Below are positions 1 through 56,590 of a stretch of 56,590 nt of DNA, piece by piece; position 1 is the stretch's first letter; each line of letters opens with the position of its first letter. The notes below the pieces were generated by a model. It searched no databases. It saw nothing but the letters and a program-made list of their open reading frames with translations, and was not told where the DNA came from. This DNA comes from Clostridium sp. Lineage in GTDB: Bacteria; Bacillota; Clostridia; Lachnospirales; Lachnospiraceae. The stretch is from positions 1-56,590 of the forward strand of contig JAMPFU010000004.1 of the NCBI GenBank assembly GCA_023664385.1. The letters are read 5' to 3'. The position numbers were made by a program, and so were the translations under genes.

Positions 1-107
1 GTTGTAGCATGGCTGTGTACGAGTTCAAGGAAGTGCCCCACAAGCCATAATAGAAAAGCAAAATATCTTAATATGCTTAGATAGCACAGGTTATAAAAAT
101 ACAAAAT

Positions 108-172
108 AAAAGAGGGCTTGTCATGGGTAAAAACTATGTGCCTTAAATCCTTACTGCGACAAGCCCCCTTTT
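108..172 (-). terminator. Stem-loop terminator after the DUF4143 ATPase
   Basis: A 15-bp stem (108-122 against 158-172, one mismatch) encloses a 35-nt loop. On the minus strand it starts at the ATPase stop codon and ends in a T-rich stretch. The stem core GGCTTGTC/GACAAGCC resembles the hairpins near 29963, 43483 and 47391. The rest of 1-171 shows no convincing gene. Confidence 0.7.
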
Positions 173-1368
173 TACATATCTAATAACCACTCCGCTATGT
201 CATACACCTCAATGCCTTCGTATGTGTATTTCGGATGTCTCGTTCTTGCAATAATCATCTTTGGGTATGCATCCCTTATTTGTAATAATGGTGAATATTC
301 TCTTTCAAAGGTTTCCTGATTAGATATAGTATCACTAACCTGAATATAAATTTTCTCACTTCCACGCTGTGCTACAAAATCAATTTCCTTCTGATATAGT
401 TTTCCTACATAAACCTCATATCCCCTGCGTAAAAGCTCCACACATACAATATTTTCATATGCTCGTCCATAATCCATATTTCGACTGCCTAATATTGCAT
501 AACGCATCCCGATATCACACATATAAAATTTATCTGCGGTCTCTAAATATTTTTTTCCTCTTATGTCATATCGTTTCACATCATAGAATACAAATGCGTT
601 GCACAAATATTTGATATATTTTCCTATCGTTACATGATTTGTCGATACCTTATTCGCATTTAAAATACCGCTTATTCTATTAGGAGATGTCAGATTGCTT
701 ATATTATCCATCAAAAACTCACTTAACCGGCTAAGCAATCCTGTATCAGGCAGTTTGTATTTTTGAACCAAATCTCTATTTACAATGGTTTCATATACTT
801 CTTTGATATAGGTTATTCTATCTAAATCAGTATTATATGCATATGAACCTGCCAAACCGCCCTTAATAAAATATTCTTCAAATAGTTTGTCTTTATCCTT
901 TTCCTCGCTATAATATTCACAGTATTCCTGAAAGCTAAATGGAAACATGTGAATTTCAATGTATCTTCCAGTAAATAGCGTTGCCAAATCAGCACTAAGT
1001 AAAAAGGCATTTGATCCGGTTATATAAATATCATATTTGTTTTTAGAATATAAACTGTTAATTGCTAATTCAAAGCTCGGACATAATTGTACTTCGTCAA
1101 CGAACAGATAATTTTTCTTTTCTTTATCATATCTGTCTTCAACGTATTTGTGCAAAGCATGATATTCCTTTATTTCTTCAAATTCCAAATCCATATAATC
1201 AATAAAGATAATATTCGTGTCTTCAAAATTCTTTTTTAAAAATTCACTATATGCCTGCATCAATTTAGACTTGCCGGAACGTCTGATACCAGTAATAATC
1301 TTTATATCCGGCGTATCTTTTAATTCCTTGATTCTATTCAAATATCTTTCTCTTACAATCGTCTTCAT
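172..1368 (-). CDS. AAA-type ATPase with C-terminal DUF4143 domain
   Basis: The N-terminal AAA_14 ATPase has a Walker A motif GIRRSGKSK about 25 residues from the start and a Walker B-type segment YLFVDEVQL, followed by ITGSNAFLL. The C-terminal half (TADKFYMCDIGMRYAILG, then an EIDFVAQRG motif) matches DUF4143, which has a PD-(D/E)XK-like core. Such proteins are common and variable in gut Firmicutes; their cellular role is not settled. The start chosen is the ATG at 1368, because MKTIVRERYLNRI is the usual beginning of this family. The frame stays open to a TTG at 1428, which would overlap the end of polC. It lies downstream of polC on the same strand and could be a late operon member or an independent accessory gene. 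Confidence 0.8.
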   Translation of the reverse strand: MKTIVRERYLNRIKELKDTPDIKIITGIRRSGKSKLMQAYSEFLKKNFEDTNIIFIDYMDLEFEEIKEYHALHKYVEDRYDKEKKNYLFVDEVQLCPSFELAINSLYSKNKYDIYITGSNAFLLSADLATLFTGRYIEIHMFPFSFQEYCEYYSEEKDKDKLFEEYFIKGGLAGSYAYNTDLDRITYIKEVYETIVNRDLVQKYKLPDTGLLSRLSEFLMDNISNLTSPNRISGILNANKVSTNHVTIGKYIKYLCNAFVFYDVKRYDIRGKKYLETADKFYMCDIGMRYAILGSRNMDYGRAYENIVCVELLRRGYEVYVGKLYQKEIDFVAQRGSEKIYIQVSDTISNQETFEREYSPLLQIRDAYPKMIIARTRHPKYTYEGIEVYDIAEWLLDM

Positions 1369-1420
1369 ATCCGTATCACTTTCGAAACTTAAAATTTTTT
1401 TTATTTTTGAAACCAAAACA

Positions 1421-4400
1421 TTACCCAAGCATACTGAAAAAGTCGTATTGGTTTGTATCAGGCAGTTCCCCTAATATACCAAGCTCCCGCATGTCGTCAA
1501 GTATTGTTTTTGACACCTTTCCTCTTTGGCGTATATCGTCCTTAGAGGTGAAGGCTCCCTTGGAAGCTGCCTCCTCCAAATCTGCTGCCGCCTTATCTCC
1601 CATTCCTGAAAGGGCACTGAAGCTCGGCATTATTTTTCCGTCTATTATTTGGAAACGGTCCGCCTTTGCCTTATACAGGTCTATCGGCAGAAATTCTATA
1701 TTTCTTGCATACATCTCCTGTACAATCTTCATATCCCTGATTGTATCCTTTACCTTTTGAGTCTGTTCGTTCTTGTCTATTTTTTGAAGCTCGGCAAGAC
1801 ATTCCTCAAGGTAATCCTTTCCAAGACACATGGTTTTATAATCAAAGGCAGTGGCTCTGATGCTGAAAAATGCTGTGTAATATTCAAGCGGATAGTTGAC
1901 CTTAAACCATGCGATTCGCCATGCCATCATAACGTATGCCGCCGCATGCGCCTTTGGAAACATGTATTTTATTTTTTTGCAGGACCATATGTACCAGTCT
2001 GGAACATCATGGGCGCGCATTTCTTCCTCCCATTCCTCCTTTAAGCCCTTGCCCTTTCTGACGCTCTCCATTATCGTAAATGCCGTTCCCGATTCAAGCC
2101 CCATATGCATAAGATATATCATAATATCGTCTCTTGTGCATATTGCAGAGGAAAGCTCACAGGTTCCCTCCGTTATAAGCTTTTGGGCATTTCCAAGCCA
2201 CACATCCGTACCGTGGGAAAGCCCTGCTATACGGACTAAGTCCGAGAAGGATTTTGGATTTGTGTCAATTAACATCTGCATGGCAAATTCCGTACCAAAC
2301 TCAGGTATTCCAAGGGAGCCGAGCTTCGTGCCGCCAATCATGTCAGGGGTTATGTTCAGTATGTCAGTACTGTGAAACAGTGACATGACATCCTTATCAT
2401 CAAGCGGAATTGTTTTTGCATCTATTCCCGTAAGGTCCTCAAGCCTTCTTATCATTGTAGGATCGTCGTGTCCAAGTATGTCAAGCTTTAAAAGGTTATG
2501 GTCTATAGAATGGTACTCAAAATGCGTGGTAATAATGTCCGTCGACATATCATTTGCCGGCTTCTGTATAGGCGTAAAGGAATATATCTCCTCATGCTTT
2601 GGAAGCACGATGATACCGCCCGGATGCTGTCCCGTTGTCCTCTTAACACCCGTACAGCCCACAGCAAGTCGCTCCATCTCGCACCTTCTTTTTTCCTCGC
2701 CCTTATCCTTAAAATAATTATAAACATATCCAAATGCCGTTTTGTCCGCCATCGTGCCAATTGTCCCTGCACGAAATGCCTTTCCTTTTCCAAAAAGCTC
2801 CTCCGTGTAGGCATGTGCATTTGGCTGATATTCTCCCGAAAAATTAAGGTCAATATCAGGCTCTTTATCTCCCTTAAAGCCAAGGAAGGTTTCAAACGGT
2901 ATATCATGTCCCTCCTTCTTCATGCTACAGCCACACTTAGGACACGCCTTGTCAGGCATATCACAGCCGGAACGCCCACTGTATTTTTTTACCTCCTCAG
3001 AGTCAAAATCCGTGTAGTAGCATTTCGGGCATATATAATGTGCCGGCAGTGGATTTACCTCCGTAATGCCCGCCATTGTCGCCACGAAGGAGGAGCCTAC
3101 AGAGCCTCGTGAGCCTACAAGGTAGCCGTCCTCATTTGATTTCCAAACAAGCTTTTGGGCTATGATGTACATAACCGCAAAGCCATTTGTTATAATTGAA
3201 TTAAGCTCTCGCTCCAGCCGTTCCACAACAATGTCAGGAAGCTTTGGTCCATAAATTTCATGCGCCTTTTCGTAGCATATGGTTTTTAGGGTTTCATCAG
3301 AATTTTCTATAATAGGCGGCTGCTTGTCAGGTCTTACCGGCGAAATTTTTTCTATCATGTCAGCAATTTTATTTGTGTTTGTTATGACAACCTCTCTGGC
3401 AATGTCACTGCCAAGATACTGAAATTCCGCAAGCATTTCCTCCGTCGTCCTGAAATAAAGCGGAGGCTGTCTGTCCGCATCGGCAAATCCCTGTCCTGCC
3501 ATAATAATCCCCCTGAAAACCGCATCCTCAGGGTCTAGGAAATGAACGTCGCAGGTAGCAACGACAGGCTTACCCATCTGATGTCCTAGCTCCACAATTT
3601 TTCTGTTTACTTCCTCAAGGTCCTCAACCGTTTTCACGGGAGCACTTTCCTTATCCAGTAAAAACATATTGTTTCCCGTAGGCTGTATCTCATAGTAATC
3701 ATAAAAGTTTGCAAGCCTTGTTATCTCATCCTCGCCCTCATCGTAAAGCACAGCCTTATAAAGCTCTCCCGCCTCACAGGCAGAGCCTATAATCAGCCCC
3801 TCACGGTACTTGTTCAGGAGACTTTTCGGTATTCTCGGACGTCTTGCAAAATAATTAATATGGGACTCGGATATTAATCTGTATAAATTCACCCTGCCTA
3901 TATCATTTTTTACCAAGATAATGCCGTGGTAGGTTTTCGCCTTTTTAATCGCATCTGGTGACGCAGAGCCCATACTGTTAAGCTCAGCTATGGTGTGTAT
4001 GTCACGCTTATGTATCATGGCAAGCATTTTTATGAATATTTCCGCAGTTGCGGCGGCATCGTCACAGGCTCTGTGATGGTGCTCCAGGGATACATTAAAC
4101 TGCTTGCAGAGTCTGTCCAACGTATATTTTCCAAGCTCAGGTATGAGTATGTGTGCAAGGGTCATTGTGTCCATAATTGTATTGTCACATTTTAAACCAA
4201 GCCTTTTTGCAAATTCCTTTATAAAGCCTGTATCAAATGAGGCATTATGCGCCACAAGCACAGCGTCCCCCACATACTCCAAAAATTCCGGAAGCACCGT
4301 TTCTATGGTAGGCGCATCCATTACCATGCTGTCATTGATTGAGGTCAGCTTTGTTATGGAATATGGAATTGGAATTTCAGGATTTACAAAGCGGGAATAG

Positions 4401-5920
4401 GTGTCGCATATTTTTCCGTCCCTTATTCTTACGGCGCCAATCTCTATTATATTATTGTGCCTCGGACTAAGCCCTGTAGTCTCTATATCGAAAACAACAT
4501 ATTCCGTATCAATACTTTGCCCCTTGTCATTTATGACTAAGCTTTTAAGGTCGTCTACAAAATATCCCTCCACACCATAAATAATCTTAAAATCCTCGTC
4601 CTTGTCCACACAATGATTTGCAACAGGAAATGCCTGTACAACGCCATGGTCAGTAATGGCAAGGGCTTTATGACCCCATTCCTTTGCCCGTTGTATTACC
4701 TGCTTTATATCCACAACGCTGTCCATCTCACTCATTACCGTATGAAGATGCAGCTCCACACGCTTTTCCACAGAGGTGTCCATTCTTTTTTCACGAAAAT
4801 CATTTGCAGGCTTTATTCCTGTTACGGAGGAAAGCGACACCTCCTTTATGTAGCTGTCATAAAGGGGAATCCCCTTTATGATGTAAAAGCTTCCCTTTTT
4901 TAGCTGCTCATATAAAGCCGCCTTATCGTCCATATCCACAAACAGCTTAAACACAATTGTGTCCGTAAAATCAGTGATATGTCCTGTCACAAGCAGCTTT
5001 CCACTTCTTGTCTCCTTGTCCTCAAGAAAAATAACCTGCCCGTGAACACATACGGTACCAATGCCATCATAAAGGTCTTTTATGGCTGTAAGCTCACCCT
5101 CACAATTTCTTCCGTAAAATACGTCAGGGTCACTGCCGTATGACCTTTTATTTGTACCGTCACCCTTTTTTCCATAAAAATCTGATTTATTTTCCGATGA
5201 GGATTTTATCTTTCTCGCGGTCTTTTTTTGTGCGTCCGTCTTTGCCACCTTATCACTCTGACCGCCTGCCTGCGTGCCTTCCTCCGATTTAGTACTTTCC
5301 CCTGCATTATCGCCTAAATCAGAAGCCATATTTTTATTTTGCTCATGCATGGCTTCAATTGCCATAAGCTCCATTTTAAGCTTTTGTTCGTTCGCCGCCC
5401 TAAGACTTACCTTTTGCTCCTCGGTGTAATCAAAGCCAACAACAACCTCCATACCAAATCTGTTTTTGTATGTGGTCTCAAGATAGCTTTTTATGATGCC
5501 CGACTGACTTCTTGCAAGACTGATATCCTCAAGGGCAAGAGTTAAAATATTACCGTCAAAATACCATTCTGCTTTTTTTAACAGTCTGTACCCTACATGG
5601 CTAAATGACTTTAGCTCCTCCAAAAAGCTGTCCTTATATATGTTTGTCAGTGATTTTAGGTTATACTGTTTTGAAAGCTCGTACCGGTCCTCTATGACGC
5701 AGCTTCCCATTCCCCTACCGAATATATGCTCGGAGAGTGCCTGCTCCGCCTTAAATATGTATTGCTTTGCAATAAGCACCTGACTAACAAAAGAGATAAC
5801 CATTCTCCTTTCCGATTTGAACATGGTTATCTTCTCTATCTCGGCATTGCCGATTAAATCTTCAATTTTTTTATCTAATTTTAACTCAAAAAAAACATCC
5901 TTAAAAAGCCTTTTATCCAT
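1421..5920 (-). CDS. polC: DNA polymerase III PolC-type alpha subunit
   Basis: This is the replicative polymerase of low-GC Gram-positives, about 1499 residues, full length for PolC. In order it shows an N-terminal domain with a low-complexity linker near residues 200-265, an OB-fold, a PHP domain interrupted at HLHTVMSEMDS (about 391), and a DEDDh proofreading exonuclease inserted at FDIETTGLS (about 477). The rest of PHP follows, then the C-family polymerase core with Cys pairs CPKC near 965 and 993 and the catalytic PDIDLNFSGEYQ near 1021. The ATG at 5920 follows GGAGTTGAG at good spacing. The longer frame to 5935 would start with a TTG lying inside that ribosome binding site. It is the last of the large operon that begins with the bactofilin gene, 24 bp after ispG. 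Confidence 0.97.
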   Translation of the reverse strand: MDKRLFKDVFFELKLDKKIEDLIGNAEIEKITMFKSERRMVISFVSQVLIAKQYIFKAEQALSEHIFGRGMGSCVIEDRYELSKQYNLKSLTNIYKDSFLEELKSFSHVGYRLLKKAEWYFDGNILTLALEDISLARSQSGIIKSYLETTYKNRFGMEVVVGFDYTEEQKVSLRAANEQKLKMELMAIEAMHEQNKNMASDLGDNAGESTKSEEGTQAGGQSDKVAKTDAQKKTARKIKSSSENKSDFYGKKGDGTNKRSYGSDPDVFYGRNCEGELTAIKDLYDGIGTVCVHGQVIFLEDKETRSGKLLVTGHITDFTDTIVFKLFVDMDDKAALYEQLKKGSFYIIKGIPLYDSYIKEVSLSSVTGIKPANDFREKRMDTSVEKRVELHLHTVMSEMDSVVDIKQVIQRAKEWGHKALAITDHGVVQAFPVANHCVDKDEDFKIIYGVEGYFVDDLKSLVINDKGQSIDTEYVVFDIETTGLSPRHNNIIEIGAVRIRDGKICDTYSRFVNPEIPIPYSITKLTSINDSMVMDAPTIETVLPEFLEYVGDAVLVAHNASFDTGFIKEFAKRLGLKCDNTIMDTMTLAHILIPELGKYTLDRLCKQFNVSLEHHHRACDDAAATAEIFIKMLAMIHKRDIHTIAELNSMGSASPDAIKKAKTYHGIILVKNDIGRVNLYRLISESHINYFARRPRIPKSLLNKYREGLIIGSACEAGELYKAVLYDEGEDEITRLANFYDYYEIQPTGNNMFLLDKESAPVKTVEDLEEVNRKIVELGHQMGKPVVATCDVHFLDPEDAVFRGIIMAGQGFADADRQPPLYFRTTEEMLAEFQYLGSDIAREVVITNTNKIADMIEKISPVRPDKQPPIIENSDETLKTICYEKAHEIYGPKLPDIVVERLERELNSIITNGFAVMYIIAQKLVWKSNEDGYLVGSRGSVGSSFVATMAGITEVNPLPAHYICPKCYYTDFDSEEVKKYSGRSGCDMPDKACPKCGCSMKKEGHDIPFETFLGFKGDKEPDIDLNFSGEYQPNAHAYTEELFGKGKAFRAGTIGTMADKTAFGYVYNYFKDKGEEKRRCEMERLAVGCTGVKRTTGQHPGGIIVLPKHEEIYSFTPIQKPANDMSTDIITTHFEYHSIDHNLLKLDILGHDDPTMIRRLEDLTGIDAKTIPLDDKDVMSLFHSTDILNITPDMIGGTKLGSLGIPEFGTEFAMQMLIDTNPKSFSDLVRIAGLSHGTDVWLGNAQKLITEGTCELSSAICTRDDIMIYLMHMGLESGTAFTIMESVRKGKGLKEEWEEEMRAHDVPDWYIWSCKKIKYMFPKAHAAAYVMMAWRIAWFKVNYPLEYYTAFFSIRATAFDYKTMCLGKDYLEECLAELQKIDKNEQTQKVKDTIRDMKIVQEMYARNIEFLPIDLYKAKADRFQIIDGKIMPSFSALSGMGDKAAADLEEAASKGAFTSKDDIRQRGKVSKTILDDMRELGILGELPDTNQYDFFSMLG

Positions 5921-5944
5921 AAAACTCAACTCCAATCTTGAACA

Positions 5945-7012
5945 TCAGCCATTCCAATGATCCAATTCGTATTTTAAAGCACCGAGAAGCTCGTCCTGTG
6001 GAAGCTTCTTTATAATTTCTCCATGCTTAAACAGCAAGCCTTCCCCAATGCCTCCTGCAATTCCAAGGTCTGCCTCCTTTGCCTCGCCGGGACCGTTTAC
6101 CACACAGCCCATGACGGCAACCTTTATATTCAGATGGTCGTACTCCTGCACAAGCTTTTCCACCTGATCTGCAAGTCCTATAATATCAATTTTCGTTCTG
6201 CCGCAGGTAGGACATGAAACAAGCTCTATTCCATCGGTTCTAAGCTTCAAGGCTCTTAATATTGTCTTGGCTGATATAATCTCGTCCACAGGATTGCTTG
6301 TAAGGGAAACCCGTATTGTATCACCGATGCCCTGTCCAAGTATGATGCCAAGTCCAACCGCTGATTTTATATTGCCCCTGTAAAGCGTTCCTGCCTCCGT
6401 TATTCCCACATGAAGGGGATATCTTGTCTGTTTGGCAATCAGCTCATGGGCATGGACGCACATCATAACGTCCGAGGACTTTATGCTTATGACAATATTA
6501 TCGTAATCACACTGCTCAATCATCCCAGCCTTGTCAAGTGCGCTTTCCACGATGCCCTCCGCAGTGACACCGCCATATTTTTCTACGATTTCTTTTTCCA
6601 GTGAGCCGGAATTTACGCCTACCCTGATGGGTACATTGTGGGATTTTGCAGCGGCAACAACCTTAGAAAGATTTTCCCTTCCGCCAATATTACCCGGATT
6701 GATTCTTATTTTATCCGCACCATGCTCGATTGCTGCAACAGCCAATTTATAGTCAAAATGTATGTCTGCAACAATTGGTATGTTTATATTCTCCTTTATC
6801 TTGTCAAATGCGCATGCTGCATCAAGCGTGTTTGCAGTGGAACGGACAATCTGACAGCCTGCCTCCTCAAGAGCATGTATCTGACTGATTGTTGCGGCTA
6901 CATCTGCCGTATCTGTATTTGTCATGGACTGTATCAGGACAAGATTACCCCCGCCTATTTTTACAGTGCCTATCTTTATTACCTTTGTTGTTTCACGATG
7001 CAGTTTACCCAT
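5945..7012 (-). CDS. ispG: 4-hydroxy-3-methylbut-2-enyl diphosphate synthase (flavodoxin)
   Basis: This is the penultimate step of the MEP isoprenoid pathway, converting MEcPP to HMBPP with a [4Fe-4S] cluster. The cluster ligands are visible as SCPTCGRT (Cys 267 and 270) and MGCVVNGPGEA (Cys 303, with Glu 310 close by). The N-terminal TIM barrel begins after KIGTVKIGG. It is about 355 residues and lacks the middle insert of plant-type enzymes. The start is the ATG at 7012, preceded by GGAGGCGGCT; the ATG at 7024 overlaps that ribosome binding site. It lies in an operon with dxr of the same pathway. Its stop codon falls in a sequence matching one end of an 80-bp repeat found elsewhere in the window. 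Confidence 0.96.
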   Translation of the reverse strand: MGKLHRETTKVIKIGTVKIGGGNLVLIQSMTNTDTADVAATISQIHALEEAGCQIVRSTANTLDAACAFDKIKENINIPIVADIHFDYKLAVAAIEHGADKIRINPGNIGGRENLSKVVAAAKSHNVPIRVGVNSGSLEKEIVEKYGGVTAEGIVESALDKAGMIEQCDYDNIVISIKSSDVMMCVHAHELIAKQTRYPLHVGITEAGTLYRGNIKSAVGLGIILGQGIGDTIRVSLTSNPVDEIISAKTILRALKLRTDGIELVSCPTCGRTKIDIIGLADQVEKLVQEYDHLNIKVAVMGCVVNGPGEAKEADLGIAGGIGEGLLFKHGEIIKKLPQDELLGALKYELDHWNG

Positions 7013-7033
7013 AGCCGCCTCCATATTTTATCT

Positions 7034-8086
7034 TTAGAAAAATACATTTTTAATATCGTTGAAAAATACAACTACTATAATTCCTATCAGTATTACAAAG
7101 CCTACAAGATTTGCCAGTGCTTCCTTTTCCTGTGGAATTTTTCTGCGCCTGATTGCCTCGATAAACAAAAACAACAGCCTTCCTCCATCAAGTGCAGGTA
7201 TTGGCAAAAGGTTCATGACGCCAAGATTAACAGAAAGCAGGATGCACCAGTTTAACATATTAAGCAGGATATTGATAACTGCCTCCTTTGTGGAGCTGCT
7301 CTCCTCCTTAACCTCCTCAATAATGTCGTTCATCTGACCGCCCATACCGACAGGTCCCATGACATCATCGCCCGTGACACGCCCTGTAAATATAAGCCTA
7401 AGGCTTGTGATTGTTGCCTTCATCCAATAGCGAAGCTCAAGTCCTGCATATTTTATTTCCATTCCTATCCCATCTGAAACGACATTGCCGCCCCAGACAC
7501 CCAGTAAATATTCTCCATTTTCATTCTCCCTAGGCGTGACAACAGTCGTGTAGGTTTCCCCGTTTTCCCTCTGCATAAGAAAGGTTACGTCAGCCTTTGG
7601 GTCGTCTATCTGTCTCGAAAGCAACAGCTCCCTGTAGCCATATATTCTGTCCCCGTTTAATTCTATTATCGTGTCGCCTGCTTTTATTCCTGCCTGTTCA
7701 GCGGCGCTGCCTTCCTCAACCCCAAAAATCCGCCCCGTATCACAGCCTATAAAATGTACCAGTATAATAGAAAAAACAAATGCAAGTATAAAGTTAAATA
7801 TGGGACCTGCCGCAATCACAAGTATTCTTGCGAGCAGCGGCTTGTTTCCAAACGCATTTTCATCCTCGCTTTCCTCATCCTCCCCTGCCATAAGACAATA
7901 TCCGCCTAACGGGAGAATCCTGAGAGAATATTTTGTCTCCTTTTTCTGTGTGGAAAATATGGCAGGACCCATTCCAATTGAAAACTCTATCACGGCTATG
8001 TGATTTGCTTTTGCAACAATGAAATGTCCAAATTCGTGAAAAAATACAATTACGCCGAATACGAGAATTATCAAAATTATGTTCAT
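7034..8086 (-). CDS. rseP: RIP metalloprotease RseP, site-2 protease family
   Basis: This membrane-embedded zinc protease cleaves transmembrane substrates such as anti-sigma factors or remnant signal peptides. The HEFGH zinc motif sits in the first transmembrane helix (residues 17-21). A PDZ domain covers about 115-195 (EEGSAAEQAGIKAGDTI), and the third zinc ligand lies in PALDGGRLLF (299-303). Further hydrophobic segments lie near 88-112, 272-298 and 325-347. At 350 residues it has one PDZ domain, usual for Firmicutes. The ATG at 8086 follows AGGAAG and overlaps the dxr stop by 4 bp (ATGA), so translation is probably coupled. Confidence 0.95.
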   Translation of the reverse strand: MNIILIILVFGVIVFFHEFGHFIVAKANHIAVIEFSIGMGPAIFSTQKKETKYSLRILPLGGYCLMAGEDEESEDENAFGNKPLLARILVIAAGPIFNFILAFVFSIILVHFIGCDTGRIFGVEEGSAAEQAGIKAGDTIIELNGDRIYGYRELLLSRQIDDPKADVTFLMQRENGETYTTVVTPRENENGEYLLGVWGGNVVSDGIGMEIKYAGLELRYWMKATITSLRLIFTGRVTGDDVMGPVGMGGQMNDIIEEVKEESSSTKEAVINILLNMLNWCILLSVNLGVMNLLPIPALDGGRLLFLFIEAIRRRKIPQEKEALANLVGFVILIGIIVVVFFNDIKNVFF

Positions 8087-9246
8087 GTGTTGCTTCCTTT
8101 CATTATTATAAATTCATATACTTTTTTTTCAGTCTCAAATATATCCTCTAGATCGGGGTGCAGAATCGTTTTGTGTTTATCCATGCAGCGCTCAATCATA
8201 TCGTATATGTCGAGAAATTTTATTTTTCTATTCAGGAAAAGTGCAACTGCCTTTTCATTTGCGGCGTTAAATACCGTCGGCATCGTTCCGCCTTCATTTA
8301 ATGCATTATATGCAAGGTCAAGCCCTTTAAATGTCTTTCTGTCAGGATTTGCAATTACAATTTCGGAAAGCCTTGTAAAATCAAGCCTTTCTCCCGACAA
8401 AAAACGCCTCTTTGGATAATAAAGGGCATACTGTATGGGCAGCCTCATATCAGGCGTTCCAAGCTGTGCCTTTATAGAGCCATCCTCAAATTCAACCATG
8501 GAATGTATGATGCTCTGCGGCTGCACAACGACCTCTATGTTGTCAGGTGGCACATCAAAAAGCCACCTTGCCTCAATTACCTCAAGTCCTTTGTTTACAA
8601 GTGTAGCAGAGTCTATGGTTATTTTTTTTCCCATAGACCAGTTTGGATGCTTCAGTGCATCCTCCAATGTAACAGTTTCAAGATATGCTCTGTCACGTCC
8701 TAAAAATGGTCCGCCTGACGCAGTAATTAAAAGACGGCTGATTTTGTTCGGCGTGCCGTTTGCCTGTTCCCCATGTATGCACTGAAATATTGCCGAGTGC
8801 TCGCTGTCCACGGGAAGTATTTTTACCCCATATTTTTTTGCAAGGGGCATTATGATCTCACCTGCGGTTACAAGCGTTTCCTTATTTGCAAGGGCAATGT
8901 CCTTGCCTGCTTTTATAGCTTCTACAGTAGGTCTTATCCCTATCATTCCCACAATTGCCGTAACTAATATGTCAGCAGATGACATTCCGGCAATTTCTAA
9001 AAGACCCTCCATGCCTGAAACGACCCGTATATGAAAGCAAGACAAGGCATCTCTTAACACATCTGCCTTGTCCCTGCTCCAAATTCCAATTATTTCCGGT
9101 TTAAATTCCCTTGCCTGCTTTTCAAGAAGCTCTACGTTTGAACCGGCTGCAAGAGCAACAACCTTTAAATCAGAATTTGCCCTTACAATATCAAGCGTCT
9201 GTGTTCCGATGGAACCGGTTGAACCAATAATCGCTATATTTTTCAT
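8083..9246 (-). CDS. dxr: 1-deoxy-D-xylulose 5-phosphate reductoisomerase
   Basis: This enzyme makes MEP from DXP with NADPH, the committed step of non-mevalonate isoprenoid synthesis. The NADPH-binding motif IGSTGSIGTQ is at the N-terminus. The metal and substrate blocks ALANKETLVTAG, LPVDSEHSAIFQC and ITASGGPFLG are all present. The start is the ATG at 9246, six bases after GGAGAACG; an upstream ATG at 9264 extends the frame but overlaps that site. The product is about 387 residues, the family norm. It sits between cdsA and rseP, a common Firmicute order. Confidence 0.96.
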   Translation of the reverse strand: MKNIAIIGSTGSIGTQTLDIVRANSDLKVVALAAGSNVELLEKQAREFKPEIIGIWSRDKADVLRDALSCFHIRVVSGMEGLLEIAGMSSADILVTAIVGMIGIRPTVEAIKAGKDIALANKETLVTAGEIIMPLAKKYGVKILPVDSEHSAIFQCIHGEQANGTPNKISRLLITASGGPFLGRDRAYLETVTLEDALKHPNWSMGKKITIDSATLVNKGLEVIEARWLFDVPPDNIEVVVQPQSIIHSMVEFEDGSIKAQLGTPDMRLPIQYALYYPKRRFLSGERLDFTRLSEIVIANPDRKTFKGLDLAYNALNEGGTMPTVFNAANEKAVALFLNRKIKFLDIYDMIERCMDKHKTILHPDLEDIFETEKKVYEFIIMKGSNT

Positions 9247-9308
9247 TTCGTTCTCCAATTTCATAAACAGCTAAATCATACTGAAATTTCCATACTGTCT
9301 GATTATAT

Positions 9309-10118
9309 TTACGAAAAGTAAGGAATCAGATAGTAAAGTCCATAGTAAATCATAGGTGCTGTAAAAATCATGCTGTCAAATCTATCCAAAACACCACCGT
9401 GTCCCGGAATAAGCTTTCCATAGTCCTTTACGTCATTATTTCTTTTAATGCCTGACGCTGTCAAGTCTCCGATAACTGCTGCCCCTGCTCCAATCAGGCC
9501 GACAATTGCAAAAATGAGGGGGCAATTTTTTATGTCATAGACCTTTGCCTGAAAGAATATCCCATAAAGCGCACCGATTACCGTTGCTCCTAATAGTCCT
9601 CCAATCAGTCCCTCTATGCTTTTCTTTGGACTTAGCTTCGGGCACATCTTATGCTTACCGATGGTAACTCCTGTAAAATATGCAAAGGTGTCATTGATCC
9701 ATGAGCAAATAAAGATAAGGACAACAAAGCCTCCGCCATATTCCATTTCCCTTATCTGATAAACAAAGGAAAGCATAATACTTACATAGAAAAATGACGC
9801 AAAGGTTACCATGATGTCCCTGTCCTTAAATTTAGGAAACGTAAAAACATATGCGGTCAATATGGCAATGAGGTACACAACAACGAGCACAACCACATAT
9901 TCTTCCTTGTTAAAGCAGATAAGTCCATAATATACAATTGTAAACACATATGCGATATATCCCATGGCTGAGTTGTGGAGCTTATATACCCTAAGAAGCT
10001 CAAACACGCCGCCAAGCGACAACAAGAGCATGGCTGCCCCTGTCACGTAACCGCCTGCATATAAAATTCCTATGGCAAGCACAACAAGCACTGCACCGCT
10101 TATAATTCTTGTCAACAT
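9309..10118 (-). CDS. cdsA: Phosphatidate cytidylyltransferase (CDP-DAG synthase)
   Basis: This membrane enzyme forms CDP-diacylglycerol from phosphatidate and CTP, feeding phospholipid synthesis. The signature runs SGIKRNNDVKDYGKLIPGHG and then GVLDRFDS near residues 222-250, with its conserved KD, HGG and DRxD residues. About eight hydrophobic helices precede it. At 269 residues it is normal length. Its ATG directly follows the uppS stop codon (TAAATG), consistent with coupled translation. Confidence 0.95.
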   Translation of the reverse strand: MLTRIISGAVLVVLAIGILYAGGYVTGAAMLLLSLGGVFELLRVYKLHNSAMGYIAYVFTIVYYGLICFNKEEYVVVLVVVYLIAILTAYVFTFPKFKDRDIMVTFASFFYVSIMLSFVYQIREMEYGGGFVVLIFICSWINDTFAYFTGVTIGKHKMCPKLSPKKSIEGLIGGLLGATVIGALYGIFFQAKVYDIKNCPLIFAIVGLIGAGAAVIGDLTASGIKRNNDVKDYGKLIPGHGGVLDRFDSMIFTAPMIYYGLYYLIPYFS

Positions 10119-10856
10119 TTACTTTACCCCGCCGTATCTTCTTTCTCTACCATTATAATACCTGACTGCCCGCTTTAATTCCTCCACGTCAAAATCAGGC
10201 CACAAAACATCCGTAAAATAAAATTCCGTGTATGCAAGCTGCCATATAAGAAAATTTGAAATCCGAAGCTCTCCGCTTGTCCGTATCAGCAAATCAGGGT
10301 CAGGCAGCTCTTTCGTATCAAGGTATGTGCCTATAAACGCCTCATCTATATCCTTATCAGACAGTATGCCTTTTTCCACGTCCGCCGCAATTTTTCTTAC
10401 GGCCCTGACAAGCTCATCCCTGCCTCCGTAATTTAAGGCAATTGTAAAATTCAAGCCGTCATAGCAGGCAGTTTTTTTCTCAAGCTCATCTATGCGTTCG
10501 ACGATATCCTGATCAAGGGCAGATTTATCACCTATGATTCTCACTCTCATATTGTTTTTTGAAGCACGCTCAATACAATCCCTAAGATAATTTCTTAAAA
10601 GGTTCATAATGCCTGTAACCTCTTTTGCTGAGCGCTTCCAGTTTTCCGTAGAAAATGCATATACCGTAAGGTATTTTATACCTAAGTTATATGCATCCTC
10701 GCAAATCTGCTCCACAACCTTAGCCCCTGCCTTGTGCCCCATGTTGCGTGGAAGCAGCCTCTTTTTCGCCCACCTTCCGTTACCGTCCATAATTATGGCA
10801 ACATGCTGTGGTATATTCAATCGTTCGCCGTCAATATTTTTTTCCAATATATCCAC
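10119..10856 (-). CDS. uppS: Isoprenyl transferase (undecaprenyl diphosphate synthase)
   Basis: This enzyme extends farnesyl-PP to the C55 lipid carrier used for peptidoglycan. Visible family blocks are IIMDGNGRWAKKR with the catalytic Asp (near residue 24), GHKAG, VYAFSTENWKRS, and the C-terminal LLIRTSGELRISNFL with WQLAYTEFYFTD. The start is uncertain. The frame opens at a GTG (10856) abutting the frr stop, but TAGGTGG lies at better spacing before a TTG at 10847. Either gives about 242-245 residues. It sits between frr and cdsA. Confidence 0.95.
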   Translation of the reverse strand: MDILEKNIDGERLNIPQHVAIIMDGNGRWAKKRLLPRNMGHKAGAKVVEQICEDAYNLGIKYLTVYAFSTENWKRSAKEVTGIMNLLRNYLRDCIERASKNNMRVRIIGDKSALDQDIVERIDELEKKTACYDGLNFTIALNYGGRDELVRAVRKIAADVEKGILSDKDIDEAFIGTYLDTKELPDPDLLIRTSGELRISNFLIWQLAYTEFYFTDVLWPDFDVEELKRAVRYYNGRERRYGGVK

Positions 10857-11402
10857 CTACACCGTAAGGATTTCCTTTGATTTTTCATCAATTGCCTTAT
10901 CAATTTTTTCTACATACTTATCGGTAAGCTTTTGTACCTTATCCTCGTTTCCCTTTAGCTCATCCTCGGATATTTCACTTGCCTTATTCATCTTCTTGAA
11001 GGCGTCATTTGCATCACGCCTTATGTTGCGCACTGCAACCTTTGCAGCCTCGCCCTTTTTCTTTATATCCTTCACTAATTCCTTTCTTCTCTCCTCCGTA
11101 AGCTCAGGGAAATTAATGAGGACGTTTTTTCCGTCATTGTTAGGATTTACACCTAAATCAGAATTTATGATTGCTTTTTCTATCTCCTTAATCATGCTCT
11201 GCTCCCAAGGCGTTATCATAAGGGTTCTCGCCTCAGGAACGGTAACATTGGCAACACCCTGAATAGGCGTAGGCGCACCATAATAGTCTACCTTAAGCTT
11301 ATCAAGTATGTGCGGATTTGCCCTGCCTGCCCTTATGCTTCCATACTCCGCCTCAAGATTTTCAAGCGTTTTTTCCATTTTCGTTTCATATGCCGTCAAC
11401 AT
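10857..11402 (-). CDS. frr: Ribosome recycling factor
   Basis: The 181-residue product splits post-termination ribosomes together with EF-G. The family signature is clear: SIRAGRANPHILDKLKVDYYG near residue 21, then TPIQGVANVTVPEARTL, and the long-helix region TEERRKELVKDIKKKGEAAK. Length is typical. It follows pyrH by 24 bp, the near-universal pyrH-frr pair, and abuts uppS. Confidence 0.97.
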   Translation of the reverse strand: MLTAYETKMEKTLENLEAEYGSIRAGRANPHILDKLKVDYYGAPTPIQGVANVTVPEARTLMITPWEQSMIKEIEKAIINSDLGVNPNNDGKNVLINFPELTEERRKELVKDIKKKGEAAKVAVRNIRRDANDAFKKMNKASEISEDELKGNEDKVQKLTDKYVEKIDKAIDEKSKEILTV

Positions 11403-11426
11403 AATATACCTCCAAATTTATCATCC

Positions 11427-12125
11427 TTAGACACAATTTAAATATGTTCCTTTAAAGTTATCATTGATAGATTTTATAATACTGTCTTTATTTTTTAATG
11501 CAAAAACCCTGACCGGCATTTTATTTTCAATTGCAAGCGCCGCCGCCGCAGTATCTATCACGCCAAGCCTTCTGTCTATTATATCGCTCATAGGCATGAA
11601 ATCGTACTTTTTCGCATCAGGATTTACCTTAGGGTCACTGTCATATACACCATCTATTGCCTTTGCCATAAGTACACACTCTGACTTTGTTTCCACCGCC
11701 CTTAAAATCGTTGCTGTGTCGGTTGAGAAAAACGGATGTCCCGTACCTCCTGCAAAAAAAACAATTTCCCCTGCCTCAAGGTATTCTATCGCCTTATCCC
11801 TTGAGAAAAGCTCTGCCATGGTTCCACAGGAAAAAGGCGTCATAATCCGGGTTTTAGCGCCCTCGGTTCTCAGCATGTCCGCTACATAGATACAGTTCAT
11901 TATGGTTGCAAGCATACCGATATGGTCTGCCTTTACCCTGTCCATATCCTCGGAGGTTCTTCCTCTCCAGAAATTCCCGCCGCCAATCACTACACTTACC
12001 TGTACACCCTTATTGGACAACGCCTTTATCTGCCTTGCAACCTCCTTTACGGTTGCCTCGTCATAGCCTGATTTTTTTTCACCCGATAATGCTTCCCCTG
12101 AAAGCTTAAGAAGTACTCTTTGCAT
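11427..12125 (-). CDS. pyrH: UMP kinase
   Basis: This enzyme phosphorylates UMP to UDP. It is an amino-acid-kinase-fold protein with the N-terminal motif LLKLSGEALSG, VVIGGGNFWRG and the Asp-rich DGVYDSDPKVNPDAKKYD segment. It is 232 residues, the usual length. The ATG at 12125 is preceded by AGGAGAT. It comes 11 bp after the bactofilin gene and before frr. Confidence 0.97.
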   Translation of the reverse strand: MQRVLLKLSGEALSGEKKSGYDEATVKEVARQIKALSNKGVQVSVVIGGGNFWRGRTSEDMDRVKADHIGMLATIMNCIYVADMLRTEGAKTRIMTPFSCGTMAELFSRDKAIEYLEAGEIVFFAGGTGHPFFSTDTATILRAVETKSECVLMAKAIDGVYDSDPKVNPDAKKYDFMPMSDIIDRRLGVIDTAAAALAIENKMPVRVFALKNKDSIIKSINDNFKGTYLNCV

Positions 12126-12136
12126 ATCTTTATCTC

Positions 12137-13519
12137 CTACTCAAAAAAGCTCTTAACGTCAATCTCTGAATAGCACTGGGAACAGAAGCCCTCAATCACA
12201 GCACCATTATTAATCTGTACAGAGCGTGACTTAATGTTACCCATGATTACAGCAGTTGAATCTACGATAACAGGTCCCTTGATATCAATATCACCGTTTA
12301 CTGCACCTGCAATGACTGCTGAGGATGCAATTATATTTCCGACTACAACTGTTCCAACGCCTATCTTAACGCTTCCCTCAGACTTTGTTTCTCCTTCAAT
12401 TCTTGCGGCATTTGCATATACCTCTCCCGCAGCGATATTTCCTTTTACGCAACCGCCTACAATGAGCTTTCCTTTACATTCCACATCACCCTCAACGGTA
12501 CCGATCAGGTCTATGCCGCCCTCTGTGCTTATGCTTCCCTTGATTGTAGTTCCCTTTGTAACATACGTTGTGTCCTCAGACAAAATACTCTCGACATTCT
12601 CCTCCTTCTGCGAAATTGAAATGTCCGTATCTGCCTCCATAAGCTCCGCAATTATATCAGCCTCATTTAAGTTATCATCCGTCTGCTTTTCTTCCATATC
12701 CTTTTCCTTACCCTTTTTGTTATTTTCTTTCTTTTCCTCCTGCTTGAGAACAGCCTCAAGCGCAGCCTTCTCCAAATCTACATCAAACAGGCTGTCGGTT
12801 TTATCAGTCTCACCTGCTTTGTCCTCATCCTCCACCTTTTCAGAAGCTGCATCTGCCACATCAGCCTCTGCGTTTTCTGAAGGTTCTTCCTTTTCGGAGA
12901 CTGCATCCTCTGCTGATGCCGTATCTGCATCTTCCGTATCATCTACTGGGGTTGCAGCTTTACCTTCTTCCACCTCCGAAGGTATATCTTCCGCCTCAGG
13001 CTTTTTGCTTTTTGAAGGTGCCGGTTTCTTTGCTGCCTTCGGCTTCGTTGTTTTCGGCTTTTCTTCCTCTTTTTCCTCAGGCTCCTCGTCTGCTAAAAAC
13101 TCCTTAAACAGCAATGCCTCCACGTCCACGTATTCCTCATCGTCATCATGGTTTTTCGCACTCTTATCCAAATTATCGATTGAAATATCATGCTTATCTT
13201 CTATCATCTCTGCCTGAGGTATATCCTCCAAGTCGTCATCATCGTCATCATAATCTTCGTCAACATCTAAATCGTCATCATATGAAGCATCCTCATTTTC
13301 ATAATCTTCATCGTCATCATATTCACCTTTTTCAATATCCAAAGAAAGGTCGTCCAAATCCTCCAGCATATCCTCCGGTGCAATATCCATATTATCATTC
13401 TCGTCGAATGTATTTACCATATCCTCATCATCATATTCATTTGCAAGCTCATCCTGATCCGGCATAAGCTCATTGACTGCCTGAGCAAAATCACGTTTAA
13501 AATCTTTAAAAAAACCCAT
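12137..13519 (-). CDS. Bactofilin-domain protein with long acidic N-terminal extension
   Basis: The C-terminal 142 residues (319-460) form a bactofilin beta-helix: regular hydrophobic/Gly turns such as GTTIKGSISTEGGIDLIGTV and KGNIAAGEVYANAARIEGET. Bactofilins polymerise into membrane-associated filaments. The first 318 residues are highly unusual: Asp/Glu-rich runs (residues 20-130), then a Lys/Pro/Ala tract (KPKTTKPKAAKKPAPSKSKK near 152), and Glu/Ala-rich linkers. They are probably disordered. Most bactofilins are only 110-160 residues. It is the first gene of the pyrH-to-polC operon and has AAGGAGG upstream. The C-terminal end carries a FCSQC Cys pair. Tethering through the acidic arm is inference. 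Confidence 0.85.
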   Translation of the reverse strand: MGFFKDFKRDFAQAVNELMPDQDELANEYDDEDMVNTFDENDNMDIAPEDMLEDLDDLSLDIEKGEYDDDEDYENEDASYDDDLDVDEDYDDDDDDLEDIPQAEMIEDKHDISIDNLDKSAKNHDDDEEYVDVEALLFKEFLADEEPEEKEEEKPKTTKPKAAKKPAPSKSKKPEAEDIPSEVEEGKAATPVDDTEDADTASAEDAVSEKEEPSENAEADVADAASEKVEDEDKAGETDKTDSLFDVDLEKAALEAVLKQEEKKENNKKGKEKDMEEKQTDDNLNEADIIAELMEADTDISISQKEENVESILSEDTTYVTKGTTIKGSISTEGGIDLIGTVEGDVECKGKLIVGGCVKGNIAAGEVYANAARIEGETKSEGSVKIGVGTVVVGNIIASSAVIAGAVNGDIDIKGPVIVDSTAVIMGNIKSRSVQINNGAVIEGFCSQCYSEIDVKSFFE

Positions 13520-13556
13520 AATAAACCTCCTTTGTAACTATTTGCCCTATCAAGTG

Positions 13557-13585
13557 ATTATACACTAATAAATCAATTATGGCAA
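13557..13585 (-). promoter_or_regulatory. Sigma-A promoter of the bactofilin-pyrH-frr-...-polC operon
   Basis: On the minus strand TTGCCA (13580-13585) and TATAAT (13557-13562) are separated by exactly 17 bp. AAGGAGG follows shortly before the ATG at 13519. It is the only strong promoter seen ahead of the tightly packed operon. Confidence 0.8.
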
Positions 13586-13596
13586 ACAGCTTTTAT

Positions 13597-15153
13597 TTAT
13601 ATATTATCTATAATATCTATATCTCCAACATTGCAGATGATACTTGGAAGAACAATATATGTATATGCATGATACATACGCCTTCTGCTGTTAATAATCT
13701 GAATGTATGAATCCCTGCTGTGATACCCGAGCAAATCCTGTATCTCTAAGTAGGACATATCCTCATATGCAATTCCCATAATGTCTCCAAGCCTTATGAC
13801 AATGTCGCTGATAAGACCCATGCATTTTGTATACTCCTCTATACATTTTTCCGTGTCCGCTATGGAGCCGGAAATAAATTTTGACAGTCTGTCCGGGTCA
13901 AGCCCTATATGTGCTTCCTCAATATACTTCATAAGAATGTCAGGTGCAATGGAAATCGGCTTTTCTTTTTTAAGCTTTGACACATTTTTATTATGGGCGT
14001 TATTTTGTACCCTGCCTCGTATATCAATAATGCCCTTAAATGCATCCGTCTTTTTTTCATTTGCCCAAAATTTGCGGCTTACATCATATATAATCTCCCT
14101 GTGGCAGCTTTCACCATTGGCAAGTGCCTTAAAAAATCCCTGCGCTATAATCACACACCTATCGGTAAATATCAAATTCGTCATTCCGTATTTTTTTACG
14201 GCACCAATCATCTCCTCAATATACTTAAAGAGCTTCATGGAATTTTTTTCGTCACATGGCTTTTTTTCCGAAATTTTTTCCCTGATACCGGATAGGGTTT
14301 CCATATCCGCATCAATATCCCTGCTTATATCATCATATTCGTTTATCAGTGCCTCTGCCTGTTCGTACAAGCCCTTCCGGAGCTGTCCTATCTCATCTAC
14401 TGTAAAATCCTTTTCTATGAGCTTATTCAGCTTTTCCTCCGTGTCAAAGCCATATGAGCTTATAATAATTTCCTGCTCGAAATATTTTTCGGATTTTTTT
14501 AATGTCCCGATTTCCTTTTCGTAATAATTTTCAAGCTTATACTTTAACAGCTCATCCAAATCCTTCGGCATAAGCGCTCTTACAATGTTATTGATGGAGG
14601 CATACGGCTTGTTGCCGACCTTTACTATTATTTCCTCCGTTGTACCCTCGTAACCAAGCCTCTTTATACTCTCGCTCCACGCTCCCGTATCTACAAGCTC
14701 CTTGTATATTGAATACTCAAGTGGTCTTGGGTTTTCTCCAAGCATCCGTTCCGTGTCACAGTAGGAGCCGTCAGAAAGTACATGGTGAAAATCCAGATAA
14801 TTGCATTTTGCAAATGCCTTCGTATCTTTAAATTCCTTATCGCTCATCGGACGCGCCATGCCCACAACGGCTTCCAGCTCTCTTATTTTACCGATTTCCG
14901 GTTCACCGTCATCCTTTATGACAAACTCAATTTCAAGCGCTTCATGTTCGACAAGGAGACTCTCTATCTGCTTCACGGATTTTATAAGCATTTCCGTATT
15001 GCAATCCAAAAATTCCCTTGAAACGTTGTGCGCCACCCATTTTGTTGTTTCGGGTATCAACGTGCCGTCCGCCTCGTATCTCTCATCATACCTTATCACA
15101 TAGTACGGTCTGTTTTGAAGCGTATCTCTTGTATATATCTTCCCTGAAATCAT
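13597..15153 (-). pseudogene. PEP-synthase-like protein, internal fragment lacking both end domains
   Basis: The 518-residue frame is open, but only the middle of a PEP/pyruvate-phosphate-dikinase-like protein is recognisable. It starts at the second half of an ATP-grasp domain (SGKIYTRD, then LEIEFVIKDDGEPEIGKIRE near residue 95). It continues with the family blocks LGENPRPLEYSIYKELV and VGNKPYASINNIVRALMP, then a helical region. It ends at VLPSIICNVGDIDIID, where relatives continue into the swivelling PEP-utilising domain with the catalytic His. The N-terminal nucleotide-binding lobe is also absent, because the HAD gene occupies that space. The frame continues upstream to 15255 only as overlap with HAD; the ATG at 15153 has a weak GGTGAT site. 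It is either a truncated gene still read or a domain-level relic. Confidence 0.5.
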
Positions 15154-15178
15154 TTGTATCACCAGCCTTACACTATAA

Positions 15179-16003
15179 TCAGCCACATAAAATAAACTTA
15201 TGGATAACCTCCACGATGCCGTCCTCGTCACAGGAGGCAGTAATATAGTCGGCATTATCCTTTATGATTTGCTGTGCATTGTCCATTGCAGCACCCACGC
15301 CTGCAAATTTTATCATCGTTAAATCATTAAAGCCGTCACCGCAGCATATACAGTCCTTTTGCTCCATATCTATGATGTCAAGGAGTATGGAAAGACTTTT
15401 TGCCTTGTCAACATCCTTTGTCGTAATTTCAATAAAATATTCCTCGGAGCGAAAAACATTAAGCTCACTGCCTAGCATATGGGCAAGCTTTTTTTCATGC
15501 TCTGCCGCAAGCTCCGGCTCTGCCGTAAGAAGGCATTTTACCATGTCAAAATCAACATAGCCGATAAAGTCCCCAACCTGCTTAATCTTAAGGTTATTTA
15601 ACCTTGCCTCATATTCCATATATGCATCCACAGGTGTTCCCGTAACGGCATAGCTGTCCTGATAGGTAATCATTCCGATATTATTTTCCCTTGCATATTC
15701 ATAGATAGGCTTTGCATAACGCTTCGGTATCATGTTCTGATAGACTGCCTCATGGGTCCTACAGTTTAAAATAAGACCGCCATTATAGGAAAGTGCATAT
15801 CCTCCAAAGCTGTCAAGCTCTATGGCTTTTGCATACTGCTCCATACCACAGTAGGGTCTTCCTGAAGCAAGTGCAACAATATGTCCCTTTTTTTGTATAT
15901 CAATAATTGCATCTCTTGTCTTCTTTGTTATTTCCTTTTTTGAATTGACAAGCGTTCCGTCAATATCCAACACCAAAAGCTTTTTCTTTTTTGTATCTTC
16001 CAT
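15179..16003 (-). CDS. Cof-type HAD-IIB family phosphatase
   Basis: The 274-residue protein has HAD motif I LVLDIDGTLVNS (nucleophile Asp 13), motif II in ALASGRPY, and the motif IV region CCGDGFNDLTMIKFAGVGAAM. A IIB-type cap lies between residues 85 and 200. Relatives dephosphorylate sugar phosphates, FMN or pyridoxal phosphate; the substrate cannot be read from sequence. It is followed by the PEP-synthase-like fragment and transcribed divergently from the small RlmH-like gene at 16120. Confidence 0.85.
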   Translation of the reverse strand: MEDTKKKKLLVLDIDGTLVNSKKEITKKTRDAIIDIQKKGHIVALASGRPYCGMEQYAKAIELDSFGGYALSYNGGLILNCRTHEAVYQNMIPKRYAKPIYEYARENNIGMITYQDSYAVTGTPVDAYMEYEARLNNLKIKQVGDFIGYVDFDMVKCLLTAEPELAAEHEKKLAHMLGSELNVFRSEEYFIEITTKDVDKAKSLSILLDIIDMEQKDCICCGDGFNDLTMIKFAGVGAAMDNAQQIIKDNADYITASCDEDGIVEVIHKFILCG

Positions 16004-16051
16004 CTCTTATCCCCGTCAAAATTTTCTACACGGACTATAATAACATTTTTT

Positions 16052-16080
16052 TTGTTGTTTTAGAAGATATATGTTAGAAT
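16052..16080 (+). promoter_or_regulatory. Promoter of the plus-strand RlmH-like gene
   Basis: TTGTTG (16052-16057) and TAGAAT (16075-16080) are 17 bp apart. A GAGGT site comes just before the ATG at 16120. This supports the plus-strand gene being expressed. Confidence 0.6.
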
Positions 16081-16119
16081 AATTTGTAATAAATTTCACA
16101 TAAAAGCTGCGAGGTACCT

Positions 16120-16521
16120 ATGGAAATTATACTACACATTCAGGCAAAAAAGCTTGACCGTCAATTTAACAGTGCTGTAAATGAATATATAAAAAGGCTT
16201 TCTCCCTTTGCCGCCGTTAAAATAAACACGCATAAGGACATTCAAAATATTCCCCTTCAGTCAGGCTCCTACATTATAAATGTAAACCCGTCCCATCCAC
16301 TTATATCATCCACATACATGGCTGAAAAAATAAATGATATATGTGTATCAGGCTATTCAAGAATTGAGCTTATTGTTTCAAGCAGCTATTCTTATGCCAA
16401 AAGCAATTTTGATTTCGGCATCTCATATATGGATATGGACAGCCAGCTTGTGCTTGTTGCACTGACGGAACAGCTTTACCGTGCCTTCACAATTTTAAAT
16501 AACATTACCTATCACAAATAG
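16120..16521 (+). CDS. Divergent RlmH-like SPOUT paralogue (tail-bearing partner)
   Basis: The 133-residue protein is recognisable as an RlmH relative by its ends. NEYIKRLSPFAAVKI (residues 21-35) matches the family's N-terminal EYxKRLSP block. TEQLYRAFTILNNITYHK at the C-terminus matches the family tail, which ends in YHK or YHR. The middle is degenerate: the SAM-binding glycine loop is replaced by LIVSSSYSYAK (84-94), and the PHQLMR block by DSQLVLV. It therefore probably cannot bind SAM alone. It has its own promoter and ribosome binding site and overlaps the 3-prime end of the convergent rlmH gene by 17 bp. That gene has the loop but lacks the tail. The proposed role is as an obligate partner in 23S rRNA pseudouridine methylation; this is inference. 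Confidence 0.75.
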   Translation: MEIILHIQAKKLDRQFNSAVNEYIKRLSPFAAVKINTHKDIQNIPLQSGSYIINVNPSHPLISSTYMAEKINDICVSGYSRIELIVSSSYSYAKSNFDFGISYMDMDSQLVLVALTEQLYRAFTILNNITYHK

Positions 16522-16963
16522 CAGCCTTCATACGCTCTAAAAGCATAACACGCATAAGCTGATGGGGAAAGGTCATAGGCGAAAAGCTAAGCTTAAAATC
16601 TGCTCTTTTTACCACAGCTTCATGCAAGCCCAAGGAACCTCCTATGACAAAGGTAAGGGTGCCGCTCATTTTGTCCTCTGCATGTCTTACAAATAAGGAA
16701 AAATCTCCTTCATCAACGGTCTTTCCTTCTATACATAAGGCAACAACATAATCCCTGCTTCCAATATGGGACAATAGCGCCTGCCCCTCCATTTGCTTAA
16801 TTTTTTCATTCATGCGTTCGCCTGCCCCTTTGGGAATCGGGCAGTCATTTACAGTGATAAGTCTTATATCCATTTTCTTTTTTATTTGAGCAACATATTC
16901 ATCTATTTTGTCCCTGTAATAGCTTTCCTTTACATTGCCCACAGTCAAAATGTTAATAATCAT
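16505..16963 (-). CDS. rlmH: RlmH-type 23S rRNA pseudouridine methyltransferase, tail missing
   Basis: RlmH methylates N3 of pseudouridine 1915 in helix 69 of 23S rRNA. This 152-residue copy keeps the SPOUT SAM-binding loop TFVIGGSLGLHEAV (104-117) and FKLSFSPMTFPHQLMRVMLL (123-142). It then ends ERMKAAICDR instead of the usual LYRAF...YHK tail. Its N-terminal EYxKRLSP block is also eroded (EYVAQIKKKMDI). No frameshift downstream restores the tail: the sequence after its TAA is antisense to the convergent paralogue. The missing blocks are exactly those kept by the gene at 16120-16521. The ATG overlaps the stop of a possible 28-codon upstream ORF. Confidence 0.85.
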   Translation of the reverse strand: MIINILTVGNVKESYYRDKIDEYVAQIKKKMDIRLITVNDCPIPKGAGERMNEKIKQMEGQALLSHIGSRDYVVALCIEGKTVDEGDFSLFVRHAEDKMSGTLTFVIGGSLGLHEAVVKRADFKLSFSPMTFPHQLMRVMLLERMKAAICDR

Positions 16964-17046
16964 TTTCTTACTTCTTTACATAATGTTGTTATTCTAGTCA
17001 TAATTTGTTCACATTTTTGATTTATATTATAATTATAGTTTTTCAT
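16960..17046 (-). CDS. Possible 28-residue ORF coupled to rlmH
   Basis: GAGAGG precedes an ATG at 17046. The frame runs 28 codons and its TGA overlaps the rlmH ATG (ATGA), the usual geometry of translational coupling. The predicted peptide is polar and basic, with two Cys and a helix-prone second half (KCEQIMTRITTLCKEVRK). No family is recognised. It may be a leader that sets rlmH translation, or a chance frame in AT-rich DNA. Confidence 0.35.
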   Translation of the reverse strand: MKNYNYNINQKCEQIMTRITTLCKEVRK

Positions 17047-17074
17047 AAATCCTCTCTTTAAGTTTATACACAGT

Positions 17075-17105
17075 AAAAGTGCCGGTTACGTTTCCCGGCA
17101 CTTTT
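17075..17105. terminator. Bidirectional terminator between putP and rlmH
   Basis: An 11-bp perfect stem (AAAAGTGCCGG / CCGGCACTTTT) with a 9-nt loop is flanked by A and T tracts. It ends the minus-strand putP transcript four bases after the stop codon. Confidence 0.85.
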
Positions 17106-17108
17106 GTT

Positions 17109-18686
17109 TTATTCTATATTATTATTTTTCACTGCCTCAAATTCGTCTATTACGTCCTGTGATACCGGCTTTGTAATAAGGGTAAACAATACGATAAATA
17201 CAAGGCTTACAAAAAATCCTACAAGTAGGGAATAAATACCCGTACTGTCAGCAAGAGTCTGTTTTACAACCATTTCTACCCCCGTAGCTTCATCTACAAC
17301 AGTTTCCTTGACGAGCTTTATATAATCCCATACGATTACAGTTATTCCACCACTCATCATTCCTGCCGCAGCGCCTGCAATATTTGTCCTTTTCCAGTAA
17401 AGGGACATTAAGATTGCAGGTCCAAATGCGCTTCCAAGTCCTGCCCATGCATCAGAAACAAGCCCCATGATACTAGAATCAGGATTCCATGCAATAAGGT
17501 AAGCCACCACTGCCACAATTACAACCGTCACTCTCGCAATGATAAGCACCTGCTTATCATTCATCTTTTTAAAGAATACACCCTTGCACAAATCCTTTGC
17601 AACCGATGAGGAAGCAACCAGAAGCTGAGAGTCAGCCGTCGACATGATTGCCGCAAGGATTCCGCACAGAAAGATACCGCCGATAAACGGAAGCGTCAAA
17701 TCACTCATGAACAGCTTTTTAATCATCTCAATAAAGACATTTTCATTTTCATTTCCGACAGTGGAAAGCACTGTTGGGTAAAGGTATGCCCTTCCGATAA
17801 CACCTATGATACATGCTACTGCAAGTGAAAGAAGCACCCACACGATTGCAACCTTACGTGACTTGCCAAGCTCCTTCTCATCTCTTATCGCCATAAATCT
17901 TACGAGAATGTGCGGCATACCGCAGTAGCCAAGCCCCCATGCAAGCTGTGAGGCAATGCTGGTTGCCTTTATCGGCTTTCCGTTTTCATAAAATATGTTT
18001 AAAAAGTCCTTAGCGCTTACCGTAAGACCACTGTCCACAAGATTTGGTATAATGTGTCCGCTTCCCATTACCATGACTGCTACGATAGGAACGGTAAGTA
18101 TACCCACAAGCATAAGCGTTCCCTGAATAAAATCTGTTGTACATACGGCTAAGAACCCGCCAAGAAATGTGTAAATTAATATAACAACCGCACCAAGCGT
18201 AAGCGCCTGATGATAATCCATCTCTGTGATGGATGCAAAAAGCTTTCCTCCTGCCGCAAATGCAGATGCAGTATACACAAGGAAAAATACAACAATAACA
18301 ATAGATGAAATTGCCTTTAAAATATTTTTGTTATCCCTGAAGCGGTTGCTTAAATATTCAGGAATCGTCATGGCATTGCCTGCCTTTATGGTGTATCTTC
18401 TAAGTCTTCCCGATATAAAAAGCCAGTTTAAAACCGTACCTATGAAAAGTCCAATTGCAATCCATGCCTGATTTGCACCAAAGGCATATATAGCACCCGG
18501 CAGTCCCATTAAAAGCCAGCCACTCATATCTGACGCCTGTGCGGAAAGTGCCGCAACCCAGCCGCCGAGATTTCTGCCACCTAAAAAGTAATCATCTGCA
18601 TTTTTATTTTTCTTTGCATTTGCCGCTCCTATTATTATCATACCGAGCATATAACAAGCAAATGCCACCAAAACCCATACTGTCAT
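17109..18686 (-). CDS. putP: Sodium/proline symporter (SSS family)
   Basis: The 525-residue membrane protein has about 13 hydrophobic helices and matches sodium:solute symporters of the PutP type. ADDYFLGGRNLGGWVAALSA near residue 31 and SDMSGWLLMGLPGAIYAFG are the substrate/sodium-binding start of the family; IMSTADSQLLVASSSVAKDL is the conserved motif near residue 350. It takes up proline with Na+; exact specificity is inference from family resemblance. The ATG follows AAGGATTAAT and lies one base after the thiN stop, so it is probably the last gene of the fmt-to-putP operon. Confidence 0.9.
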   Translation of the reverse strand: MTVWVLVAFACYMLGMIIIGAANAKKNKNADDYFLGGRNLGGWVAALSAQASDMSGWLLMGLPGAIYAFGANQAWIAIGLFIGTVLNWLFISGRLRRYTIKAGNAMTIPEYLSNRFRDNKNILKAISSIVIVVFFLVYTASAFAAGGKLFASITEMDYHQALTLGAVVILIYTFLGGFLAVCTTDFIQGTLMLVGILTVPIVAVMVMGSGHIIPNLVDSGLTVSAKDFLNIFYENGKPIKATSIASQLAWGLGYCGMPHILVRFMAIRDEKELGKSRKVAIVWVLLSLAVACIIGVIGRAYLYPTVLSTVGNENENVFIEMIKKLFMSDLTLPFIGGIFLCGILAAIMSTADSQLLVASSSVAKDLCKGVFFKKMNDKQVLIIARVTVVIVAVVAYLIAWNPDSSIMGLVSDAWAGLGSAFGPAILMSLYWKRTNIAGAAAGMMSGGITVIVWDYIKLVKETVVDEATGVEMVVKQTLADSTGIYSLLVGFFVSLVFIVLFTLITKPVSQDVIDEFEAVKNNNIE

Positions 18687-18687
18687 A

Positions 18688-19329
18688 TTAATCCTTTGAC
18701 TCTATCACCATAAGCTCACCGTCTTCAAAGGTAATAAAGCCTTCCTCCCTCTCTATTTCATTACTGATACCTATTGTTTCATTTCTGACAAGTGTTTTAT
18801 CTGTCAGTTTATATTTAAAGCCTTTAAGAGTAACTCCCGTTACCTTATCCGTAAATGAGATAAGCGAAACATAAGCTCCATATTGGCATATTTTTTTTAT
18901 TGATACGGGTCTGTCAATAATTCTTATTTTATTTTTTGTATCTATCATAAATGCCGGTACATTTTTGCTTGTGCAAATGGAAAGTAGGCTTACATTTGCA
19001 AGCATATGATCCAGTCTTCCACCTGTTGCACCGACCAAAATAATTGCTTTGGGATTTCTCCCTAGCGCTTCCATTACTGCCACATGGGTGTCAGTATAAT
19101 CCTTTTGGGGATTCAGCTTAATGATATGTTCCTCGTCATATAAAGCTTTTATATGGGGAGGTGCAGAATCAAAATCTCCCACTGCTAAATCTGCCTTTAC
19201 GCCAAGTGCATCAAGACCTTCCAGTCCCCTGTCAACGCCTATGATATATCTTTCTTTTTCATCAATGACACGCCGAAGAAACTCAAGGTCCATATATCCG
19301 CCTGATACGACTAATATTTCCCTGTCCAT
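18688..19329 (-). CDS. thiN: Thiamine diphosphokinase
   Basis: This enzyme transfers pyrophosphate from ATP to thiamine, giving the cofactor TPP. It is 213 residues. The N-terminal catalytic domain carries IIGVDRGLEGLDALGVKADL, AVGDFDSA and ILVGATGGRLDHMLANV, the residues that bind Mg-ATP. The C-terminal beta domain binds thiamine. It follows rpe by 17 bp. The rsgA-rpe-thiN order is widely conserved in Firmicutes. Confidence 0.93.
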   Translation of the reverse strand: MDREILVVSGGYMDLEFLRRVIDEKERYIIGVDRGLEGLDALGVKADLAVGDFDSAPPHIKALYDEEHIIKLNPQKDYTDTHVAVMEALGRNPKAIILVGATGGRLDHMLANVSLLSICTSKNVPAFMIDTKNKIRIIDRPVSIKKICQYGAYVSLISFTDKVTGVTLKGFKYKLTDKTLVRNETIGISNEIEREEGFITFEDGELMVIESKD

Positions 19330-19346
19330 TGCTTCACCTTACTGTT

Positions 19347-20000
19347 TCAGGAATTAATGATTTCATTTAAGCGCTTCACGTTTGCCGCTATGTCATTTTT
19401 AAATACGGCTGAGCCTGCAACAATGACATTTGCACCTGCGGACACTGCAAGCCCTGCATTGTCTGTATTGATTCCGCCGTCTACCTGAATGTATATATCC
19501 CTTCCAAGTCTTGTACATATTTCTTTTACCTGTTTTATTTTTTCAAGTGCCACAGGCATAAATTTCTGTCCGCCAAACCCCGGCTCCACACTCATCACAA
19601 GCACCATATCGATATCGGGGATAAGCCTTCCTATTTCCTCTACAGGCGTTTTGGGCTTTATGGCAACTCCAACCTGAATCGATTTGCTTTTTATATAGTC
19701 TATTGTCTTTTCTATATCCTTACACGCCTCATAATGAACTGTTATCAAATCTGAGCCTGCCGACACAAAATCATCGATATATCTTATTGGCTCGTCAATC
19801 ATAAGATGGGTATCGAAAAAGGCATCCGTTACCCCTCTGAAGGATTTTATGACAGGAGCGCCAAATGATATGTTTGGAACAAAGCAGCCGTCCATAACAT
19901 CAAGATGAAGCCACCTTGCCCCTGCACCTGTTACGATGTCAATCTCCTTTGCCGCGCTGGAAAAGTCCACAGACAAAAGTGACGGGGAAAGAATATTCAT
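19347..20000 (-). CDS. rpe: Ribulose-phosphate 3-epimerase
   Basis: This enzyme interconverts ribulose-5-P and xylulose-5-P in the pentose phosphate pathway. The TIM-barrel motifs are LSPSLLSVDFSSAAKEI, WLHLDVMDGCFVPNISFG (metal-binding His and Asp), FDTHLMIDEP, MSVEPGFGGQKFMP and QVDGGINTDNA (second metal Asp). At 217 residues it is typical. Its ATG abuts the rsgA stop. Confidence 0.96.
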   Translation of the reverse strand: MNILSPSLLSVDFSSAAKEIDIVTGAGARWLHLDVMDGCFVPNISFGAPVIKSFRGVTDAFFDTHLMIDEPIRYIDDFVSAGSDLITVHYEACKDIEKTIDYIKSKSIQVGVAIKPKTPVEEIGRLIPDIDMVLVMSVEPGFGGQKFMPVALEKIKQVKEICTRLGRDIYIQVDGGINTDNAGLAVSAGANVIVAGSAVFKNDIAANVKRLNEIINS

Positions 20001-20885
20001 TTACCATTTCCTCCTGTTTTTTATTTCATTGTAAAGCTGTATATAATTATCATACCGAAGTCTCGATATGCCATTTTCAAGTGCAAGCTTAACCTTGCAG
20101 TCAGGCTCGTTTATGTGAAGGCAGCCGTTATATTTGCAGCCCGGACTATATGCGGAAAATTCGCTGTAATATTCCTTCAGATCTTCCTCCTCCATATCAG
20201 GGATATACAACGAGCTAAAGCCGGGGGTATCCATGATATAGGTGTCATCCTTTATACATATAAGCTCCGAATGTCTTGTGGTGTGCTTTCCTCTTTTAAT
20301 CTTTTCACTTAAATCACCTGTTTTTGCCTCTGCTTCAGGCTTTAAGCTGTTTAATATGGAGGATTTACCTACACCTGACGGTCCTGCAAGCACAGTTGTT
20401 TTATTATCTATCATTTTCTTTAGCTTGTCAATACCAAGCATATTGTATGTGGAGCATATAATAACATCATAGCCCGCCTGCCCATATATATTTTTTATTT
20501 CATCTATATATTCCTCATTCTTTAAATCGGATTTATTCAGGCATATGACGGTTGAAACATCCTGCACCGCCATCATAATAAGAAATCTGTCCAAAAGATT
20601 AAAATTAGGCTCTGGCTCACATAAGGCAAAAATAATTACCGCCTGATCCACATTCGTCACAGCCGGTCTTATAAGCATGTTTTTTCTTTCGTGTACTGCG
20701 GTTATATTTCCTGTAAACGTTTCCGCATCGGTTATGTCTATCTCGACATCATCCCCTACGGACGGCTTTATATTCTTATTTCTGAATATGCCCTTCGCCT
20801 TACATTCGTATAAATTATTATTTATGGCATGGTGTGGGCGGACGTAGTAAAATCCACCCACACCTTTTATTATCTTACCCTGCAT
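20001..20885 (-). CDS. rsgA: Ribosome small-subunit GTPase RsgA
   Basis: This circularly permuted GTPase checks maturation of the 30S subunit. Motif order is G4 (CLNKSDLK), G1 (AGPSGVGKSSILNSL), G3 (DTPGFSSL), with an N-terminal OB fold. The C-terminal zinc knuckle is CKYNGCLHINEPDCKV. It is 294 residues. It lies two bases downstream of the kinase gene, matching the common pknB-rsgA-rpe-thiN string. Kinase-linked control of RsgA is known in Bacillus-like bacteria. Confidence 0.95.
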   Translation of the reverse strand: MQGKIIKGVGGFYYVRPHHAINNNLYECKAKGIFRNKNIKPSVGDDVEIDITDAETFTGNITAVHERKNMLIRPAVTNVDQAVIIFALCEPEPNFNLLDRFLIMMAVQDVSTVICLNKSDLKNEEYIDEIKNIYGQAGYDVIICSTYNMLGIDKLKKMIDNKTTVLAGPSGVGKSSILNSLKPEAEAKTGDLSEKIKRGKHTTRHSELICIKDDTYIMDTPGFSSLYIPDMEEEDLKEYYSEFSAYSPGCKYNGCLHINEPDCKVKLALENGISRLRYDNYIQLYNEIKNRRKW

Positions 20886-20886
20886 A

Positions 20887-23127
20887 TTATTCTTCCGTGT
20901 AGGATACCGTAATCGGCGTTGTCACAGGAAACGCTGAGGTCACATCATTTCCGGCGCCGTCTACACATACAACACTTGCGCTGGCAGACGAATCCTTCTG
21001 TGAAAGATTTGGAATTGTAGCCGTAATATTATAGCTTGTTCCGGACATAACAGTTTCCGTTCTTGAACCAACATTTGAGCCATTATAATATAACTGTATT
21101 GTAACTGCCTGACCGTCTAACGAAGCGTCACTGCATGTAACCGCTCCATTTATCTGAGCTGTATATGTTGTTGCTTTAGGCTCCGGTCCGTCACTTATGG
21201 TAAAGCCGATTGTATCGCCCTCCTTCAATGTTGTCCCACCTGTGATGTCCTGTCTGATTACCTGTCCCTCAGGAACCGTATCGCTGTACTCATGCTTTAT
21301 TGTTCCAACAGAAAGCTTCAAGCCCGTAAGCGTATTAACAGCCTGGGACTCATTCAGTCCTTGAAGGTTCGGTGCCGAAACCTCCTTTACCTGACTTCCG
21401 TTGCTTATGGTAATTGTAACCTTTGTTCCCTTAGGCGCCTTTGTTCCTGCTTCCGGATCCTGCTTGATTACCCTGTCCTCCTCAATATCGTCACTGTAAT
21501 CATAAGCATGTGCTACCTGAAAATTATCTCCCTCCGTTAAGACCTTAACTGCCTGTTCATCCGTATAGCCTACAACATTTGGGACCTCAGTTTCCTCAGC
21601 GCCCTTGCTTACCTTCAGTATAATCTCGGTATCTGCCGGAATAACCTCATTTTCCTTTATACTCTGTTCGAAAACGTATCCTTCCTGCGTTTCCTGATTT
21701 TCTTCCTCAACTACCTTTACGTTTGTAAAGCCCTCTCTGTCAAGCATTTTAAGTGCTGCATTTTCTGAAACACCTGTAACGTCAATCATTACAAGGTCCT
21801 CTACCTGTTCAGATTCACTTTTTGACTTCGTATCGTTCTTCTTATCACCAAACTTGAACCAGCCCATAAATCTTCCAAGCACAACCATAATAACGATAGC
21901 AATGATAACCGCCGTGGCAATTCCTGCTGCAATAACCGCTTTTCTAAGCTTAGGGTCCATGTCGCCCTCATCATCGTAATCCTCATCGTCATCGTCATTA
22001 TCCTGAACCCGCTTTATACTGCCGGTTCTTACAGGTGGAACATACGCTTCCTCATCCTCCTCGTCCTCCCAGTCATCCTCCTCGGAAAGAAGCTGATTCA
22101 AACGTGAATTATTTACCGGGATTGTGGATATTGTCTGTATGGATTTCAGCTCACCCATCTCATTTGAAAGAGGCGTATTGCTCTGATACATATCATCCGC
22201 ATCTTCCATTTGGGTGCTGCCGTCCCTGATTGCCTGTACATCCTCCTTCGTCCACTCCTGTGTCGGGCTGTTTGTGACAGCGGTAGGCGCCACAACGATA
22301 TCGATATTCGGATTATTCTGCACCCTCCTTAAATCAGCAATAAGAGCGCTTGCAGTAAGATACCTGCGCTCAGGCTTTTTCTGCGTTGCCTTTAATATTA
22401 CCTTTTCAAAGCTTGAATAAATATCCGGATAATACTGTCTCGGCGGAATCATGTCATTTTGAATATGCATAAGCGCAATGGAAACATTATTATCACCATC
22501 AAAAGGAACCCTGCCTGTTACCATCTCGTACATGGTAATACCAAGGGAATAAATATCACTCCGCTCATCACTGTAGCCACCTCTTGCCTGCTCAGGAGAA
22601 ATGTAATGTACACTTCCCATTGCACCTGAGGTAAGGGTGTTTGGCGAAGCTGCCTTTGCGATACCGAAATCAGTCACCTTTATGTTGCCGTTCTTTGCCA
22701 CAATAATATTCTGCGGCTTAATATCCCTGTGTATAATGTGGCTTTCGTGGGCAGCTTCAAGGCCTGCGGCTATCTGAATTGAAAAATCTATCGCCTTATC
22801 CATAGACAGTCTGCCGTTTTGGTCGATGTAGTCCTTTAACGTAATTCCGTCCACAAGCTCCATAACAATAAAATACATGCCATCGTCGTCGTACACATCA
22901 TATACATTTACAATGTTAGGATGGGTAAGACCAGCCGATGCCTGCGCCTCGATTCTGAATTTTGTGACAAAGTTTTTGTCATTGCTAAATTCAGGCTTTA
23001 ACACCTTTATGGCTACATTTCTATTTAATCTGTGACATCTTGCCTTGTATACGATAGACATTCCGCCTGCGCCTACAACGTCAAGAATCTCATATCTGTC
23101 ACATAACATCATTCCCGGTTTTAACAT
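20887..23127 (-). CDS. PASTA-domain Ser/Thr protein kinase (PrkC/PknB type)
   Basis: This is a single-pass membrane kinase of 746 residues. The kinase domain (10-270) has the Gly loop VVGAGGMSIVYKA, Lys 41, HRDIKPQN (133-140) and DFGIAK (153-158), all intact. A linker with Asp-rich runs (350-390) precedes the transmembrane helix (about 397-418). Three extracellular PASTA repeats follow (about 443-508, 512-577 and 583-648); PASTA domains bind muropeptides or lipid II. A Thr/Ser-rich beta domain (655-746) forms the C-terminus. It is paired with the PP2C phosphatase gene just upstream. It probably senses cell-wall state; the targets cannot be read here. Confidence 0.95.
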   Translation of the reverse strand: MLKPGMMLCDRYEILDVVGAGGMSIVYKARCHRLNRNVAIKVLKPEFSNDKNFVTKFRIEAQASAGLTHPNIVNVYDVYDDDGMYFIVMELVDGITLKDYIDQNGRLSMDKAIDFSIQIAAGLEAAHESHIIHRDIKPQNIIVAKNGNIKVTDFGIAKAASPNTLTSGAMGSVHYISPEQARGGYSDERSDIYSLGITMYEMVTGRVPFDGDNNVSIALMHIQNDMIPPRQYYPDIYSSFEKVILKATQKKPERRYLTASALIADLRRVQNNPNIDIVVAPTAVTNSPTQEWTKEDVQAIRDGSTQMEDADDMYQSNTPLSNEMGELKSIQTISTIPVNNSRLNQLLSEEDDWEDEEDEEAYVPPVRTGSIKRVQDNDDDDEDYDDEGDMDPKLRKAVIAAGIATAVIIAIVIMVVLGRFMGWFKFGDKKNDTKSKSESEQVEDLVMIDVTGVSENAALKMLDREGFTNVKVVEEENQETQEGYVFEQSIKENEVIPADTEIILKVSKGAEETEVPNVVGYTDEQAVKVLTEGDNFQVAHAYDYSDDIEEDRVIKQDPEAGTKAPKGTKVTITISNGSQVKEVSAPNLQGLNESQAVNTLTGLKLSVGTIKHEYSDTVPEGQVIRQDITGGTTLKEGDTIGFTISDGPEPKATTYTAQINGAVTCSDASLDGQAVTIQLYYNGSNVGSRTETVMSGTSYNITATIPNLSQKDSSASASVVCVDGAGNDVTSAFPVTTPITVSYTEE

Positions 23128-23179
23128 ATTTTTTACACCTTTCTTATTGAAACCCTCATAAGGGCTTATCGCTTATTAT

Positions 23180-23899
23180 TTATTCGGATATGATTACTAC
23201 GGATATGTTATCCGTACCACCATAATAATTTGCCCTGTCAATTAATGCCTCTGCGGTGTCATCCAATCTGACATTATCCACTATAATATCCCTGATTTCA
23301 TCATCCTCAACCATATTGGAAAGTCCATCTGAGCAAAGCAGGAATTTCTCGCCCGAATGAATCTCTACCTCAAAAAAGTCAGGCATAACCTCCTCCTTGG
23401 AGCCCATGGCCTTCGTGATAATATTTTTTTCTGGATGATTTCTTCCTTTTTTCCGCTCAAGCTCTCCGCTTCGTATCATCTCCTCAACAAGGGAGTGATC
23501 CATCGTAATCTGCTTTATGTCATTTTCTATGGAATAAAGTCTGCTGTCTCCTATATTGGCAACATATAATTTACCGTCCATAGCAACAGCAGCAACCATT
23601 GTTGTACCCATGCCTTTTAAGTCAGGGTCCTTGCTTGCCATTTTGTATATCTCATTGTTGGCATATATCATGGCTCTTTTTAATATTGCAATGGGATTTT
23701 CCAGTGTGGATTCCCTTATAAAATCCACAGATATATCTATAGCCATGCGTGAAGCACGGTCACCTGCCCTGTGTCCACCCATGCCATCGGCAACTATGTA
23801 AAGATTCGGCAGCGGTCCCACAGGCTTATCACAAAAAAATATACTGTCCTGATTGTTGCTTCTCTTATTTCCAGTATCAGTTTTTCCGCATGATTTCAT
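23180..23899 (-). CDS. PP2C-family protein phosphatase (Stp/PrpC type)
   Basis: The 239-residue product has the PP2C metal motifs: NNQDSIFF, YIVADGMGGHRAGDRAS, VANIGDSRLY, LCSDGLSNMV and GGTDNISVV. It reverses phosphorylation by the partner PASTA kinase encoded 52 bp downstream. The start at 23899 overlaps the rlmN end by 23 bp. Confidence 0.94.
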   Translation of the reverse strand: MKSCGKTDTGNKRSNNQDSIFFCDKPVGPLPNLYIVADGMGGHRAGDRASRMAIDISVDFIRESTLENPIAILKRAMIYANNEIYKMASKDPDLKGMGTTMVAAVAMDGKLYVANIGDSRLYSIENDIKQITMDHSLVEEMIRSGELERKKGRNHPEKNIITKAMGSKEEVMPDFFEVEIHSGEKFLLCSDGLSNMVEDDEIRDIIVDNVRLDDTAEALIDRANYYGGTDNISVVIISE

Positions 23900-24935
23900 C
23901 AGCTTCCTCCTGATTATATTCGTTATACTTTCTTCTTAGCTGACCACAGGCAGCATCAATATCACTACCCACACTCCTTCTTATAGTAACATTAATTGAA
24001 TTTTTTTCAAGAGTAAATTTGAATTTTTCGACAGAATTATCGTCACTTTTCGAGTAATTCCTTTCATTTATGGGGTTTATCGGGATTAAATTCACATGAC
24101 AATTCATGCCCGTAAGCAGCTTTGCAAGCTCCTTTGCCTGCTTTTCGCTGTCGTTTTCCCCCTTAACAAGACTATATTCAAAGGTGATTCTTCTTCCTGT
24201 TTTTTCAAAATAATAATTACAGGCGTCTATTGTCTCGGCAATCGTATATTGATTTGCAATCGGCATAAGTCTTTTTCTGTCCTCATCTGTTGCGGCATGC
24301 AGTGACAGTGCAAATGTAATCGTAAGCTTTTCGTCTGCAAGCCTTTTTATCATCGGCACAATCCCACAGCTTGACAGGGTTATGTTTCTCTGACTTATGT
24401 TATATCCGTTTTCATCTGAAATTATTTTTATAAATCTTACGACATTTTCATAATTGTCAAGAGGCTCTCCCGTTCCCATGATAACGATATTGGATATCCG
24501 CTCCCCCTCTTTTCTCATTGTGGCATATACCTGTTCTAACAGCTCGGACGCCGTAAGATTTCTTACAAGTCCTCCGATTGTGGAGGCACAGAACCTGCAC
24601 CCCATCCTGCACCCTGCCTGCGAGGATATGCATATGGAATTTCCGTAATCATATTTCATAAACACGGTTTCTATCATCTGTCCGTCTGAAAGCTCATAGA
24701 GATATTTTACCGTTTTGTCCTTTTTTGATGCCTGCCTTGCACGCTCCGTAATTCTCACAAAGCCCTCCTCATCCATAAGCCTTCTTAAATCCTTTGGAAG
24801 ATTTGTCATATCATCAGTAGATGCCACATATTTTTCATGCATCCACTTATAAATCTGCTTCGCCCGAAATTTGGGAAGTCCCTTAGCTTCTGTCCATTCA
24901 TTCAATTCTTCCATATACATTGATTTTATGTCCAT
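23877..24935 (-). CDS. rlmN: 23S rRNA (adenine-2503-C2) methyltransferase RlmN
   Basis: This radical-SAM enzyme methylates A2503 of 23S rRNA (and tRNA A37 in some bacteria). The cluster motif CRMGCRFC gives Cys 109, 113 and 116. The catalytic C-terminal Cys lies in SDIDAACGQL, near residue 330. At 352 residues it is normal length. It is four bases downstream of rsmB, another rRNA methyltransferase. Confidence 0.96.
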   Translation of the reverse strand: MDIKSMYMEELNEWTEAKGLPKFRAKQIYKWMHEKYVASTDDMTNLPKDLRRLMDEEGFVRITERARQASKKDKTVKYLYELSDGQMIETVFMKYDYGNSICISSQAGCRMGCRFCASTIGGLVRNLTASELLEQVYATMRKEGERISNIVIMGTGEPLDNYENVVRFIKIISDENGYNISQRNITLSSCGIVPMIKRLADEKLTITFALSLHAATDEDRKRLMPIANQYTIAETIDACNYYFEKTGRRITFEYSLVKGENDSEKQAKELAKLLTGMNCHVNLIPINPINERNYSKSDDNSVEKFKFTLEKNSINVTIRRSVGSDIDAACGQLRRKYNEYNQEEADEIMRKN

Positions 24936-24938
24936 CCC

Positions 24939-26273
24939 TTATCCTCTTTCCATTACGGCATAGTAAAACCCGTCGCATTTATCCACGCCCTGAAGCGTTT
25001 GTCTTTCACCCCGCAGCCGAAACTCTTTATTATTTTCAAGAAACCACCTTGTATTTTCCATATTTTCCTGCGGGTTGATTGTACAGGTGGAATACAAAAG
25101 CACCCCGCCCCTTTTTACATACTGCTTCACGCTAGAAAGTATATCCCTTTGAAGCTTTATAAGCGCATCAAGCTGTTCTTTCGTTATCCTGTATTTTATA
25201 TCATTTTTTCTTCCCATAATGCCAAGCCCCGAGCAGGGAAGGTCTGCAATTACCATATCGGCTTTTTCGGTAAGCCTTTCATCAACCTTTTTTGCATCCC
25301 ATATTTCCATGCTGATAATATTTTGCATATCCAGCCTTTGTACATTTTCCTCTATCAGGCTAAGCTTTTCCTCAGATATATCCCTTGCGTATAGGCTGCC
25401 TTTTCCCTCCATATAACAGGCGGCATTTAAGGTTTTTCCTCCCGGAGCGGCACACACATCCACTACGGTCTGATACGGCTTTATTCCTGCTGCCTTTATG
25501 GCACACATGGAGCTTTCATCCTGAATAAAAAAGAGCCCCTGCCTGTAGCCCGGCATGCTTCTTATAAAATCATACCCGCTTACAAGCAGTGCATTTTCAT
25601 CATAAAATCCATCCTCCAAGACGATATCAGCTACGCAGTTGTCAGCTTTATTATTTCTTCTTTTTTCATTTTCTACTTTTATATATTCCTTAAGCTTTTC
25701 TCTTGTTATTTTTAGCGTATTCACCCGCAAGGTGGTTTTTCTTTCCTCAAAGGAGGCGGCTATTATTTTTTCGCTTTGGTTTCCATAATCCTCCATTATC
25801 TTTTTACAAAGCCACTCAGGCATGGAGTAATTTACCGACAAATACGCCGACATATTTTCTTTGTCAGGGAATGTAATATTATCCTTATTTCTCGCCACTG
25901 CTCTAAGCACGCCATTCACAAAGCCGCCAAGACTTCCAAAGTTATGTTTTTTTGCAAGCTTTACCGCCTCATTGCACACTGCGCTATCAGGCACAGCGTC
26001 CATGTACATAATCTGATAAACGCCCATTCTAAGCAGCGAGCGAATCAACGGCTTGCATTTTTCGGAGGGGGTTTTTGAAAAGCTGTCAATGATATAATCC
26101 AGCTTTATTTTTGTCTCCGTAACCCCCTCGGCAAGCCTTGTAATAAACGCCCGCTCTTTTTTCGCCTCAAACTGATGCTTCTTTAGAGCCTTTGCAATTG
26201 CTATATTGGAAAATGTATTGTTTCCTTCTATATCTAAAAGAATGCTTAGAACAATATCTCTTGCATTTGTCAT
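24939..26273 (-). CDS. rsmB: 16S rRNA (cytosine-967-C5) methyltransferase RsmB
   Basis: An N-terminal NusB-like RNA-binding domain (ARDIVLSILLDIEG onward) is followed by the methyltransferase domain. The SAM motif is VVDVCAAPGGKTLNAA; the two catalytic Cys blocks are IADLPCSGLGIMG and LLYSTCTINPQEN. The ATG at 26273 follows AGAGGT and gives about 444 residues. The upstream extension to 26324 enters an 80-bp intergenic repeat and is not coding. It is preceded by fmt. Confidence 0.94.
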   Translation of the reverse strand: MTNARDIVLSILLDIEGNNTFSNIAIAKALKKHQFEAKKERAFITRLAEGVTETKIKLDYIIDSFSKTPSEKCKPLIRSLLRMGVYQIMYMDAVPDSAVCNEAVKLAKKHNFGSLGGFVNGVLRAVARNKDNITFPDKENMSAYLSVNYSMPEWLCKKIMEDYGNQSEKIIAASFEERKTTLRVNTLKITREKLKEYIKVENEKRRNNKADNCVADIVLEDGFYDENALLVSGYDFIRSMPGYRQGLFFIQDESSMCAIKAAGIKPYQTVVDVCAAPGGKTLNAACYMEGKGSLYARDISEEKLSLIEENVQRLDMQNIISMEIWDAKKVDERLTEKADMVIADLPCSGLGIMGRKNDIKYRITKEQLDALIKLQRDILSSVKQYVKRGGVLLYSTCTINPQENMENTRWFLENNKEFRLRGERQTLQGVDKCDGFYYAVMERG

Positions 26274-26291
26274 ACTTTTACCTCTGTCTGT

Positions 26292-26371
26292 TGAACATCG
26301 CCATATTCTAATTTTGCTTCGCAATATGTTCCGATTTACGAAGTAAATCGAGAACTCATGGTTCGGCGTTG
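26292..26371. repeat. 80-bp structured intergenic repeat, copy A
   Basis: This 80-bp unit matches the one at 52358-52437 over its whole length, with about 17 mismatches. Both contain the invariant core ATGTTCCGATTTAC and GTAAATCGAGAACTCATGG, whose halves form an inner hairpin. It lies between fmt and rsmB, five bases from the fmt stop codon. There is no T tract, so it is unlikely to be a terminator. Confidence 0.7.
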
Positions 26372-26376
26372 TCCCT

Positions 26377-27309
26377 TTAACCTAATTTATCTCCTACGGC
26401 AAGGGTGTTTCCATTTAAATATGCTGCCGTGTCCATCGGCTTTTTCCCCTCAGGCTGCAGCTTTTTAATTACAAGTGCATCTTTGCCGCAGGCTACCGTA
26501 AAGCTTTTCCTTGTTATTTCTATTATTTCCCCCGGCGTGTACATTTGCACGTCCATTTCCTTCACTGACGCACCATACAGCTTGACCGTTTTTCCGTCAA
26601 TTTTCGTGTATGCACAAGGCCATGGGTTAAGACCTCTTATGAGTCTTTCAAGCTTATGCGCAGGCTCGCTAAAATCAAGACTGCCAAGCTCCTTCGTGAG
26701 CATTTTGGCATAGCAGCTTTTTTCATCGTCCTGCTTAACACGTTTGGCAGAACCCTCCTCCAACGCCCTAAGGGTTGAAAGGATAAGCTCCGCTCCTTTT
26801 TCGGCAAGCTTATCACGCAGGCTTGCGCCCGTATCCGTATCTTCTATTTTTACCTCTGCCTTTTCTATTATATCTCCGGTATCAAGTCCTTTTTCCATGT
26901 ACATTGTCGTGACGCCGGTTATCTCCTCGCCATCTATAATCGCCCACTCTATCGGCGCCGCACCTCTGTATTTCGGAAGCAGTGAGGCATGAATATTGAT
27001 ACATCCGTACCTTGGAATATTCAAAATACTCTCTGGCAGAATTTGTCCATAGGCTGCAACGACGATAACGTCAGGCATAATTTCCTTTATCCTTTCAACC
27101 ATTTGTGCATCTTTTACCTTTTCCGGCTGATAAACGACAATATCATGGTTTAGCGCCATTTCCTTTACAGGTGTCGGCACAAGCGCCTTGCTTCTTCCCT
27201 TTGCCTTGTCAGGCTGGGTAATCACTGCCGCAATTTCGTGTCCTTCCTCTATCAATGCATTAAGCGCACGAACGGCAAACTCAGGAGTACCCATGTATAT
27301 GATTTTCAT
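26377..27309 (-). CDS. fmt: Methionyl-tRNA formyltransferase
   Basis: This enzyme formylates initiator Met-tRNA using 10-formyl-THF. The N-terminal Rossmann domain begins IIYMGTPEFAVRALNAL. The catalytic triad is visible as Asn and His in INIHASLLPKYRGAAPIEW (near 106-108) and Asp in GLDTGDII (near 144). The C-terminal OB domain is present, for 310 residues. In relatives it sits right next to def. Here it is separated from def by the 12-kb island, and a promoter-like site plus small ORFs sit just upstream. Confidence 0.96.
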   Translation of the reverse strand: MKIIYMGTPEFAVRALNALIEEGHEIAAVITQPDKAKGRSKALVPTPVKEMALNHDIVVYQPEKVKDAQMVERIKEIMPDVIVVAAYGQILPESILNIPRYGCINIHASLLPKYRGAAPIEWAIIDGEEITGVTTMYMEKGLDTGDIIEKAEVKIEDTDTGASLRDKLAEKGAELILSTLRALEEGSAKRVKQDDEKSCYAKMLTKELGSLDFSEPAHKLERLIRGLNPWPCAYTKIDGKTVKLYGASVKEMDVQMYTPGEIIEITRKSFTVACGKDALVIKKLQPEGKKPMDTAAYLNGNTLAVGDKLG

Positions 27310-27377
27310 GTTTGAATTTACCTGCCTTAAATCCTTTATTTTCAGGCATTTTCTCCTTTCCTCTTATATACTTTCCA

Positions 27378-27407
27378 TTTATATCCTTTCCATTTAAAAA
27401 ATCTCAA
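27378..27407 (-). promoter_or_regulatory. Probable fmt promoter at the island edge
   Basis: On the minus strand TTGAGA (27402-27407) and TATAAA (27378-27383) are 18 bp apart. It would let fmt be expressed independently of the island. The -10 lies in a 15-bp tandem duplication (27364-27378 and 27379-27393). Confidence 0.45.
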
Positions 27408-27411
27408 TTTC

Positions 27412-28974
27412 TTACCTATCTGTGTTTATTCCCCTAGTCTTAAGTACATCTATTAAATAGCCTATCACTTTCTGACACACTTCCTCGTTAATCCCCTCCT
27501 CCGACTTCATACATAGCTTGGCATGAACAAGGTTTCTTTTCTTCCTTATCTCATGAGCGTTTGATGCCTCGTTGCCCATCCACGGAGGAGGGTCAAGGTT
27601 ATCAATCTCTTTGATGTAATCAAATAAATTAGCTTTTGTCTGCCCATCAGACAATAAATAATCTTCAAGAAAGAAATTTTTTCCCTTAATCTCCGATAAC
27701 CAATCAATTAAAACTGCCTCCAATATTGAACCAGCAAGAATGAGTGTAGCCTTATATGCCTCATTCTTAAAGCATATGTTCAGTTCTTTGAGGTCCTCAG
27801 TTAGGAACGTTTCCAACTGTTCTTTACAATATATTTTTATTTTTCCTGCTACCTCCACATTAAGAATATCCTCAACTGTCTCGGATGTTTCTTCTTCAGT
27901 ACGACTTTTATTTAAACGCTCACAATACTCATTAAATTTCTGCAGTTGTCCATAATCTCGAATACCAATATCGGTCAACATATTGAAATCAGCAATATAT
28001 TGTTCCTCTAGCGCAGGCAAGACAATCGGAAGCTCTCTTATTTCCTTCAAGGAAATTCTTTGTATTATATTACCACCCACATATTTTACATTTATAACCA
28101 TTTTACCTATATCACTATTAAGATAAAAGTATAGGTATTCAGGAAGTATATTTCTGCATTTAATTACAAAGAGAAATGGAGAAGCATAAATGCGTTCATC
28201 TCCATCATAATTAAAAAGGTACGCTTTTGTCTTTTGTAATTTCGTTGGTGATAATAAGACATCGCCCTTCTGCAAAATTATACCAGTCGGTGTACCCATT
28301 TCGATAGCTGATACGTCGAGAGGATATTCTAAATCGCACACTCTCAACACCTTTACTTTTTCATCACTTTTATTACAGAGACTTGGCAATAAGATTTCTG
28401 CAACCTCTGAAAGACGCACCGTATACTGCTTACTTATAATTTCTCTCAGTTTCCTATTCTCTCTAGAGTATGTCTCAGGCAACATACTTCCTTCAAGTAA
28501 ATCATTCTTAGAAATATAATCGAATTCAAATGAATCGCTGTTTTCCGGCAAATCGCCACCGTTCACCCACCCTTCAAGTAATTTAATAAAATCATTCCAT
28601 TCATCTGTATAAGATTCTGGCATAACAAAGCTACCATTCTTATCTATATGAGACACTCTCTCATAACACTTCCCATTGAATAATGCAACTCTCAGTCCTG
28701 TTGATGGAGTCTTTGAAAGTTGAATAACATAAAACAACGTCCCAGTATTCACAAAAATATTTCCCACTTTATATACTCCTACAATATGATACTTCTTCTG
28801 AATCGCATCAACATATCTCTGGCAAGAGATAGATAAAGAAGTCGTGATAAATGCAATTTCTTTCCTGTCCCCACCTTCTATAACATGCGCTAACAATTCA
28901 TCGTTCCATTTATTTGTCTTAACGCCTAATGCATACTTCTTCCTTTCTTCAATAAGATTACCGATGTCAAACAT
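27412..28974 (-). CDS. Type I restriction target-recognition-like protein fused to HEPN-like domain
   Basis: The 520-residue protein has three parts. Residues 1-180 resemble the C-terminal region of N6-adenine methylase-type proteins (RVALFNG, then FDYISKNDLL), without a catalytic NPPF/Y motif. Residues 185-345 look like an HsdS half: LSEVAEILLPSL, QKGDVLLSPTK, LPEYLYFYLNSDIGKMVI and ISLKEIRELPIVLPALEEQ. Residues 400-515 are helical with HEIRKKRNLVHAK (474-486), the R-x(n)-H motif of HEPN-like ribonuclease domains. No hsdM or hsdR is adjacent. It has AGGAGG and a consensus promoter at 29120-29147. A defence role is inference; a solitary DNA-recognition protein is the alternative. Confidence 0.65.
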   Translation of the reverse strand: MFDIGNLIEERKKYALGVKTNKWNDELLAHVIEGGDRKEIAFITTSLSISCQRYVDAIQKKYHIVGVYKVGNIFVNTGTLFYVIQLSKTPSTGLRVALFNGKCYERVSHIDKNGSFVMPESYTDEWNDFIKLLEGWVNGGDLPENSDSFEFDYISKNDLLEGSMLPETYSRENRKLREIISKQYTVRLSEVAEILLPSLCNKSDEKVKVLRVCDLEYPLDVSAIEMGTPTGIILQKGDVLLSPTKLQKTKAYLFNYDGDERIYASPFLFVIKCRNILPEYLYFYLNSDIGKMVINVKYVGGNIIQRISLKEIRELPIVLPALEEQYIADFNMLTDIGIRDYGQLQKFNEYCERLNKSRTEEETSETVEDILNVEVAGKIKIYCKEQLETFLTEDLKELNICFKNEAYKATLILAGSILEAVLIDWLSEIKGKNFFLEDYLLSDGQTKANLFDYIKEIDNLDPPPWMGNEASNAHEIRKKRNLVHAKLCMKSEEGINEEVCQKVIGYLIDVLKTRGINTDR

Positions 28975-29119
28975 AAATGCTAAACCTCCTATATAGCTGC
29001 CTATTTCAGCGATATGCGAAATATTATTTTCATCAACATATCCACATTGATGACAAATTAATTATATTTTAATTTTACATACGTCCCCTATTTTCTTTTA
29101 AAAATCCTTTGGTAAGAAT

Positions 29120-29147
29120 ACTATACCATTAAGACTAAGAAAGTCAA
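29120..29147 (-). promoter_or_regulatory. Promoter of the TRD-HEPN gene
   Basis: On the minus strand TTGACT (29142-29147) and TATAGT (29120-29125) are 16 bp apart, giving a 5-prime leader of about 140 nt. The rest of 28975-29173 is AT-rich with no other signal seen. Confidence 0.65.
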
Positions 29148-29173
29148 CAATATTAACTTGCAGCTTTCTTTAC

Positions 29174-29572
29174 TTATTGCAGATTTTCAATTTCCTCTTT
29201 AGTAAGGAAAGTATAATCCATAATTTTCTCAATAGGTTCATTATTGGCAATCATTTTTTTGCAGCCTCAATACAAGCTTCTTCCCAGCCTATTTCCCTGT
29301 CTTCTACCCCGGCTTCTACTCTAGATTCTTCCCAGCCTTTTTTTCTGGCTTTTTCCCTAGCTTTTTCCATGGCTTCTTTCCTTTTTTCTTTCCCGGCTTC
29401 TTCTAAAGATTTTTTCAATCTCAATGACGTCATTTAAGGACATTTGGGGAATCATTTGGATAATCTTCTCTTTTTCCATTCCGTCATTAAGCGGATTAAT
29501 TACAAATGTTTTAACCGTTTCCTTAACTGCCTGTTCTTTTTCTTCTTCAAAAAAGCGTCCTGCTTTTGTCAT
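29174..29572 (-). pseudogene. Rpn-nuclease-like C-terminal remnant with two frameshifts
   Basis: From the ATG at 29572 (preceded by AGGAGGGAG) the frame reads MTKAGRFFEEEKEQAVK and an amphipathic segment. It leaves frame at an A6 tract just after NDVIEIEK. The next frame gives Lys/Glu/Arg-rich helix repeats (AREKARKKGWEESR) and stops at an A7 tract. A further one-base shift restores IEKIMDYTFLTKEEIENLQ and a TAA at 29174. Charged helices followed by this terminal helix pair are typical of the C-terminus of Rpn/PD-(D/E)XK transposase-like nucleases. The catalytic N-terminal domain is absent. An intact family member lies at 36225. Confidence 0.6.
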
Positions 29573-29609
29573 ATTTATCTACTCCCTCCTACTACAATGT
29601 ATTTATGGT

Positions 29610-29685
29610 TAATATCCTTAACATCCAACTAGGATATTACCCGTCTTGTTGCTTAAGCTGCTAGAATGTATGGAGCAATCAGCAT
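29610..29685 (-). other. Ten-residue ORF and hairpin ahead of the Rpn remnant
   Basis: AAGGAGG precedes an ATG at 29685 that reads MLIAPYILAA and stops at 29653. An 8-bp perfect stem (TAATATCC / GGATATTA, 29610-29639) follows before the remnant gene. The layout resembles a leader peptide plus hairpin but may be leftover sequence. Confidence 0.25.
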
Positions 29686-29731
29686 AGCAGATTCCTCCTT
29701 GGACTAAAAAATTTTATGTAACATTGTTTTT

Positions 29732-29941
29732 TCAGCTTCCTGCTCTGAATAATAATTTTTTGTAAAAAAGCGTCAGTTCTCCTGCCTGTTTCCATTTTAA
29801 CTCTCTGTAGGTTTTATTTACAAAAGCCGCCATATCAACAGGGCTGTCTTTCAGTTCCCAGATATCATCACTAAATCTTTTCTTCCCGATTATTTTCATA
29901 AGCTCGTTTAAATCTTCCTGACCGATGCTGATTTCTATTTT
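29732..29941 (-). pseudogene. Gene remnant, open frame of 69 codons without start
   Basis: The minus strand is open between stops, reading EISIGQEDLNELMKIIGKK, then SPVDMAAFVNKTYRELKWKQ and ending LFRAGS. The composition and helical pattern look like the C-terminus of a real protein, but no ATG with a ribosome binding site opens it. The first ATG, at 29899, would give 55 residues. No family recognised. Confidence 0.35.
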
Positions 29942-29962
29942 TTAAAAAATAAAAGAAGAACA

Positions 29963-30010
29963 AAAAGGAGCTGTCACACTAAGTAATTCGTTAAAGTGAC
30001 AGCACCTTTT
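29963..30010 (-). terminator. Terminator downstream of the large paralogue pair
   Basis: A 15-bp stem with one mismatch (AAAAGGAGCTGTCAC at 29963-29977 against 29996-30010) is followed on the minus strand by a T-rich run. The core GCTGTCAC is shared with the hairpins at 43483 and 47391. Confidence 0.75.
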
Positions 30011-30124
30011 GTTATGAATTATTTTCATTTCTTGTACGAAATAGCGAAACTATAATCCATTACCATCTATCCTGTTTTCCATGAAATTGCAATCCATGTA
30101 CTCCAGCTTCCCACATGTTAAACT

Positions 30125-31633
30125 TCAAAATCCAAAATATTTCTCTCTCAGCTTATGATTTGCCATGACGCTGAGATATCGTTTTAATTGCAGCCTGCCT
30201 ATATTATGCGTCACATTTCGACTTGTGATACCCCAATTATATTTCGCTTTTTCTATCACTTTCCCCGCCTCACGGTTCTCGTCGGAAATTTTTTTCAGCA
30301 GCCTTAATGCCGCACGATACTCAATTTGGCTCCCATTCTGCAGGAACTCATAGAACATGCTTTGGAACGGATAGATTCGCTTATAGTATTGGTCAATTTC
30401 AACAAAAAGCATTAAAAATTCTTTCAGAAATCCATCCTTATTTTCCATCCACCCATCCATATTTTGAGTGATTTCCTTATAATCAAGTGCTAAGTTTTTC
30501 AGCCATTCATCCACCTCCTTGGAAAGAATGACCTCCTCCGTTCCATCCCACCAATACAGGCGGTCATCATCCGATAGATAATAATTTGGTTTCCCCTTCA
30601 GCTCCTCCGGGGTATCACAAAAGGTAAGCCAGCCGTTTTGACAAAGAAATTTGCTTGTTCTGACTGGAGGAATCGGCGCATTTGCCAGCCTGCTCCGTTC
30701 CTCCTGCAGCTCCCTGGACGCATACTCCTTCATGATTTCGTCATGATAGACATTCTCCCGCACTTCCTTCCAGCATTCCCAAAAGCTTTTTTCCTTAAGC
30801 TCAGCGGTCAGATATACAATTACCCGAGCTGGCAAAATCAAGGAATAATTCGCAATATCTGACAACGCAGCATTTCCTGCTTCTTTCCTTTCCCGCCGTT
30901 TTTTCCTGATGAGTGTCCAAATCCGCTCAACAGCCTGTTCCGTCGTATGCTTTTCTAAAAATATTTCCAACGCCCTTTTGCAGCCGTACACGTCTGCCGG
31001 GTATGTGCCTGATTTTATTTCTGCATCGGTCAGAGACTCTGTTCCGTTCGTAATGTACATCAAGTCGCTGAATTCCACTCCTCCCGCTCCATAGCACAAT
31101 CCTCTAGGTATAAATCGCATGACATCCTCAAATCTCAAATCGCTATGATACTCAAGCCGTTCCAGAGCATACGCCTCTGCAATATCCCACAGCCGAAATC
31201 TTTTATTCAATGAAAAGCGGGTTCCCAATACCTGATTAATCCAGCCGACATACTCGCAATCATTCACACTTTCTCCATCAATTTCTGCAACCCCCGGCTT
31301 GTCATCCCAAACTTCGTATAAAAAGTGTACTGCCGTGACAACATCAGCAAATTCCTGCCCGCCAATTTTTCCTGAATAAAATTTTTTCTGAGCAGCGTCG
31401 AATCCCGCTGTTTCCCACGCATCATCCTCAAAATAGTTGAAATGAAAATTTACTTTTCCTCCCGGATACAGCTCAATCGGTTTGAGCAAAGCCATGTCAT
31501 GTCCGTACATGCTTATTGTTTCAAACTGCATCATTCCGCCATAATTTAACAGCTTTACGACCTGCCTGGCAAATTCCTCTCCCTTATCCTCCGGAATATC
31601 TATGCATCCTGTATAACTACCAAATGTTCCCAT
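30125..31633 (-). CDS. Large protein of unknown function, paralogue 1
   Basis: The 502-residue cytosolic protein has no signal peptide, transmembrane helix or recognised motif. It is paralogous to the next gene upstream. Both begin with an SSx/IxE(D/N)K..EF segment (IPEDKGEEFARQVVKLL here), share an RxxxWD block (FRLWDIAEAYALERL, residue about 150), and end with a matching NH+Rxx(+)xxGF sequence (MANHKLREKYFGF here). Aromatic and acidic residues are frequent. TAGGAGG precedes the ATG, 10 bp after its partner, and a terminator follows. It is probably a two-gene operon of related subunits. No function should be assigned. Confidence 0.75.
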   Translation of the reverse strand: MGTFGSYTGCIDIPEDKGEEFARQVVKLLNYGGMMQFETISMYGHDMALLKPIELYPGGKVNFHFNYFEDDAWETAGFDAAQKKFYSGKIGGQEFADVVTAVHFLYEVWDDKPGVAEIDGESVNDCEYVGWINQVLGTRFSLNKRFRLWDIAEAYALERLEYHSDLRFEDVMRFIPRGLCYGAGGVEFSDLMYITNGTESLTDAEIKSGTYPADVYGCKRALEIFLEKHTTEQAVERIWTLIRKKRRERKEAGNAALSDIANYSLILPARVIVYLTAELKEKSFWECWKEVRENVYHDEIMKEYASRELQEERSRLANAPIPPVRTSKFLCQNGWLTFCDTPEELKGKPNYYLSDDDRLYWWDGTEEVILSKEVDEWLKNLALDYKEITQNMDGWMENKDGFLKEFLMLFVEIDQYYKRIYPFQSMFYEFLQNGSQIEYRAALRLLKKISDENREAGKVIEKAKYNWGITSRNVTHNIGRLQLKRYLSVMANHKLREKYFGF

Positions 31634-31643
31634 GCCTAACCTC

Positions 31644-33065
31644 CTAAAATCCTAAAATCTCCTGCCTGCGCCTGTGATTTGTAAGCAATGACGAAAATGC
31701 TCCCATCGCCTTAAAATCAAAGGAACGCCGATTGTATCTGAGCACCCATCGGATTGCCTGCATTCTTGTCAATTCCGGAAAATAGCAGGCATCCCGATTC
31801 ATAAAATCCCTATAGAAAAAAAGTGCTTTTCTATAGTTGTTATCCTCCTGATGCTCTAAAAACTCCAACACAAATTTCTGATCCACAAAGCGGCATCCCC
31901 ATTCCTGATCCAGTTCTGTTATAATCTGTGCTAAAAGCGTCTCCATGTCACAATCTTCTAAACTCGTTTTTGTAAAATTTTCTTTCCAATCTGACAAACA
32001 TTCCCGCATATCATCCGATAAGCAAAGATCCTTTTCTTTCCAAAATTCAATAAATTCATCTTCATTGTCCCTCCGGATTGCTTTGTAAAATGGGAAATAT
32101 CCCTCAGGCTCCTTCTTCTTTTCTTCCTTTGTATTCTCTTCCTCTTTGATAACCTCCGAATATCCCTTTATTCCCAATTCCTCCCACGCATCCCAAAACT
32201 TGCGCGAGACTGCATATGCATATCCTTGGACAATGATGGACGGCAGAGCATAAAGCGATACCTCCGCAATCGTTCCATAATTGAATTCCTCAGCTAATTC
32301 CTGTCTTTCCTGCAAATCTGCATCGAGCAACTTTCGTAAAAATGCCTTTACATTTTCTTCGTTTCCACTCTCTATCATTGGCTTGATTGTTTGGTAAACA
32401 TAGTACGGAAGTTGTCCGGCGCGTGCCGTTTTTATTTCCGATTTCCCGCCTTCAAACAGCTCTCTTGGAGTTGTCAGTTCATCCGAATCTATTAAAATAG
32501 CTGCAAAAAGCTGTTCATCAATTAATTTGCAAAAATCAAAGGAATGCGAATTCAATATCATTCTTGGCGTGAGGTCTGGATAGTTTCCCGTACGCTTTAA
32601 AAAGCACAGCATGTCCCACATTCTTTCCCGATGTCGAAATCTGAGGGTAATTCCCAGCACGCTTTTTATCAGATAAGCATATCCTTCTATCTTGCAGGGG
32701 TTATCGTGATACATCAGATAGCAGTGTTCTTCTGAATACGCCTCCTGCATGACCATAATCATGTTCATCACTACCCCAAATTCGTCATATCCTCTATCCT
32801 GCACAGTAAGCACACAGGTATTCAAATCATATTCCGCCACATCCCTTTTCTTCTTCTCAAATATGGAATAATCGAAACGAACAATCCCATGCTCATCCGG
32901 TTTTGGCTGCCGGACAACAGTAATGACCTGCCCGCCCAGCACCATCTTTTCCGTTTTCCGAATCCCGCAGCTATCTAAGAGCTGCAAAATATAACGATTA
33001 AATTCATCCCTTTTGTTTTCAGAAATTGCTACTGTTCCCTCTAATTTGTATGCACAGTCACTCAT
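31644..33065 (-). CDS. Large protein of unknown function, paralogue 2
   Basis: The 473-residue protein resembles the adjacent 30125-31633 product over its whole length but at low identity. Compare ISENKRDEFNRYILQLLDSC, RERMWDMLCFLKRTGNYPDL and the C-terminal LLTNHRRRQEILGF. A Lys/Glu-rich hinge (EEENTKEEKKKEPEG, near 309) separates two helical halves. Its second half contains FYKAIRRDNEDEFIEFWKEK. AGGAGG precedes the ATG. An ancient tandem duplication that has since diverged is the simplest reading. No family is recognised, and no export signal is seen. Confidence 0.75.
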   Translation of the reverse strand: MSDCAYKLEGTVAISENKRDEFNRYILQLLDSCGIRKTEKMVLGGQVITVVRQPKPDEHGIVRFDYSIFEKKKRDVAEYDLNTCVLTVQDRGYDEFGVVMNMIMVMQEAYSEEHCYLMYHDNPCKIEGYAYLIKSVLGITLRFRHRERMWDMLCFLKRTGNYPDLTPRMILNSHSFDFCKLIDEQLFAAILIDSDELTTPRELFEGGKSEIKTARAGQLPYYVYQTIKPMIESGNEENVKAFLRKLLDADLQERQELAEEFNYGTIAEVSLYALPSIIVQGYAYAVSRKFWDAWEELGIKGYSEVIKEEENTKEEKKKEPEGYFPFYKAIRRDNEDEFIEFWKEKDLCLSDDMRECLSDWKENFTKTSLEDCDMETLLAQIITELDQEWGCRFVDQKFVLEFLEHQEDNNYRKALFFYRDFMNRDACYFPELTRMQAIRWVLRYNRRSFDFKAMGAFSSLLTNHRRRQEILGF

Positions 33066-33145
33066 TCAACAACCTCCTTTTTTAATGTTAATTTTGTATA
33101 ATGCTATCATCCTCGGTCGGATAATAATAACTCTTGCATCCTTCA

Positions 33146-33283
33146 TCAAATGCAAAGTTGCAAAAGATGTACCCATTTTACTTCTCGGTCGAGTGATTCC
33201 ATGTAGAGATTTATCTTGCCAACATATTCAGGCTTGAACTCTCGATTTTCAATTTTCTTTTGAATAAACACTCTTTGATTCAC
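33146..33283 (-). pseudogene. DUF1016/YhcG-type nuclease remnant
   Basis: The open stretch reads VFIQKKIENREFKPEYVGKI followed by NLYMESLDREVK. This matches the KxxxFKPEYxGKMNFYLxxLDxxVK segment of DUF1016 PD-(D/E)XK proteins, where the catalytic ExK lies just before. The frame is broken on both sides (a TAA 13 codons before the GTG at 33283, a TGA at 33146) and lacks the domain's start and the expected ENPSIGIILC continuation. It sits in the 384-bp gap between the unknown paralogues and the secreted protein; the rest of the gap (33066-33449) shows no other feature. Confidence 0.5.
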
Positions 33284-33449
33284 ATATTCATATAAAATAT
33301 GCGTTCTTCCATTGTTTTACACGCCGACATGATTTTGAGATGATTTATAATCCACGGCGATTAAACCCTTTCAATATTATTTCCTAGCATATTGGCTCTC
33401 TTGTCAATACTGCTATATCAATTTTGTGTATAATATAATTTATTATACT

Positions 33450-34409
33450 TTATATTTCTGGATTCTTCAATAGTTTTATGTACCATTCCACTACCGTTTC
33501 AGTTTCCGTAACTGTTTCATAAATGGTATATTCAATCGGTACAGTTTGGCTGCCTTTGTCACAATTATCAACTTCATGTTCCTCGCCAAAGATAATGACT
33601 GTTTTTTTGCCTGAATCCTGAACCGTCATTTTCAGCCCGTTGTTATCGGCAAATGTCTGCAAAGACCTGATACCGGCTGATGTTACTAAATTGATTGTTA
33701 CTCCGGCATCCCTGTTATCCCAAAAAGGCTTTTTACCCATATACTCATAAAAAGCAGAATCAATTACATGCTGTGCCGTACCCGCACATTCCTCATTGTG
33801 TCCATAATCGGAGCTTTTCGTCACGCTGTTCGTTGAACTGCTGTCCAGTCCGTAAATGCTGCTGATTACGGATGCAAGCCGGTCTGCATACGGGTTTGGC
33901 TGGTTTCCCGCATAACAGTTCACATGCAAGCCTTCCAAGGAAGTAACCCCTTCAAAAACAAACGTGCCGTCCGTGAAGACACCCTTGACCGTGGTGTCAT
34001 GCTCAGGCATAGTGAAAGCAATAATATCCTCCACACCATCCGTCAGTTCCATGGCTTCATATATGCCGTCCTTATTCGTCATTGCCGTTTCCGCATATGT
34101 AAAGCCTTCGTCAGCTTTAGGGATAAGCTCAACCCTATCCCCCGCAGAGAAGCTTTTTTCAGTTTCCTCCAAAATTTTGTCATTTTCAGAATCATAAAAA
34201 TACAGCCTGCCGTTTTCTGAACCGGCAATCGTGACCATATAAGCCGTTTCATCCTTTAGCTGTTCAAAGTCGCTGTCATTTAAGTCCTGTGCCGGTTCTT
34301 CATTTTCGGCAAAGCTTACCGATATGCTCCCCGTTACCGAAGAAAAAAACACGGCAAACGCCATTCCAAGTGCGAGTATCTTTTTTGATAACTTCTTTTT
34401 TAATTTCAT
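33450..34409 (-). CDS. Secreted protein with C-terminal FGEEHEV/ETETVV module
   Basis: The 319-residue protein starts with a classic signal peptide: Lys-rich n-region, hydrophobic core ILALGMAFAVFF, and a likely cleavage site after SVSFA. Residues about 55-145 look like a Gly/beta repeat ending in FTMPEHDTTVKGVF. A middle domain carries HNEECAGTAQHVIDSAFYEY. The last 50 residues (VIIFGEEHEV, CDKGSQTV, ETVTETETVVEWY) are duplicated in the neighbouring lipoprotein. AAAGGACAGG precedes the ATG. It is probably exported to the cell surface or medium. Function unknown. Confidence 0.7.
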   Translation of the reverse strand: MKLKKKLSKKILALGMAFAVFFSSVTGSISVSFAENEEPAQDLNDSDFEQLKDETAYMVTIAGSENGRLYFYDSENDKILEETEKSFSAGDRVELIPKADEGFTYAETAMTNKDGIYEAMELTDGVEDIIAFTMPEHDTTVKGVFTDGTFVFEGVTSLEGLHVNCYAGNQPNPYADRLASVISSIYGLDSSSTNSVTKSSDYGHNEECAGTAQHVIDSAFYEYMGKKPFWDNRDAGVTINLVTSAGIRSLQTFADNNGLKMTVQDSGKKTVIIFGEEHEVDNCDKGSQTVPIEYTIYETVTETETVVEWYIKLLKNPEI

Positions 34410-34475
34410 AAATCCCTGTCCTTTCTTTCATTAATTATCTATGTAAACACAAAAACCTTTGTGGATGCATAAAAC

Positions 34476-34496
34476 AAAAGGAATTTAATTCCTTTT
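34476..34496. promoter_or_regulatory. 21-bp perfect palindrome upstream of the secreted protein gene
   Basis: AAAAGGAATT, a single T, then AATTCCTTTT forms a perfect dyad about 67 bp upstream of the 34409 start codon. It has no run of T long enough for a terminator in the gene's direction. It could be an operator; no regulator is identified. Confidence 0.3.
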
Positions 34497-34634
34497 CCTC
34501 TCTGTGGACATGCAAACACATCCACTCTGTAAATATGGTAGATTTTGCTGTGAAAAAAAAGAAAAAGATGACCTGTGGGATTTTATCCTGTCTATAGGAC
34601 ATTCATAAGAATTTCATATAAAACAACAAAAAAG

Positions 34635-34674
34635 GAAAAGAACCTGTCTGTTTAACAGACAGGTTCTTTTCCCT
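34635..34674 (-). terminator. Terminator of the Thr-rich lipoprotein gene
   Basis: The stem GGAAAAGAACCTGTCTG pairs with its complement across a short loop and is followed on the minus strand by CCTTTTTTG. It lies just downstream of the stop codon at 34728. Confidence 0.85.
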
Positions 34675-34727
34675 TATATGAATTTATTTTTCTCCAATAT
34701 TCAATTTTTATTATCTATTGTTTATCA

Positions 34728-35468
34728 TTATTTTGCAGCACCACATTTAGAACATTCATAATGGTCAACTACTGTTTCAGTTTCTGTAACTGTTTCATAA
34801 GTTGTATACTTAACCCATACTCCTTGAGCACCCTTATCACAAACAGGCACTTCATGTTCCTCACCAAAAACAATGACTATTTTTGTTCCTGAATTAGCAA
34901 TATGCTCACTATAGGTTCCATCTTCAAAGTTAGGTGGTGTTTCTGTCCAACCACATGCCTTACATCTAGCAACACTCATATCCTTAGTTACTGGAATCTC
35001 TTTGGTGGTTTTCACTTCTTTAGTAACAGCAACCCAATTGTGGGAACATACATCTGCTTCTGTCGTTGCCGGTCTTTCTGTTGTTGCAGGAGATACCGTA
35101 GTTGCAGGTGCTTCGGTAGCTGCAGGCTTTTCCGTAGTTGATGGTGCCACTGTTGTTGACGGCTTTTCCGTAGTTGCAGGTGCCACTGTAGTTGATGGCT
35201 TCTCAGTTGTTGAAGGCTTTACAGCAACAGCTTCAGTAGCTGCCTCCGTTGTTTTTTTATCTATTTCGGTGGTTGTCGGTTTTACCGTAACAGCCTCCGT
35301 GGAATCTTCAGTATTTTTAGCTGTTTCAGTGGTTGACGGTTTTTCAACAGTAGTATCAGCAGATTCTGCAGATGCGTCCGTCACGGTCGGAGAATTTTCA
35401 GCAGGTGCTTTGGAAGCACTGCCGCATCCGGCTGTGGAATCCATAATAATGATGCACATAACAAACAC
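34728..35468 (-). CDS. Thr-rich lipoprotein with C-terminal FGEEHEV/ETETVV module
   Basis: The first 20 residues form a hydrophobic segment ending in a lipobox-like STAGC, so Cys 15 is the likely lipidated residue. Residues 30-140 are low-complexity Thr/Glu/Ala/Pro (PSTTEKPSTT-type repeats), a wall-spanning stalk. The last 50 residues (VIVFGEEHEV, CDKGAQGV, ETVTETETVVDHYECSKCGA) repeat the C-terminus of the adjacent secreted protein, with an added zinc-knuckle-like CSKC. The start is unclear. AGGAGG is followed by ATG (35487), but that frame stops after two codons. The coding frame opens only at a GTG (35468) 22 bases past the site, so a frameshift or rare start is possible. Confidence 0.65.
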   Translation of the reverse strand: MFVMCIIIMDSTAGCGSASKAPAENSPTVTDASAESADTTVEKPSTTETAKNTEDSTEAVTVKPTTTEIDKKTTEAATEAVAVKPSTTEKPSTTVAPATTEKPSTTVAPSTTEKPAATEAPATTVSPATTERPATTEADVCSHNWVAVTKEVKTTKEIPVTKDMSVARCKACGWTETPPNFEDGTYSEHIANSGTKIVIVFGEEHEVPVCDKGAQGVWVKYTTYETVTETETVVDHYECSKCGAAK

Positions 35469-35587
35469 AAAAAATCTTTTATTCCATATAAATTCCTCCT
35501 CTCATTGAAACTAAAAAACAAAGTTATATGTAATATGTTCTCCATGGCTTAAAAAGTAAATTTTTGGTATAATTATACATCAAGGGA

Positions 35588-35616
35588 ATTATAAACGGTT
35601 TTTGCAGGAAAGTAAA
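35588..35616 (-). promoter_or_regulatory. Promoter of the Thr-rich lipoprotein gene
   Basis: On the minus strand TTTACT (35611-35616) and TATAAT (35588-35593) are 17 bp apart. About 40 bp around it match the promoter region of the Rpn gene at 37144-37172, including a second TATAAT after CTTGAT. Confidence 0.65.
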
Positions 35617-35761
35617 GTGCCCTTTATGCTGCCATTACATTATTCAGAGAGCTTTCCTGCAGGACATGCTCCTGCAATCCTCTTATCTATCCTGCTTCAT
35701 AAATTTATGCCTGATGTTTTTTTAGTCATTTATCCTCGTGCCTTTTAATGCTTTTATATAA

Positions 35762-35950
35762 TCAAGAAAAGAATTGAACAAACGTAACAATAATGCTAAT
35801 CACGGTAATTACGCATGCACTAATATTTTGGCACTGCCAATATATTTTTCTCTCAATGTCATTCATTTCCATATATCTTTCTCCAATGTAAAATAATATT
35901 AGGATGCTTACCAAAGCAAATACTCGTGACAAATCTTTAATCACGAGCAT
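35762..35950 (-). CDS. Small two-helix membrane protein
   Basis: The 62-residue product has two hydrophobic helices (VFALVSILILFYIG and CVITVISIIVTFVQFF) joined by a charged loop. TTGGAGTG precedes the ATG with a 9-base gap. No family recognised. It follows an open but start-less fragment (35957-36148), so the pair may be a decayed unit. Confidence 0.4.
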   Translation of the reverse strand: MLVIKDLSRVFALVSILILFYIGERYMEMNDIERKIYWQCQNISACVITVISIIVTFVQFFS

Positions 35951-35956
35951 TTGTTA

Positions 35957-36148
35957 TTACACTCCAAAATTTTTTTTGCTTTTTGCCTCTAAATCCTCAG
36001 CCGTCCGTATCTTTCTCCTTGCCAGCAGAGGATTCCCCCTGCCGATAATTCCATGCCTGTGTCTTTTGGAAAATGATAATTTCTTAATGCGACATCGGTA
36101 AAAATGGTGTTGTTCCTTTGCATTTAATATAGCATATGCAATAGATTA
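35957..36148 (-). pseudogene. Gene remnant, C-terminal fragment
   Basis: The minus strand is open for about 63 codons without a start codon. It ends GIIGRGNPLLARRKI and RTAEDLEAKSKKNFGV before the stop. The RTAEDLE segment looks protein-like, but the family is not recognised. The stretch between it and the Rpn gene stop (36149-36224) shows nothing clear. Confidence 0.25.
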
Positions 36149-36224
36149 TTGTAATGAGTTTATGCTGAAAAAGGAATTTGATTCCTCTGCTGAATAAATA
36201 ATCTTCCCTGCTCCCGCTGAGGCG

Positions 36225-37082
36225 CTATGCCGTCTGCATTACCTCCGCTTCTATCTCCTTCAATTCGTCAAACGACAATGAAGGAACACATGAACCGATT
36301 TCTTCCAGCGACAGCTTTCCCATTCTTATCATTCTTTCCGCTGTTTCCCTCGCTTCGTCATGCCTTTCGCTCCTGATAAAGGACTTCATTATCTGTTCTT
36401 CGTCAAATAAGCTCATCATAATCGTTACAACCTCCTTTTCCCTGCCGTGCAGGTATTCCCTTAAAACATTCCTGTCCCTGCAGATGCGGATTGTTTCCGT
36501 TACTGCCTCTTTCGTCATTCCATGCCGTTTTGTCTGTTCGTTAAATACTCTGCAGAAAATAATGTACTGGTTGATAATGTCATCTGTGTCGCTTTCGCAG
36601 ATAACTTTAACCTTGACCTCAATATCCGCATCCGCACCCTTGAAAAATTCTTTTGACAATGATATTGTGCCGGGTTTTCCGCCTTGGTTTCCCGTGTAAA
36701 TCACGTACAGTTCGGGCTTCGGCATTTTTACTTTCCTGCTCCTGTAATAGTCTTGCCCAGTGCGCAGGAAATATTCATGGTAGCTCTGTGCCAGATACAG
36801 CAGCACCCTTACCAGTATGTTTGCTGTCCATGTGGACTGGGCTTCTACGAGTATCATCAGCCTGTTATTAACAATAAATCCTAAATCGTTATACAGGTTA
36901 TCAGTCAGTACGTTTGTAATCGTCACGTCCGTAAGCGAGTCCTCCGTTGCAGCCGCATCCTCCGGGTGGAGCGTCTTATACAGCTTTAACAGATAATTCT
37001 TGTTTTGGAAAAGATCTAAAAACACGCTGTTTTTTGCAGTGCGTTTTGCGTTTATTTCCTGTGCCTGCTTTATATCGTCCAA
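36225..37082 (-). CDS. Rpn-family PD-(D/E)XK nuclease / putative transposase
   Basis: The 285-residue protein matches the recombination-promoting nuclease (PDDEXK transposase-like) family. The N-terminal FLDLFQNKNYLLKLYKTLHP is followed by the catalytic Asp in NDLGFIVNNRLMILVEAQST (64-83), where ILVEAQ holds the Glu. PELYVIYTGN and the C-terminal helix SLSFDELKEIEAE are also typical. Members are found in many variable copies in gut Firmicutes and cleave DNA; their natural role is unclear. The frame starts with TTG (37082), preceded by GCGAGG. It is divergent from the XRE gene and has its own promoter. Confidence 0.8.
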   Translation of the reverse strand: MDDIKQAQEINAKRTAKNSVFLDLFQNKNYLLKLYKTLHPEDAAATEDSLTDVTITNVLTDNLYNDLGFIVNNRLMILVEAQSTWTANILVRVLLYLAQSYHEYFLRTGQDYYRSRKVKMPKPELYVIYTGNQGGKPGTISLSKEFFKGADADIEVKVKVICESDTDDIINQYIIFCRVFNEQTKRHGMTKEAVTETIRICRDRNVLREYLHGREKEVVTIMMSLFDEEQIMKSFIRSERHDEARETAERMIRMGKLSLEEIGSCVPSLSFDELKEIEAEVMQTA

Positions 37083-37143
37083 TGCTGTTCATCCTCGCTT
37101 TCTTATGCAGAAAAAATTTATGCCTGCATTATATATCAAGAAA

Positions 37144-37172
37144 ATTATAAATAATTTCCGCAAAAAAGTAAA
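37144..37172 (-). promoter_or_regulatory. Promoter of the Rpn nuclease gene
   Basis: On the minus strand TTTACT (37167-37172) and TATAAT (37144-37149) are 17 bp apart, with a second TATAAT beginning 10 bases further on. The rest of 37173-37329 leads to the divergent XRE gene; only weak candidates for its promoter were seen. Confidence 0.65.
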
Positions 37173-37329
37173 TACGGAAAATTCTCTAATAAAATACTAA
37201 AATTTATTCTCCAATGCAGTACATAAAACAAAATATCACAGATTTATTCTATTTCAGCTTGTTCATTGAATGGTTTAAACTTGATATGCTTACAAAGAAT
37301 TTTTTATTGTAAGGAGCGGTAATTGAATT

Positions 37330-37659
37330 ATGGTCAGCATTGAAAAATTTGGAAACAGCATTAAAAAAAGGCGCAAGAATCTCGGCATACATCAATATGA
37401 ACTTGCGGAACGGCTTGATATATCCCCAAATCATTTATCTTCGCTTGAAACAGGAAAAACAAAGCCAAGCTTTGATTTGCTTTGTAAGCTGTGCATCGAG
37501 CTTGATGTATCGCCTGATTATCTGATGCTTGGAAGCATGCACCCGGACAATGTGCCGCAGAATATCATGGACAAGCTTAAGTTTTGTTCAAGCGATACGC
37601 TTTATGCCGTTGACGGAATAATGGATATTCTTATAGAGCAACAGGAGAGAATGCAGTAA
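37330..37659 (+). CDS. XRE-family helix-turn-helix regulator
   Basis: The 109-residue protein has an N-terminal HTH_3 domain (residues 7-65): GNSIKKRRKNLGIHQYELAE, LDISPNHLSSLETGKTKPS, FDLLCKLCIELDVSPDYLM. The C-terminal 40 residues are helical and may dimerise. Such short regulators often repress their own or a neighbouring accessory gene; here the divergent neighbour is the Rpn nuclease. AAGGAG lies 13 bases before the ATG, a long gap, so initiation may be weak. Confidence 0.85.
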   Translation: MVSIEKFGNSIKKRRKNLGIHQYELAERLDISPNHLSSLETGKTKPSFDLLCKLCIELDVSPDYLMLGSMHPDNVPQNIMDKLKFCSSDTLYAVDGIMDILIEQQERMQ

Positions 37660-37833
37660 AGCGTGAATATACTTTTGCAGATGAGTACATACGAAGTTTT
37701 AACGCTGTTAATTCTTTTCAGAACGTTTCCTGTTACACTGCCTGCACAGATAGGAACAACAAGCGAAAATAGATACGCCTGCCTTGTACTTTGCCGATAT
37801 GGGCAGGCTTATTCTATAAACTCAATTTAGGAG

Positions 37834-38202
37834 TCAGCCCACCTTGCGGGTGGTTTTTTCCTTTTTTTGTCTATTGGCATAAAGAAAAACTGTATGATTG
37901 GGAAGAACAAAGCCAGATGGAAATACACAACATTTGAATATATCTTTCGTAGCAATCACTTTTCTGGCATCAAATTTATCTCCCAATGTAAAATTGCTTG
38001 GAAATATACAGCCGCAAAACATATCATGCATGATGTTTACATTACCTGTGTTGAATTTCTCTCCTAAGATGAAGCCTTCAGGCAAATCGACAGAATTTCC
38101 TTTGCCGCAATAATGCAGATATTCCGAAGCTTCACGCACAACCTCAAACTCCTCCTCATCATAATCAAAAGTCCCTAATACTCCTTCATAATGTTTCATC
38201 AT
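37834..38202 (-). CDS. DUF285-like (BspA-type) repeat protein, truncated
   Basis: The 122-residue frame begins MKHYEGVLGTFDYDEEEFEV, a start seen in Firmicute DUF285 proteins. It has two 27-residue repeats: LGEKFNTGNVNIMHDMF and LGDKFDARKVIATKDIF, each followed by CxxFPS. A third repeat begins (GFVLPNHTVF) and then degenerates into a Lys-rich tail that runs into a hairpin. Relatives have many more repeats, so this is probably a 3-prime-truncated copy. AAAGGT precedes the ATG. It is convergent with the XRE gene. Confidence 0.5.
   Translation of the reverse strand: MMKHYEGVLGTFDYDEEEFEVVREASEYLHYCGKGNSVDLPEGFILGEKFNTGNVNIMHDMFCGCIFPSNFTLGDKFDARKVIATKDIFKCCVFPSGFVLPNHTVFLYANRQKKEKTTRKVG
37838..37858 (+). 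terminator. Terminator for the XRE gene direction
   Basis: The stem CCACC / GGTGG around TTGCG is followed by TTTTTTCC on the plus strand. It lies about 180 bp past the XRE stop and overlaps the last codons of the DUF285-like frame. Between them (37660-37833) another GCCTGCC/GGGCAGGC hairpin is visible at 37777-37809 and no gene. Confidence 0.5.
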
Positions 38203-38338
38203 AAATACCTTTTTATAACATTAAGCCATAACTCTGAATGTTGTTTTAATTCCTTAAATTTTTATAGACGATACACATGCTTTATCATTTATTTTTCCAT
38301 CTTATAAATATGAAATTATTATACACGATTCTTCATTT

Positions 38339-38407
38339 GACTTATTTTTGCAGAAAAAAATCAGCAGTGTTAAACCGTTCCTAAATTTCGGTCTGCAAAA
38401 ATAAGTC
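38339..38407. repeat. Perfect 16-bp inverted repeat with 37-bp spacer
   Basis: GACTTATTTTTGCAGA (38339-38354) recurs as its exact reverse complement at 38392-38407. It lies about 50 bp upstream of the small gene at 38460. It may be a pair of regulator half-sites or the ends of a tiny element. No flanking duplication was noticed. Confidence 0.55.
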
Positions 38408-38459
38408 GTATTTAATAAATGATATACTGATTTTATGATAATTGAAAGGGGGAATTATA

Positions 38460-38606
38460 ATGAAGGTTTATTATGGAAAAAAAGATACGGATTATTTAAT
38501 TGAACATATTACCATGGATGAGATTAAGACGCTTGTGCTTCCTGAATTGTACAAAAAATCCGTAAGAATTAGTGAAGAAATGAAAAATCCATCTTCAGAT
38601 AACTAG
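38460..38606 (+). CDS. 48-residue protein of unknown function
   Basis: A strong site (AAAGGGGGAATTATA) precedes the ATG at 38460, and the frame runs 48 codons to TAG. The peptide starts MKVYYGKKDTDYLIEHITMD and is polar, with EIKTLVLPELYKKSV as a probable amphipathic helix. A TATACT -10 lies upstream and an intrinsic terminator at 38694-38735. Promoter-like site, strong ribosome binding site and terminator together make it a credible small gene, though no family is recognised. Confidence 0.6.
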   Translation: MKVYYGKKDTDYLIEHITMDEIKTLVLPELYKKSVRISEEMKNPSSDN

Positions 38607-38693
38607 AAGATTTTATATAACACCAAGGGAATCAATGCTGTAGCGTCTAATTGTAATGATTACTCCATTTTCAGCATAGTAATATTAATTCAT

Positions 38694-38735
38694 AATAACA
38701 GCAGAATCGGATTATATCCTTTTCCTGCTGTTATT
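38694..38735 (+). terminator. Terminator of the 48-residue gene
   Basis: An 11-bp perfect stem (AATAACAGCAG / CTGCTGTTATT) with a 20-nt loop is followed by TTTTAC on the plus strand, about 90 bp past the stop codon. Confidence 0.75.
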
Positions 38736-38793
38736 TTTTACAGATTTTTTATTTCATCAAACGTGACAGCTTTGTAAATGTCGTTTTTTCTCA

Positions 38794-39237
38794 TTAGATA
38801 CATTTTAGACACCCCTTTATGTCTTTTTTAGTGAAACCCGTTGATGAATCCGTAAAATAATTATATCTGTTTATCCTGCTGTATTCATTCTTATCATCAT
38901 CAATTATAATGAAATTTTCCACAGAATGTAGGTTCATGAATTCTTTTATCTCATCGTCCCTTTTTCCATTTTTTATTATTGGCACTTTCCCTCTTATAGA
39001 AACCCCATATTCCCCCAGCATCTGTTCTAATTGTTTTATTTGTGGTGTGTTATTTTTATTTTTTGTGCTTATAAATCCATTTCTCCATGATGAGGTAAGT
39101 ATTATATATACATAGTCTTTCCTTATTTCATTTATAAAAGTACAGAACTGTTTGATACATTCCCTGTCTAAATAATACAACCTGCTCCATTGCTCTTTTT
39201 TATTCAGTACACCGTCAATATCAAGAAATACATACAT
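38794..39237 (-). CDS. Small HAD-domain protein (Swiss-army-knife RNA-repair type)
   Basis: The 147-residue protein has the HAD nucleophile motif YVFLDIDGVLN (residues 2-12), motif II ILTSSWR, and an acidic FIIIDDDKNEYS motif near residue 108. This matches the compact HAD domain associated with RNA-repair proteins (HAD_SAK type), which also occurs alone in phages and accessory regions. The substrate is unknown. AGGAGGC precedes the ATG. Confidence 0.7.
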   Translation of the reverse strand: MYVFLDIDGVLNKKEQWSRLYYLDRECIKQFCTFINEIRKDYVYIILTSSWRNGFISTKNKNNTPQIKQLEQMLGEYGVSIRGKVPIIKNGKRDDEIKEFMNLHSVENFIIIDDDKNEYSRINRYNYFTDSSTGFTKKDIKGCLKCI

Positions 39238-39382
39238 TTTATCAGCCTCCTATTGTTCTATTATATATCATACTTTATTTGGTATAAATCAAATATTTAT
39301 GATAATAACATATTGTCGAACAAATTAAGTTTTGCAGAAAATATATAAAAAGGATTTTAATTTCTAAATTTATAAGAAAAAA

Positions 39383-39411
39383 AATAACACCTTATTGGTT
39401 AAGGTGTTATT
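39383..39411 (-). terminator. Terminator after def
   Basis: A perfect 11-bp stem (AATAACACCTT / AAGGTGTTATT) is followed by T8 on the minus strand. It closes the murE-priA-def unit and marks the island boundary. The rest of 39238-39440 is AT-rich without further features. Confidence 0.85.
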
Positions 39412-39440
39412 CCATATTAAGCCGCTCCCTATTTGAACCC

Positions 39441-39920
39441 CTATTTTTCCTTTTCAGGCGGTTCCACGCTGTAAAGACCGTCCACTGCCAAATCCTTATA
39501 AAGCACTCCGTCCAAATGGTCAAGCTCATGGCATATGGCACGTGCAAGAAGTCCCTCTCCTTCAACGGTAATCTCCTTCATATCACGGTCCAATGCTTTA
39601 CATATAACGTGGTTTGGCCTTACTACCTTTCCAACAAGACCCGGAAGTGAAAGACAGCCCTCGTCACCCTCCTGTTCTCCGTCACTTGAAATTATTTCAG
39701 GATTTATGAGGCAGTAGGCATCGCCGTCACATACATCTATTACAACTATCCTTTTTAGTATGCCCACCTGAGGCGCAGCAAGTCCCACACCGTTTGCCTC
39801 GTACATTGTATCAAACATATCGTCTATCAATGTCTGTATTCTGGGTGTCATTTTCTCAACAGGCTTACAGGTCTTTCTGAGAACCTCATCACCGTCTACC
39901 CTGATTTTTCTAATTGCCAT
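39441..39920 (-). CDS. def: Peptide deformylase
   Basis: This enzyme removes the N-formyl group from new proteins. All three motifs are present: [18 protein letters not shown] (metal Cys) and the HExxH motif [10 protein letters not shown]. The ATG at 39920 follows GGGAGG and gives 159 residues; the longer frame to 39938 starts with TTG. It is 7 bp after priA. Its usual partner fmt is 12 kb away across the island. Confidence 0.95.
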
Positions 39921-39945
39921 ATTCTTTACCTCCCTCAACCTACAA

Positions 39946-41994
39946 TTAATACATATTCATCGGATTGATATCAAGCATAGCGCTTACATTCTCCATCTCA
40001 AAATCCTCAATAAAAGTTCTTAGTGCAACAAATTCCTCAGGTGCCTTTGACTTTATGTATAGCACTTTTCTGTACAGGGAATTTATTTTACCGATTGTGG
40101 CGTCTCCCGGTCCGATAATCCGTATGTCCTTAGACCGTACAATATTTTTTAAGCCTTTGCAAAGCTCCTCCGCCGCTTTTGTTGCAGCTTCATAATCAGG
40201 AGATACAAAAAGCACTACTGCCATAACAGCCGCAGGAGGATAGGATAACAGCCTCCTGTATGCCATCTCCATATTAAAAAAATCCTCATAGCTTTGCTTT
40301 GCCGCCGCAGCGATTGCATAATGCTCAGGCTGATAGGTCTGTATAATCACCTGTCCTTTTTTATCTCCACGACCTGCCCTGCCTGCTGCCTGTGTAATCA
40401 AATCAAAGGTTCTCTCCCCTGCCCTGTAGTCATTGGCAAAAAGGGAAATATCCGCCGCGACAACCCCGACAAGCGTTACATTTTCAAAATCATGCCCCTT
40501 GACAATCATTTGCGTTCCTATGAGTATGTCAGCCTCTCCGCTTTTAAATTCTTCCAGAATTTTTTGGAAGGCATCTTTTTTTGTCGTTGTGTCCCTGTCC
40601 ATTCTCGTTGTTTTTACATTAGGAAATAATCTTAATATTTCCTCCTCGACCTTCTCGGTTCCCGTTCCAAAGCCGCCAATCATTTTCGACAAGCAGCTTG
40701 GACACTGATTGGGCTGCTGTGTCTGATAGCCGCAGTAATGACATACCATAACCCCGCCTGTGGCAGTCCCCCTGCCAAGCCGTCCTGTTTTTTTGTCAAC
40801 ATTATGAAGGGATAAGGCCACATCACATTTCGGACATTTTACAGCCTCCCCGCACTGCCGGCAGGACAGAAAGCTATTATAGCCCCTCCTGTTCAGAAAA
40901 AGCATAATCTGCTCTTTTTTCCCTAGTCTTTCTTCTATTGCATTTTTTAATGCAAGGCTTATGATGCTTCTGTTCCCAAGGCGAAGCTCTTTGCGCATGT
41001 CCACAACCTGAACCTCGGCAAGCTCCCCGCCGCCCGGTCTCTTATCCAGCGTCCAAAGCTTATAACGTCCAAGACGTGCATTCTGATAGCTTTCAAGAGA
41101 CGGCGTTGCAGAGCCAAGTATGACAGCCGCCTGCTCAAGCCTTGCCCGTTCTAAAGCAACCTCCCTTGCATGGTATCTTGGGGACTGGTCGCTCTTATAT
41201 GCGCTGTCATGCTCCTCATCAATCACAATCAGCCCCAAATCACGGCATGGAGCAAAAAGTGCCGAGCGCGGCCCTATTACAACATCAACCTCGCCGTTTC
41301 TTGCCCGCTCAAATTCCCTGTATTTTTCGCCCTTGCTCTGCTTTGAATTTATGACGGCAACCCTGTCTTTAAAATGCTGTTTGAATCGTGCAACATTCTG
41401 GTAGGTAAGGGCAATTTCCGGAACAAGCACGATAGCCTGCCTGCCAAGGTCAGTCATCTTCTTGATACAATTAATATAAACGAAGGTTTTTCCGCTTCCT
41501 GTAATACCATGAAGAAGATAGGTATTTGTGCAGCCGTTATCAATGTCCGTGGAAAATTCTTCTACCAGTTTTTCCTGCTCCTTTGAAAGACTTGTTATGC
41601 CGGAATCATCCACAACATAGTCCTCAGCCTCCAGCTTCGGCTCAACCTTTCTTATCCGTTCTTTTACAGGCATAACGGTAAGCAGACAGTTTATCATTGT
41701 TGTGCCGTATTTTTCCTTCATCCATGCCGCAAGCTGTATCAGCTTTCCCTCAATGGGAATACTTTTGCTCACGACGCCAATAATTTCCTTCATTTTGGCA
41801 ATATCGTATTCAGGCTTTTCGGTTATCTGTATGACATATCCCTTTCTGCTTCTGTTACCCTGACCGAAGGGGACCACAACCTGTATTCCAACGGTTACGT
41901 CCTCCTCAAGCTCCTTGGGGATCATGTACTGAAATGTCTTATCAATTGCATAATGGGAAATATCTATTATTATATCCGCATATTTTTGTGACAT
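39946..41994 (-). CDS. priA: Primosomal protein N-prime, replication restart helicase
   Basis: This 3-prime to 5-prime helicase reloads the replisome at stalled forks. It is 682 residues. An N-terminal DNA-binding domain precedes Walker [14 protein letters not shown], the DEEH box [20 protein letters not shown], and zinc Cys pairs ([13 protein letters not shown], then CHYCGYQ and CPSC). Helicase motifs [20 protein letters not shown] and QAAGRAGRG follow. The ATG at 41994, preceded by GGAGGAAGAAG, overlaps the murE end by 53 bp. Confidence 0.95.
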
Positions 41995-43453
41995 CTTCTT
42001 CCTCCAGTATTTCCCTGATTAAATCTCTTTCATCCATATGGTATTTTACACCGTTTATTTCCTGATAATCCTCATGTCCCTTGCCTGCAAATACAATGAC
42101 ATCACCCTCCTCGGCATTCATGATGGCATATCTCATTGCCTCTTTTCTGTCAAGAATGTCTATGTATGCGCCGTCGGTTTTTTCAATGCCCGTTTTGATG
42201 TCATCCAGTATTGCCTGCGGTTCTTCCGTCCTCGGATTGTCACTTGTAATAATGGTAAAATCTGCAAGATTGCCCGACACCTCTCCCATCTCAAAACGCC
42301 TATCCCTTGAACGATCTCCCCCGCATCCAAACACGGACACAAGTCTTTTAGGGCTGTAGTCCTTAAGCGCCATCAGGAGACTTTCAAGTGCCATTGCATT
42401 ATGTGCATAATCTATCATAAGGGTAAATTTGTCCGATATTGGAATCATCTCAACCCTTCCCCTGATTTTTACCGTTTTCAATATGGTCTTTATATCATCA
42501 AACGAAACGCCTGCAAGGTGTGCAATGGCGATTGCCGCCAATGAATTATGTACTGAAAACTCTCCCGGCAGGTCAACGTCTATATGTCCTGTAAGCTTTC
42601 CCAAAAGCTCATAGCTTATTCCAAGCACGCCGCCCTCCCTGTAAAGCATAAATTGCTCCGCCTTATAGTCAGCATCCTGATTCATTCCGTAGGTTACAAT
42701 ATCGCAATTTGATTCCCCGATTATGTAATCAGCATGCGCATCGTCCACATTTATAATTCCTACCTTGCACATGGTAAAAAGCTTTGCCTTCCACATCCTA
42801 TATTCCTCAAAGCTTTTGTGCTCATTCGGTCCAATATGGTCCTTGGAAAGATTTGTGTATATTGCATAATCAAACCAAACGCCCGCAACACGGTCAAGCA
42901 TAAGCCCTTGGGAGGAAACCTCCATGACAACAAACCTAAGGCCGTTATTTACCATATCCCGAAGTATTCTGTGCAGCTCTACTGATTCAGGCGTAGTATT
43001 TTTTGCGTGAATGTGGTTTTTTCCGTCTATAATCTCAATCGTTCCGATAAGTCCGGTTTTCTTTCCTGCCGCCTCAAGCATTTCACGTATCATGTAGGTG
43101 GTGGTGGTCTTTCCTTTTGTTCCCGTTATTCCTATGACGGTAAGCTTTTTTGAGGGCTCACCATAAAATTTTGAGCTTATGACCCCCATTGCATATCTGG
43201 AGCTTTTTACCTTTATGACGGTTACATCATACGGGGCATAATTTACTTCCTTTTCCACCACAAGAACAGACGCCCCTTTTTCCATAACGCCGTCAGCATA
43301 GCTGTGTCCGTCCGTCTTAGCGCCTGAAATGCAGAAAAACAAATCCCCACGCGCAACATATCTTGAATCGTTTTGTATATCGTTTACCTCTGTGTCAAGG
43401 CTTCCACATAAAAGCTCGTATTCCAATCCCTCTACCAAAACAGATAATTTCAT
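41942..43453 (-). CDS. murE: UDP-MurNAc-tripeptide synthetase (meso-DAP-adding)
   Basis: This enzyme adds the third peptide residue in peptidoglycan precursor synthesis. The ATP motif is ITGTKGKTTTTYMI; the carbamylated-Lys region and LMIDYAHNAMALESLL are present. The DNPRTEEP motif indicates meso-diaminopimelate rather than lysine as substrate. At 503 residues it is slightly long: the end passes the usual IREILEE into a 17-residue tail that overlaps priA. GGAGGGG precedes the ATG, which follows a terminator-like hairpin at 43483-43514. Confidence 0.93.
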   Translation of the reverse strand: MKLSVLVEGLEYELLCGSLDTEVNDIQNDSRYVARGDLFFCISGAKTDGHSYADGVMEKGASVLVVEKEVNYAPYDVTVIKVKSSRYAMGVISSKFYGEPSKKLTVIGITGTKGKTTTTYMIREMLEAAGKKTGLIGTIEIIDGKNHIHAKNTTPESVELHRILRDMVNNGLRFVVMEVSSQGLMLDRVAGVWFDYAIYTNLSKDHIGPNEHKSFEEYRMWKAKLFTMCKVGIINVDDAHADYIIGESNCDIVTYGMNQDADYKAEQFMLYREGGVLGISYELLGKLTGHIDVDLPGEFSVHNSLAAIAIAHLAGVSFDDIKTILKTVKIRGRVEMIPISDKFTLMIDYAHNAMALESLLMALKDYSPKRLVSVFGCGGDRSRDRRFEMGEVSGNLADFTIITSDNPRTEEPQAILDDIKTGIEKTDGAYIDILDRKEAMRYAIMNAEEGDVIVFAGKGHEDYQEINGVKYHMDERDLIREILEEEDVTKICGYNNRYFPLCN

Positions 43454-43482
43454 TGATACCCCTCCAAGAAAAAATAAAGAAA

Positions 43483-43514
43483 CAGGCTGTCACAATCGTT
43501 TATGAGACAGCCTG
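43483..43514 (-). terminator. Terminator between rpoZ and murE
   Basis: The 9-bp stem CAGGCTGTC / GACAGCCTG with a 14-nt loop is followed by TTTCTTTATTTTTT on the minus strand. It shares the GCTGTC core with the other terminators. Downstream murE must use readthrough or an unseen promoter. Confidence 0.75.
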
Positions 43515-43553
43515 ATATAACTAATTATATAAAGCCATTGTTGTCCATGCTTT

Positions 43554-43787
43554 TCAATCTTCATCTCCAACAATTTTAACCTTTCCGTTGTAAAGCTCCT
43601 CAACAGCTATTGATAAAGGCTTTTTTCCAACACCATCAACTAAAGGCTTCTGACCTGCTATTATCTCTCTTGCCCTCTTTGACGTTGCCATTACAATTGA
43701 GTATCTGCTCTGTACAACAGGCTGTTCGCCAGGCTCAACCTCGCTGTTTACTACTGCCATTAAATCCGTATATGATGGATGTAACAT
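43554..43787 (-). CDS. rpoZ: RNA polymerase omega subunit
   Basis: The 77-residue protein has the omega motif RYSIVMATSKRAREI followed by KPLSIAVEELYNGKV. Omega helps assemble and stabilise RNA polymerase. It is 16 bp downstream of gmk, the standard pair. Confidence 0.93.
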   Translation of the reverse strand: MLHPSYTDLMAVVNSEVEPGEQPVVQSRYSIVMATSKRAREIIAGQKPLVDGVGKKPLSIAVEELYNGKVKIVGDED

Positions 43788-43803
43788 TAATTTATCCTCC
43801 TTT

Positions 43804-44418
43804 TTAAAGAGCCTTCAGCTCTCGTTTAATATTTTCCATAAAGCCCAAATTGTTATTTTTAAGGCATTTATTGCTTACAATAATTGAATTGATAGTATCA
43901 ACGCAGCTTTCAATGTCGTCGTTTATTACTATGTAATCATATTCCTGCATGTCGTCCGCTTCCTCAGAGGCTCTTTTCAGCCGTTTTGCAATGACAGCCT
44001 CACTCTCCGTACCCCGTTCCTCAAGTCTCGACCTAAGGCTTTTCACATCAGGGGCAGATACAAATATATGAATGGAATCAGGATATTGCTGTTTTACATT
44101 CATGGCACCCTGAACCTCTATCTCAAGTATAACGTCACGTCCCTCCGCCATTTCCTTTTCAACGAATTTTCTCGGCGTGCCGTAATAATTGTCAACATAC
44201 TGTGCCCACTCGATAAAGCCGTTATAATCTATGAGATTTTGAAATTCCGCCTCAGTTTTAAAATAATATTCCCGTCCGTTTTCCTCGCCTTCTCTCGGGG
44301 CTCTTGTCGTTGCGGATATGGAAAGGCTGTAGCCGTATTTTTCTACAAGTTTTTTTACAACCGTTCCTTTTCCTGCTCCTGAAAAGCCGGATATGACAAT
44401 CAGAAATCCTTTATCCAT
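43804..44418 (-). CDS. gmk: Guanylate kinase
   Basis: This enzyme phosphorylates GMP to GDP. The P-loop is ISGFSGAGKGTVVKKL; the GMP-binding residues lie in SATTRAPREGEENGREYYF, and GRDVILEIEVQGA follows. At 204 residues it is typical. It is 10 bp from yicC and precedes rpoZ. In many Firmicutes remA (DUF370) lies between yicC and gmk; it is absent here. Confidence 0.95.
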   Translation of the reverse strand: MDKGFLIVISGFSGAGKGTVVKKLVEKYGYSLSISATTRAPREGEENGREYYFKTEAEFQNLIDYNGFIEWAQYVDNYYGTPRKFVEKEMAEGRDVILEIEVQGAMNVKQQYPDSIHIFVSAPDVKSLRSRLEERGTESEAVIAKRLKRASEEADDMQEYDYIVINDDIESCVDTINSIIVSNKCLKNNNLGFMENIKRELKAL

Positions 44419-44428
44419 ATTGCACCAC

Positions 44429-45307
44429 CTATTCTATATTCTGTATCTGTTCTCTCACCTTTTCAATGTCAGTTTTAAGATCAATTCCAATATCAGATAT
44501 TTGTAATGAATTTGATTTGCTTAAAATTGTATTGGCTTCCCTGTTCATCTCCTGGGCAATAAAGTCAAGCTTTCTTCCAACCGAGCCGCCATTTATCAGT
44601 ATATCCCGTGTTTTTGTTATGTGGCTTTTCAGCCTGACAATTTCCTCGTCTATGCATATTTTGTCTGCATAAAGCGTAACCTCTGTCGCTATCCTCTGAC
44701 TGTCAATCTGATTATTTGCCATAAGCTCGGCAACCTTTTCGGTAAGCTTTTCCTTGTATTCCTCAATCAGCTTTGGTGAATTTTCTTCAATGATGGACAC
44801 AAAGCCTGTCATGTCGTCAAGCTTACTTAACAAATCCTCTTTCAGATGCTCTCCCTCGGTAATACGTGTTTCAACAAATTTGGCAACGGCTTTCTCAAGC
44901 GCCTCCTTTAAATGTTCCCATATAAGCTCCTGATTTTTCTCCCGCTCCTCCAAGGAAAACACCTCAGGAAATCTTCCTACGGCAGTTGCTTTTAAGTCGG
45001 CTTCAAGTCCAAATTCCTCCGCCATCTCTTTCAGGTAACCCACATATTCCGCCGCTATCTCCCTATTGTATTTTACACAGACATTTGACTCTGTATAATC
45101 CTCATAGGTAATAAAAACATCAACCTTTCCTCTTTCAATGTAATCCTTGAGAAAATTTCGTATTGACGCTTCGAGGAAAAACAGTTTTTTTGGCAGCTTT
45201 ATATTCATGTCACAATATCTGTGGTTTACCGCTTTAAGCTCCACAACAATTTTTCTTTCCGCATTTATTATCTCGCTTCTTCCGAAGCCTGTCATACTCT
45301 TTATCAA
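44429..45307 (-). CDS. YicC/YloC-family endoribonuclease
   Basis: The 292-residue product is a member of the YicC family, reported to cleave RNA. Family landmarks are IKSMTGFGRSE at the start, VELKAVNHRYCDMNIKLP, and the C-terminal GRKLDFIAQEMNREANTILS. The most likely start is a TTG at 45307, because AAAGGTGG sits at ideal spacing before it and it yields the canonical IKSMTGFGR beginning; a GTG at 45316 opens the frame earlier. A promoter and a structured leader of about 140 nt precede it. Confidence 0.9.
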   Translation of the reverse strand: MIKSMTGFGRSEIINAERKIVVELKAVNHRYCDMNIKLPKKLFFLEASIRNFLKDYIERGKVDVFITYEDYTESNVCVKYNREIAAEYVGYLKEMAEEFGLEADLKATAVGRFPEVFSLEEREKNQELIWEHLKEALEKAVAKFVETRITEGEHLKEDLLSKLDDMTGFVSIIEENSPKLIEEYKEKLTEKVAELMANNQIDSQRIATEVTLYADKICIDEEIVRLKSHITKTRDILINGGSVGRKLDFIAQEMNREANTILSKSNSLQISDIGIDLKTDIEKVREQIQNIE

Positions 45308-45453
45308 CTGTGCCACCTTTTTCTATTAAAGTATCGCATGAGCAAAATTACCGTTTCCATATTGTGCGTTTTACCCATCTCTTTTAAAGTAAGGCGTATC
45401 GACTGCCCGAACTTGCATGGAATATAAAAATGCGGGCAACAACACACCTTGAA

Positions 45454-45482
45454 ATTATAATACATCTACATGTAAAATGCAA
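45454..45482 (-). promoter_or_regulatory. Promoter of yicC-gmk-rpoZ with long structured leader
   Basis: On the minus strand TTGCAT (45477-45482) and TATAAT (45454-45459) are 17 bp apart. The leader (45308-45447) contains a TGCCCG/CGGGCA hairpin and a short frame whose TGA overlaps the TTG start. Confidence 0.6.
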
Positions 45483-45506
45483 GTCAAAAGGACACAGTTA
45501 CATTCA

Positions 45507-47309
45507 CTATTCAAGCTCTTTTATCCCATGGATGTCAGGCTCTATTGTCATGGAATAATTCGTATGGTATATGACAAAGCCCGGCTTGGACTTCGGCGTT
45601 TTTTTTATATTCTTCCGCTTTGTGTAGTCAACGTCAACCTTAGGGCTTGTCTTTCCCTCCGAATAAAAGGCGGCAAGCCTTGCCGCTTCCTCATAGGTTG
45701 AATCAGGAAGCTCCTCTGCCCCCTCGGCTTTTACGATAACGTGGGAGCCCGGAATTTTTTTTGCATGAAACCACATATCAGTTCCCGATGCAAGCTTAAA
45801 TGTAAGCTCGTCATTTTGAAAATTATTCTTTCCCACATACATGTGAAAGCCATCCTTTGAAATATAATGGAGCGGCTTGCTTTTCGCCTCATTTTTATTT
45901 TTTTCCTTTCCCTGCTTGCGTTTCATGTATCCGCTCTCTGCAAGCTCCTTTTTTATGTCTGAAAGATCTGCCTCAGAGACGGCAATGGAAAGGCTGTTTT
46001 TTACTGACAGAAGATAGTCAAGCTCCTCCTTTGTGCTTTTTGTAAGCTCAGTTAAAGCCTCATAGGTTCGTTTCATTTTGTTGTATTTTTCAAAGTACCT
46101 TTTCCCTGTTTCCATCGCAGAGCTGTCAGGGTCAAGGGGTATTGTTATCTCCTGCCCCGTATAATAATTTTCACAAACAAGCTCCTTATCGCCCGGCTTT
46201 GCACTGTAGCCATATGCTGTAATAAGCTCTCCGTATACCTTATACTTATCCCTTTTTTCCGTATCCTTAAGCTGTGCACACTGCAAATCATACTTTTTTG
46301 CAGTACGCTCTATGGCATTGGAAACGATTTTTCTAAGGTCAGTGGAGCGCTGCTTTATTCTTGTTACAACACTTTTTTCTCTGTAAAATTCCTCAATAAC
46401 CGTAGATATTTCCCCAAAGGCTTTCAGATGGTCCCCTTCAGGCTGCAAGGCATCCTCTGCTTTTACCTCACCGTACATTGTAAGCTTAATAACCGAAAAC
46501 TCCTGTGGTTCATATCCCCTGTATGCGATACACGGAAAATAGTCCCCGTAAGCTATACACTGCTTGAGCGTTTCAAGGCTTTTAAACAGTCTTTCCTTGT
46601 CATTCATGGAAAGTGAAGCAGTGGAACGTGCGCCATCAATCCCTGCCCTATGGCAAAGCTCATTTGCAACAACAGGAGATATTCCCATCAATGAGGTATA
46701 GATCGCCTTTGAAACGGATGCAGGTTTTTCCAGTACATGATTCATAAAAAAATTAACGTCTGCCTCAAGTGGATTTTTTTTATCCTGCGAAGGAGGAAGG
46801 ACATATTTTCTGCCCGGAAGCACCTCCCTTACTGAGCTTATCTGATTTGATACATGCTTTATGCTGTCTATAATATTATCCTCGCTATCCGTAAAAATAA
46901 TGTTGCTGTGCTTGCCCATTATCTCAACAATCAGCTTTTTTGTACATAAATCCCCAAGCTCATCCAAATGCTCAATCGTTATCCAAACAATACGCTCCAT
47001 GCCGGGCTGTTTTATATCCACAATTCTTCCATTTCCGATATGCTTTCTTAAAAGCATGCAAAAATTAGGGGCGGCAAGGGGATTTTCCTTTTGCCGCTCC
47101 GTCATATAGATAAGAGGAATACTTGCATTTGCAGATATTACAAGCCTTTTTGTAATGTTTTTTTGTTCATTTTCCATATGAACCTTGTTTTTTATCACAA
47201 TACAGATTTCATCACCCTCCGGCTGGTATATCTTATAAATTTTCCCACCTGTAATATTATGTTTTAGCTCATGTACAATTCCCGATATAACAATTCCATC
47301 TAATGCCAT
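45507..47309 (-). CDS. rqcH: Rqc2 homologue RqcH (NFACT family, FbpA type)
   Basis: RqcH recruits tRNA-Ala to stalled 50S subunits and adds C-terminal alanine tails that mark proteins for degradation. NFACT-N starts MALDGIVISGIVHELKHNI, followed by the helix-hairpin region, a coiled coil (about 370-430) and the NFACT-R segment GFHMYVGKNNFQNDELTF with WFHAKKIPGSHVIVK. The ATG at 47309 follows AAGGAG and gives 600 residues. Older annotations call it fibronectin-binding protein. Confidence 0.93.
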   Translation of the reverse strand: MALDGIVISGIVHELKHNITGGKIYKIYQPEGDEICIVIKNKVHMENEQKNITKRLVISANASIPLIYMTERQKENPLAAPNFCMLLRKHIGNGRIVDIKQPGMERIVWITIEHLDELGDLCTKKLIVEIMGKHSNIIFTDSEDNIIDSIKHVSNQISSVREVLPGRKYVLPPSQDKKNPLEADVNFFMNHVLEKPASVSKAIYTSLMGISPVVANELCHRAGIDGARSTASLSMNDKERLFKSLETLKQCIAYGDYFPCIAYRGYEPQEFSVIKLTMYGEVKAEDALQPEGDHLKAFGEISTVIEEFYREKSVVTRIKQRSTDLRKIVSNAIERTAKKYDLQCAQLKDTEKRDKYKVYGELITAYGYSAKPGDKELVCENYYTGQEITIPLDPDSSAMETGKRYFEKYNKMKRTYEALTELTKSTKEELDYLLSVKNSLSIAVSEADLSDIKKELAESGYMKRKQGKEKNKNEAKSKPLHYISKDGFHMYVGKNNFQNDELTFKLASGTDMWFHAKKIPGSHVIVKAEGAEELPDSTYEEAARLAAFYSEGKTSPKVDVDYTKRKNIKKTPKSKPGFVIYHTNYSMTIEPDIHGIKELE

Positions 47310-47390
47310 GCCTGTTCTCCTTATAAGAAGCAATTTTCCCTCAAAACATATGCCAATAAAAAATGAAGCTTCCTGTAAATAAAAATATAC

Positions 47391-47447
47391 GGGCTGTCAC
47401 AGGAAAGAGTATTTTTTATGACATAACCACTCTTAGTGCGACAGCCC
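47391..47447 (-). terminator. Terminator after glgA
   Basis: The outer stem GGGCTGTC / GACAGCCC (47391-47398, 47440-47447) encloses an inner AAGAGT/ACTCTT stem. It begins seven bases after the glgA stop. The core matches the hairpins at 108, 29963 and 43483. Confidence 0.75.
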
Positions 47448-47454
47448 TTTTTAT

Positions 47455-48891
47455 TTACACCTGATCGTATAATCTCTGATAGATTTCTGCCGAGTTGCTC
47501 CAGCTATAATTTTGCTGCATTGCCCTCGCCTGCATTTCATACCATGCCTCTTTATAGTCAAAGAATATCCGCTTTGAATAATTGATTGTATTAAGAAGCT
47601 CCCTTGCGTCATAATTTGCAAATGAAAATCCTGTACCGCTACCCTCAAACTCATTGTATGGCTGTACCGTGTCCTTCAGTCCTCCCGTTTCACGGACAAT
47701 CGGAAGCGTACCATATCTCAATGCCATAAGCTGGGTAAGCCCACAAGGCTCAAATCTTGAAGGGACAAGCATTGCATCACATGCCGCATACATCTTGTGT
47801 GACAAATCATCAGAATAGTAAATATTGGCTGATACCTTTGCAGGATGTATACCCTGATAATATTTAAACATATCCTCGTATCTTCTGTCACCCGTTCCAA
47901 GCACGACAAACTGTGTTCCGTCAGTACATATGTCATTCATGATGCGGTCTACAAGGTCAAGACCCTTTTGGTCCGTAAGCCTTGATATAATACCTATCAT
48001 ATATGCACCCTTGTCCTCCGGCAGACCAAGCTGTTTCTGAAGCTGCACCTTATTGTCAACCTTGTTTTTCTTGTAGTTTTTAATTGTATAATTCTTGTAT
48101 ATTTTTGTGTCTGTCGCTGGATCATAATCATGGTAATCAATACCGTTTACAATACCCCAAAGCGACTCACGTCTAGCAGAGAGAAGTCCGTCTAAGCCCT
48201 CTCCATACTGAGGTGACTGTATCTCCTGGGCATATGTGTTTGATACGGTTGTTATCTTGTCTGCATATACAAGACCACCCTTTAACATACACGCATCCTT
48301 ATACATTTCAAGCTTATCAGAGGTAAATACATAGTCAGGAAGTCCTGAATACTCCTTGATTGTCTTTATGTCCCACCTTCCCTGAAATTGCAGGTTGTGT
48401 ATTGTCATGATTGATTTCATTCCACTGTAAAACGGATTTGACGCAAATATTGTTTTAAGGTATACAGGCACAAGACCAGCCTGCCAGTCATGGCAGTGAA
48501 CAATATCCGGCTGAAAGCCTACACTTGGAAGGATGGAAAGCGCAGCCTTACAAAAATAACAGAATTTTTCTATATCCCACTTTACATCGCCATATATATT
48601 ATATCCGTTAAAAAAGTATTCATTGTCAATAAAATAAACAGGAACACCCTCGTATTCGAGATACATAACACCTACATACTGCTGCTTCCAGCCTATGTCC
48701 ATATGAAAATGTGTAAGATACCTCATCTTTGATTTATATTTTGCAGGAAGACATGTATAGTTCGGCATAATAATCCTTACATCGTATTCCTTTTTGTCAA
48801 ATATCTTCGGCAGTGTTCCGACTACATCTGCAAGTCCTCCCGTCTTGATAAACGGTACACACTCTGATGCAATATAAGCTATCTTCTTCAT
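47455..48891 (-). CDS. glgA: Glycogen synthase (ADP-glucose type)
   Basis: This GT5 enzyme transfers glucose from ADP-glucose to glycogen. The N-terminal ADP-glucose motif is CVPFIKTGGLADVVGTLP; the acceptor region HDWQAGLVPVYL follows. The C-terminal FEPCGLTQLMALRYGTLPIV and ETGGLKDTV hold the catalytic Glu. The ATG at 48891 follows GGGAGG and gives 478 residues, the family norm. It appears monocistronic, with its own promoter and terminator. No other glycogen gene lies in the window. Confidence 0.94.
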   Translation of the reverse strand: MKKIAYIASECVPFIKTGGLADVVGTLPKIFDKKEYDVRIIMPNYTCLPAKYKSKMRYLTHFHMDIGWKQQYVGVMYLEYEGVPVYFIDNEYFFNGYNIYGDVKWDIEKFCYFCKAALSILPSVGFQPDIVHCHDWQAGLVPVYLKTIFASNPFYSGMKSIMTIHNLQFQGRWDIKTIKEYSGLPDYVFTSDKLEMYKDACMLKGGLVYADKITTVSNTYAQEIQSPQYGEGLDGLLSARRESLWGIVNGIDYHDYDPATDTKIYKNYTIKNYKKNKVDNKVQLQKQLGLPEDKGAYMIGIISRLTDQKGLDLVDRIMNDICTDGTQFVVLGTGDRRYEDMFKYYQGIHPAKVSANIYYSDDLSHKMYAACDAMLVPSRFEPCGLTQLMALRYGTLPIVRETGGLKDTVQPYNEFEGSGTGFSFANYDARELLNTINYSKRIFFDYKEAWYEMQARAMQQNYSWSNSAEIYQRLYDQV

Positions 48892-48946
48892 GTATTTTCC
48901 TCCCATTACCTCTTTATGTCTGAACTGTATTTTTTTATCCTGTAAT

Positions 48947-48975
48947 ATTTTAGCACAACAATATAAAATATTCAA
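48947..48975 (-). promoter_or_regulatory. Promoter of glgA
   Basis: On the minus strand TTGAAT (48970-48975) and TAAAAT (48947-48952) are 17 bp apart, about 55 nt before the start codon. Confidence 0.6.
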
Positions 48976-49044
48976 TCTATAAACTGTCTGTCATTCCTGC
49001 TTCTGTCCTACATAAGCTACTTCACAGCATTTTTTACTTATTCT

Positions 49045-50271
49045 TTACCTGCTGCCTGTTATCAGGCTGCTTATTTTTTTGATGACATTTCTGTCAGCCT
49101 TTTTTTCACCGTACCGCACCTCAGAATAAATTTCCGTAAGCTCTGACACATTCTCCCCTGTCTCACTATATATGTCGCGACAAATGTCCTGGCAGGTTTT
49201 TGTCTCCTTTAGCTTTACGTCATATCTGTATTCAAGTATATGTGACCGATACATTCTCCTTGCCCTTTCCTCAGGTGAAAAAAGAGCGCTGAATATCCCT
49301 TTTCTTTTTTCACGCTCTGCCTTTTCCTTTTTCTTAACAGAAACGTCCTCAACAATATCCGACATCCTGTTATGACGCACAAAAAGCTTGCGGACAAATT
49401 TTATAACCAACAGTAACAGGAAAAATGCCATGACAGCAACAAGTAAGAATCTTAACAGGGTATAGACTGCCTGTCCCTGCGCCGCATAATTGCTTTCCTG
49501 CAGCTCATTCCCTATCATGTCACGCATCTCGGATACAGGCAGCCGCATAAGCAGCATTTTTATTATATTAAATACAAACAGTATTCCAAAACCAATCAGT
49601 TTTATGACTGAAACAAGCCCATTTACAATAATATCCACAAGCCTGCTCCAATCATGTGAATTTACTACCACTATGGCAAGAACGAGAAACAACATAATAA
49701 GCCCAACAATAAGCGAATTTGTCTTTGCAATATTTTTAAGCGGTATGTCCGATACATTTTTTGCTGCACCAAGATATTTTCCAAGTCCGTCAACATATAA
49801 ATTTATCAGATATGTTATGACAAGAAGAACTAGCACAATGTAGGAAGCATTTTTCAACTGCTCGCTTTTCATGTATACGCCATACAAAAAAAATACAAAA
49901 CAGAACAAAAAAATATACCACGGTGCCTCACCCACAGGCTTTAGTATTTTTCCTGCCCTTATATAGCTGTAGTCCTTACAAAAAAGCACAAAGCTTATCA
50001 TTGCAAATAAAATTACGTAACGGACCTCTATATTTAAAAAATAAAAAGGAACAAGGAAAATTGCATGTGCAAATAAAATTGTAATCGCATTTTTTGCAAG
50101 CTCCCTTATGATGTAAGCTGTAACATAAATCCATATGACACATGGCACAAAAAATCTGCTTGGCTCTGCCTTGAATAAAACTACAGTGGAAAACACTACA
50201 AAAAGCCAGGAAAACAGACAGCCGAAAATCAAATCAAGCAGCTTTCTTATAAACACTATTTTACGTGTCAT
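49045..50271 (-). CDS. Membrane protein of MoxR/DUF58 cluster (DUF4129-like C-terminus)
   Basis: The 408-residue protein has about nine hydrophobic helices (residues 10-300) and then a soluble Lys/Arg-rich segment. The C-terminal block RRMYRSHILEYRYDVK with TCQDICRDIYSETGENVSEL is like the DUF4129 tail that accompanies MoxR-DUF58 pairs. Transglutaminase residues are not seen. It overlaps the DUF58 gene by 11 bp and is the last gene of the cluster. Such clusters may act in envelope maturation; this is inference. Confidence 0.65.
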   Translation of the reverse strand: MTRKIVFIRKLLDLIFGCLFSWLFVVFSTVVLFKAEPSRFFVPCVIWIYVTAYIIRELAKNAITILFAHAIFLVPFYFLNIEVRYVILFAMISFVLFCKDYSYIRAGKILKPVGEAPWYIFLFCFVFFLYGVYMKSEQLKNASYIVLVLLVITYLINLYVDGLGKYLGAAKNVSDIPLKNIAKTNSLIVGLIMLFLVLAIVVVNSHDWSRLVDIIVNGLVSVIKLIGFGILFVFNIIKMLLMRLPVSEMRDMIGNELQESNYAAQGQAVYTLLRFLLVAVMAFFLLLLVIKFVRKLFVRHNRMSDIVEDVSVKKKEKAEREKRKGIFSALFSPEERARRMYRSHILEYRYDVKLKETKTCQDICRDIYSETGENVSELTEIYSEVRYGEKKADRNVIKKISSLITGSR

Positions 50272-51382
50272 TTAATGTCACCTCCCAGCCATACATATAG
50301 GACCTGCTTATATCAGGCGTATACATATCATAATATGGCACTATCATATTTACATTCATGTCTCCTGCATTCATTTTATCCAGCCGTTCCATAAGATTAC
50401 TCTTATAATACGAGGATATAATGATATATGCGGTATTATCCTCCTGCTTTTTAAGCTCAGCATCAACAAGCTCTATAAAATGCTCTACATCCAAATTTCC
50501 CGATATGCATGCAAGCTGCTTATTAATTGTATTAAGATGGCTTTCCGAGGCGCCCTCCGAATATATGTCAAGCGCCTGTCCCGATGCATCCGTGCCATTT
50601 GTGATAAGCATAACAGGCATGGCTTTATCGATCAGCAATTTTGCGGCAGTGGCCGCAAGCTCTATGGAAAGCTCCTTGATATAGTCAGCTTTAATCATGA
50701 TATTTGTATCAAGATTAAGCATTATTTTCACTTTACAGTATGAGGTCTGGTTGTACATATTCACCATAAGGTTTCCCGTTTTCGCAGACGCTTTCCAATT
50801 TATTCTGCTCATGGTGTCCTGGCTGCTGTATTCCCTGATGCCCCGAAAGGTGTATGGGTCCTCTGCAATGTAAAACCTTGTCTCAATATCTCCCATGATA
50901 TGCTTCATCAACACGTTAAATTTTACATCGTTATGTTTTTTGGGAAACACGTAAAACGCTGCCATCGGGTGCATCGTTTTTGCAAAGGTTCCAGTCATAA
51001 ATAAATTTTTTGCCGTCAGATTTATATTTTCAATCCTATAATATCCTCTTTTTTCCGTCTTAAATTCCAGCGTTCTTGTAATTTTCTGACATGCCATAAC
51101 CGAGAAAATATCATTTCTATAATATAAGTCCGTAACAGATGCATTTACAGCATCATCAAATACAAATGACCTTGGAGCCGAAAACTTTACATGCAAAACC
51201 GGCAGCGGAAGTCTTTTTTCATTGCTTATCACTTCAAAAAGCTTTGCCCGTTCCCCACATTCCACATATGGACGGCTAAAATAAATATCCGCTTTAAGCG
51301 CCCTGTCCCACAGCCTACTGTACAACATATTTTGCAGCACATATACAATTGCCGCGATTGCAACAGCTATTATTATCCGCAT
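50261..51382 (-). CDS. DUF58-domain protein
   Basis: The 373-residue protein has an N-terminal hydrophobic helix (IIIAVAIAAIVYVLQNMLY), beta-rich middle, and the DUF58 signature RGIREYSSQDTMSRINWKAS near residue 184, followed by a von Willebrand-A-like segment KIMLNLDTNIMI. DUF58 proteins work with MoxR ATPases, whose gene abuts it (stop 51383). Confidence 0.88.
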   Translation of the reverse strand: MRIIIAVAIAAIVYVLQNMLYSRLWDRALKADIYFSRPYVECGERAKLFEVISNEKRLPLPVLHVKFSAPRSFVFDDAVNASVTDLYYRNDIFSVMACQKITRTLEFKTEKRGYYRIENINLTAKNLFMTGTFAKTMHPMAAFYVFPKKHNDVKFNVLMKHIMGDIETRFYIAEDPYTFRGIREYSSQDTMSRINWKASAKTGNLMVNMYNQTSYCKVKIMLNLDTNIMIKADYIKELSIELAATAAKLLIDKAMPVMLITNGTDASGQALDIYSEGASESHLNTINKQLACISGNLDVEHFIELVDAELKKQEDNTAYIIISSYYKSNLMERLDKMNAGDMNVNMIVPYYDMYTPDISRSYMYGWEVTLNDT

Positions 51383-52336
51383 CTATATCTCCCAATTTTC
51401 CACAGGCACCTCCACCTGCTCTATCATTTCCTTTATCACTTCATTGTCCTTCTGTCCATAACCATATCCTGAATCAGCCTGAATTCTATGTCCCAAAACA
51501 TAAGGCGCAATATGCTTAACCGTATCAGGGTCTACATATTTTTTCCCTGAAATTGCACTATATGCCTGCGCACACCTTAAAAGCGCAAGCGTCCCCCTTG
51601 TGCTTGCACCGTAGGCAGCCTTTTCACTGCGTCTGCTTTTCATAATTATGTCAACTATATATTCCCTTACGCAGTCATGCACAAATATCTTTTTTACCGT
51701 ATTCCTTAAATCAATAATAGCTTCGGCAGTGCATACTGTTTTTATCGTATCTAACGGATTTTCCTCTATAAATCTGTCTATTATGTTTAACTCCTGCTTC
51801 TTCGTAGTGTTTCCCATGGAAAGCTTCATGATAAATCTGTCAAGCTGTGCCTCAGGAAGCGGATAAGTGCCTATGGTTTCAACAGGGTTTTCCGTTGCGA
51901 TTACAAAAAACGGTTCCTCAAGCTTCATTGTTTCCCCATCTATTGTAACCTGCTTTTCCTCCATTGCCTCAAGAAGGCTTGATTGTGTCCGCGGCGTTGC
52001 ACGGTTTATCTCGTCAGCAAGAAGAATATTTGTGAATACCGGTCCTTTGATAAGCTTAAACTCTGCTTCCTTTTGGTTAAAAATATTTAATCCGGAAATA
52101 TCTGACGGCATAAGGTCAGGCGTAAACTGAACACGTTTAAATTTACAGTCTATGCTTTTTGCAAGCGACTTTGCAAGCATTGTTTTTCCCGTACCGGGAT
52201 TATCACAGAGAAGCACATGTCCCCCTGCCGCAATTCCGGTAAGCATAAGCTTTATAAGCTCCTCCTTCCCCACGATTACCTTAGAGATATTTTTTATTAT
52301 TTTATCTGCCGTATTTTTTACCTCTGCTATATCCAT
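51383..52336 (-). CDS. MoxR-family AAA+ ATPase
   Basis: The 317-residue protein has Walker A LCDNPGTGKTMLAKSLA (near residue 39), Walker B NILLADEINRATPRTQSSLL, the sensor ATENPVETIGTYPLPEAQLD (Asp-Arg-Phe following), and the C-terminal lid GASTRGTLALLR. MoxR ATPases act as chaperones that remodel partner complexes, usually with DUF58/VWA proteins. Start at 52336 lies 22 bp after an 80-bp repeat. Confidence 0.93.
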   Translation of the reverse strand: MDIAEVKNTADKIIKNISKVIVGKEELIKLMLTGIAAGGHVLLCDNPGTGKTMLAKSLAKSIDCKFKRVQFTPDLMPSDISGLNIFNQKEAEFKLIKGPVFTNILLADEINRATPRTQSSLLEAMEEKQVTIDGETMKLEEPFFVIATENPVETIGTYPLPEAQLDRFIMKLSMGNTTKKQELNIIDRFIEENPLDTIKTVCTAEAIIDLRNTVKKIFVHDCVREYIVDIIMKSRRSEKAAYGASTRGTLALLRCAQAYSAISGKKYVDPDTVKHIAPYVLGHRIQADSGYGYGQKDNEVIKEMIEQVEVPVENWEI

Positions 52337-52357
52337 ACTATTTCCTCCATATTTTTT

Positions 52358-52437
52358 TGAACATCAGCCCATTCCAAATTTGCTTTCAGCATATGTTCCG
52401 ATTTACTTTGTAAATCGAGAACTCATGGGCTGACGCT
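52358..52437. repeat. 80-bp structured intergenic repeat, copy B
   Basis: Same unit and orientation as at 26292-26371. Here the ends form a good inverted repeat (AACATCAGCCCAT against ATGGGCTGACGCT), and the centre forms a second hairpin around GATTTAC/GTAAATC. One end supplies two bases of the dtd stop codon. Confidence 0.7.
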
Positions 52438-52882
52438 ACCAGTCACGGCTGTCCCATATGATTGTAAAAGGACCATCATTGACAAGACTTACCTTCATGT
52501 CTGCACCAAATTCCCCACAGGAAACCTTACCATATTTTTCCTTTACCTGCTGCTTAAAGTATTCATATAATTCCTCCGCCAAGTCAGGCGCTCCCGCATA
52601 AACAAAGCTTGGTCTGTTTCCCTTTTTGCAGTCAGCATACAGCGTAAACTGTGATACAACCATAATCTGTCCACCCACATCAGCTACGCTTAAATTTGTT
52701 TTTCCATCCTCATCCTCAAAAATTCTAAGCTTTATCAGCTTATCAACATATTTATCAACCATATCTCTCGTATCTCCCTCTCCAACGCCAAGAAGTACAA
52801 GCAGACCTTTTTCTATGCTTCCTATTGTTTTTCCCCCTACAGTTACTTGGGCACTTTCTACCCTCTGAATAACAAGTCTCAT
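52436..52882 (-). CDS. dtd: D-aminoacyl-tRNA deacylase
   Basis: This enzyme hydrolyses D-amino acids wrongly loaded on tRNA. The family motif [19 protein letters not shown] and the C-terminal [13 protein letters not shown] (cis-Pro gating region) are clear. The ATG at 52882, preceded by GAGGTG, gives the canonical [13 protein letters not shown] start and 148 residues; upstream extension to 52924 is not needed. It ends inside repeat copy B. Confidence 0.95.
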
Positions 52883-53150
52883 TTGTAACACCTCACTTAA
52901 TGATATGCTGCCAGCTATTGACAACCCCCTGCTTTCTCAAACAGCCATTGTACAATGCCCTGCTTGTGATACTGCCTATATGCACCACTACATTTTAAAA
53001 ATAATCCATTATGCTCATCTATAATGAATTGCCCTCAGGACACATTTTATCATAATTTTGTTTTTTTTAACATAATAACTGTAAACTATATCTTTTTTAT
53101 ACCTTTTTATGATAAAATAATACAATATTATATTTTCAGGAGGATAATTT

Positions 53151-55616
53151 ATGTATTGTGATGATTGCGGTCACGAGCTTGACCCTTCAGGCAAATGTCC
53201 TATTTGCGGCTGGCAGCTTCCGGGCGGCGTCCAAAAGCCTCAAAATCAGGCTCCGCCAAATATAAACCAGCCAAACAATCAAGTAAATAATCAACAAAGA
53301 CAAGTGTACCAACAGCCAAATATGCAGCAACAGCAGATATACAATCAGTCGAATATGCAGCAAGGACAAATGTACCATCAGCCAAATATGCAACAGGCAC
53401 AGACATACAATCAACCGAACATGCAGCAAGGACAGATGTATCATCAGCCAAATATGCAACAGGCACAGACATACAATCAGCCGAACATGCAACAACGGCA
53501 GATATATAGTCAGCCGAACAATCCATATAACAATAATATGCCACAGAATAACGGCACACAAAAAAAGAAGAAAAAGTGGCCTATTTTTGCAGGTATCGGT
53601 GCAGGTGTCGCTGCAATTGCCATTGCTATTATCCTGATTATCAAATTAAAACCGGTTGACTATACAAAGGACAAGCCAAGCACGACTGACTCTGCGGGAA
53701 CGGAAAAAACAACCGAAACAACAGATGCTACAACCACAGAGCATGTTGTAACAAATAATGCTGCAAAAAGTAAAACCATCATGGTTTACATGGTCGGCTC
53801 CGATTTGGAAAGCGACTACCTTGCCGCATCAACAGATATTGATGAAATGCTTGATTCTAATTTTGATGACGATGAAATAAACCTTTTACTGTATGCAGGC
53901 GGTTGTCGGGACTGGTACAACAGCAGTATTCCTGATGGTGATAACTCCATTCACCTAATATCTGATGGCAGTCTTACTATGCTCGACAGCACTGACAGCA
54001 AGAACATGGGCGACCCTGATACGTTGCTTTCCTTTTTGGAATTTGGCTATGAAAATTATCCTGCTGACCAATATTCCCTTATCCTTTGGAATCATGGCGG
54101 CGGAGCCCTGCTTGGATATGGCTTTGATGAATTAACAGGTGATTGTCTCACGCTTGAGGAGCTTGACAAGGCACTTTCCCAAAGTCCTTTCCACGATGAC
54201 AACAAGCTTGAGTGGGTCGGCTTTGATGCCTGCCTCATGGCAACAATTGAAACTGCCAATATGCTTGCTCCATATGCAAATTATATGATAGCATCACAGG
54301 AATCCGAACCCGGCTGGGGCTGGGACTATGCTTTCCTGAATGAAATTGATGATTTGTCGGATGGTTCAGAGATTGGCAAGGAAATTGTAGATACATACAT
54401 GGATTACTGCGAGGAAACATTTGATGCGGTTCCTTATTCATACACAAGCGTAACCCTTTCCGTTTTAGATCTCAGCAAGGCTGAGGCTGCAGAAGCCGCC
54501 CTTGAAGCAATGTATACACAAGCAAGTGGTGCGCTTTCTGCTGAAAACTATGGAGATTACTCAAGAATACGTGTAACAACGAAGGAGATTGCGTCCCAGT
54601 TTACAGGTGATTATTCTTACGACATAATAGATTTGGCTGACTTATCCTCTAATATGAAACGGCTTTATCCAAGTGAAGCCCAGGCTCTTACGCAGGCGTT
54701 AAATGACCTTGTCATTTATAACAAGGCAAATGAGGATAGGGCAAATGGCGTTTCCATTTATCACCCATACAACTCCAAGAGCTATACGAGCTACTACGTC
54801 CCTATATATCAAACACTTAATTTTGCTCCGAATTATACTGCCTACATAACAACCTTTGCAGGTCTTTTAACGTCAGACAGTACACTTACGGCAACATGGG
54901 ATGTGGCTTCTATGCTTCCTACTGCAAATGGCGATATGACATTTTCACTCCAGCTCACGCCTGAGCAGGCTGCCGTCTATCAAAATGCTTATTTTGTCAT
55001 TTCGAGAATGGATTTGGACAATCCTTCCAATTACATGTTCGTTGCTATGGGAAATGATGTGTCAATCGATGCGTCAAATGTTGCCACAGCCAACTTTGAC
55101 GGCAATATCATTTATATGCAGAATGATACAACCCTTCAGCAATATGAGGTAATGTATACAATTCAGGAGAAAACTGACAGCTATACAAGGTATCTTCTTT
55201 CCAGTATTCTCTTTAATGAGGACATTCAGGAGGAGGACGCCATGTATGCTTACTTTGTCATGGACGTGTCGGCAGAGCATCCGGGCGGCGAGCTTATCGG
55301 AACCTATCCGATTGCCAATCTTGTTTCAGGCGATGCGACTAATTTATTCCCTGAGAGATATGAGATTAATCCATATGATTACCAAAACATTGCCTTTGGC
55401 TCCCTCTCTCACGAATTTACCTCCGAGGAGGACCTTACCAATCTAAATGAGGCTGATTGGAGCGACCTTGTACTCCACTACAATACACAGCCTGTATTAG
55501 ACGGATTTTCTACTGTTTCAGGAAGCATGGTTCCGGGTGTTCCGTATTTCGGAATGTTTATATTTGAGGACACCCAGGGAAACAGACATTGCTCAAATTT
55601 GGTGCAGCTACAGTAA
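53151..55616 (+). CDS. Membrane-anchored clostripain-type (C11) cysteine protease with zinc ribbon
   Basis: The 821-residue protein begins with a zinc ribbon (CDDCGHEL...CPICGW, 3-21). Six 11-residue repeats of QPNMQQxQxYx follow (55-120), then a basic stop and a transmembrane helix (about 144-166). A Thr-rich linker (170-200) leads to a C11 peptidase domain starting KTIMVYMVGSDLESDYLAAS. The catalytic His is in ILWNHGGGALLGYG (His 315) and Cys in GFDACLMATIETAN (Cys 361). The C-terminal 250 residues are beta-rich. The topology is Zn-ribbon in the cytoplasm and protease outside, by inference. AGGAGG precedes the ATG. It is one of few plus-strand genes and has its own terminator. Confidence 0.85.
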   Translation: MYCDDCGHELDPSGKCPICGWQLPGGVQKPQNQAPPNINQPNNQVNNQQRQVYQQPNMQQQQIYNQSNMQQGQMYHQPNMQQAQTYNQPNMQQGQMYHQPNMQQAQTYNQPNMQQRQIYSQPNNPYNNNMPQNNGTQKKKKKWPIFAGIGAGVAAIAIAIILIIKLKPVDYTKDKPSTTDSAGTEKTTETTDATTTEHVVTNNAAKSKTIMVYMVGSDLESDYLAASTDIDEMLDSNFDDDEINLLLYAGGCRDWYNSSIPDGDNSIHLISDGSLTMLDSTDSKNMGDPDTLLSFLEFGYENYPADQYSLILWNHGGGALLGYGFDELTGDCLTLEELDKALSQSPFHDDNKLEWVGFDACLMATIETANMLAPYANYMIASQESEPGWGWDYAFLNEIDDLSDGSEIGKEIVDTYMDYCEETFDAVPYSYTSVTLSVLDLSKAEAAEAALEAMYTQASGALSAENYGDYSRIRVTTKEIASQFTGDYSYDIIDLADLSSNMKRLYPSEAQALTQALNDLVIYNKANEDRANGVSIYHPYNSKSYTSYYVPIYQTLNFAPNYTAYITTFAGLLTSDSTLTATWDVASMLPTANGDMTFSLQLTPEQAAVYQNAYFVISRMDLDNPSNYMFVAMGNDVSIDASNVATANFDGNIIYMQNDTTLQQYEVMYTIQEKTDSYTRYLLSSILFNEDIQEEDAMYAYFVMDVSAEHPGGELIGTYPIANLVSGDATNLFPERYEINPYDYQNIAFGSLSHEFTSEEDLTNLNEADWSDLVLHYNTQPVLDGFSTVSGSMVPGVPYFGMFIFEDTQGNRHCSNLVQLQ
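53313..53510 (+). repeat. Six tandem 33-bp repeats in the protease gene
   Basis: The repeats encode QPNMQQxQxYx units (residues 55-120). Alternating units are nearly identical at DNA level with a 66-bp period (the GQMYH and AQTYN pair occurs twice), so the tract has probably expanded recently by slippage or unequal exchange. Confidence 0.85.
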
Positions 55617-55629
55617 CGCTTTTCATATA

Positions 55630-55657
55630 AAATGGGGCTGTAAAATCAGCCCCATTT
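55630..55657. terminator. Bidirectional terminator between protease and RTX genes
   Basis: A perfect 11-bp stem (AAATGGGGCTG / CAGCCCCATTT) with a 6-nt loop lies between convergent genes. A T-rich run follows on the plus strand. Confidence 0.85.
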
Positions 55658-55686
55658 CCTTTTTAGCTTATTAAATTGCCTGCTTT

Positions 55687-56590
55687 CTACTCACCGGTTA
55701 AAGGCTGCAAAATCAGATTCTCATAATCAATTACATACACTAATCCATCGGAAAATTCTATGTAATCGATTTTGCATTTATCATCAGTAAGCTGATATGC
55801 TTTCTTTATTGTAATAACGTCTTCGTCGCCATAGGTTATTACAAAATCGTCAGAATTTTTATTTAATTCTATGCTATCAGGACTTATTCCCTCTCCAAAT
55901 ACTATCCTGCCTTCCACATCATACCCACTGTACTCTATCGTGTTATTTCCATCTCCGACATTGAACATATAAACAGAATTTTCACTTTCCTCAGTTTCGT
56001 ATACGGTGTTTACCCTTAAATTAATTTCCTCCGGTCCCCATACGGTCCCGTCCGCAAACTCCATGCATTCCACAAAGTACCTTCCGTCGGCATATCTGTA
56101 GGCATCCTGTACCCTTATGCTGTCCCCCTCTCCGTAGCTTATTACCATGTCCCAGCCGTTTATCCTCATCCTCACGTCATCAGGGCTGATTCCTTCCCCG
56201 AATGCTATCCTGTCCTCCTTGTCGTCAGCCCTTCCGTCGTCGTATATCGTGTCGTTTCCGTCCCCTTTATTAAACTTATACGTGTCATTTCCCCACGCTC
56301 CATAAAGCAGGTCGTCCCCAGGTCCTCCTGTAAGGGTGTCGTCTCCGTTTCCTCCGTAAACGGAATCGTTTCCTTCCTCTCCGTATATGGTGTCGTTTCC
56401 GTCTCCTGACCTGATGACGTCATCTCCTGCCCCTCCGTAAAAGGTTTCGTTAATGTCATGGTTAGCCACTTTCCCTACGGTGTTCAGGGTGTCGTTTCCT
56501 TCCGTTCCGTATATGGTGTTTGCCCTTGAGCCGACTTCCTCCGGTCCCCATACGGTCCCGTCCGCAAACTCCATGCATTCCACAAAGTAC
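55687..56590 (-). CDS. RTX-type calcium-binding repeat protein, C-terminal part
   Basis: The frame is open to the window edge, so only the last 300 or so residues are seen. They contain nonapeptide RTX repeats GGxGxDxxx (YGGAGDDVIRSGDGNDTIYG and on to GGPGDDLLYGAWGNDTY), which bind calcium. Two copies follow of a 60-residue block GEGISPDDVRMRINGWDMVI to VECMEFADGTVWGPEE, like the haemolysin-related calcium-binding domain. A last degenerate copy (GEGISPDSIELNKNSDDFVI) ends the protein. RTX proteins are mostly from Gram-negative bacteria with type I secretion; in Firmicutes their export is unclear. GC content is higher than in neighbouring genes. Confidence 0.8.
   Translation of the reverse strand, partial: YFVECMEFADGTVWGPEEVGSRANTIYGTEGNDTLNTVGKVANHDINETFYGGAGDDVIRSGDGNDTIYGEEGNDSVYGGNGDDTLTGGPGDDLLYGAWGNDTYKFNKGDGNDTIYDDGRADDKEDRIAFGEGISPDDVRMRINGWDMVISYGEGDSIRVQDAYRYADGRYFVECMEFADGTVWGPEEINLRVNTVYETEESENSVYMFNVGDGNNTIEYSGYDVEGRIVFGEGISPDSIELNKNSDDFVITYGDEDVITIKKAYQLTDDKCKIDYIEFSDGLVYVIDYENLILQPLTGE

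What the first reader, a model, noticed from the sequence alone, without database searches (positions are those of the whole stretch)
16120..16963. Convergent, complementary pair of RlmH-like genes: candidate heterodimeric 23S rRNA methyltransferase
Seen: two RlmH relatives face each other and overlap by 17 bp. The minus-strand copy keeps the SAM loop (FVIGGSLGL) and TFPHQLMR but has lost the C-terminal LYRA...YHK tail and most of the EYxKRLSP block. The plus-strand copy keeps EYIKRLSPF and EQLYRAF...YHK but has lost the glycine loop and PHQLMR. Known: RlmH is a SPOUT homodimer whose active site is built from both protomers, and the C-terminal tail is needed. Inference: the two subunits specialised, one binding SAM and the other supplying the tail, so neither works alone. 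I know of no described split RlmH. Reciprocal loss is hard to explain by random decay.
Basis: partly seen in the sequence, partly recalled or inferred. Interest (0 to 1): 0.88.

Follow-up and report, generated by a model that had tools for sequence, protein, structure and literature searches.

The report
Two-gene heterodimeric RlmH ribosome methylase
In some bacteria a small ribosome-modifying enzyme that normally works as two identical copies appears to be built from two different, mutually dependent proteins, one holding the methyl donor and the other supplying the catalytic tail, and in two related cases the tail-supplying gene lies in inserted DNA that itself cut off the host enzyme's tail.

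Summary
Observation confirmed; interpretation supported by genomics, untested at the bench. The genome's only two RlmH genes are A, without the catalytic tail (16505-16963, -), and B, without the SAM pocket (16120-16521, +). A+B pairs occur in 50 of 907 genomes surveyed, 30 of 37 in the genus; five congeners have one complete RlmH instead. No surveyed genome was seen with a complete RlmH plus B; one genome reached by name (Paenibacillus) has both. The losses are reciprocal and follow the division of labour published for RlmH (PMC5430550): A keeps the SAM pocket, B keeps K25, R26, R142 and Y152-H153-K154. Both genes are under purifying selection and model as RlmH folds. B forms one clade; A falls in several places. 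In G316 and Lutispora saccharofermentans the same junction sequence replaces codon 152 of rlmH with a stop, and a 93%-identical B lies about 14 kb downstream; in the latter a serine recombinase adjoins. B may therefore have begun as a mobile tail donor. Nine searches of the held papers found no such enzyme.

The parts
16505..16963 (-). Subunit A: RlmH with intact SAM pocket and no catalytic tail (152 aa)
   Evidence: ORF; PF02590 135 bits, profile 1-140; AlphaFold pLDDT 95.4, best PDB matches RlmH structures
16120..16521 (+). Subunit B: RlmH paralogue with catalytic tail and partner-side arginines, SAM pocket lost (133 aa)
   Evidence: ORF; PF02590 58.1 bits, profile 1-154; AlphaFold pLDDT 95.4, best PDB matches RlmH structures
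16505..16521 (.). 17-bp overlap of the two convergent 3' ends; A's last residues are read antisense to B's YHK codons
   Evidence: the same 17-bp overlap in 11 of 33 convergent pair loci

Best explanation
A and B are the two obligate subunits of a heterodimeric RlmH, the 23S rRNA pseudouridine-1915 N3-methyltransferase. A binds SAM. B takes the place of the partner monomer of the normal antiparallel homodimer and supplies the substrate-side residues (K25, R26, R142, K154) and the catalytic tail (Y152, H153), so an AB dimer has one complete active site while AA and BB have none. Shown here: the two genes, no other RlmH, reciprocal residue loss, co-occurrence, purifying selection on both, RlmH folds. 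Inferred: that A and B bind each other, that AB methylates Psi1915, that neither works alone. Evolution (inferred): a SAM-dead paralogue, B, arose once and spread; in hosts that had it the resident rlmH lost its redundant tail and then other partner-side residues.
For: Only two RlmH genes in the genome. Pairs in 50 of 907 genomes, 12 family codes. In 37 A proteins G103, G104, G107, L72, I74, P128, H129 and R133 are kept 37 of 37, R26 and R142 2 of 37 each, Y152-H153-K154 0 of 37; in 38 B proteins K25, R26, Y141, R142, I146, Y152, H153, K154 are kept 38 of 38 while G104, G107, P128, M132 and R133 are kept 0 of 38 and H129 about 1 of 38. Koh 2017 puts SAM on one monomer and R25, R26, R142, R154 and the tail on the other; E138, Y152, H153 and R154 mutants were inactive though dimeric. 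dN/dS 0.05-0.19 for A (16 of 17 comparisons estimable) and 0.06-0.26 for B (15 of 17). Both models pLDDT 95.4, RlmH fold.
Against: No experiment and no dimer model. E138, assigned to the partner-side triad, is kept by both (37 of 37, 38 of 38), and K42 and R43, assigned to the SAM side, are kept by neither. A and B were sorted by the glycine loop and the YHK end, so those two features are circular. One named genome, Paenibacillus alkaliterrae, has a complete RlmH and a B. G403 has B alone at a contig edge and G317 a B fragment alone. The helix-69 target was not found in the draft genome (the 23S gene is probably not assembled).
Confidence: 0.87

Rival explanations
1. A alone is the active methyltransferase, with another general base in place of Y152; B is a pseudoenzyme that regulates it or binds ribosomes on its own.
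For: A keeps the whole SAM pocket and E138. In an engineered mixed dimer of another SPOUT enzyme one working subunit was enough (PMC4409310, passages).
Against: A lacks every tail residue whose mutation abolished activity in E. coli, and B was found wherever A was found in the genus (30 of 30). In the rows examined B keeps exactly the residues that A lost.
Confidence: 0.06
2. A and B form a heterodimer, but the pair has moved to another RNA target and Psi1915 is unmodified or modified by another enzyme.
For: B lost most SAM-pocket residues and a stretch around E. coli residues 41-59, so the RNA face may differ.
Against: The partner-side RNA-contact residues K25, R26, R142 and K154 are invariant in 55 of 55 B proteins, and no other RlmH is present.
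Confidence: 0.05
3. The pair is two decaying copies of one gene and has no joint function.
For: Both are below the cut-off of NCBI's RlmH equivalog models.
Against: Purifying selection on both, invariant columns over 34 diverse B and 34 diverse A proteins, recurrence in 50 genomes.
Confidence: 0.02
4. On origin only: the pair arose by ordinary tandem or inverted duplication of rlmH and divergence, without a mobile element.
For: No recombinase was seen by eye beside the pair in the ORF lists of the genus (L288, L289) or of other families (L285, L290-L293, L302, L303, L305, L306). Long branches can draw all B proteins together in a tree.
Against: B is one clade (100/100) while A falls in several places among complete RlmH proteins. 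G316 and L. saccharofermentans have A proteins 57% identical but B proteins 93% identical and the same junction at codon 152.
Confidence: 0.45

Closest known systems
RlmH (YbeA, OrfX), PF02590; PDB 5TWJ, 4FAK, 1NS5, 1TO0, 1VH0
   Same: Fold, SAM pocket in A, catalytic tail and partner-side residues in B; composite active site built from two chains (PMC5430550)
   Different: Two different genes in place of one; each chain keeps one half of the active site; neither passes NCBI's RlmH equivalog cut-offs
mt-LAF5/6 SPOUT heterodimer of the Trypanosoma brucei mitoribosome (PMC12123411, passages)
   Same: A SPOUT methyltransferase pair made of two different chains
   Different: Eukaryotic mitochondrial assembly factors, a different SPOUT family; I saw only two passages about it and no statement of split active-site roles
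Enzyme plus catalytically dead paralogue, such as AdoMetDC and prozyme of Trypanosoma brucei (PMC6221367, abstract start in the listing)
   Same: A dead paralogue makes the active heterodimer
   Different: There the partner activates; here, by inference, it supplies half of the active site. TRM6-TRM61 (PMC5007650, abstract start) is a two-subunit tRNA methyltransferase of another fold class (recalled)
SCCmec and the Enterococcus cassette chromosome (PMC6222049, passages)
   Same: Serine-recombinase elements that insert in the 3' region of rlmH
   Different: From recall those elements leave a working rlmH; in the Lutispora group the YHK codons are lost and a second subunit lies in the inserted DNA

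Membership tests
RlmH (PF02590), A and B | Match to the family profile over its curated cut-off | tested here: met
   A 135 bits, B 58.1 bits, cut-off 27
RlmH (PF02590), A and B | NCBIfam RlmH equivalog cut-off | tested here: not met
   Best for A 150.3 of 172 bits, for B 55.3 of 172 bits
RlmH (PF02590), A and B | RlmH knot fold | tested here: met
   Predicted models, best Foldseek PDB matches are RlmH structures; the knot itself was not computed
RlmH, chain A | SAM pocket (GG loop, H129) | tested here: met
   37 of 37 A proteins; 52 of 52 for G103, G107 and H129
RlmH, chain A | Catalytic tail Y152-H153-R/K154 | tested here: not met
   0 of 37
RlmH, chain B | SAM pocket (GG loop, H129) | tested here: not met
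   G104 and G107 0 of 38, H129 about 1 of 38
RlmH, chain B | Catalytic tail Y152-H153-R/K154 and R142 | tested here: met
   38 of 38, 55 of 55
RlmH enzyme | Single gene, homodimer | tested here: not met
   Two divergent genes and no complete one in the genome; quaternary state itself not testable here
RlmH enzyme | N3-methylation of Psi1915 in 23S rRNA | not testable with these tools
   Needs rRNA mapping or an enzyme assay; helix 69 not found in the draft genome
SCC-like element in rlmH (G316 and Lutispora saccharofermentans only) | Insertion in the 3' end of rlmH | tested here: met
   Shared junction from the last base of codon 151, 2 differences in 41 bases; in G316 the phosphoglucomutase gene that follows rlmH in G412 and G255 lies about 16 kb away
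SCC-like element in rlmH (G316 and Lutispora saccharofermentans only) | Serine recombinase next to the junction | tested here: inconclusive
   Present in L. saccharofermentans, 88 bp downstream; none recognised in the G316 insert, part of which is withheld
SCC-like element in rlmH (G316 and Lutispora saccharofermentans only) | Both attachment sites defined | tested here: inconclusive
   Left junction clear; one weak candidate for the right end

The most novel reading that the evidence does not exclude
B is a mobile active-site donor: an integrative element whose attachment site lies in the codons for the catalytic tail of rlmH carries a SAM-dead RlmH paralogue that restores the enzyme in trans as a heterodimer; after the elements decayed the pair became the only RlmH of whole lineages, several times over.
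Probability: 0.5. Interest if true: 0.92.

Novelty: new variant of a known kind. Interest (0 to 1): 0.87.

Why it matters
RlmH is a minimal enzyme in which two identical chains must form one functionally unequal active site. Here evolution appears to have separated the two roles into two proteins, so each half can be mutated and assayed on its own, and the half-of-sites model of Koh et al. becomes directly testable. It would be a natural bacterial SPOUT heterodimer; I found none in the held papers. The sampled genomes hold stages from 'only the last three residues missing' to full interdependence. If B is element-borne, a mobile element repairs in trans the enzyme that its insertion breaks. 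Neither gene passes NCBI's RlmH equivalog cut-offs, so pair-bearing species may be annotated as lacking RlmH.

Tried and rejected
Third RlmH in the genome: none. Decaying pair: rejected on selection and conservation. Assembly artefact or contamination: rejected for the window, as the pair recurs in 30 of 37 congeners. Helix-69 pattern in the own genome: no match, uninformative. Plasmids: 11 of 11 and 20 of 28 matching records were listed; each is labelled rlmH, or has no label or no annotation; none was opened. Viral contigs: one confirmed relative, near a contig end, not read further; the junction sequence had no match. Right attachment site: one weak candidate, not claimed. A-B distance correlation r = 0.86 over 34 pair loci, 0 of 2000 permutations as high, but without a species control it is not specific.

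Limits of the census. Match rows were printed only for the best-scoring genomes; for the rest I used the number of matches and the E-value, and for the class also a profile of 34 B proteins. In one search nine B genes score 132 bits or more, all in genomes already known, but two known B genes (G575 113 bits, G463 104 bits) score within the range of complete RlmH (up to 121), so a divergent B could be missed; seven genomes with two matches there and one (G272, G286, G287, G300, G327, G421, G563) were not read. Among low-scoring single-match genomes a tail-less A with an undetected B is not excluded. Not counted as pairs: G403 (B alone at a contig edge), G317 (B fragment), G095 (complete RlmH and a 40-residue contig-end fragment), and single RlmH genes that are split, frameshifted, cut or at contig edges (G236, G257, G267, G365, G367, G516, G542, G592, G866). 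G872 has two fragments or copies of the complete type. Three of the five congeners with a complete RlmH are 71-80% complete, so absence of B there is weak.

Rows dropped: L048-A, L036, L045 as partial; 56 of 177 rows left out of the careful tree (to save time, or for long branches: among them L102, L105, L042, E. coli); the quick tree (159 rows) held those four and also had B as one side of a branch (support 89) and A needing four changes. In one search, 12 complete proteins with other tail letters were labelled A and one (L249) B by my script; I disregarded these 13 labels (80 = 57 complete + 13 + 10 with a true B).

Full report
What is there. Window 16120-16521 (+) and 16505-16963 (-) are two open frames that meet tail to tail with a 17-bp overlap. 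Both match Pfam SPOUT_MTase PF02590 (58.1 and 135 bits, cut-off 27). The minus protein, A (152 aa), covers profile positions 1-140; the plus protein, B (133 aa), covers 1-154 weakly. Neither reaches a cut-off of NCBI's RlmH equivalog models. The draft genome (3.17 Mb, rated 100% complete) has no other PF02590 match.

Co-occurrence. In the genus 30 of 37 genomes have A plus B and no complete RlmH; five (G180, G214, G223, G226, G231) have one complete RlmH and no second match; two (G229, G232; 79% and 64% complete) have no match (sequences read). G204 has a second B on a 4.4 kb contig. Outside the genus: 7 of the 198 other genomes of the family sample (detail), 9 outside the family in the class sample (detail), 4 outside the class in the phylum sample (detail). 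That is 50 of 907 distinct genomes in 12 family codes. Cases that do not fit, and the limits of this census, are in Tried and rejected. By name (80 best of 537 loci kept) the pair was also found in Youngiibacter fragilis, Clostridiales bacterium COT073, a further Lachnospiraceae MAG and, as a near-complete A plus B, Lutispora saccharofermentans; Paenibacillus alkaliterrae has a complete RlmH and a B. There B lies on an 11 kb contig (GC 0.43; 0.38 around B, against 0.48 around the complete rlmH), so contamination or foreign DNA is possible.

Which residues each lost. Against 36 complete RlmH proteins, in E. coli numbering (the E. coli sequence was checked against PDB 1NS5), 37 A proteins keep L72, I74, G76, G103, G104, S105, G107, L108, T126, F127, P128, H129, Q130, M132 and R133 without exception; R26 and R142 remain in 2 of 37 each and Y152-H153-K154 in none. 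38 B proteins keep K25, R26, S81, G95, E138, Q139, Y141, R142, I146, Y152, H153 and K154 without exception; G104, G107, P128, M132 and R133 remain in none, G103 in 6. With more lineages (52 A, 55 B, 69 complete) B still has K25, R26, Y141, R142, I146, Y152, H153, K154 in 55 of 55, and A has G103, G107, H129 in 52 of 52, with R142 in 8 of 52. Of 74 positions conserved in complete RlmH, 30 are lost by B and kept by A, 11 the reverse, 7 lost by both, 6 kept by both, 20 intermediate; for the 54 clear ones Fisher's p is 0.0017, positions not being independent. The sorting used the glycine loop and the YHK end, so those two are circular; K25, R26, R142, L72, I74, P128, H129 and R133 are not.

Why this points to a heterodimer. 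Koh et al. 2017 (PMC5430550; abstract, Results and Discussion read) showed that RlmH sets the SAM pocket of one monomer against the C-terminal tail of the other. They place K11, K42 and R43 on the SAM monomer and R25, R26, R142 and R154 on the partner. E138, Y152, H153 and R154 mutants had no activity but dimerised and bound SAM, and only one SAM site per dimer binds tightly. A corresponds to the SAM monomer and B to the partner. By that evidence AA should be inactive for want of a tail and BB for want of SAM. Not a clean fit: E138 is kept by both, K42 and R43 by neither. The lysine next to K11 (position 12 here) is kept in 37 of 37 A and 0 of 38 B proteins.

Selection and fold. In 17 close comparisons dN/dS is 0.05-0.19 for A (16 estimable) and 0.06-0.26 for B (15 estimable), rough where dS is near saturation; one pair of complete RlmH gives 0.03. 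Alignments of 34 B and 34 A proteins gave models with mean pLDDT 95.4 each, and the best PDB matches of both are RlmH structures. No dimer could be modelled with the tools given.

Gene order. Of 34 genus and family loci holding both genes 33 are convergent, from a 29-bp overlap to 109 bp apart. Elsewhere the genes are on one strand and adjacent (G304, G601, G380), about 8 kb apart (G549) or about 46 kb apart (G264), so a shared transcript is not required.

Origin. In the careful tree of 121 proteins B is one clade (100/100; 100% of 200 bootstrap trees). The label A changes six times on the best tree, at least four times on the firmly supported branches, and in none of the 200 bootstrap trees is A one clade. 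I read these changes as repeated losses of the tail, since regaining it is unlikely. A of G344 sits beside a complete RlmH of its own family code, and so does A of G316. The bootstrap had not fully settled, and long branches could favour the unity of B.

A transitional form. In G316 and in Lutispora saccharofermentans (G908) A is a near-normal RlmH, R142 included, that stops exactly where Y152 should be. In relatives G412 and G255 a phosphoglucomutase gene follows rlmH within 200 bp; in G316 it lies about 16 kb away, with B between, close to its side. The 41 bases that start with the last base of codon 151 differ at 2 places between the two genomes, and a 460-bp stretch with B is 92% identical, while the A proteins are 57% and the B proteins 93% identical. 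In G908 a 704-aa serine recombinase starts 88 bp downstream of A, followed by type I restriction and methylase genes, a phage-type integrase and then B. GC is 0.29-0.30 around B against 0.40 around A. I read this as one kind of mobile DNA that entered two different rlmH genes, took off YHK and brought B. In G316 no recombinase was recognised, and part of its insert is withheld. Elements that insert in the 3' region of rlmH are known in enterococci and staphylococci (PMC6222049, passages). No recombinase was seen beside the pair in the genus loci read, so for the window this origin is inference.

Literature. Nine searches of the held papers showed no split or heterodimeric RlmH in the titles, abstract starts and passages seen. 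The 2022 SPOUT review does not use the word heterodimer (PMC9508554, passages). A SPOUT heterodimer is known from trypanosome mitochondria (PMC12123411, passages). In 2007 no inactive SPOUT subunit had been reported, though one yeast candidate was named (PMC1829167, passages). An engineered mixed dimer of a resistance SPOUT enzyme kept reduced activity with one working subunit (PMC4409310, passages). Subscription papers and preprints are not in the library.

Verdict. The pair is real, conserved and reciprocal. The best reading is an obligate heterodimeric RlmH (0.87), a new variant of a known enzyme, with a possible origin of B as a mobile tail donor (0.5).

Noticed in passing
L100 (G527) and L129 (G613), same genus code g378: A divergent single-copy RlmH whose tail reads YNK or YDK in place of YHK, so the catalytic histidine 153 seems replaced.
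   Followed up: no
L132 (G374), L134 (G458), L183 (G710), L177 (G727), L133 (G410): A complete RlmH plus a second 3'-end fragment or copy of the gene, in G374, G710 and G727 about 2.6 to 7 kb away on the same contig; looks like duplicated ends left by DNA inserting in rlmH.
   Followed up: no
L214 and L304 (Paenibacillus alkaliterrae, 11 kb contig): A B gene beside what look, by eye, like type I restriction-modification genes, in a genome that also has a complete RlmH.
   Followed up: partly
L297:584-596: GTACCATAAGTAA, which would encode YHK and a stop, about 21 kb downstream of the cut rlmH of Lutispora saccharofermentans; 0.01 expected by chance, but its flanks do not look like an element end.
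   Followed up: partly
L085 (G204, 4.4 kb contig): A second B gene in a genome that already has an A and a B; may be contamination of the MAG.
   Followed up: no
class sample: 47 of 391 genomes have no PF02590 match, 29 of them at least 90% complete with at most 5% contamination, so some lineages may lack RlmH.
   Followed up: no
window 13597-15255, minus strand: A 552-aa ORF without a Pfam match whose apparent relatives beside the pair in L288 and L289 are 676 and 785 aa long; its start overlaps the neighbouring gene, so the window copy may be shortened or frameshifted.
   Followed up: no
L098 (G542): A single RlmH gene that breaks off before the FPHQLMR motif in a genome rated 99% complete.
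   Followed up: no
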